A DNA stretch of 26,211 nucleotides from a virus. Location: positions 1 to 26,211 of the IMG/VR virus record IMGVR_UViG_3300046010_001892, one strand, 5' to 3'. The stretch's first letter is position 1; every line of letters begins with the position of its first letter. The notes under the pieces are model-generated. The model was not told the DNA's origin. It was given only the letters and a program-made list of their open reading frames with translations, and did not search any database. Below, in pieces: positions 1-26,211 of this stretch. The position numbers were made by a program, and so were the translations under genes.

Positions 1-348
1 TATTGGTTCAGTGGCTTCGTATAACTGTTTACCACCAATAACAAACACATCATTTTTTGGATTCTCTCGTTGGATCTGTTTGATATTATCTACAGGATTG
101 CTAGGAATCCAACGTACCAGATGTTGATATTTGCGATCTACATGTGTTGAACTTACTACGTAGTTGATACGATTGGGTAATGGTTTGGGCATCAATGGAT
201 CATCCCAGGTCTTGCGTCCCATGATTACTATCTGATTTTCTGTGTGTTCTTTGAACCAAGCTAGATCTTGTGAGTGTTTTGGCCAAGGTAGAGTACCACG
301 ATTACCAATGCCACCCATGTTAGTAGCGGCTAATATACTACATATCAT
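1..348 (-). CDS. folA: Dihydrofolate reductase, partial (C-terminus beyond window)
   Basis: This frame runs open from an ATG at 348 to the window edge, giving 116 codons with no stop. It would reduce dihydrofolate to tetrahydrofolate with NADPH in the cytoplasm, which supports thymidylate and purine synthesis. The N-terminus has the DHFR pattern: a short beta strand (MICSILAA), a glycine-rich Met20-type loop (MGGIGNRG), then LPW, a DLAWFK helix carrying the substrate-binding Asp, the IVIMGRKTW segment and LPNRINYVVSS. A later VFVIGGKQLYE matches the NADPH-binding IGG region. The start overlaps the stop of the upstream gene by ATGA. DHFR is a familiar phage nucleotide-metabolism gene; here it may also link to the FolE/pterin genes, but that is inference. 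The family call is firm; the C-terminus is not visible. Confidence 0.93.
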   Translation of the reverse strand, partial: MICSILAATNMGGIGNRGTLPWPKHSQDLAWFKEHTENQIVIMGRKTWDDPLMPKPLPNRINYVVSSTHVDRKYQHLVRWIPSNPVDNIKQIQRENPKNDVFVIGGKQLYEATEPI

Positions 349-683
349 AGACCTTTGAGTACCTTGTCTGTTTCTGGTTGTACAGTGTCTACAACTTTTT
401 CGATGTCGATAAGAAAATCTACATTCTGGATATAAGCATCCAGTTCATTGAATTTACTATCAAGCATTTCTTCTATTTCACTATCCGGCATACCATCTGC
501 TAATAGTTGTTTGACATCGATCGATATATTGGTACCGTCAATTAACTTAACGATAATCTGTTGTAGAATGTTGATAGGAACTTCTTTTTTATCAACACCC
601 TCAACTATGTCTTTCCAACGTTTGCTTACGTTAAGCGTGATTTTTTTGCTATTACGCTGTGGCTTTTTTGGTTTTTCCGACAT
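345..683 (-). CDS. Hypothetical protein, 112 aa, basic N-terminus
   Basis: I do not recognise this protein. It starts with a lysine-rich stretch of about 18 residues (MSEKPKKPQRNSKK) followed by a largely helical, acidic body with many Asp, Glu and Ile residues. No membrane segment, signal peptide or cysteine is seen. The ATG at 683 lies inside the end of the upstream gene (32-base overlap) and is preceded by an AAGG about 6 bases away, which supports this start. The stop overlaps the DHFR ATG by 4 bases, so the two are probably translationally coupled. A basic head on an acidic body could suit a nucleic-acid-associated protein, but nothing shows this directly. Confidence 0.75.
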   Translation of the reverse strand: MSEKPKKPQRNSKKITLNVSKRWKDIVEGVDKKEVPINILQQIIVKLIDGTNISIDVKQLLADGMPDSEIEEMLDSKFNELDAYIQNVDFLIDIEKVVDTVQPETDKVLKGL

Positions 684-1296
684 TCTTAGCCTTAGGTTGT
701 GAAAGCTGCGTAGCTTCTTGTTTTAAGCGTTTTGCTTCTGCTAATAATGCCTTAGCTTCAGCTTCCATTTTATTAGCTTGGACTGTGCGTTGTTCTGCTA
801 GATCAGTATCAGTTAACGCACCGGCTACGTCAGCTGACGTTGTACCAGTGAAAGGCTTTGCTGGTTGTCCTAGTTCACGACCTTCTTGAACTACACCTTT
901 GATACCACGATTGGCGTCCATGTCAGCTAGTGTAGCCGCTGCATCGCCACCTTCTTCAATCTTCTTAAGTAGGTTGTTTAGTTCATCTAAACGACAAGTA
1001 CTTTTAGCTGTTGGGGTAACGATAACTTGATTACAAGGAACCTTTTTCAGCCAACCACCTTTGTGTAAGGTTGTTAGGCAGTTAGTGCCATCAGCTAATG
1101 TTGTGCGGAATAGTGCATCTGCTAACTCTTTAGCCTGTTGTCCTATATCGCTTTCGATAACTTTCATTACTTCATCATGTATCATCATTGGCATAGAATC
1201 TGCGTATGCTATTAGCGCCATGTGATCTTCATCTGGAACTGTTCTATATACGATCGCAACTCTCTTTTGATTGTGTTTGCCTACGTGTTTGATCAT
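652..1296 (-). CDS. Conserved-looking hypothetical protein, 214 aa, with C-terminal coiled coil
   Basis: The function is unknown. Residues 1-115 look like a folded domain (KRVAIVYRTVPDEDHMALIAY, then HDEVMKVIES). Residues 115-165 are a low-complexity Ala/Gly/Thr-rich linker. Residues about 165-200 form an Ala/Glu/Lys-rich heptad-like helix typical of a coiled coil, and the end is basic. I have a weak memory of similar proteins in T4-like marine phages, always without a function. The start is one base after the stop of the 81-residue gene and has a GAGG upstream, so the two are probably co-translated. A structural or scaffold-associated role is possible given the coiled coil, but this is a guess. 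Confidence 0.8.
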   Translation of the reverse strand: MIKHVGKHNQKRVAIVYRTVPDEDHMALIAYADSMPMMIHDEVMKVIESDIGQQAKELADALFRTTLADGTNCLTTLHKGGWLKKVPCNQVIVTPTAKSTCRLDELNNLLKKIEEGGDAAATLADMDANRGIKGVVQEGRELGQPAKPFTGTTSADVAGALTDTDLAEQRTVQANKMEAEAKALLAEAKRLKQEATQLSQPKAKNVGKTKKATA

Positions 1297-1297
1297 C

Positions 1298-1543
1298 TTA
1301 TTTTTCCTCTGTTGGTGTTGGTGCTGGTGCAGGTGCTATAGCGCCAGTACTTTGTAGAAATACTACTAATTTGTTATACAAACCACCAACATCTGCAAGT
1401 TCTTCTGCTTTAAACGCACCGCGTTGTGAAGTAAGTTGGATAATTTGTGCTACTAACACTAGATCTTGTAAGGTAAGACCTGGTGCCTGTTGAGCGGGTT
1501 GTTCAGCTGCAGGTGCAGCCGCTTGTGTTTCTTTCTTAGCCAT
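1298..1543 (-). CDS. Small Ala/Pro-rich protein, 81 aa, unknown
   Basis: The function is unknown. Both ends are low in complexity: the first 22 residues are rich in Ala, Gln and Pro, and the last 14 repeat Ala-Pro and Thr-Pro before an acidic end. The middle (residues 23-65, LTLQDLVLVAQIIQLTSQRG and what follows) looks like two amphipathic helices. It has one of the two strongest ribosome binding sites in the window, AAGGAG followed by AATTCGACAA before the ATG, suggesting high expression. Flexible ends around a helical core would suit a small abundant structural or assembly protein, but this is inference. Confidence 0.75.
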   Translation of the reverse strand: MAKKETQAAAPAAEQPAQQAPGLTLQDLVLVAQIIQLTSQRGAFKAEELADVGGLYNKLVVFLQSTGAIAPAPAPTPTEEK

Positions 1544-1605
1544 TTGTCGAATTCTCCTTAGGGGACAAATCTATTTAACAGCTAGATGAGAGGTGGAAAA
1601 ATTTC
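1544..1605 (-). promoter_or_regulatory. Intergenic region with strong RBS and possible late-type promoter
   Basis: These 62 non-coding bases precede the 81-residue gene. On the minus strand they contain AAGGAG ten bases before the ATG. Further upstream, around 1571-1580, is TTAAATAG, loosely like the TATAAATA late-promoter box of T4-like phages. No convincing -35 box is seen. The RBS is clear; the promoter is only a suggestion. Confidence 0.35.
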
Positions 1606-1890
1606 TTAGATAGTGTTTATGCTTGGCAATGTAAGACTGAAGTAGCTGGCTTCCGCGGGCAGTTCAAAAGCAACTAATAAGTTACGATCTATGGGCTTGC
1701 CGCCCGGAGTGCGTGCTACGTCTATACTACCCACGTAGAAACGTCCTTCTAGATTTTCATAAAGCCAGTCTGTGATTTGTTTTTCTGTTATAAAGGGTTC
1801 AAATACCACTTGCTCAAAATGCGGAGGGCAGTGACTAACACGCCTCAATTGATGCACGTTAAGAGGATTAGCTTCACCATGTTTAAGCAT
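1606..1890 (-). CDS. Hypothetical protein, 94 aa
   Basis: I do not recognise a domain. The protein has a His-containing N-terminal third (HGEANPLNVHQLRRVSHCPP), an ITEKQITDWLYENLEGRFYVG segment that looks like helix then strand, and an aliphatic C-terminus (LLVAFELPAEASYFSLTLP). No membrane helix or metal-binding cluster is clear. Its ATG lies 8 bases inside the end of the VWA-domain gene, so it probably belongs to the same transcript as the MoxR/VWA pair and could be an accessory to it. That link rests on position only. Confidence 0.75.
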   Translation of the reverse strand: MLKHGEANPLNVHQLRRVSHCPPHFEQVVFEPFITEKQITDWLYENLEGRFYVGSIDVARTPGGKPIDRNLLVAFELPAEASYFSLTLPSINTI

Positions 1891-3169
1891 GTTCTCGGCT
1901 TAGTTCATAGTAGGTAGTGATACCAAATGGTGCTTCGATAGTAGTTGAACCGTGGATAACAAACATAGTATCACAGTAGTCAGGTTCACCCCATGATCCA
2001 AATGGATAACCGTCTGTGAACATGATGAACTTCTTAGGTTGTATGTCGTTGGCACGCATCCAAGCCCAGTTAGCTTCAAAATCTGTGCCTCCACCACCTA
2101 AGGGTTCCCAATCCATGATCTCATCTAGATTATCTGCTGTAAATACCTTGGCACCATCTGGGTATACTTCTGTGTCAAATGACCATAAATGTAGTCTAAA
2201 ACTCTGATAGCTCTCCATGATACCCTTGACTTCACTTAGGATATCTTTGAGCATGGTATCACTCATACTACCAGATGTGTCAATGGCTACACAGATATCG
2301 ATCTCTTTGTCCCAATCACTACCTGGCATGATGGCGTCCATGTCCCAACCTTTGCGGCTAGCCCTAGCCCAAGTATAATCAGTGCGTAGTGTGCTCTGTA
2401 TCTGTTGCTGTAATAGAGCACGCCAATCTAGTTGTGGTGCTGTTAGATCCTTAATCATACGCTTAACACCACTAGGCAAATTACCTGCACCCACAGTCTG
2501 CGCCGCAGTCATAACAGCTTCTTTGATCTCATCGCGTATCTGTTTACGTTCTTCTTCACTTAGTTTAGGACGACTCTTGCCTTGTTTTTCTTCGCCCTCG
2601 CCCGCTCCACCATCCCCGTCACCATCAGGATCAAGATGTTCATCTAATAGTTGATCTACGAGATCATCGACGTTGATTTTTTCAGCATTTTCGTATAGAT
2701 CATCATAGACTTCTTCAGCTGACCAGCCACGATACTTGCTGTCATATAATCCAACTGGAATCTTCTCACCAATACGTTGATCTAGCAAGTCCTGGTTTAC
2801 ACAATAGTCGTCAGCGATATTCCATAGTTGGGGATCACGTTCACCACGGCGTCCCATGTGATCATAGACACAGTGCAATACCTCATGACCCATCAAGAAT
2901 TCCAACTGTTTAGCTGGCATTTTCTTAAGGAATTCGCTGTTATAGTAGAACTTACGTCCGTCAGTTGCGGCAGTTGGACACCAATCGTCAGCATTGATTA
3001 ACTGTAGCCTAGTTGCTAGGTTACCAAAGAAAGGTGCTTTAAGTAGTAGGGCAATACGAGCTGTTACTAGTTTTTCTCTGACTAAGGCATCTACATCGGG
3101 TTTGGTTTTTATGCCCACATAGTTCTTAGCTTTAGTAGTTGTAGTGCCTTTTGGATTGGTTTTAGCCAT
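1883..3169 (-). CDS. VWA-domain protein with metallopeptidase-like N-terminal domain (DUF2201-like), 428 aa
   Basis: The N-terminal part has a zinc-metallopeptidase signature, HEVLH at residues 95-99, followed by DHMGRRGERDPQLWNIADD, which fits the putative metallopeptidase domain found before VWA domains. A Gly/Asp/Glu-rich linker covers about 180-200 and a charged helical stretch follows. The C-terminal third is a von Willebrand factor A domain with an intact MIDAS motif, DTSGSMSD at 297-304, plus GGGGTDF at 358-364 and FIMFTDGYP. VWA proteins of this type work with MoxR-family AAA ATPases, as in the RavA/ViaA and CbbQ/CbbO pairs, usually to remodel or activate a target. The ATPase is directly upstream and overlaps by TAATG. 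Whether the HExxH site is catalytic is unknown. The target in a phage infection is unknown. Confidence 0.88.
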   Translation of the reverse strand: MAKTNPKGTTTTKAKNYVGIKTKPDVDALVREKLVTARIALLLKAPFFGNLATRLQLINADDWCPTAATDGRKFYYNSEFLKKMPAKQLEFLMGHEVLHCVYDHMGRRGERDPQLWNIADDYCVNQDLLDQRIGEKIPVGLYDSKYRGWSAEEVYDDLYENAEKINVDDLVDQLLDEHLDPDGDGDGGAGEGEEKQGKSRPKLSEEERKQIRDEIKEAVMTAAQTVGAGNLPSGVKRMIKDLTAPQLDWRALLQQQIQSTLRTDYTWARASRKGWDMDAIMPGSDWDKEIDICVAIDTSGSMSDTMLKDILSEVKGIMESYQSFRLHLWSFDTEVYPDGAKVFTADNLDEIMDWEPLGGGGTDFEANWAWMRANDIQPKKFIMFTDGYPFGSWGEPDYCDTMFVIHGSTTIEAPFGITTYYELSREHA

Positions 3170-4266
3170 TACGCCACAGCCTGGACGATATACTTGCCAA
3201 AACGTTTATGGAATTCATCAAATGTTTTGAGCTTACCTGGAACGAACGGCAAGTTGTAGACGGTTAACGCTACACGAGCACCCATGACAGTGAGCTCAGT
3301 AGTGAAGTTCTCCATCATAAATTTGAAGAAGTTATCTACTTTTTCATGCCATTGTTCTTGATTAACACTATCCTTCTTGTTAGTGTTAAGGTCTTTTAGT
3401 TCATAGCACATAGACACAGTTAAAGAATACATAGCTGAGATCTCTTTGACCTTAAGGTCTTTGACCTTGCCATCTAAGATGTCTCTTGGGTTAGGCATTT
3501 GGCCTGCTATTTTCCTATGTGCCATGAATTTTACTGCGGTACCTTCGCCAACTGTGCCGGCTACCAAATCAGTTTCTGTTGCTGTTGGTAGGTTATCTTC
3601 TAGCAATTGGCTGACGAAAGTCCACGAACGAGGTGTTGCGAACGCACGACTTGATGATTTAGGATCAAAATCAAACAGGTCCTGTTTGGCGAACGACACA
3701 TAACCAACGACGTCTTTGTGTATGTTGTTGAGCACTGCCCATTTTTGCCAAGCATCAAAGTCTGGACGCATTTCTAAATGCACGAAACGATTACTTAGTG
3801 GGCTAGGCATCTTAAATGTCACACCCTTGTCACCTTCACGGTTACCAGCGGCAACCATAACAACATTGTCTGGAAGACGATACTTACCAACACGACGGTT
3901 AAGAATCAATTGATAAGCCGCGGCCTGTACGCTAGGTGCGGCACTATTCATCTCATCAAAGAATAATACGATAACTGGATACTTGCTGGCTAGCTCTTCA
4001 CTAGGCAAATCAATTGGGGGTGCCCAATCCATTAAACCTAAATCTTTATTGTAAAAAGGAATACCACGGATATCTGTTGGGTCCATTTGTCCAAGGCGTA
4101 GGTCAATCATGTAGCCACCCATTTCGTTGGTGATGCTTTCTACAAGTTCTGACTTACCGATGCCTGGAGGACCCCAAAGGAAAACTGGACGTTTTTTGTT
4201 AAAACATTGGACCAATGCTACGCGAGCCTCTTCTGATGTCACGGTGCGATTTTCTGTAACTGCCAT
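3169..4266 (-). CDS. MoxR-type AAA+ ATPase, 365 aa
   Basis: This is a cytoplasmic ATPase predicted to remodel proteins together with the VWA protein encoded next. Walker A is GPPGIGKSE at 32-40. Walker B is VIVLFFDEMNSA with D104 and E105. A sensor region (VMVAAGNREGDKG) and an arginine-containing LSNRFVHLEM segment follow, all in the order expected for MoxR/dynein-like ATPases. The C-terminal 150 residues are helical and less familiar. The ATG has a GAAAGG sequence upstream. A perfect sigma70-type promoter lies at 4302-4330, so this gene starts a new transcript that should include the VWA gene and the small genes beyond. The family call is firm; the biological target is not known. Confidence 0.92.
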   Translation of the reverse strand: MAVTENRTVTSEEARVALVQCFNKKRPVFLWGPPGIGKSELVESITNEMGGYMIDLRLGQMDPTDIRGIPFYNKDLGLMDWAPPIDLPSEELASKYPVIVLFFDEMNSAAPSVQAAAYQLILNRRVGKYRLPDNVVMVAAGNREGDKGVTFKMPSPLSNRFVHLEMRPDFDAWQKWAVLNNIHKDVVGYVSFAKQDLFDFDPKSSSRAFATPRSWTFVSQLLEDNLPTATETDLVAGTVGEGTAVKFMAHRKIAGQMPNPRDILDGKVKDLKVKEISAMYSLTVSMCYELKDLNTNKKDSVNQEQWHEKVDNFFKFMMENFTTELTVMGARVALTVYNLPFVPGKLKTFDEFHKRFGKYIVQAVA

Positions 4267-4301
4267 TTTTAACCCTTTCTATTTTTTAACTGTGTAAAAC
4301 T

Positions 4302-4330
4302 ATTATAGCACCAAAAATGGTATTTGTCAA
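4302..4330 (-). promoter_or_regulatory. Sigma70-type promoter for the MoxR/VWA operon
   Basis: The minus strand reads TTGACA (4325-4330), a 17-base spacer and TATAAT (4302-4307), a perfect match to the consensus. The predicted start is near 4295, giving a leader of about 30 bases before the ATG at 4266. It lies in the gap between two coding regions. Confidence 0.85.
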
Positions 4331-4337
4331 GTTGCTT

Positions 4338-4514
4338 TTAATGTAGGTAATCTGATAAAGGAACCACTGCGATCTTACCCTCTTCCATACGGGCCTTCAT
4401 AATATCCGCCATGGCAAAGATACCTTCTACTACCAGGGTAGCTTCAGCACGATCTACGTCGTTGGCATCCTCGCCCCAGATAGCGTCAATGATTTCTTGT
4501 TCTTGTGGTGTCAT
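4338..4514 (-). CDS. Small hypothetical protein, 58 aa
   Basis: This short frame starts MTPQEQEIIDAIWGEDAND and ends VVPLSDYLH. It is acidic and mostly helical, with no cysteine or membrane segment. I support it as real because its ATG overlaps the stop of the preceding gene by ATGA, the same coupling used throughout the window, and because it fills an otherwise empty stretch up to the MoxR promoter. It is probably the last gene of the transcript that begins at about 5389. The function is unknown. Confidence 0.7.
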   Translation of the reverse strand: MTPQEQEIIDAIWGEDANDVDRAEATLVVEGIFAMADIMKARMEEGKIAVVPLSDYLH

Positions 4515-4756
4515 AGTTCATATACCGTGAAAGCCACGGCGTCCTTTTTGTTAGTTGAAGCACGCCAGCGATAGAATCGTGGACCACGATAGACCACACG
4601 GAATCGGCCAACTGATTTGAGAGCCTCTCCTACACGGTCCAAATATTCCATTGGGATCCATTTCCAAATGCTAGTTTCGGATTTGGGACTCTCGTGCTGT
4701 GCCAAAAGCAGTTGGATGTCTTTGGGCACGGTTGCGAAGTAGATGAATTTATCCAT
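4511..4756 (-). CDS. Hypothetical protein, 81 aa
   Basis: The function is unknown. I start it at the ATG at 4756, where TAATG joins the stop of the upstream gene to this start, rather than at an upstream in-frame start at 4783 that would overlap the previous gene by 28 bases. The product begins MDKFIYFATVPKDIQ. It has a basic, aromatic C-terminal half with RFRVVYRGPRFYRWRAST, which looks like a beta hairpin with exposed Arg and Tyr and could contact nucleic acid. That is inference from composition. Confidence 0.72.
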   Translation of the reverse strand: MDKFIYFATVPKDIQLLLAQHESPKSETSIWKWIPMEYLDRVGEALKSVGRFRVVYRGPRFYRWRASTNKKDAVAFTVYEL

Positions 4757-5076
4757 TATCTTAAGTAAAGTGGACCTGTCCATTGGATAGTGTAACCACC
4801 GTCTAGGATGTTACCACGGGCTTGATTCATTGCAGGAGCATTCCACCCTGCGGCCTTAAGGATGTCGCCTTTGCGAAACTTACCACCATCTTCCTTGACA
4901 ATGAAACCCCACACGCTGGTACCTTGGATAACCTTGATATACTTCTTACCCTCGGTGACACGGATGCGAGCATTAAACTCATCGATCATCTCTTGGCGAG
5001 GTGATGTCAAGTTCTTGCTCCAACGACCGTAGTCGGCTTTGATAGCATCTAACAGTTGATCTAATTGAGTCAACAT
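4756..5076 (-). CDS. Hypothetical protein, 106 aa
   Basis: I do not recognise this protein. An N-terminal helix (LTQLDQLLDAIKADYGRWSK) leads into a beta-rich half with KYIKVIQGTSVWGFIVKED, then GGKFRKGDILKAAGWNAP and a final GGYTIQWTGPLYLR. The C-terminal half resembles small all-beta domains, but I cannot name one. It overlaps its upstream neighbour by one base (TAATG type) and its downstream neighbour in the same way, so it sits in the middle of a tightly coupled group of small genes driven from the promoter at 5395-5423. Confidence 0.75.
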   Translation of the reverse strand: MLTQLDQLLDAIKADYGRWSKNLTSPRQEMIDEFNARIRVTEGKKYIKVIQGTSVWGFIVKEDGGKFRKGDILKAAGWNAPAMNQARGNILDGGYTIQWTGPLYLR

Positions 5077-5363
5077 TATACAGTCTCCTTCATTACACCA
5101 CGACGTGATGGGTCCATGACATCAAACATGATGGCCTTGGCACAGTTGATATATTGACGTGCTTGATTAGCAACGTCTGGACTTACCCAACCATCAGCAT
5201 TAAACTCTGGGTCTAAAACCTGTTGGGCATCACTTAACATACCTGCGGCAAACATAAGTTCTTGACCTGGAAAAGCCTGTGTTTTTACCATACGGTTTAA
5301 CTCTTCTTTTGTCATACCGTAGGCTTGTATTTCCCACTGTAAATCTGTTGTTTTCGTTGTCAT
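5076..5363 (-). CDS. Hypothetical protein, 95 aa
   Basis: The function is unknown. It is an acidic, mainly helical protein with no membrane segment. Visible stretches include GMTKEELNRMVKTQAF, AAGMLSDAQQVLD and a C-terminal DVANQARQYINCAKAIMFDV. The ATG at 5363 has GGAG six bases upstream (GGAGCAATAA then ATG). It is the first gene after the promoter at 5395-5423, giving a leader of about 26 bases with this RBS, a conventional arrangement unlike the leaderless ones elsewhere in the window. Confidence 0.78.
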   Translation of the reverse strand: MTTKTTDLQWEIQAYGMTKEELNRMVKTQAFPGQELMFAAGMLSDAQQVLDPEFNADGWVSPDVANQARQYINCAKAIMFDVMDPSRRGVMKETV

Positions 5364-5394
5364 TTATTGCTCCGTTTTCTTATTGTATGTAAAC

Positions 5395-5423
5395 ATTATA
5401 CAGTCATTTTACCAAAAAGTCAA
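5395..5423 (-). promoter_or_regulatory. Sigma70-type promoter for the 5363-4338 small-gene group
   Basis: The minus strand reads TTGACT (5418-5423), a 17-base spacer and TATAAT (5395-5400). It lies directly downstream of the terminator at 5446-5474. The predicted transcript starts near 5389 and reaches the first ATG after about 26 bases that include a GGAG. Confidence 0.8.
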
Positions 5424-5445
5424 CCAAAATCAGTGAAAAATAGCC

Positions 5446-5474
5446 AAAAAAAATGCACTTTTTCAGTGCATTTT
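5446..5474 (-). terminator. Rho-independent terminator
   Basis: On the minus strand a 10-base-pair perfect stem, AAAATGCACT paired with AGTGCATTTT, closes a five-base GAAAA loop and runs into eight uninterrupted T residues. The stem begins within the stop codon of the 82-residue gene at 5473-5721. It is the only clear intrinsic terminator I find in the window, and a new promoter follows within about 25 bases. Confidence 0.85.
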
Positions 5475-5721
5475 AGGGCTTATTAATCCAGTCTTTGTCC
5501 CACATATCTGCGTGGGGATCGGGCGTTTTATCATAGAGTTTAAATTTTGCGGTTAGGCACTCTCGGATTTTCTTGGGATCCCTATAATTACAGGGTGCTG
5601 AGAGATCAGGTGTGGCCATTTGGACTATCGCAGGTTTGTTGGTTTCTTTAGCCTGTGCTTCTGCCATGAGAATCTTGTCGGTTTCATGCATGCCTACTAG
5701 AGCGGCGATATATTCAAACAT
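5473..5721 (-). CDS. Hypothetical protein, 82 aa, predicted leaderless mRNA
   Basis: The function is unknown. The product starts MFEYIAALVGMHETDKILMAEAQ, a probable helix, and continues into a Pro/Asp/Lys-rich half (YRDPKKIRECLTAKFKLYDK) with two cysteines. The ATG at 5721 follows the -10 box of a good promoter (5728-5756) by only six bases and has no Shine-Dalgarno sequence, so its mRNA should begin at or next to the AUG. Alternative internal ATGs at residues 11 and 19 would give ordinary leaders, so the start is less secure than for QueE. A terminator overlaps the stop codon, making this probably a one-gene unit. Confidence 0.72.
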   Translation of the reverse strand: MFEYIAALVGMHETDKILMAEAQAKETNKPAIVQMATPDLSAPCNYRDPKKIRECLTAKFKLYDKTPDPHADMWDKDWINKP

Positions 5722-5727
5722 AAAACT

Positions 5728-5756
5728 AGTATAGCATCAACTGGCTAGATTGTCAA
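5728..5756 (-). promoter_or_regulatory. Sigma70-type promoter placed for leaderless transcription
   Basis: The minus strand reads TTGACA (5751-5756), a 17-base spacer and TATACT (5728-5733). The -10 box ends six bases before the ATG at 5721. The -35 box lies inside the 3' end of the upstream gene at 5737-6135. Confidence 0.78.
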
Positions 5757-6135
5757 GATATTGCTGTAGATTTGATCCATGTAAGGCTAGCATGATTGAG
5801 TCCTGTTCACTAAACACGTAGATGGATTTTGGACCAGATATGTAGTATGGGCTAGTAAAGTGTTTTTCTAATTGGATATAACTACGATTAACTAATTCTG
5901 TAGGCAGTTTAAACTGCCAATTCTTAATTTCTTTATTTTTATTCAGCATGTTAAACGCTGGACGGGTCAAGCGTAGACTATCTGGATTAAGAGGATTATG
6001 CCACCAACTTGCCGGATTGTCAAAACGTTGATAGCGTATGCCAAGTTTGGGATCTGCGGTAAAAGGATTTAGGGTATGTTCTTGGAACTTGTTCTGCCAT
6101 ACATTCTGCAATGATTCAGCAGTGCGTTTTGCCAT
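5737..6135 (-). CDS. Hypothetical protein, 132 aa
   Basis: I do not recognise a named domain. The protein has a Trp/Asn/Pro-rich middle (PASWWHNPLNPDSLRLTRP), then a strongly patterned C-terminal half with VNRSYIQLEKHFTSPYYI, SIYVFSEQDSIMLALHGSN and LQQYLDNL. It looks like a small alpha/beta domain that could be a cytoplasmic or virion protein. It starts two bases after the stop of its upstream neighbour. Its last codons carry the -35 box of the next promoter. Confidence 0.78.
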   Translation of the reverse strand: MAKRTAESLQNVWQNKFQEHTLNPFTADPKLGIRYQRFDNPASWWHNPLNPDSLRLTRPAFNMLNKNKEIKNWQFKLPTELVNRSYIQLEKHFTSPYYISGPKSIYVFSEQDSIMLALHGSNLQQYLDNLAS

Positions 6136-6137
6136 GA

Positions 6138-6425
6138 TTAAGGATAGATCTGATCGCCAGCTTTGAGTAGGACAACACTAAACTTGTCACTTTTGAATAA
6201 GATGTTGAGTTTTTTAGCTAGATTGATAGCGTGTCCAGGATTACTGAATGATACTTTTTTGTATTTAGGTCCAGGGTAAGCTACTAGGATATTCTGCGTT
6301 TTGAGATTAATAGGCTGGCCGTCGTAAAAAACTGCCCAGATACCTTCACTGCTGAGGATCTGATCGCTTTTGTAGCTGGACTTGTTCACGTGCTCTAATA
6401 GCACATTGGGTTTTGGTCGACTCAT
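6138..6425 (-). CDS. Hypothetical protein, 95 aa, start codon inside an RNA hairpin
   Basis: The function is unknown. The protein is basic, with a predicted alpha/beta pattern: SSEGIWAVFYDGQPINLK, then ILVAYPGPKYKKVSF, then SNPGHAINLAKKLNILF and KFSVVLLKAG. I have a weak memory of similar small proteins in T4-like marine phages, without a function. The ATG at 6425 is the end of a perfect 10-base-pair inverted repeat whose loop holds the GGAG-like ribosome binding site (see 6424-6449), so translation may be controlled by RNA structure. Confidence 0.77.
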   Translation of the reverse strand: MSRPKPNVLLEHVNKSSYKSDQILSSEGIWAVFYDGQPINLKTQNILVAYPGPKYKKVSFSNPGHAINLAKKLNILFKSDKFSVVLLKAGDQIYP

Positions 6426-6449
6426 AATATGTGTTTCTCCACATATTAT
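6424..6449 (-). promoter_or_regulatory. Hairpin over the ribosome binding site and start codon
   Basis: On the minus strand ATAATATGTG pairs perfectly with CACATATTAT across a six-base GAGAAA loop. The GGAG-type ribosome binding site spans the end of the stem and the loop, and the ATG of the gene at 6138-6425 begins within the last stem bases. There is no T-run after it, so it is not a typical terminator. An ATAAATA late-box-like sequence at 6447-6453 abuts it. Confidence 0.65.
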
Positions 6450-6473
6450 TTATCTCATAATGTGAGTATATTA

Positions 6474-6707
6474 TTAGAATCCACTACCACGTAATTCAAC
6501 CTGTACTGTGGGTTCTGCGGCGGCCTGTTGTTTAATCTCTATTAGCCCATTGATTTTGATCAATAGATCAAAGATGTCGGCTTGTAGTTGACGTGCTTCG
6601 GCAGCCGACAGCGATAGGTCTTTGGCATTGGTCTGATTCATAACCTTGACGCGGTCATTAAATTTCTTCAGATGCAGGCTTAATTGTTGTTCCAAATAGT
6701 GCTCCAT
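6474..6707 (-). CDS. Small helical hypothetical protein, 77 aa
   Basis: The function is unknown. The whole protein looks helical: YLEQQLSLHLKKFNDRVKVM, then a Ser/Ala stretch, then ARQLQADIFDLLIKINGLIE with leucines at coiled-coil spacing. The C-terminus is short and less ordered. The ATG at 6707 lies 50 bases inside the end of the upstream gene, but an AGGA six bases before it supports this start and no better in-frame ATG lies near the overlap end. A small coiled-coil adaptor is plausible. Confidence 0.72.
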   Translation of the reverse strand: MEHYLEQQLSLHLKKFNDRVKVMNQTNAKDLSLSAAEARQLQADIFDLLIKINGLIEIKQQAAAEPTVQVELRGSGF

Positions 6708-7164
6708 TTGCTATCCTAAGGCGTTCTTGCATTTCTTCTACAGTCTCGTACGGTCCAGCATAGGGATAGCGATTAAGTGTGATTAGTTTAGGACAATATG
6801 ATTTTACCCAACCGTTGTTGAATTTGACGATATAGTAGCCTGCACAGAAAAAACTCTTGCTTTTTGTACCTTTGGTGAAGATAGGCAGTTTGTGTTTGAC
6901 ATCCCATAGGACATTGTTGGCTTTGTATTCACAAGGAAATCCATAAACACTGTTGCTTTCAGTGATCACACGCTTAGGCGGGGTCTTGTCTACTATGATG
7001 TTATACTTGTCACTGCATAATTTTAAACTGGCAAATTGCTCACGAGTCTGATCGTGCTGATAAACAACACCTTTAGGGTTGGCTAGGATGGTTCCAATCT
7101 GGATACCTCTATCTTCAACGATCCAACATTTATTTTTAACTATGGCTTTAGCTAACAGTGACAT
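6658..7164 (-). CDS. Hypothetical protein, 168 aa
   Basis: I cannot assign a family. The N-terminal half has a beta-rich pattern (KCWIVEDRGIQIGTILANPKG). A middle region, residues about 65-110, is rich in Lys, Thr and Val. The C-terminal part contains CAGYYIVKFNNGWVKSYCP followed by KLITLNRYPYAGPYETVEEM, a compact pattern that looks like a conserved domain ending in a helix. Four to five cysteines are present but not spaced like a zinc finger. The start overlaps the DUF3307-like gene by 17 bases. Confidence 0.77.
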   Translation of the reverse strand: MSLLAKAIVKNKCWIVEDRGIQIGTILANPKGVVYQHDQTREQFASLKLCSDKYNIIVDKTPPKRVITESNSVYGFPCEYKANNVLWDVKHKLPIFTKGTKSKSFFCAGYYIVKFNNGWVKSYCPKLITLNRYPYAGPYETVEEMQERLRIANGALFGTTIKPASEEI

Positions 7165-7516
7165 AATAGATGATTCCTACATAAGTTAAATAGTGCAGAG
7201 CTTGATCAACACCTAGCCATACCCACCACATACGATCACTGTAGGTATATCCTTGGTTGACTTGTTGTTTGACCCAATCGATATGATAATGTGCGATGAA
7301 ATCTACCAATGGCAATATCAACAGTTGTTCGGGACTACGGATAAAAGGTATCAGGATCAAGAATGTCCAACAAGCATGAGTAGCCGCATGATGTAAACCG
7401 CCTTCGGCACCATAGATGCCTTTGTCACGGATCATGTAATCATACTGCATGACGAAATCGGCGATGAAATGCTTGATGCCAAATAATGCTAATAATAGGA
7501 ATACAGTCAATGTCAT
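7148..7516 (-). CDS. DUF3307-like integral membrane protein, 122 aa
   Basis: The protein has three or four hydrophobic segments: about residues 1-13 (MTLTVFLLLALFG), 48-58 (WTFLILIPFI), 64-75 (LLILPLVDFIA) and 105-120 (LHYLTYVGIIYYV). Between them are the features I associate with DUF3307: KHFIADFVMQYDYM with a following K, an HHAATHA pair, DFIAHYHIDWVK, and GVDQALHYLTY. The family is found in bacteria and phages and has no established function; it should sit in the host inner membrane. The start overlaps the QueD stop by four bases. Confidence 0.8.
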   Translation of the reverse strand: MTLTVFLLLALFGIKHFIADFVMQYDYMIRDKGIYGAEGGLHHAATHACWTFLILIPFIRSPEQLLILPLVDFIAHYHIDWVKQQVNQGYTYSDRMWWVWLGVDQALHYLTYVGIIYYVTVS

Positions 7517-8061
7517 CTGTAATATACGCTACGGCTCTTAGGAGTCTCCCACCAGTCAATGTGGTCAACAGTTACATTAAGTTTCTGCATTTTCACATCC
7601 ACTAGGTCCGCCATCCAGCTGGATAAGTTTTCACTAGTTGGTACGAAATCTACTATCAAGAATCCTTCATAGTATTCATATTCTGGTGTGTTGGGTTCTA
7701 AATCACCCAAGTAGATGTTAAATCCTGCTACTTTGTCTGTGTCTGGAATGTACACTGGAATTAGTTTACGATCACCAATGATTTGACCATACAAAGGATC
7801 GCTACGATCTAACACGAACTGATGATCGATATATTCATTGATCCATTTCTTTAACCATTCAAGATGACGGAAGTCAGTTACCATACCAGTTGGATCTAAT
7901 TGACCAGTTGGGCTACGTAGATAAACCTGTAGTTTGCCTTCATGTCCATGTAGGTGACGACAAGCACACTTTAAGTCTGCAGCATATTCACCGTTTAGTT
8001 TCTGTGTCCAAACTCTGTGTCCATAACAGAATTCAAACGTTTTATCAATTATATGTGCCAT
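7513..8061 (-). CDS. queD: 6-carboxy-5,6,7,8-tetrahydropterin synthase (QueD), 182 aa
   Basis: QueD converts 7,8-dihydroneopterin triphosphate to 6-carboxytetrahydropterin, the second step to 7-deazaguanines. All key features are present: the first zinc His at H15 in FCYGH, catalytic Cys C34 in the CxxxHGH motif with zinc ligands H38 and H40, GMVTDF at 59-64, the Asp-His pair D79/H80, TSEN at 142-145 and the pterin-anchoring Glu E172 in WETP. At 182 residues it is longer than most bacterial QueD proteins (about 120-140); the extra sequence lies mainly at 85-135. It is far from FolE, QueE and the DpdA-like gene here, among small genes. I judge it the active QueD because the second family member at 17852-18280 lacks the catalytic residues. 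Confidence 0.93.
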   Translation of the reverse strand: MAHIIDKTFEFCYGHRVWTQKLNGEYAADLKCACRHLHGHEGKLQVYLRSPTGQLDPTGMVTDFRHLEWLKKWINEYIDHQFVLDRSDPLYGQIIGDRKLIPVYIPDTDKVAGFNIYLGDLEPNTPEYEYYEGFLIVDFVPTSENLSSWMADLVDVKMQKLNVTVDHIDWWETPKSRSVYYR

Positions 8062-8304
8062 TTATTTCTTTTCCTCAACGTAATGTTTACTCCAGTCATA
8101 CTGTGTTTCCTGATGTCTTTTACTCTGATAATGGCTAGGACCATCATAGTATTCTAATCCAAAATGGCGCCGTATGTTCTTTTGATCACCTTGGCTACCA
8201 CACATGTCAGCACAGCGTTCACCAACTAGACGATAGAAATGTTCAAGAGCGTCTGTTACGGGCAATCCTGCTTGTTCGGCTAATCTTTCTAATTCTTTAG
8301 TCAT
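8062..8304 (-). CDS. Hypothetical protein, 80 aa
   Basis: The function is unknown. The N-terminal half is helical (ELERLAEQAGLPVTDALEHF), with a later cysteine pair CADMC at about 32-36. The C-terminal half is rich in His, Tyr and Gln and very polar. It lies immediately before QueD with no gap between its stop and the QueD start. Its ATG at 8304 follows a good promoter (-10 box 8310-8315) by only five bases with no Shine-Dalgarno, another near-leaderless start. It would be the first gene of a transcript carrying QueD. Confidence 0.75.
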   Translation of the reverse strand: MTKELERLAEQAGLPVTDALEHFYRLVGERCADMCGSQGDQKNIRRHFGLEYYDGPSHYQSKRHQETQYDWSKHYVEEKK

Positions 8305-8309
8305 ACTAT

Positions 8310-8338
8310 ATTATATTTAGGTTTTTGATAGAAGTCAA
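8310..8338 (-). promoter_or_regulatory. Sigma70-type promoter upstream of the 80-aa gene and QueD
   Basis: The minus strand reads TTGACT (8333-8338), a 17-base spacer and TATAAT (8310-8315). The ATG at 8304 is five bases beyond the -10 box, so the mRNA would start at or almost at the AUG. The -35 box overlaps the last codons of the exonuclease gene. Confidence 0.78.
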
Positions 8339-8916
8339 ATGTTTTTTGCACTATCCAATATACTTTCTAACTGTGCTTGGCGTTCTAACAGTTTGAAAAA
8401 CAATGCTAGGGTATTAGCCGCATCAACATCCGCACGGTGTGCTTTACCTTTGAACTGTAGTTTGAACGAGCCCATAGCTGAACTCAATCCACCACTAGGT
8501 GCTTTACCACGTGTAAGCATCAAGTATGTATACCAAGTCTTAACATCTATCCAACGACGGCCAAAATGCGGAAAATCAGCATGGTTTTTACAGAATTCTG
8601 CCAATAATTCTACACTATCACCACCACCCCAGGTCACTGGGTTAATAAAGACCTTATGTTCTTTAATTAACTCACTGAGCTCACGGGCAACATGTTCATG
8701 GCTATATGCTTCTGCACGTATGTCACTATCAGTTATACCTGTGAGGTCATTGATGAATTCACTGATAGGCTCTTGCGGATCTATATACCATTTACGGACA
8801 ACGTAGTCTTCAAACCGTGTATTCTTATCACCTATGGCTACACCAACCTGTATAATTTTACCAGATGGCTGATTGAGCTCTAAATCGAGAGCTAAAAATT
8901 TATCTGTGGTTATCAT
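8335..8916 (-). CDS. DEDDh-family 3'-5' exonuclease, 193 aa
   Basis: The four acidic residues and His of DnaQ/RNase T-type exonucleases are visible: D11 and E13 in LALDLEL, D100 in WGGGDSVELL, and H160 with D165 in KAHRADVDAANTL. It should remove nucleotides from 3' ends of DNA or RNA with two metal ions. The length is typical for a stand-alone exonuclease domain of this superfamily. It follows the SGNH-like gene with a 4-base overlap and lies one gene away from the RNase H-like 5' nuclease, which suggests a role in replication, repair or host DNA breakdown. The exact substrate cannot be told. Confidence 0.88.
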   Translation of the reverse strand: MITTDKFLALDLELNQPSGKIIQVGVAIGDKNTRFEDYVVRKWYIDPQEPISEFINDLTGITDSDIRAEAYSHEHVARELSELIKEHKVFINPVTWGGGDSVELLAEFCKNHADFPHFGRRWIDVKTWYTYLMLTRGKAPSGGLSSAMGSFKLQFKGKAHRADVDAANTLALFFKLLERQAQLESILDSAKNI

Positions 8917-9818
8917 AGTCTATTAGGAAAGCGATTATTTTCTTTCCATAATGTATCTAAGTTGATTTTTAATCTTACATTTTTATCAATTTCTTTTGTC
9001 CAGTTTCTTGTATTTTCGCTAATAGGAATTTCTGATAATACTAAATCTAAATATGCTAAATGTTCTATTGGGGTTGGGTGTAAATCAAATCGAGTATATA
9101 GCTTATTCATTTTTCGATCAATATCATTCAAAATAGATATTGGTATGGTAGAAGATCTTTTTAAAACATAGTCTTCATATAACGGCCAGTCTGTTCCACG
9201 ATGGGTGTTATACATATTTTTAACATGATCATCTAAGATACCATTGTCAAATAGTTCATTACTGCTAAATGGTTTACTAGTCCAATCACAGTTAAAAATA
9301 GTTTCATAAATGCTAGGGCGAATAAAATCGATAGTTTCTTTATATAAATAAATAACATCAGCAACGTTAGTTGCTTTAACTGGACTGTATTGGTCAATAT
9401 TACTAATAGGAACCATTGATAAAAAAATATATTTTGCACTAATCTGATCTAGTATTTTTTTAGATGCATGTATAAACGCAAGATCTCGAATTAGATAACC
9501 GCGATCATCTGAATGTTTTTTTACAAAAAATTTATCAAGAAATTCTTGTGGTTGACTATATATACTACCTGGAGTTATCCATTGATTTTTTGCATATCTA
9601 TCTTCTCGATAGATATTTGTCCACATAATAACTACTGTGTCATTTTTTCCTAGTTTATTTCTAATGATGCATTCATTTAATGAATTAAAAATAAAATGAT
9701 TCCCACCACCACTTCTTCCCCAATTTTCATAAAAATCAAATTCTTGACCTAGTATATCAGCCCAAGTTGGCCACTCATATTGAGTAAAACTACATCCAAA
9801 GGTAAACAGTCTTTTCAA
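8913..9818 (-). CDS. SGNH/GDSL hydrolase-like protein, 301 aa
   Basis: The N-terminus MKRLFTFGCSFTQ carries a block I Ser within GCS(F). A later NWGRSGGGNHFIF segment fits the Gly and Asn blocks. Near the end, RFDLHPTPIEHLAYLDLVL gives the Asp-x-x-His type catalytic end. This supports an esterase or acetyltransferase-like SGNH fold, with a possible role in trimming or acylating a glycan, lipid or nucleotide; the substrate is unknown. The gene is distinctly AT-rich: one 60-base line (9001-9060) has 15 G+C by hand count, against 31 in the line at 2041-2100. This suggests separate acquisition. It overlaps its neighbours by four bases at each end. Confidence 0.7.
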   Translation of the reverse strand: MKRLFTFGCSFTQYEWPTWADILGQEFDFYENWGRSGGGNHFIFNSLNECIIRNKLGKNDTVVIMWTNIYREDRYAKNQWITPGSIYSQPQEFLDKFFVKKHSDDRGYLIRDLAFIHASKKILDQISAKYIFLSMVPISNIDQYSPVKATNVADVIYLYKETIDFIRPSIYETIFNCDWTSKPFSSNELFDNGILDDHVKNMYNTHRGTDWPLYEDYVLKRSSTIPISILNDIDRKMNKLYTRFDLHPTPIEHLAYLDLVLSEIPISENTRNWTKEIDKNVRLKINLDTLWKENNRFPNRL

Positions 9819-10816
9819 ATCAATTCTTTCTGCGGGTAACTAGCACATAGCCAATCAGCCATGCTACTAGCATTCTCACTTAGTTTGACAAGATCATATT
9901 TGCCACAGAACTTCAAGAACTGTGCACCAACCATTGGTTGATTTTTAGCTACTTGTCCATTGGCGATTGTTTCTGCTATTTTAACTTTAATTGCATCTGG
10001 TTGTGCTGTTAGATCAACTAAGATACGATTACGTTCATAGTCATCTAACACACGATGTTCTACACCATTGTGATCAACCCAACGCTGTAGCATCATGTTG
10101 TTCCAATTATAACCTTTCTTATCTTTGTCACTGTAGGCTTCTTCAAGCCCTACTTTGTTTTTACTGCCTTTGGTGCGCACGCCTGGAAATGCGGAAAATA
10201 CATTGTCTGTAGGATCACCACGCATACACTTTTCAAAAAGTATAAACTTAGGATCGGGAATCTTTTTAGGTTCTTTAGTTTTCTTATCTAAGACAGGTTT
10301 ACCCTTCTTATCAAAGATACCTTTTAGTGTATGGAGCTCATCGCTTATCCCGTTATATTGATTAACATTATCACTAAGTAGCTGATAGAAATCAGTGTCG
10401 CTACTAACAATAGTGTGATGATCGTCGGGATGAGCTTGGATGAATCCAGAGATAAGATCATCTGCTTCAAGCTCAGGATGTTGCAGAACTGTGCAGTTTG
10501 TTTTATCAGCGATGAATGTTTTGAGCGCATCGAACGTCTCCCAAAATAGACGATCTTCTTCCGCTTCGCTTTCTGTTAGTGCGGCACGGGCAACACTGCG
10601 ATTTTTCTTATAGGGCTCATAAAAGTCCTTGCGCCAACTGCGACCTTCATTACAAAAGATAACATGATCTGCTCGTTGATCACGCCATGATTTGTTTACT
10701 GAAGCTAGGGTTACGTGTATGGCAAAACCCAGTTTATCCCAAGTATCACTTTGGCGATGTGCTGAATGTCTTGCCCTAAAGAATGTGTTTGCTGTGTCTA
10801 CTAATAGATATCTCAT
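9815..10816 (-). CDS. rnh: 5'-3' exonuclease / RNase H of the FEN family (T4 Rnh-like), 333 aa
   Basis: The protein has the acidic clusters of phage 5' nucleases in order: D7 in LLVDTAN, then ELEADDLISGF, IVSSDTDFYQLL and CMRGDPTDN followed by AFPGVRTKG, which corresponds to the helix-hairpin-helix region. T4 Rnh removes lagging-strand RNA primers and adjacent DNA and is of similar size (about 305 residues). The start MRYLLVDTAN fits the family, since the first beta strand with the catalytic Asp begins at residue 3. Yet the ATG lies six bases after a perfect -10 box and has no RBS (promoter at 10823-10851), predicting a leaderless message. It is flanked on both sides by SGNH-like genes. Confidence 0.88.
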   Translation of the reverse strand: MRYLLVDTANTFFRARHSAHRQSDTWDKLGFAIHVTLASVNKSWRDQRADHVIFCNEGRSWRKDFYEPYKKNRSVARAALTESEAEEDRLFWETFDALKTFIADKTNCTVLQHPELEADDLISGFIQAHPDDHHTIVSSDTDFYQLLSDNVNQYNGISDELHTLKGIFDKKGKPVLDKKTKEPKKIPDPKFILFEKCMRGDPTDNVFSAFPGVRTKGSKNKVGLEEAYSDKDKKGYNWNNMMLQRWVDHNGVEHRVLDDYERNRILVDLTAQPDAIKVKIAETIANGQVAKNQPMVGAQFLKFCGKYDLVKLSENASSMADWLCASYPQKELI

Positions 10817-11502
10817 TTAGTAATTATACTTTCATTTATGACGTTTGTCAAATGGTTTGCCCAAACCAAATGTGCATCGGATCCATAATGATAATTGCCT
10901 GTATTTACCGTATGATACCCTTGATCTTTTAACCAATGATAATAAGTTTGATTTTCATCATATGGGTTTAGGTAATTGTATCCCCAATTGAGATGTTCAG
11001 TAGATTTTAATGCCGAATAGCTGTTAAAGAATAAATGTGGAATGCTTGCTAATTCTTGATGTAGTGCCCAAATTTTTTCTTGAGCTTCTTGTGCTTTTTG
11101 CCTATGATCTATATTATTAACCCAATGCTTGTACTGTTTTTTAATAGCATCCGGCCAATCATTGCCAAAACCGCCTGCGTTAATCTGCCAATATTGTCCT
11201 TCATATAACCATTCTTCACGTTCCCAGGTACTCCATCCAATTATTATTAAATCTGGTTGATTATTTCTAAGATAGTGTCTTGTAGTGCGAATGATACGAT
11301 CATTACTGCTGGCGCTTTCGGCATCACAATATAATTCAGCTGAGAGATTTTTTGCTAGAATATTACCATAGCTAACGTATAAGTTATCGGGATGTGATGA
11401 TCTACCTAGATATTTGTATTGTGGATCATCATTAGCAAATGCAAATGAATTTACTGCTTCAGCACCGGCTGAATGACTGTCACCATTTACATATAGGATC
11501 AA
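10813..11502 (-). CDS. SGNH hydrolase-like protein, 229 aa
   Basis: The N-terminus MILYVNGDSHSAG has the GDS block I with the candidate Ser at residue 9. SASSNDRII may supply the Asn block, a DLIIIGWSTWEREEW region follows, and NYHYGSDAHLVWANHL at the end supplies an Asp-x-His-like catalytic pair. It differs clearly from the other SGNH-like protein at 8913-9818 and is probably not a recent duplicate. The substrate is unknown. The last codons contain the whole promoter of the RNase H-like gene. It overlaps the upstream small gene by four bases. Confidence 0.68.
   Translation of the reverse strand: MILYVNGDSHSAGAEAVNSFAFANDDPQYKYLGRSSHPDNLYVSYGNILAKNLSAELYCDAESASSNDRIIRTTRHYLRNNQPDLIIIGWSTWEREEWLYEGQYWQINAGGFGNDWPDAIKKQYKHWVNNIDHRQKAQEAQEKIWALHQELASIPHLFFNSYSALKSTEHLNWGYNYLNPYDENQTYYHWLKDQGYHTVNTGNYHYGSDAHLVWANHLTNVINESIITK
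10823..10851 (-). promoter_or_regulatory. Perfect sigma70-type promoter, leaderless, for the RNase H-like gene
   Basis: The minus strand reads TTGACA (10846-10851), a 17-base spacer and TATAAT (10823-10828). Six bases separate the -10 box from the ATG at 10816, so the expected +1 is the A of the start codon. The whole element is inside the coding end of the upstream SGNH-like gene. Confidence 0.85.
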
Positions 11503-11873
11503 CTTATTTCCGTTCTACCGTTACCTAAATCTTTACGGTTACTTGCTCGTTTATCTGGATCGGCCATTTCTTGTTCATAGTTTTCCATAACTACATTTTG
11601 GCAAACACTACGAAACCAATTGTCTACCAGATCTTGATCTGTTTTGCCTTGATAACCAGCACGGATCAAATTAGCTACAAATTTGTCATTCCAATCCAAT
11701 TCAAAACTACCTGCACCTGGATTATCTTTATCAAGCTCCATACCGATAACTTCTACCCAAGGCTCACCTGCTTCTGTGGCAATCTCTTTTGGAGTTTTTT
11801 TGGCTTTTTGACTCTTGATAACTGGCGCTTCTGGTTTAGTACCAAATAAACTATTGATTAATTTCTTTATCAT
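11499..11873 (-). CDS. Hypothetical protein, 124 aa
   Basis: The function is unknown. A Lys-rich N-terminal 30 residues (PEAPVIKSQKAKKTPKE) precedes a likely folded domain with EPWVEVIGMELDKDNPG, FELDWNDKFVANLIRAGYQGK and DQDLVDNWFRSVCQNVVME. The C-terminus is polar and probably unstructured. I associate the VEVIG and FELDWNDKFV pattern with unnamed proteins in T4-like phages, but cannot give a function. It follows MetK by one base and overlaps the SGNH-like gene by four, so it is in the QueE-MetK transcript. Confidence 0.78.
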   Translation of the reverse strand: MIKKLINSLFGTKPEAPVIKSQKAKKTPKEIATEAGEPWVEVIGMELDKDNPGAGSFELDWNDKFVANLIRAGYQGKTDQDLVDNWFRSVCQNVVMENYEQEMADPDKRASNRKDLGNGRTEIS

Positions 11874-11874
11874 A

Positions 11875-12981
11875 CTAATCCTTGAATAAATCTACGGTTT
11901 CCCATGGTAAGTTTGCTTTACCAAAGTGACCATAGTTAGTTGTGGAACTGTAGATAGGGCGGAACAGCTCAAATCTATTTATGATGCCTGCTGGTGTCAG
12001 ATCAACATTCTCACGTATCCACTGAGTAATAGTGTTATCAAACTCGATACCCTTGTTTGTCTTAACAAACAAGCTGGTGGGTTCTTTAACACCAATAGCA
12101 TAACTGATCTGCACTGTTGCTTTATGTGCGCCTTGCGTGGCTACGATATTCTTAGCTAGATACCTAGCCATATAAGCCGCACTACGATCCACCTTAGTAG
12201 GATCCTTGCCAGAGAATGCGCCACCACCGTGTGGACTATAACCACCATATGTATCGACAATGATCTTACGTCCTGTCAATCCAGTGTCGCCATCTGGGCC
12301 ACCAATGACAAATCTGCCAGTTGGATTGATGAGATATTCTGTATTGGCATCTATTAAATTTGGCGGCAATACTGTATCAATGATAGTTTTAACCTGCTCA
12401 CGTAAATCGTCGATATCTATATCAGCTGAGTGTTGCGTTGAACACACTATCTTAGCGATACGACTAACAGTGCCATCATCATTATATTCCATGGTAACCT
12501 GTGACTTGGTATCGGGACCTAACCATACCACTCCACTCTTGCGAACTGCTGTTAACCGTTCGACAATTTTGTGACTGTAGTAAATAGCACTGGGCATGAG
12601 ATCTGGCGTTTCGTTGATAGCATATCCAAACATAAGTCCTTGGTCACCAGCACCAAACGTGTCAGTGCCTAAGGCAATGTCTGCTGATTGACCGTGCATA
12701 TAGTTCTTGATGTCAACATTTTCCCAATGGAACCCCGTTTGCTCATAGCCAATATCGCGGATAACACGACGCACAGCATTTTCAACTTCTAGATGATTGT
12801 AAATACCTTTGTATTCACCAGCTAGGATGACTTGATTCGTAGTTACTAATGTTTCGCAAGCACACCGATAGGCCTTATTGCCTTCACGCATCATTAGATC
12901 TAATACTGCATCACTGATAGCGTCTGCTACCTTATCTGGATGTCCTTCACTGACACTTTCACTTGTAAATAGATAACTCAT
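11875..12981 (-). CDS. metK: S-adenosylmethionine synthetase, 368 aa
   Basis: MetK makes S-adenosylmethionine from methionine and ATP in the cytoplasm. The sequence is complete and canonical: SEGHPDKVADAISDAVLD near the N-terminus with the ATP-binding His and Asp, GAGDQGLMFGYA, GPDTKSQVT, FVIGGPDGDTGLTGRKI and GGGAFSGKDPTKVDRSAAY with the catalytic loop residues. Bacterial MetK is about 384 residues. I start at 12981 (MSYLFTSESV) and not at the in-frame ATG at 12993, because GGGGAG lies a few bases upstream of 12981 and the stop of the preceding small ORF overlaps this ATG as TAATG. A phage-borne MetK is uncommon. Two genes upstream is QueE, which needs SAM, so local supply for radical SAM and methyl-transfer enzymes is a reasonable inference. 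Confidence 0.95.
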   Translation of the reverse strand: MSYLFTSESVSEGHPDKVADAISDAVLDLMMREGNKAYRCACETLVTTNQVILAGEYKGIYNHLEVENAVRRVIRDIGYEQTGFHWENVDIKNYMHGQSADIALGTDTFGAGDQGLMFGYAINETPDLMPSAIYYSHKIVERLTAVRKSGVVWLGPDTKSQVTMEYNDDGTVSRIAKIVCSTQHSADIDIDDLREQVKTIIDTVLPPNLIDANTEYLINPTGRFVIGGPDGDTGLTGRKIIVDTYGGYSPHGGGAFSGKDPTKVDRSAAYMARYLAKNIVATQGAHKATVQISYAIGVKEPTSLFVKTNKGIEFDNTITQWIRENVDLTPAGIINRFELFRPIYSSTTNYGHFGKANLPWETVDLFKD

Positions 12982-13142
12982 TAAACTCCCCATTTTAGTG
13001 CAAATAGCACTCTATCGTACTCATTATTAAATTCAATTCTACATGGTCCGTCATGGAATGCCCAATTGTCAGGCCCAAAATAATCTAAACACCAAATGGT
13101 TATTTCACTCCATTTATTTTTATCAATATAAACTGTTATCAT
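12981..13142 (-). CDS. Small hypothetical protein, 53 aa, between QueE and MetK
   Basis: This short frame is coupled at both ends: its ATG overlaps the QueE stop as ATGA and its stop overlaps the MetK start as TAATG. That double coupling is the main reason to call it real. The product begins MITVYIDKNKWSEITIW, contains CLDYFGPDNWAFHDGPC and ends RVLFALKWGV. It is rich in Trp, Asp and Phe and has two cysteines. It could be a compact beta-rich accessory to QueE or MetK, but there is no direct evidence of function. Confidence 0.72.
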   Translation of the reverse strand: MITVYIDKNKWSEITIWCLDYFGPDNWAFHDGPCRIEFNNEYDRVLFALKWGV

Positions 13143-13990
13143 TTTCCCCAACTATTACCCCAAAGATCAACATGTAATCTTGGGCTGTAATAATAACCAC
13201 GACGCATAGCCTCATCAGCTACATTAAATTTATTACCATCATAGACTTTAACCACGCCGCCTACTGGCATAATGTATATAACACCTTTGAACTTGGCTTT
13301 ACGGTATTCTGATACTGCACGATCCACTTCGTCAAAATCTTTGGGATTCTCAACTACGAATTTAAGATAAGTTGTGCCAACCTTTTCATAGCTCTTAACT
13401 ATCTCAGGTTTAACTGCATCAGCCCACTTCTCACCACTTGCTGATAGTTTAGCACTAACTGAGAATGTAATCTCACGACTGCCACGATTCCATAATTTTA
13501 GATACTTGGCAAAGTCTTCATGTAGTTCTTGAGTACCATTTGTTTCGAATGTTAAGTTCTTAAGATTATACATATTCTTATGGCTTAATAATTCTGGATA
13601 AGCACGTTGCCAACCTAGTAACGGTTCACCACCTGTGATAACCAAATGTGTGTCATTACCATTGGGCATGATCCAACTGTTGCTAGGTACCAGATCCAGC
13701 ATACGTTTTACTACAGCATCAATTTCTAACAAGGGACTAAGATGTTTGAACTTTGGATCCCAACTCGCATAACTGTCACAGCCTGTTGTGACTAATGGAA
13801 GTTCTTCATATATACGATATTTTGTTGGATCAATGAACTCGCGTTCAGTGCTCATCTGTGTGCGATCTGTCATGCCAAAACCACCACAGGTAAAGTTACA
13901 GCCGAAGGTCCTTAAGAACACACTAGGCACACCAATAAAGCGTCCTTCACCTTGTGCTGAATAAAATATTTCGGATACTTTTAGTTTCAT
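13139..13990 (-). CDS. queE: 7-carboxy-7-deazaguanine synthase (QueE), 283 aa, with split Fe-S motif
   Basis: QueE is a radical SAM enzyme that turns 6-carboxytetrahydropterin into 7-carboxy-7-deazaguanine. The N-terminus VSEIFYSAQGEGRFIGVPSV is diagnostic. HLVITGGEPLLGWQ is the SAM-binding GGEP region and LTFETNGTQ follows as expected. The cluster motif is unusual. Canonical QueE has CxxxCxxCD followed by an aromatic and Trp; here C31 and C35 are followed by 35 inserted residues before C71, which sits in GCDSYASWDP, the usual downstream half of the motif. All three cysteines are thus kept but separated. The length (283) exceeds typical bacterial QueE (about 210-245) partly because of this. 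The ATG follows a perfect promoter by six bases, without an RBS. Confidence 0.93.
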   Translation of the reverse strand: MKLKVSEIFYSAQGEGRFIGVPSVFLRTFGCNFTCGGFGMTDRTQMSTEREFIDPTKYRIYEELPLVTTGCDSYASWDPKFKHLSPLLEIDAVVKRMLDLVPSNSWIMPNGNDTHLVITGGEPLLGWQRAYPELLSHKNMYNLKNLTFETNGTQELHEDFAKYLKLWNRGSREITFSVSAKLSASGEKWADAVKPEIVKSYEKVGTTYLKFVVENPKDFDEVDRAVSEYRKAKFKGVIYIMPVGGVVKVYDGNKFNVADEAMRRGYYYSPRLHVDLWGNSWGK

Positions 13991-13996
13991 AATGAT

Positions 13997-14025
13997 ATTA
14001 TACTAGACTTTTTGAACGTTGTCAA
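13997..14025 (-). promoter_or_regulatory. Perfect sigma70-type promoter, leaderless, for QueE-ORF53-MetK
   Basis: The minus strand reads TTGACA (14020-14025), a 17-base spacer and TATAAT (13997-14002). The -10 box ends six bases before the QueE ATG at 13990, and no purine-rich RBS lies in between. The -35 box starts immediately after the stop codon of the phosphoribosyltransferase gene. Confidence 0.87.
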
Positions 14026-14571
14026 TCAGCGTTCCCACGGATAAACGATCCAAACATCTTCTTCGGCTTTGTTTATCTCTATAGCACTGTAGTCGACCTT
14101 GCGACTAAACTTGCTGCTTAGGTTATCAAATAATACAGCAAAACGAACATTATTACCCCAGATGTCTACCCAGGCTGGATCGTTGGGCAAATTACCTGCT
14201 TGCCAATCTTGGATAATCCAATCAAGTGTAGCACCTGTGTCATTGATGTCATCTAATATTAAGATGTTTTTACGTAGCGCGGGATCGCTGGTTGGCTCAC
14301 CTTTAGGTCTAGGCACAGCACTAGCATCTATATAGCCAAAGGCATCTTCTGCCATCCATCCATTGCTTTCACCACCTGAACCATCACGTAGGGCTACTTT
14401 CAATGTTTCCATTGGAATATCTAATGTATGGCTCATATACACAGCAGGAATTAATCCACCTCTGGTTAGTCCCACGATATAGTCTGGGCGCCAATCGTCC
14501 TTGTACATTTTAAAACTGATCTGATTTACATATTCTTGGATCTGTTGATCACTAACGTATAATTTTTTCAT
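14026..14571 (-). CDS. Type I phosphoribosyltransferase, 181 aa
   Basis: The PRPP-binding motif ILILDDINDTGATLD lies at about residues 103-117, preceded by the YIVGLTRGGLIPA loop at 31-43, as in hypoxanthine/xanthine-type phosphoribosyltransferases. It should join a purine-like base to PRPP, making a nucleotide and pyrophosphate. A 30-residue insertion rich in Gly, Ser and Pro (about 63-98) lies where the flexible hood or loop normally is. It sits between FolE and QueE in a 7-deazaguanine neighbourhood, so a role with a deazapurine base is worth considering, though simple purine salvage is the conservative reading. It overlaps the upstream gene by four bases. Confidence 0.85.
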   Translation of the reverse strand: MKKLYVSDQQIQEYVNQISFKMYKDDWRPDYIVGLTRGGLIPAVYMSHTLDIPMETLKVALRDGSGGESNGWMAEDAFGYIDASAVPRPKGEPTSDPALRKNILILDDINDTGATLDWIIQDWQAGNLPNDPAWVDIWGNNVRFAVLFDNLSSKFSRKVDYSAIEINKAEEDVWIVYPWER

Positions 14572-14876
14572 CTCATCAACTCCATGGTCATGATCTTAGC
14601 GATAGCATCTGTTTTATGTTCATCATCTTCGTGTATGATGTGCATGTTAGTAGTCCACTCACTGCGAGCTTTATCCCAACGTCCTACTTCAAGGATGATA
14701 CCACCTGTGGCATTGTAGATACGGAAGTTAGTTTCTGGATTACGATCAAAGAAATTAGGTGAATCATTGCGACATTTAATAGATACAATGTCCCTTCGAT
14801 CATCGTCAAGAGTTCCCCAATCATCAAAGCGTTCTACACCCAACCAACCACAGATTTTACGTTTTAACCAACGCAT
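14568..14876 (-). CDS. Hypothetical protein, 102 aa
   Basis: The function is unknown. The N-terminus is basic and amphipathic (MRWLKRKICGWLGVERFDDW), followed by Asp/Arg-rich DDDRRDIVSIKCRN and a beta-rich stretch with FRIYNATGGIILEVGRWDK and TTNMHIIHEDDEH. The last part forms a helix (DAIAKIMTMELMR). The alternating pattern suggests a small sheet domain with a C-terminal helix. It is coupled to the phosphoribosyltransferase by ATGA and starts three bases after the NTF2-like gene, within the FolE-led group. Confidence 0.75.
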   Translation of the reverse strand: MRWLKRKICGWLGVERFDDWGTLDDDRRDIVSIKCRNDSPNFFDRNPETNFRIYNATGGIILEVGRWDKARSEWTTNMHIIHEDDEHKTDAIAKIMTMELMR

Positions 14877-14879
14877 AAA

Positions 14880-15212
14880 TTATCCTTTGTATGCACGTAC
14901 ACTAGAAATTTTAGCAATTTCATTAAAGGTGATAACATCAGTAACTAATATCTGTTCTTTACCATCGATAGTGATTAGTAGTTCGGCTAACACGGTATAG
15001 CCATCTTGATATAATGCGGCTGGTGTTACTGCTATAGAAGTCACGCCGTTAAAAATTTTTCCATACACCGATAACACATCGTCTTTGCCTTCTGCGTTGT
15101 TTTCCCAATCACGCAAGACACAATTATCTGCAAATAATTTTTCTAATGCATGTAGATTCTTTGTTGAAAATAGATAAAAATAGTATAATGCTTCTGCTTT
15201 TAAATCAATCAT
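14880..15212 (-). CDS. NTF2/SnoaL-like protein, 110 aa
   Basis: The start LKAEALYYFYLFSTKNLHALEKLFADNCVLRDW is the helical N-terminus and first strand typical of SnoaL/NTF2-like proteins. It is followed by GKDDVLSVYGKIFNGV, a strand pair and ELLITIDGKEQILVTDVITF, the curved-sheet core. The length of about 110 residues is normal. These cone-shaped proteins act as small hydrolases, isomerases or binding modules; no catalytic set can be assigned here. It overlaps FolE by four bases at its start, so the two are co-translated, which hints at a pterin- or sugar-related role without proving it. Confidence 0.72.
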   Translation of the reverse strand: MIDLKAEALYYFYLFSTKNLHALEKLFADNCVLRDWENNAEGKDDVLSVYGKIFNGVTSIAVTPAALYQDGYTVLAELLITIDGKEQILVTDVITFNEIAKISSVRAYKG

Positions 15213-15904
15213 CTTGGGGCAAACTCCTGTTGTAATTTAATATTATCAAAGAATTCTTTCTTAGTATTACCATCTTCTTTGAATGCGCCTTTTAACACTG
15301 TAGTCTGTGTTAGACTACTGTGTGCCATGATACCACGATTCTCACAGCAACCGTGAGTGGCTTGAATATATACAGCAACATTATCACTACCTGTGGCTTT
15401 CATTATTTCACGGGCGATGTCATTAGCAAGTTCTTCTTGTAGCGTACCACGACGACTACACCATTGAGCAATACGAGTATACTTGCTAAGACCAATAAGT
15501 TTTTGTGCGGCGATAATCCCAATATAGGCAACACCAGCGACAGGCTGATGATGATGACTACACATACTGCGAAGCTCACTTCTAACCACGAGCATACCTT
15601 CATAACGGTCCTCCGAATCATTTGGAAAAGCTGTAGCATCTGGTGCTGGATCATAGCGTCCTGCCATGATCTCATAGATGTACATTTTTGCTAGTCTATG
15701 TGCTGTACCTTGACTATTTGGATCTGTTTGTCTGTCAATCAACAGACTGTCAAGGACACCTTCAAATTTCTCAGTTAGTTCATCTACTAATTCTGCACGT
15801 TCGCTATCTAAGATATGCGCTGATATATTATCACCAGCCCAATATCTAGTATTAGTTGCGTGTATGCGTTCGAGAATTCGTTCGCTGATTGTTTTATCAC
15901 TCAA
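15209..15904 (-). CDS. folE: GTP cyclohydrolase I (FolE), 231 aa
   Basis: FolE converts GTP to 7,8-dihydroneopterin triphosphate and formate, the first step to both folates and 7-deazaguanines. The zinc ligands are in place: C115 and H118 in SMCSHHHQP, and the third Cys in ATHGCCENRG (C186 or its neighbour). KLIGLSKYTRIAQWCSRR and LQEELANDIA match the family core. The N-terminal 60 residues are helical and less conserved. The start is TTG at 15904, chosen because GGAG lies seven bases upstream and no ATG exists between it and the promoter. The family size (about 190-230) fits. It heads the transcript from the promoter at 15948-15976. With DHFR present a folate role is also possible. Confidence 0.94.
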   Translation of the reverse strand: MSDKTISERILERIHATNTRYWAGDNISAHILDSERAELVDELTEKFEGVLDSLLIDRQTDPNSQGTAHRLAKMYIYEIMAGRYDPAPDATAFPNDSEDRYEGMLVVRSELRSMCSHHHQPVAGVAYIGIIAAQKLIGLSKYTRIAQWCSRRGTLQEELANDIAREIMKATGSDNVAVYIQATHGCCENRGIMAHSSLTQTTVLKGAFKEDGNTKKEFFDNIKLQQEFAPR

Positions 15905-15947
15905 TTTCAGTCTCCGATGTTAACCCAGTGGATTGGGATATGTTAAT

Positions 15948-15976
15948 ATTATATAAGGTATTTAGATCGTTGTCAA
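15948..15976 (-). promoter_or_regulatory. Perfect sigma70-type promoter for the FolE operon
   Basis: The minus strand reads TTGACA (15971-15976), a 17-base spacer and TATAAT (15948-15953). The start of transcription should be near 15941, leaving a leader of about 37 bases that contains the GGAG before the TTG start codon. It fills the gap between the DegT-type gene and FolE. Confidence 0.87.
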
Positions 15977-15978
15977 TG

Positions 15979-16557
15979 TTATTTGATAATAATTTCACGT
16001 AAGTCTGGGTATTCAAAATATTTAGGCGTTTGATCAACTGTATCTAATTTTTCTAATCCTTTTACTGCTTCTTCGATCGTAGGTTTATAATGATATCCAA
16101 TATTAAATACCTTTTGGTCTTCCCAAGGAGTTATACTTAGATCACGGCCATCATAGCATTGATGTTTGAGTACTTTATATACTTCTATATCATCTGTGAG
16201 TATGGCTCCACCGCGTCCGATCTCAAGTGGTTTACCGTAGCCAAAACTTAAACACTGTAATTGCCCCTCACGATACATATTTTGTTTTAATAATCTAGCA
16301 CTGTCCCAAACTCGTGTACCTATAAACTGATATTCACCAGTCCACAGTTTATCACTGTAGTTGTATACGATGCCTAGCTTGTGCATGGTCATTGGGATAC
16401 TGAGATAGGTATGTGCTGGAAATGATACCCGTTCAATCTTATCATAGCGCAAGCATAGTTCAATGGCATGCGTACAGCAGTCAGTCATGACTGCATATGG
16501 TGCACCGGTGAACTTGGCTAGTGCAGATTCAAACTCGTAGATCTTATCAAATGTCAT
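15979..16557 (-). CDS. Short DegT/DnrJ/EryC1/StrS-type PLP aminotransferase-like protein, 192 aa
   Basis: Members of this family transfer an amino group to keto-sugars on nucleotides. The sequence keeps the core signatures: FTGAPYAVMTDCCTHAIELCL at the N-terminus, RVWDSARLL with the PLP-contacting Asp, and LSFGYGKPLEIGRGGAILTDD, in which the Lys of GYGKPLE is the expected Schiff-base Lys. GYHYKPTIEEAVKGLEKL matches the usual C-terminal end of the large domain. At 192 residues it is about half the normal 370-400, lacking parts of the large domain and the small C-terminal domain. It starts by ATGA overlap with the glycosyltransferase and ends next to the FolE promoter, so it looks like a deliberately compact gene rather than a broken one. 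Confidence 0.78.
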   Translation of the reverse strand: MTFDKIYEFESALAKFTGAPYAVMTDCCTHAIELCLRYDKIERVSFPAHTYLSIPMTMHKLGIVYNYSDKLWTGEYQFIGTRVWDSARLLKQNMYREGQLQCLSFGYGKPLEIGRGGAILTDDIEVYKVLKHQCYDGRDLSITPWEDQKVFNIGYHYKPTIEEAVKGLEKLDTVDQTPKYFEYPDLREIIIK

Positions 16558-17618
16558 TTGATATTTTTTAATAGATTAGTTGCGCTAAAGAAGTTGGTGT
16601 GCAGACTTTCTGCTTGTGCCCTAAGTATACGCAAAGTGCTTGGATAGTTTTCTATATGATAGTGTATCACATCCATAAGTTCAGATTTATATGCTTGGTA
16701 ACTGTCCCATGATTCTGTATATTCACTAGGATACTTGAATATGCTTGAATACATTTCTGTATAACTCAAACGATCTGGAACTATTGGTATAGCATTTACC
16801 AATGTACCTTCATAACAGCTGATACCCAATGTTTCTTGTAGGTTCGCACTAAACACAATCTTGGCCTGACCCAACAGCTGATGATATTCTTCTTTAGTCA
16901 GAGTCCGATCTTGACAGACAATCCATTCATACTCGGGCATTGACTCCGCAAGATCACGGAATATTTCTACTTGTTTCTCAGGTGCTAGACGATGTGGGAA
17001 TAATATTAGATCACGCTTAGGTAAGTTTTTATATGGAAGTAATACATTCTCCATATACTCCATTGGCCAACCTGTGCGGACTACGTGATTAGGTTTGATC
17101 TGATCGTAACCTGTGGCTAATCCCAATAGATTTTTTTCAAATATATCTATATGGAATTCTGTAGCAAAGTAGTTATGATCTATAGCGTAGAAGAAACTTT
17201 TCTCTGCATGTCTGACCCAAGGAGCATCACCGATCAATCTACCCAGGAAGTCTTGCGGATCATAACTACCAGCATGCCATAAGGCATGTATCTTTACTGG
17301 AATGCCTAACAGCTCTGACATGTATTTTAGATTAATGATGCCAGGATGCCATGCGTCAGTAAAAAGAAAGTGATCACCAGAGATAACTCTACCATCACAA
17401 AACAACCGTCCGATAGTTTCAACTTGACATGCTTTGTAGACATTAGTGCCACCAAAATTAAGAAAAGCGCCAGGGGTAGTAGCACTTGGAATATCAGTGG
17501 GTCCACTGATGACGGTAACATCATGTCCGTTCTCCTTTAATAGATTAGGCACATGGGTCTTCCATTGACCCGTGTACCTTGTTTCAACTGCTTCTAGATC
17601 AACTAGGAATACAGCCAT
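16554..17618 (-). CDS. GT-B-fold glycosyltransferase-like protein, 354 aa
   Basis: The protein looks like a GT-B glycosyltransferase. The N-terminal Rossmann half includes WKTHVPNLLKENGHDVTVISG. The C-terminal half has KRDLILFPHRLAPEKQVEIF, a typical donor-domain entry, EYEWIVCQD, and FSANLQETLGISCYEGTLVN, the E-x7-E-like motif that contacts the sugar nucleotide in GT4-like enzymes. IPIVPDRLSY follows. It would use a nucleotide sugar; the acceptor could be DNA, a virion protein or a host glycan. It is coupled to the short DegT-like gene by four bases and to a small basic protein by one base. Retention of the C-terminal motif makes the family fairly sure; the acceptor is not known. Confidence 0.78.
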   Translation of the reverse strand: MAVFLVDLEAVETRYTGQWKTHVPNLLKENGHDVTVISGPTDIPSATTPGAFLNFGGTNVYKACQVETIGRLFCDGRVISGDHFLFTDAWHPGIINLKYMSELLGIPVKIHALWHAGSYDPQDFLGRLIGDAPWVRHAEKSFFYAIDHNYFATEFHIDIFEKNLLGLATGYDQIKPNHVVRTGWPMEYMENVLLPYKNLPKRDLILFPHRLAPEKQVEIFRDLAESMPEYEWIVCQDRTLTKEEYHQLLGQAKIVFSANLQETLGISCYEGTLVNAIPIVPDRLSYTEMYSSIFKYPSEYTESWDSYQAYKSELMDVIHYHIENYPSTLRILRAQAESLHTNFFSATNLLKNIK

Positions 17619-17842
17619 TATTGTCTTCTGTTGTTGTAATTGCGGACAACACCGTTACGGACCTGCCACTGCTGACGTTTCTTACGACGCTCTTGCCATT
17701 CTTTGTATTCAACTGAACGATAAAGATCTGCTGGGTCATACCTGATCATACGGAAACGACAGTAGTTTAACCAAGCCTCTAGATCTTGGAAGATCTGACG
17801 CACTTCTGATTTCATGTTATATCGACGAGGTTCTTGTGCCAT
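17618..17842 (-). CDS. Small basic hypothetical protein, 74 aa
   Basis: The function is unknown. It is rich in Arg, Gln, Trp and Tyr: an N-terminal helical stretch (SEVRQIFQDLEAWLNYCRF) is followed by YKEWQERRKKRQQWQVRNG and an Asn/Arg-rich tail. The high basic charge suggests RNA or DNA contact. It is joined to the glycosyltransferase start by a one-base TAATG overlap and follows the QueD-like gene by nine bases. Confidence 0.7.
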   Translation of the reverse strand: MAQEPRRYNMKSEVRQIFQDLEAWLNYCRFRMIRYDPADLYRSVEYKEWQERRKKRQQWQVRNGVVRNYNNRRQ

Positions 17843-17851
17843 TTTACTCTC

Positions 17852-18280
17852 CTATACGGACACAGATTGATATGGACGAGTATGATTATACTCAACGTAA
17901 CACCCATTTTCGCCATCTTCGGATACTTCTATCCAAACATCACGATTGGGATATTTGGCAGCGATCTGTGTATACAAATCATCTGCGATCATCTCACAAC
18001 TTTTATAATCTAGTTGTAATACTGTATTTACATATAATGATTCCAACCAACGTTTAAATTGTATAAACTCTAGTTCACGGTCATCGTGGAATACATCAAT
18101 ACTTATCTTAAAATGAAATATATGACGATGCGGATGTGCTAGAAAACTAACGTCAGCTAGGTTAGCTTCTGTAGCCGCTGCTGGAAAGCAATGGATACCT
18201 TCACGCTGGAAAGTAACCCATATTTTCTTTTGGCTGGCTTTAATTACTCTATCTATCTTTTCACGTTCTTCTAATATCAT
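17852..18280 (-). CDS. Degenerate QueD/6-pyruvoyl-tetrahydropterin-synthase-like protein, 142 aa
   Basis: I read this as a T-fold (PTPS/QueD superfamily) protein that has lost its active site. The pattern FPAAATE at 32-38 aligns with the FxAAH strand of QueD but has Ala where the zinc His should be. HPHRH at 49-53 aligns with the HGH motif, keeping H51 and H53, while the position of the catalytic Cys, four before the first His, is Leu. SCEMIADDLY at 94-103 fits the TSEN-like segment and IEVSEDGENGCYVEY at 117-131 fits the pterin-anchoring Glu strand. The canonical QueD at 7513-8061 keeps all these residues. This paralogue might bind a pterin or deazaguanine without catalysis. The superfamily call is from pattern only. 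Confidence 0.55.
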   Translation of the reverse strand: MILEEREKIDRVIKASQKKIWVTFQREGIHCFPAAATEANLADVSFLAHPHRHIFHFKISIDVFHDDRELEFIQFKRWLESLYVNTVLQLDYKSCEMIADDLYTQIAAKYPNRDVWIEVSEDGENGCYVEYNHTRPYQSVSV

Positions 18281-18804
18281 TTGATTATCTCATCTTTAGC
18301 ATACTGATCCCAGTCAGTAAATGCTTCTGTTGTAGTTAAATCTCTCAAACGGTGGCACCACACACCTGGATTCGAGTGCTCAAAATCTAAGTCGTCTAGC
18401 TTAATTGTAGCATTATATCCCAGCTGTGTCAAGTAGGGTAATTTTACCGAAATTTGTGGAATAAATCTGCGATGTCCAATAAATGTACACTCTAGCACAC
18501 CTTGTACTACTGCAACGTCAAAGTCTAGGGTACACCAAAGATCTGCGGTCAAGCATTGATCAATCATACGTTCCCATGGACGCCACCCATCAGCATCATC
18601 TGTGTCTAACTTGGGAAAACTTTGATTAGCACCAAAATAAATGTGCCTACAATCTTTTTCTTTGGCTAGTGCGATGATTTCTTCTGCAGGTTGTACACCT
18701 ACTACAAACAATGTCATCATTCCGTAAGCAGGAGTCCGTTCAATCTCCACGCCTGTAAAGTATGTTATATCTTCTTTTACGCCATCAGTATAATCACGCT
18801 TCAT
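18277..18804 (-). CDS. Hypothetical protein, 175 aa
   Basis: I do not recognise a family. Visible stretches are DITYFTGVEIERTPAYG, TLFVVGVQPAEEIIALAKEK, CRHIYFGANQSFPKLDTDD, and a C-terminal region with VLECTFIGHRRFIPQISVKL, YNATIKLDDLDFEH and GVWCHRLRDL. The mixture of beta strands and helices suggests an alpha/beta domain. I start at the ATG at 18804 (11-base overlap with the upstream gene) and not at an in-frame GTG at 18843, which would overlap by 50 bases. It overlaps the QueD-like gene by ATGA and may work with it; I cannot say how. Confidence 0.72.
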   Translation of the reverse strand: MKRDYTDGVKEDITYFTGVEIERTPAYGMMTLFVVGVQPAEEIIALAKEKDCRHIYFGANQSFPKLDTDDADGWRPWERMIDQCLTADLWCTLDFDVAVVQGVLECTFIGHRRFIPQISVKLPYLTQLGYNATIKLDDLDFEHSNPGVWCHRLRDLTTTEAFTDWDQYAKDEIIK

Positions 18805-18988
18805 CGTATTCTGCCAATTTCTTTTTAGTGTCTTCAATATCACGCTTGATACCTAATTTCTCGTGTTTAATTTTGCCGAGATGCATGTCATCTAGGTAAT
18901 GACTGTAGCCATCTTTGATTTTCTTTTCTAATGCTGTATGGCGTTCTTCTAAATGGGTTAAGTGATGTTGTAACTTTTCTTTATTCAT
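18794..18988 (-). CDS. Small coiled-coil protein, 64 aa
   Basis: The protein is almost entirely charged helix: HHLTHLEERHTALEKKIKDG, then YSHYLDDMHLGKIKHEKLGI, then a final DIEDTKKKLAEYDEA. Heptad-like Leu/Ile spacing suggests two antiparallel helices. The pattern resembles the many small YdcH-like or SlyX-like helical proteins, but I would not name it. The ATG at 18988 follows AAAGGGG with good spacing, so translation should be efficient. Confidence 0.75.
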   Translation of the reverse strand: MNKEKLQHHLTHLEERHTALEKKIKDGYSHYLDDMHLGKIKHEKLGIKRDIEDTKKKLAEYDEA

Positions 18989-18999
18989 ATCTCACCCCT

Positions 19000-20145
19000 T
19001 TATGATAATAAATCTATTTCAAATGTCTGATTAAAATTTTGATTTCTTATTTTATCCATAGTCGATGTGTATTCTATAAATTTAGTTGATAGTGTTTCGT
19101 TTATTATACTATCATTTAGATTTTTTTGCAATGAATTTAATGTTCCTAAGCTACTAATATGAACTGTTTTTTCTATATCTGTTAGTATCAATAACGTTTG
19201 ATGGATTTCTATAAGTGCCTTATCTTTTAATTTTTTAGTAAGCACTTGTGGATGTAAGAAATTAGGAGTATCGCAAATTGCACACCATATCTCTAATGGT
19301 TGGTTAGGAAATTTTTCTTTCTGCGTCTTAAAAAATCTTGCCAAATTACTTAAATCTAAAACGCTATACGCACTCAATACAGTATTAAATGCAACACTGT
19401 GGCCTAATAATAATATTTGATCGATGTTATCTTGTAATTTTTCCCACTTAGTACCATTTCGTACATATTCAGCAGTAGATCCAACCCCGTCGATACTTAT
19501 AGTCCAATGCACATTATTGAATTTTTTAACCAATTTTAATATTTTATTATTAATAACTGAACCATTGGTAGTGATTAATATTTCACAATCGGTATTACCT
19601 AATGCAATCAATTCTTCAAATACACTAATATTTTCTTTAATTAATAATGGTTCTCCTCCGGTAAAATTAATCCGTTTTACAGTCGGAAGGAAAGTAATTA
19701 AATCAGATCTTATTAAGGTATTCTCCATGTGTATGTTTGACGTAATACTATAATATGTTTTTAGTTCTTCATGTTCTGATAATTCTCTGGATATTTCGCT
19801 ACTAAATGCCGGCTCACAGGTCCTGCAACTGAAGTTACATAGATTACTATGTCTTAGGTCAAGATATTCTGTCTGAGTAGGAACGGTATCTATATTATAA
19901 TCCCAATCATTCAGTGCTAGTGTTCTGGTGCTATTATATCCTTGATTTTCTAAACGGACACAAGATTGGCAATCAGGAGGTATATCACCATTGGTGATGG
20001 TTTCTCTTACTACCTTTATGTAATCAGAATTAGCAAATTCTGTAGGAGTTAGGTTGAGTTTAGTACCACTACTACAACACATTTTAATTCCGTCTGCTTG
20101 GATAAATTGATGTATCCAAGGCAAAGGGCAAAAGAATTTAGACAT
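19000..20145 (-). CDS. Twitch/SPASM-type radical SAM protein, 381 aa
   Basis: The canonical cluster motif CNFSCRTC occurs at 103-110 (C103, C107, C110), followed by INFTGGEPLL for SAM binding, EILITTNGSV and VHWTISIDG, all in radical SAM order. The first 62 residues contain FCPLPW, MCCSS and CQSC, a cysteine set (C6, C23, C24, C59, C62) like the auxiliary-cluster Twitch/SPASM modules, here placed before the radical SAM core. The substrate is unknown; related proteins modify peptides or sugars. The gene is very AT-rich (line 19501-19560 has 11 G+C in 60), unlike its neighbours, which suggests separate acquisition. Its ATG lies eight bases inside the end of the DpdA-like gene, so the two are translationally linked. 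Confidence 0.85.
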   Translation of the reverse strand: MSKFFCPLPWIHQFIQADGIKMCCSSGTKLNLTPTEFANSDYIKVVRETITNGDIPPDCQSCVRLENQGYNSTRTLALNDWDYNIDTVPTQTEYLDLRHSNLCNFSCRTCEPAFSSEISRELSEHEELKTYYSITSNIHMENTLIRSDLITFLPTVKRINFTGGEPLLIKENISVFEELIALGNTDCEILITTNGSVINNKILKLVKKFNNVHWTISIDGVGSTAEYVRNGTKWEKLQDNIDQILLLGHSVAFNTVLSAYSVLDLSNLARFFKTQKEKFPNQPLEIWCAICDTPNFLHPQVLTKKLKDKALIEIHQTLLILTDIEKTVHISSLGTLNSLQKNLNDSIINETLSTKFIEYTSTMDKIRNQNFNQTFEIDLLS

Positions 20146-21715
20146 CTTGTTCTAATTCATCTAGTCTAGTTTCATCTAAGCCGCTGTCATCTACATGGTG
20201 TTCTTCCACGGGATCGTCAGTTGCAAATAAATCATTAAACGTAGTGCTAGAGTTCATAGTTTTTTTACCTATAGCACCTCGTGTGCCAATGATACCCATC
20301 CAATACTTGTTATAGTATTCAATCAATGCCAAGGCATCTTCTCTGTTGTCAAGTGCGAATATCATATCTACTATGTCACGGAAATTGTTAACTCCATAGT
20401 TCCTCGGGGTCTTCTTGTCTGCTGTTTCAGAATTCAACATGGCTGGACGTATATTAAGATCATATTCACGATTGGCTTGTTGTACTGCTGTTAAATGGCT
20501 CCAAACATTATGCCCCATCTGTATAGCATAGCTAAAACTGTCCCAGCTGGTCTTGCCTTCTTTGTTGATCTTATTTAGATCGCCTGGCGCATAGATACAA
20601 ATATCTTTAATAGTGCAACGTTGGCTAATTGGACTCTCTGTAAAGTTTTCAAAGATCTTATCTTGTATGACAGCGTCTTTAAATCTGCGTGTGTCCTTGG
20701 CATACTTCTTATCATCTACACTGGGTACCATACGATATACCCATTTCTCTTTGTCTACTATCTCTGTCTGGATATAAATCTGACCGTTAGCACTTGCTAA
20801 GAATGGACTTGCACAGTCAAAGGATATAGTAAATTTAGGATTATGATATTTACGCACTGCACGTTGTATATCTGTTAATAAACAAGCCCATTCAAGTTTA
20901 CTTGTGCCTAAGAAGTGCATCCAATCATGAAGTCCTTCTTCTAATAGCCCATCAAAACGTAGTGCTACTAATCTTTTCAGCACAAGATGCACATCGCACA
21001 TATTCTGCCCACCCATGGCCCAACCATTGAATGGCTGTTCATATTGATTAGGATCACAGTATTTCTTCATGCGTTGATACCAATCTTCTGCTTCTGCGTG
21101 ATTTTCACCTTGTAATACGTTTAAGAACTTACACGCACCTGTACGGTGTTTCATAAAGTAATCGTTATTGATATATGTGCCTTCTACAGCTTCCATATAA
21201 CTAGTAATACCACTGGCTTTGCGGCCTTCTGGTGATCTACATACCCATGCTGGAATATCCAAGATCATACCATAGTCCATATAAGCATCCATCCATGCTA
21301 ACACTAGCTCACGTTTTTTCTGTGCCTTAGGACATGCAGGGTTCTTCCAATCACCTTCCCATACACCCTTACCAATCTGGAACCCACCGCTATCACCTAA
21401 TACAAACGATCTACTTCGATCACGATTACGTATCATGTCTTCTTTAGGACTGACTTTATTTGTATCAAGTTCTGCGTGACCTGCCGAATACAGTGCCCAT
21501 TGATATGGAAAATAAGCGGCATCTGGATTGAGCCAATTAAGACCCTCAATACCGTTTTCAAAGTCTGCCGGAACTCGTGCAGGATCTACATATAGGTCAC
21601 CAGTTTCGACATTAGGAAAACGTTGCTTGCCTACATAGGTAGCATAGAAGCCACTCAATGCTGGTAAGAATACAGCATAGTCTAGTTGCTTGCTGGTTAA
21701 ATTATCACGTTCCAT
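20138..21715 (-). CDS. dpdA: DpdA/TGT-like 7-deazaguanine transglycosylase, 525 aa
   Basis: The protein belongs to the tRNA-guanine transglycosylase superfamily. DSGGFQ at 108-113 is the base-binding Asp motif; NVLQGE at 199-204 and GWAMGGQ at 231-237 match the substrate loops; FDCASPF has the expected nucleophile at D300. GHNVWSHLTAVQQANREYD resembles the TGT C-terminal helix. The usual tight CxCxxC zinc site is not evident. At 525 residues it is longer than bacterial TGT (about 375), with an acidic tail. Phage DpdA enzymes exchange guanine in DNA for a 7-deazaguanine base. With FolE, QueD and QueE in the same window, the DNA-modifying role is favoured over tRNA, but the sequence alone does not prove the substrate. 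A possible promoter lies at 21767-21796. It overlaps the sulfotransferase by 11 bases. Confidence 0.85.
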   Translation of the reverse strand: MERDNLTSKQLDYAVFLPALSGFYATYVGKQRFPNVETGDLYVDPARVPADFENGIEGLNWLNPDAAYFPYQWALYSAGHAELDTNKVSPKEDMIRNRDRSRSFVLGDSGGFQIGKGVWEGDWKNPACPKAQKKRELVLAWMDAYMDYGMILDIPAWVCRSPEGRKASGITSYMEAVEGTYINNDYFMKHRTGACKFLNVLQGENHAEAEDWYQRMKKYCDPNQYEQPFNGWAMGGQNMCDVHLVLKRLVALRFDGLLEEGLHDWMHFLGTSKLEWACLLTDIQRAVRKYHNPKFTISFDCASPFLASANGQIYIQTEIVDKEKWVYRMVPSVDDKKYAKDTRRFKDAVIQDKIFENFTESPISQRCTIKDICIYAPGDLNKINKEGKTSWDSFSYAIQMGHNVWSHLTAVQQANREYDLNIRPAMLNSETADKKTPRNYGVNNFRDIVDMIFALDNREDALALIEYYNKYWMGIIGTRGAIGKKTMNSSTTFNDLFATDDPVEEHHVDDSGLDETRLDELEQDV

Positions 21716-22292
21716 AGTATCTCAATGAATTAATTAGTTTATAGTCATTAGCATAGTGTTTTTTTAATTTTAACACAAATTTTGTATCATTGTCAATGAT
21801 AGTTTGATATTTGATTTTTAATTGTTGTTTTCCTATATTTAGATCTGAGGCATTATATTGTTTCATATTATCAACATCTACATGATAACCAAACTTGTTA
21901 AACCAAGTTTTTAAATTTGCTCTTAAACGATCATTGACCATAAAGAAATCAGTTTTATCGATCACGATATCTTGTATGAAATAATCCTGTGTTTCTGTGT
22001 GATCATCGAACGTTATCTGTTGATAATCAATATTGGTTTGCTTACTATTAAATTCATACTCGGCCATACCACTTATCCAACGGTCAATTGGATCACGTAA
22101 TGCTACCAAGTATCTATTAGATTTAACCAATTGATCACTACGTGTAAATGCTAAAGTTGATAACAAACATCCTTTAATAAAACTACTAGCACATTTAGGT
22201 ATATGGACATAGGTAACATCTTGATCGTAATCAACCCAACATTCGCCTAAGATATGACCTAAATGTGCCCAACGATCATACCCTGGTTTCAT
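21705..22292 (-). CDS. Sulfotransferase-family protein, 195 aa
   Basis: The 5'-phosphosulfate-binding loop is recognisable as VHIPKCASSFIKG (residues 29-41), and the 3'-phosphate motif as LVALRDPIDRWISGM (62-76), spaced as in sulfotransferases that use PAPS. The C-terminal third (DLNIGKQQLKIKYQTIIDND and on) is less recognisable. The protein is short for the family (about 250-300). The substrate is unknown; a glycan or lipid is usual. The gene is AT-rich (line 21781-21840 has 12 G+C in 60). It starts by one-base overlap with the clamp gene and its 3' half holds a possible promoter for the DpdA-like gene. Confidence 0.75.
   Translation of the reverse strand: MKPGYDRWAHLGHILGECWVDYDQDVTYVHIPKCASSFIKGCLLSTLAFTRSDQLVKSNRYLVALRDPIDRWISGMAEYEFNSKQTNIDYQQITFDDHTETQDYFIQDIVIDKTDFFMVNDRLRANLKTWFNKFGYHVDVDNMKQYNASDLNIGKQQLKIKYQTIIDNDTKFVLKLKKHYANDYKLINSLRYYGT
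21767..21796 (-). promoter_or_regulatory. Possible sigma70-type promoter for the DpdA-like gene
   Basis: The minus strand reads TTGACA (21791-21796), an 18-base spacer and TAAAAT (21767-21772). It is inside the sulfotransferase gene, about 50 bases before the ATG at 21715. The -35 is perfect, but the -10 and spacer are weaker than in the other promoters and the region is AT-rich, so chance is a real possibility. Confidence 0.45.
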
Positions 22293-23023
22293 TACTTACT
22301 CTGTGCTGGTAAGATGTAGTTGTATGTAGCAAGTCCTGAGTTAACAGTGATCTGTGCCGCACCCTCGTCGCTGATACTAAATTTCTTATCACCTGCTAGG
22401 TTTAAGATACTCAATACAGCATTAACTGGCCATGACCAATTTTTACTTAATGTACCAGTAACACCAGCTTGAAACACAAAATTACCTGCGTGACTACTAT
22501 GATCGCCAAATGATAATTCTAAATTACCGTTGTTAGTTTTAGCAGTGAAATTTGCTTCTTCTGCATTTGCACTAGCTTGGAATTTAAGTCTTTGGATATT
22601 AGCCACTGTTGGTTCAAATTCTACATGCCATGTCACTGGGCGCATCTTAACTGTTTTGAGTTTGTCGTTGACAATCTCTTGGCTCATAAAACGATAATCA
22701 TTTTTAAAGTCACCTGCGGCATTTTCAAAATGTAAGCCTACTGGAACAGATTGTCCATTTCGATCTTGTTTAGTCAACGTGATTTTAGCATTTTCTTTGT
22801 ATTCTGGAATACCTAAGATAGTGTTTAGTTTACCTAAGTTTGGCATACCAAATGTACCAATAAATTCTGCTACTGGTCCGTTTAATTTAGCCTGGACGAT
22901 AACACTGCGATCTTCTGCTAGTGCTTCGATATTAGTTTCTGAATCTGTGCCTGACACTTTAACTAGGTCAATAATGCCCAAGCCATACGTGTTACGAACG
23001 ATGTCTAATAGATGGTCTCTCAT
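22292..23023 (-). CDS. DNA polymerase sliding clamp (gp45-like), 243 aa
   Basis: The sequence fits the T4-like phage clamp pattern. An N-terminal helix is followed by EALAEDRSVIVQAKLNGP and the FIGTFGMPNLGKLNTILGIP segment, a signature I associate with gp45 homologues. A second region (FEPTVANIQRLKFQASANAE, then FQAGVTGTLSKNWSWPVNAV) mirrors the repeated clamp domains. The length of 243 is close to T4 gp45 (228). A homotrimeric ring holding the polymerase on DNA is expected. The gene has one of the strongest RBSs here (AAAGGAG then AATTAA and ATG). In T4 the clamp-loader genes 44 and 62 lie beside genes 43 and 45; here only a methyltransferase-like gene separates polymerase and clamp. Confidence 0.82.
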   Translation of the reverse strand: MRDHLLDIVRNTYGLGIIDLVKVSGTDSETNIEALAEDRSVIVQAKLNGPVAEFIGTFGMPNLGKLNTILGIPEYKENAKITLTKQDRNGQSVPVGLHFENAAGDFKNDYRFMSQEIVNDKLKTVKMRPVTWHVEFEPTVANIQRLKFQASANAEEANFTAKTNNGNLELSFGDHSSHAGNFVFQAGVTGTLSKNWSWPVNAVLSILNLAGDKKFSISDEGAAQITVNSGLATYNYILPAQSK

Positions 23024-23087
23024 TTAATTCTCCTTTGATAATATATTTTATATGGTTTATTTAGGTTTTGCAATGGGTTTGATGAAA
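23024..23087 (-). promoter_or_regulatory. Clamp upstream region: strong RBS and late-like box
   Basis: These 64 bases contain AAAGGAG before the clamp ATG and, about 35 bases upstream of the start, CTAAATA (23058-23064), similar to the late-promoter -10 box of T4-like marine phages. A TATAAA-like sequence also occurs with no well-spaced -35. I suggest a phage-specific promoter, with low confidence. Confidence 0.4.
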
Positions 23088-24131
23088 TTATTTTGATTGT
23101 ACGGTGCCCATGGCCTGTCCTAGTTTGATTGTGGTTAATGTTCCCGGGCGACGAACTTCTATCCAGCTGGTCCAACTATTTGTTTTCCAATCGTGACGAT
23201 GAGGATCTGGAATAGTTTCATCTAGAATAGTCCAAGTTGGGGTACTAGTATATTTAGATTCTAGATCATACGTAGCAACAATTTCAAACCCCACACTCTG
23301 AGCTAACTTTTTCATCTGATCAGAGTTTGCCCAACATGCTTGTTTGCTGTCTACTAATGCTGCAGAACTTTCTATGTTGCAATTATTGTAGCTAAACATC
23401 AATACTCCACCGGGTCTCAATAGATTAAACATCAGTCTCAAATAGGATTCAATGCGGTCAAATAAAACATAATTTAAGAAATCCCAACAGAGTATGAAAC
23501 CAAATTGAGATTGTGGTAATAGTGATAAATCAAAATTTGTTATGTCATATAGCCGAACTCTACGCTGATAAACATCAGGATACGTGGAAATTATTCTATA
23601 TAAATCAGACATGTTTGATGATGCTAGATATAAAGGATCACTGGCTACCATGGAATTAATATGGTCTGTAGCACTTACATATTTCATCTCTGATTCAGAT
23701 AAAGGGTTCGTCTCATTCTCAGAGAAGCCTGGGTAATACCTACAATTTAGCTGCAATCCAGGATACTGCCAACTACTATAACTACTGATCCTGGATTGAA
23801 CGACACTAGTCACATCTGAGTTAGCCCATAAAAAATATTCATTTGATTCCTGTGAAAGTGTTGTACCTAGAACCCTGATGTCGTCTTCGATTTCCTTCAG
23901 AGATTGATGCATGAAATCTATTATATCATTATTGTCAGAGAGTAATTTCTGATATATCTTTGTATATTGATCTATATATTGACCATAATCATACTCAGAC
24001 TGGTCAAACTTATGCTGTAGATTTTCTATAGTAAGTAATTTTTCAGATATTATGTCATCTAAGGACAAACTATCGATGATATCTCTGACGTTGTTTTTAA
24101 ATCTTACTAGTTCGCTTAATTTGGTCATCAT
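23088..24131 (-). CDS. Class I methyltransferase-like protein with N-terminal coiled coil, 347 aa
   Basis: Residues 1-100 are helical with coiled-coil-like spacing (ENLQHKFDQSEYDYGQYIDQ). The C-terminal part looks like a Rossmann methyltransferase: VRLYDITNFDLSLLPQSQFG, FILCWDFLNYV, then the conserved LLRPGGVLMFSYNNC strand-turn and a later GFEIVATYDLESKY. The glycine-rich SAM-binding motif I is not obvious; the place where it is expected reads ASDPLYLASSNMSDLY without the usual Gly pattern. It may therefore bind SAM in an altered way or be inactive. It is coupled to the polymerase stop by ATGA and lies just upstream of the clamp, so it may be a replication-linked modifier; the substrate is unknown. 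Confidence 0.65.
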   Translation of the reverse strand: MMTKLSELVRFKNNVRDIIDSLSLDDIISEKLLTIENLQHKFDQSEYDYGQYIDQYTKIYQKLLSDNNDIIDFMHQSLKEIEDDIRVLGTTLSQESNEYFLWANSDVTSVVQSRISSYSSWQYPGLQLNCRYYPGFSENETNPLSESEMKYVSATDHINSMVASDPLYLASSNMSDLYRIISTYPDVYQRRVRLYDITNFDLSLLPQSQFGFILCWDFLNYVLFDRIESYLRLMFNLLRPGGVLMFSYNNCNIESSAALVDSKQACWANSDQMKKLAQSVGFEIVATYDLESKYTSTPTWTILDETIPDPHRHDWKTNSWTSWIEVRRPGTLTTIKLGQAMGTVQSK

Positions 24132-26211
24132 TCAAAAGTAAATAAATTATCAAAGGTTGTGGCAATCTGTGTGTTCTCGGCGATTTGCCATTTCAACACA
24201 CCTAATAAGTTTTCTACCTTTTGATCTACAATACCAGTTTCCATACTAGCATCATCAAATGGTAACTCTTTAAACCACGCAGGAATGTGTGTTTCATCTG
24301 TAGGATAACCCACACTGCTATAGCCCAGGGGATTTTCTTTTAACTTACACACAACGGTTTTCATACCGTCGACGATACTCATACTGTATTGATCACCCAT
24401 CATACGTTTTAAGTTGTTCCAATTCATCGCTGCACGCACATGTCCCGGCATGTTAGCTTTACCCAGACGTTCTTCTTCTTTACTGTATTTGGTTAGGTTG
24501 TTTACACGTTTGGGAGTGCCTTTCTCCCAAGCCGGACGCTCTGTAAACAGTAACTTAAAGTCACGTACCTTGGTAATAATAGTATCACGGTCTGCGCCAG
24601 TTAATACAGATAATAAGACGTCACTCAAGAAGTCCTGGATTACCTTTGGAGTATCTGATCTCTTCAAGTCTAAACCCATGGCTTTTACTTTGCCTGGAGT
24701 ACTGTGACTATCTAAACGATGACCTTCCATATCATAGATCAGCACTGCATAGCGTTTCTTCTTAATGAATAGGCCTTTGAGTGCTACCAGTTCACGACCA
24801 CCTTTGATTAGTTCACCTTGCTTACGTGGAGTATGGAATGCACGCTCGCAGAATGCTGGAAAACTTTCATTGACTTGATCTGCGATGCTGTCATACAAGC
24901 CCACTGCTATGTCTTTATTCCATTCCATCTTACCTGCCTCAACATCAGCCTTGACCATTGGATACGCACTAAAGTAACATGAGTCTGTATCACCATATAT
25001 GATCGCTTCACCAGTGTGATCATATACACCTGTTATACATTCGTTTATGTATGCATCCATGTGACGGGCAATAGTCCTGCCTGTAAGTGTAGTTGATTGA
25101 CCAATGCGCTTGTCAAAGAATCTACAACCTGGATTAAGAATAGCACCATACAAACTGTTAAGATTAATCTTTTTAACCAACTGTCGCTTGTCCCAGAACG
25201 CCGTGTCTTCATCTGTAGTTGCTTCTTTCTTCTTAGCCTGCATGTCTTGACGTTCAGCGTACCAACGTTCTAGCAAGCCAGGAATAACACCTTTGCGTTC
25301 ATTATTAAAGATAGTGCCATTAGCTGATAATATCCAAGGCTTGTTGCTGTCAAATATTAGTCGCCAACAGTCCGCGGCACTTAATATATCACTGGAGCCG
25401 TTGGCCCAGTCAATGGTAATCTCTGTGCCAACTTCACCATTCATCACAGCAGTATACTCTAACGATCCAAATAAGTTTTCCCATGCGTCAGCAAAACTGC
25501 TACCCGATGTTTGTTTTTCTTTGATATAGTGTTCAGTCATTGTAGGACGCAGTTGACCTACAATAGTTTCTGGACCCATGTTTAGGGCACGAATCGCTGA
25601 AGGATATAGTGAGTTGATGTCAATGGCACCGATATAATCATGCATGCCCGCCTTGGGTGTTGCCACATAGGCACCTGCGGCCTGTGTATCAAACTGTTCA
25701 TCACGATTACGATTTGGTACTACCATGCCTAGTTGATGTGCTTCGTTGATGATGGCCTGTTCGGTAACTGCCACTGCACCCATAGTAGTTTGTAGTAATA
25801 CAGTATTATCATGCGCCAACTCATTAGCAAGATCCAAAAATCTTAGCTTGGTATCTAATTTGTGTAACAAGGCTGTGTCTTGGCGATTGTATTCGATGAA
25901 TTTAGCAAAGTCTTTGTTATATAATTGATCTAAGGTTCCTTCGTACTGTGTTTTACTTTCACCTAGTTCATATTCTGAAATAGCATCCAAACTGTAACTA
26001 TGTCGCTCTTCATATGTATACTTGCGATAAAGTTGCATATAGTCCATATGAACACGACCAATCAAATCAAATGTCATATTAGCCGCACCAAAGCGTTCAA
26101 ACTCACGTTGCTTGGGGAACTGCCCCCATAAACAGAATCTGCGTGTGTCATCTTTGCTCAGCACACGATTGGTACGCTGTACCATGTACGGAATATCAAA
26201 GCCTTCACTGT
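24128..26211 (-). CDS. Family B DNA polymerase (T4 gp43-like), N-terminus beyond window
   Basis: The reading frame stays open to the window edge; codons before the first visible Met read SEGFDIPY, matching the exonuclease II region of T4-like gp43. Further on are the Exo III-type YNRQDTALL, motif A DINSLYPSAI (about 189-198 of the visible frame), motif B KKINLNSLYGA, motif C YGDTDSCYF and the KKKRYAVL motif. It is the replicative 5'-3' polymerase with 3'-5' proofreading. The C-terminal TTFDNLFTFE resembles the clamp-binding tail of T4-type polymerases, and a clamp gene is two genes downstream. All catalytic residues I can see are intact. The first part, including Exo I, lies outside the window. 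Confidence 0.95.
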   Translation of the reverse strand, partial: SEGFDIPYMVQRTNRVLSKDDTRRFCLWGQFPKQREFERFGAANMTFDLIGRVHMDYMQLYRKYTYEERHSYSLDAISEYELGESKTQYEGTLDQLYNKDFAKFIEYNRQDTALLHKLDTKLRFLDLANELAHDNTVLLQTTMGAVAVTEQAIINEAHQLGMVVPNRNRDEQFDTQAAGAYVATPKAGMHDYIGAIDINSLYPSAIRALNMGPETIVGQLRPTMTEHYIKEKQTSGSSFADAWENLFGSLEYTAVMNGEVGTEITIDWANGSSDILSAADCWRLIFDSNKPWILSANGTIFNNERKGVIPGLLERWYAERQDMQAKKKEATTDEDTAFWDKRQLVKKINLNSLYGAILNPGCRFFDKRIGQSTTLTGRTIARHMDAYINECITGVYDHTGEAIIYGDTDSCYFSAYPMVKADVEAGKMEWNKDIAVGLYDSIADQVNESFPAFCERAFHTPRKQGELIKGGRELVALKGLFIKKKRYAVLIYDMEGHRLDSHSTPGKVKAMGLDLKRSDTPKVIQDFLSDVLLSVLTGADRDTIITKVRDFKLLFTERPAWEKGTPKRVNNLTKYSKEEERLGKANMPGHVRAAMNWNNLKRMMGDQYSMSIVDGMKTVVCKLKENPLGYSSVGYPTDETHIPAWFKELPFDDASMETGIVDQKVENLLGVLKWQIAENTQIATTFDNLFTFE

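Follow-up and report, generated by a model that had tools for sequence, protein, structure and literature searches.

A radical SAM gene held in a phage DpdA operon is a candidate for optional tailoring of deazaguanine DNA hypermodification

Gene content of the locus

The DNA analysed in this study, referred to below as the window, is an entire IMG/VR record of 26,211 bp; it is a phage fragment whose predicted genes lie on the minus strand. The features under discussion are collected in Table 1. The central gene, rSAM, encodes a radical SAM protein and had been predicted to start eight bases inside the end of a DpdA-like transglycosylase gene, which proves exact. The description of this neighbour also holds. 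The DpdA-like protein finds no match in Pfam, PHROGs or NCBIfam and none that is meaningful among PDB sequences, and PDB sequence searches with rSAM, orf189 and the 142-residue phrog_17812 protein likewise gave nothing useful. All 16 top PDB matches of its AF2 model (pLDDT 79) in Foldseek (E <= 0.001) are TGTs, and D108 (in DSGGFQ) and D300 (in FDCASP) are invariant in 13 divergent rows, with homologues that include those of PA5oct-type, Sinorhizobium and Vibrio phages. We take these residues to be the two catalytic aspartates of the TGT type, one in the DSGGFQ motif and the other in an FD-type motif.

Table 1. Features of the window, with positions counted from its first base
Feature	Position	Strand	Basis or remark
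QueD-like	7513..8061	-	PF01242, 92 bits; TIGR03367 below cut-off
S-adenosylmethionine synthetase (MetK)	11875..12993	-	
QueE-like	13139..13990	-	TIGR03365 and related models, E 7e-13; below curated cut-offs
Phosphoribosyltransferase-like (PRT)	14026..14571	-	PF00156
FolE, GTP cyclohydrolase I	15209..15904	-	
Short DegT-type aminotransferase-like	15979..16557	-	PF01041; conserved in many loci
Glycosyltransferase-like (GT)	16554..17618	-	conserved in DpdA operon
phrog_17812 protein, 142 aa	17852..18280	-	kept with DpdA in Pseudomonas phage PAC2 as well
orf189, conserved anchor	18277..18843	-	far end of variable slot
Small protein gene	18794..18988	-	strong Shine-Dalgarno
rSAM, N-terminal-twitch radical SAM (N_Twi_rSAM), 381 aa	19000..20145	-	NF033640, PF04055, tree; AT-rich; DpdA-operon clade
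CxxxCxxC radical SAM motif (C103, C107, C110)	19816..19839	-	invariant, 10 clade members
N-terminal Cys C6, C23, C24, C59, C62 (presumed auxiliary-cluster, twitch, ligands)	19960..20130	-	invariant, 10 clade members
8-nt overlap of dpdA end and rSAM start	20138..20145	-	ATGTCTAA; rSAM ATG without Shine-Dalgarno upstream
Last dpdA codons (ELEQDV + stop)	20138..20161	-	differ between relatives with and without rSAM
DpdA-like DNA guanine transglycosylase, 525 aa	20138..21715	-	TGT fold, D108 and D300 invariant; Foldseek, alignment
Sulfotransferase-like cargo, AT-rich	21705..22292	-	between clamp and DpdA; PF03567 weak, 17 bits
Sliding clamp homologue	22292..23023	-	homologue of PAC2 gene annotated proliferating cell nuclear antigen

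DpdA operons of this type give at least 600 matches in IMG/VR. Upstream, their loci run polB, methyltransferase-like gene, clamp, in some cases the sulfotransferase-like gene, and DpdA; a variable slot follows, and beyond it lie orf189, the phrog_17812 gene, GT, DegT, FolE, PRT, QueE, MetK, an exonuclease gene and QueD, although individual loci have gained or lost genes and some are rearranged. FolE, QueD-like and QueE-like genes are all present in the window, and their order is conserved across DpdA loci. The Pseudomonas jumbo phage PAC2 retains polB, clamp, DpdA, GT, the phrog_17812 protein, a PRT, QueE and the exonuclease, and also has an epimerase-like gene. The GT is a divergent one, and in PAC2 it directly follows DpdA (L091:9617-10678). 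The phrog_17812 protein keeps its place next to DpdA down to an identity of 51%, seen in this phage; by eye it resembles QueD/PTPS proteins, but a role as second QueD was rejected, as profile comparison with the window QueD gave no support. Relatives of the sulfotransferase-like gene score just over the PF03567 cut-off. The conserved GT may glycosylate the modified base, and the operon MetK could serve as a supply of SAM.

No full-length QueC was found in the lineage records of 115-338 kb or in the complete PAC2 and Phosso genomes, with partial matches in two records; this check covered the long DpdA-positive records G001-G012, G023-G028, PP408249.1 and PV764938.1, the window itself being a fragment. 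FolE, in contrast, turned up in the majority of the long records examined for it. Since the lineage yielded no full-length QueC, a preQ0-type precursor is not established, and what DpdA inserts may be a product of the QueE level or may require QueC from the host. Vibrio phage 2.275.O does have QueC, and its DpdA is a distant relative.

The radical SAM protein and its clade

The NCBIfam model NF033640 (N_Twi_rSAM) matches rSAM over its full length (residues 2-376) with 280.3 bits against a cut-off of 170, and PF04055 matches with 41 bits. Both the CxxxCxxC and GGE motifs of radical SAM proteins are intact, and GGEP (G163-P166) is invariant among 10 clade members. Judged by its sequence, the protein is a true N_Twi_rSAM, in which the five conserved N-terminal cysteines are presumed to bind an auxiliary cluster. 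The label 'Twitch/SPASM-like' in the original prediction thus stands for Twitch; SPASM applies only as the N-terminal half-SPASM of NF033640, and none was seen C-terminally with Pfam and NCBIfam profiles. The AF2 model (pLDDT 82) matches the solved structures of SkfB, anSME, EpeE, BlsE, SuiB, MoaA and viperin. The gene is under purifying selection (dN/dS 0.08-0.20). It is as AT-rich as had been noted, with 30.7% GC against 40.3% in DpdA and 39.2% in the window, but two other window genes are equally low, the sulfotransferase-like gene (30.6%) and an SGNH-like gene at 8913-9818 (29.0%). Only distant cellular relatives were found, the best being 28% identical and from a Bdellovibrionales MAG, so that bacterial context is of no help.

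The linkage of rSAM to DpdA depends on the level at which it is viewed. In the family as a whole, co-occurrence with DpdA was rejected, as DpdA lies within 6 kb at only 1 of 69 non-clade N_Twi_rSAM loci from the same scan; the earlier suggestion that similar radical SAM proteins are common phage cargo is borne out at this level. The clade of the window behaves differently. In the clade census, which combined single-protein and profile scans of IMG/VR with one contig found by another route (L171), all 16 contigs that carry a clade member besides the window have DpdA in the same operon; these include near-duplicates and amount to about 11 distinct sequences. The clade is monophyletic with a support of 100/99 in a tree built without L171, and it is set apart by score, at least 498 bits against at most 296 for all others. 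Together, the complete linkage and the monophyly argue that the association exceeds chance placement.

Outside the clade, N_Twi_rSAM genes are found among T4-like neck and tail genes, at a CHASE2-cyclase gene, in the vicinity of a gene for a sugar dehydrogenase, and in arrays that reach eight copies; the nearest sister proteins of the clade occupy unrelated places such as the first three of these. Occurrence mostly without DpdA, or beside peptide- or glycan-related genes, had been named as evidence against a link to DpdA; the former is true of the family but not of the clade. Some nucleotide-sugar genes (epimerase, UDP-glucose dehydrogenase) do lie near non-clade members, whereas for the clade itself the context is the DpdA operon throughout. 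Arrays in which five to eight N_Twi_rSAM genes stand in tandem were seen in L100-L103 and in G003, G013-G015, G023, G024 and G026, and one partial phage record holds up to 17 copies. Other N_Twi proteins have also entered DpdA operons (L021, L022, L044 and L197). Those of L021 and L022 form their own clade, with the L022 copy directly after DpdA, and that of L197, the single positive among the 69 loci, shares an operon with DpdA, where it is flanked by orf189 and the phrog_17812 gene. Viewed from the other side, only 4 of the best 80 DpdA loci carry rSAM.

The dpdA junction and the variable slot

Overlap by itself was rejected as evidence of a link, as 23 of the 40 adjacent gene pairs in the window overlap, 8 of these by at least 8 nt. 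In more distant relatives without rSAM (e.g. L042, L076) the start of the next gene may also overlap the dpdA end, which shows that such an overlap is not unique to rSAM. The junction is nevertheless kept in most clade members, down to 45-50% rSAM identity. The start lies 8 nt inside dpdA in the window, L004, L008, L015, L082-L085, L087, L088 and L171, and the ORFs overlap by about 23 nt in L039, L097 and L098; in L086 rSAM lies downstream of dpdA, and in L089/L090, where gene order is rearranged, it is two genes away and still inside the DpdA operon. Shine-Dalgarno pairing at the rSAM start is +0.2 kcal/mol (rank 33 of 39 window starts), and given the lack of such a site, reinitiation after DpdA is predicted. 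The DpdA C-terminus itself varies with the gene that follows, reading EQDV* with no GGAG where rSAM is present and mostly LGE* with a GGAG for the next gene in close relatives without it. Related phages thus exchange rSAM in the form of a cassette, which takes the place of the final few codons of dpdA. Because the AF2 model of DpdA is of low confidence at residues 480-525, the tail swapped with the cassette is probably disordered and dispensable.

The slot that rSAM occupies between dpdA and orf189 holds other genes in other phages, among them a GFO/IDH/MocA and alcohol dehydrogenase (ADH) pair, a HIT-methyltransferase, a 2OG-Fe oxygenase and a sulfate permease. A scan with the GFO protein gave 41 contigs, and in 38 of them the GFO/IDH and ADH pair, at 48-100% identity, lies between DpdA and orf189; of the three others two lack the dpdA side or are unanchored. 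The positions noted for this pair, whose ADH is of the Zn type, are L026:11882-13661 and L136-L176. The two enzymes may serve the DpdA operon in tailoring, and their genes occur together with rSAM in L039 and L171. The former contig also holds a second, different radical SAM gene (L039:5227-6123; 298 aa, PF04055) between clamp and DpdA. The families of GT, DegT, GFO/IDH, ADH and the PAC2 epimerase-like gene suggest that the operon builds a sugar-like group.

Comparison of 12 contigs with rSAM and 76 without it revealed no strong partner gene, nor any family of small ORFs of at least 60 aa that was convincingly specific to rSAM loci. Two candidates were unconvincing. The sulfotransferase-like gene showed a weak excess (9/12 against 25/76; p 0.007, uncorrected), and a gene that is by eye possibly nuclease-like, with no Pfam match, was present in 3/12 against 0/76. 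The latter lies between orf189 and the phrog_17812 gene (L083:7993-8643, L085:11872-12165, L086:11489-12079).

The synonymous distances of rSAM and dpdA are decoupled. When the window is compared with L084, rSAM has a dS of 0.36 and DpdA one of 1.70; for L008 against L015 the values are 1.67 for rSAM and 0.86 for DpdA. This indicates that rSAM moved between phages independently of dpdA, yet was kept in the same operon. Congruent descent was rejected, since the correlation of rSAM and DpdA protein distances (rho 0.66) is matched by a value of 0.65 between rSAM and clamp, and some pairs, L008/L015 among them, are in conflict. As controls for position, the sulfotransferase-like gene lies at the same place upstream of DpdA in 6/6 relatives and the SGNH-like gene at its own place in 2/2, small samples that cover close relatives only. 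Homologous recombination via conserved flanks can therefore explain why rSAM stays by dpdA without any chemical link. Even where phages are otherwise close, the methyltransferase-like gene (23088-24131) and the sulfotransferase-like gene, on either side of the clamp, differ strongly in sequence and form an allele mosaic, as does the rSAM slot. The original prediction allowed that the link might be only positional; it is more than chance placement, but as rSAM is optional, moves independently of dpdA and shares its bound position with other cargo, it need not be chemical.

Possible function and comparison with known systems

The reading that we tentatively prefer is that rSAM is an optional tailoring enzyme of a DpdA-centred, sugar-like deazaguanine DNA hypermodification. 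FolE, QueD and QueE would make a 7-deazaguanine, and DpdA would swap guanine in the phage DNA for that base. GT, the mini-aminotransferase and, in many relatives, the GFO/IDH and ADH pair would then assemble a sugar-like group, and rSAM, translated via reinitiation after DpdA, would use its 5'-deoxyadenosyl radical to remodel this group or its donor, so that carriers would end with a different final base. The original prediction had proposed tailoring of the inserted base or its precursor. This is compatible with the data, and the GT, DegT, GFO/IDH and ADH neighbourhood favours a sugar-like adduct rather than the deazaguanine core as the target. A slightly more doubtful proposition is the general one that a radical SAM enzyme, encoded in a cassette that phages exchange and that is coupled in translation to dpdA, customises, in a radical step after QueE, the sugar-like adduct on a DpdA-inserted 7-deazaguanine or the core of that base. 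Literature searches brought up no paper that describes tailoring by a radical SAM enzyme alongside DpdA in phages. What speaks for tailoring is the clade-level linkage with its monophyly, set against the family-level rate, the junction kept across deep divergence without a Shine-Dalgarno site, the purifying selection on a protein with intact motifs, the entry of other N_Twi proteins into DpdA operons, the GFO/IDH and ADH pair, the GT beside DpdA in PAC2 and the presence of MetK. Against it we count the rarity of rSAM among the best DpdA loci, the decoupled dS, the sister proteins elsewhere, the sulfotransferase-like and SGNH-like cargo that is also position-bound, and the lack of a strong partner gene.

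Almost as plausible is the explanation that rSAM, directed at the host or at surface glycans as other N_Twi proteins may be, landed in the slot 3' of dpdA, spreads by recombination in the flanks and stays there without working on DNA, the overlap being ordinary operon packing. The DpdA-free contexts and arrays of the N_Twi family, with some epimerase and UDP-glucose dehydrogenase neighbours, agree with such position-bound cargo, as do the optional presence of rSAM, its decoupled dS, its GC3 of 0.25 against 0.35 for DpdA, the two position controls and the frequency of overlaps in the window. However, a single one of these phages may encode as many as 12 N_Twi proteins, of which only those of the window clade are at DpdA; in L089/L090 rSAM remains in the operon despite the rearranged order; coupling of the reinitiation type across deep divergence exceeds what cargo needs; and the position controls reach close relatives only. 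It is improbable that the substrate of rSAM is a free nucleotide rather than DNA, from which, as with viperin or MoaA, it would produce a small molecule that serves host takeover or counter-defence. In NCBIfam, viperin and MoaA do come next after NF033640 (52 and 45 bits, respectively), and both are among the fold matches, but these scores are far below the cut-offs of 180 and 284 bits and are explained by general similarity of the radical SAM core. More improbable still is a peptide maturase for the small protein encoded beside it, since, although the closest solved folds (SkfB, anSME, EpeE, SuiB) are RiPP or sulfatase maturases and a small gene follows rSAM, a small gene also directly follows dpdA in many relatives without rSAM, and no small ORF family of at least 60 aa sets the rSAM loci convincingly apart.

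If the tailoring reading is right and the base is what the clade acts on, a shared deazaguanine scaffold would receive modules of radical chemistry that phages swap in much the same way as glycosyltransferases, and the clade would offer a genetic handle for predicting and finding new DNA nucleosides. Even if it is not, this work outlines a large TGT-fold DpdA operon of aquatic phages, with glycosyltransferase, aminotransferase and oxidoreductase genes and no recognisable QueC.

Compared with known systems, rSAM shares its radical SAM core with QueE and other deazaguanine radical SAM enzymes, and a QueE-like PHROG match covers part of it. Its architecture differs from that of QueE in the N-terminal twitch and its length, and the window encodes a separate QueE-like gene. 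By its full-length match rSAM belongs to the NF033640 family, in which its clade differs from the other members in being found only in DpdA operons. The Vibrio phages KVP40 and nt-1 encode N_Twi-like radical SAM proteins (KVP40.0260 and VPFG_00320) that are 25-30% identical to rSAM, and they also encode FolE and QueC; a DpdA of the window type was found in neither genome, and in nt-1 the radical SAM gene (60 kb) is remote from the preQ0/DpdA2 cluster (236-240 kb), unlike in the window. Profile comparison of the window DpdA gives a marginal match to DpdA2 of nt-1 (E 0.0049, probability 7%) and no detectable match to DpdA of phage 9g (E 0.2). Such weak similarity among DpdA subfamilies is not unusual, since DpdA2 of nt-1 was itself missed by PSI-BLAST from 9g DpdA (Hutinet et al. 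2019, PMC6884629). The lineage of the window differs from both systems in that its records yielded no full-length QueC. However, the DpdA2 motifs DSGG(F/L)Q, D-x-P and IS(F/Y)D align with the window DpdA, the order of polymerase, clamp and DpdA in 9g is that of the window lineage, and in all three systems a TGT-fold transglycosylase is accompanied by deazaguanine genes.
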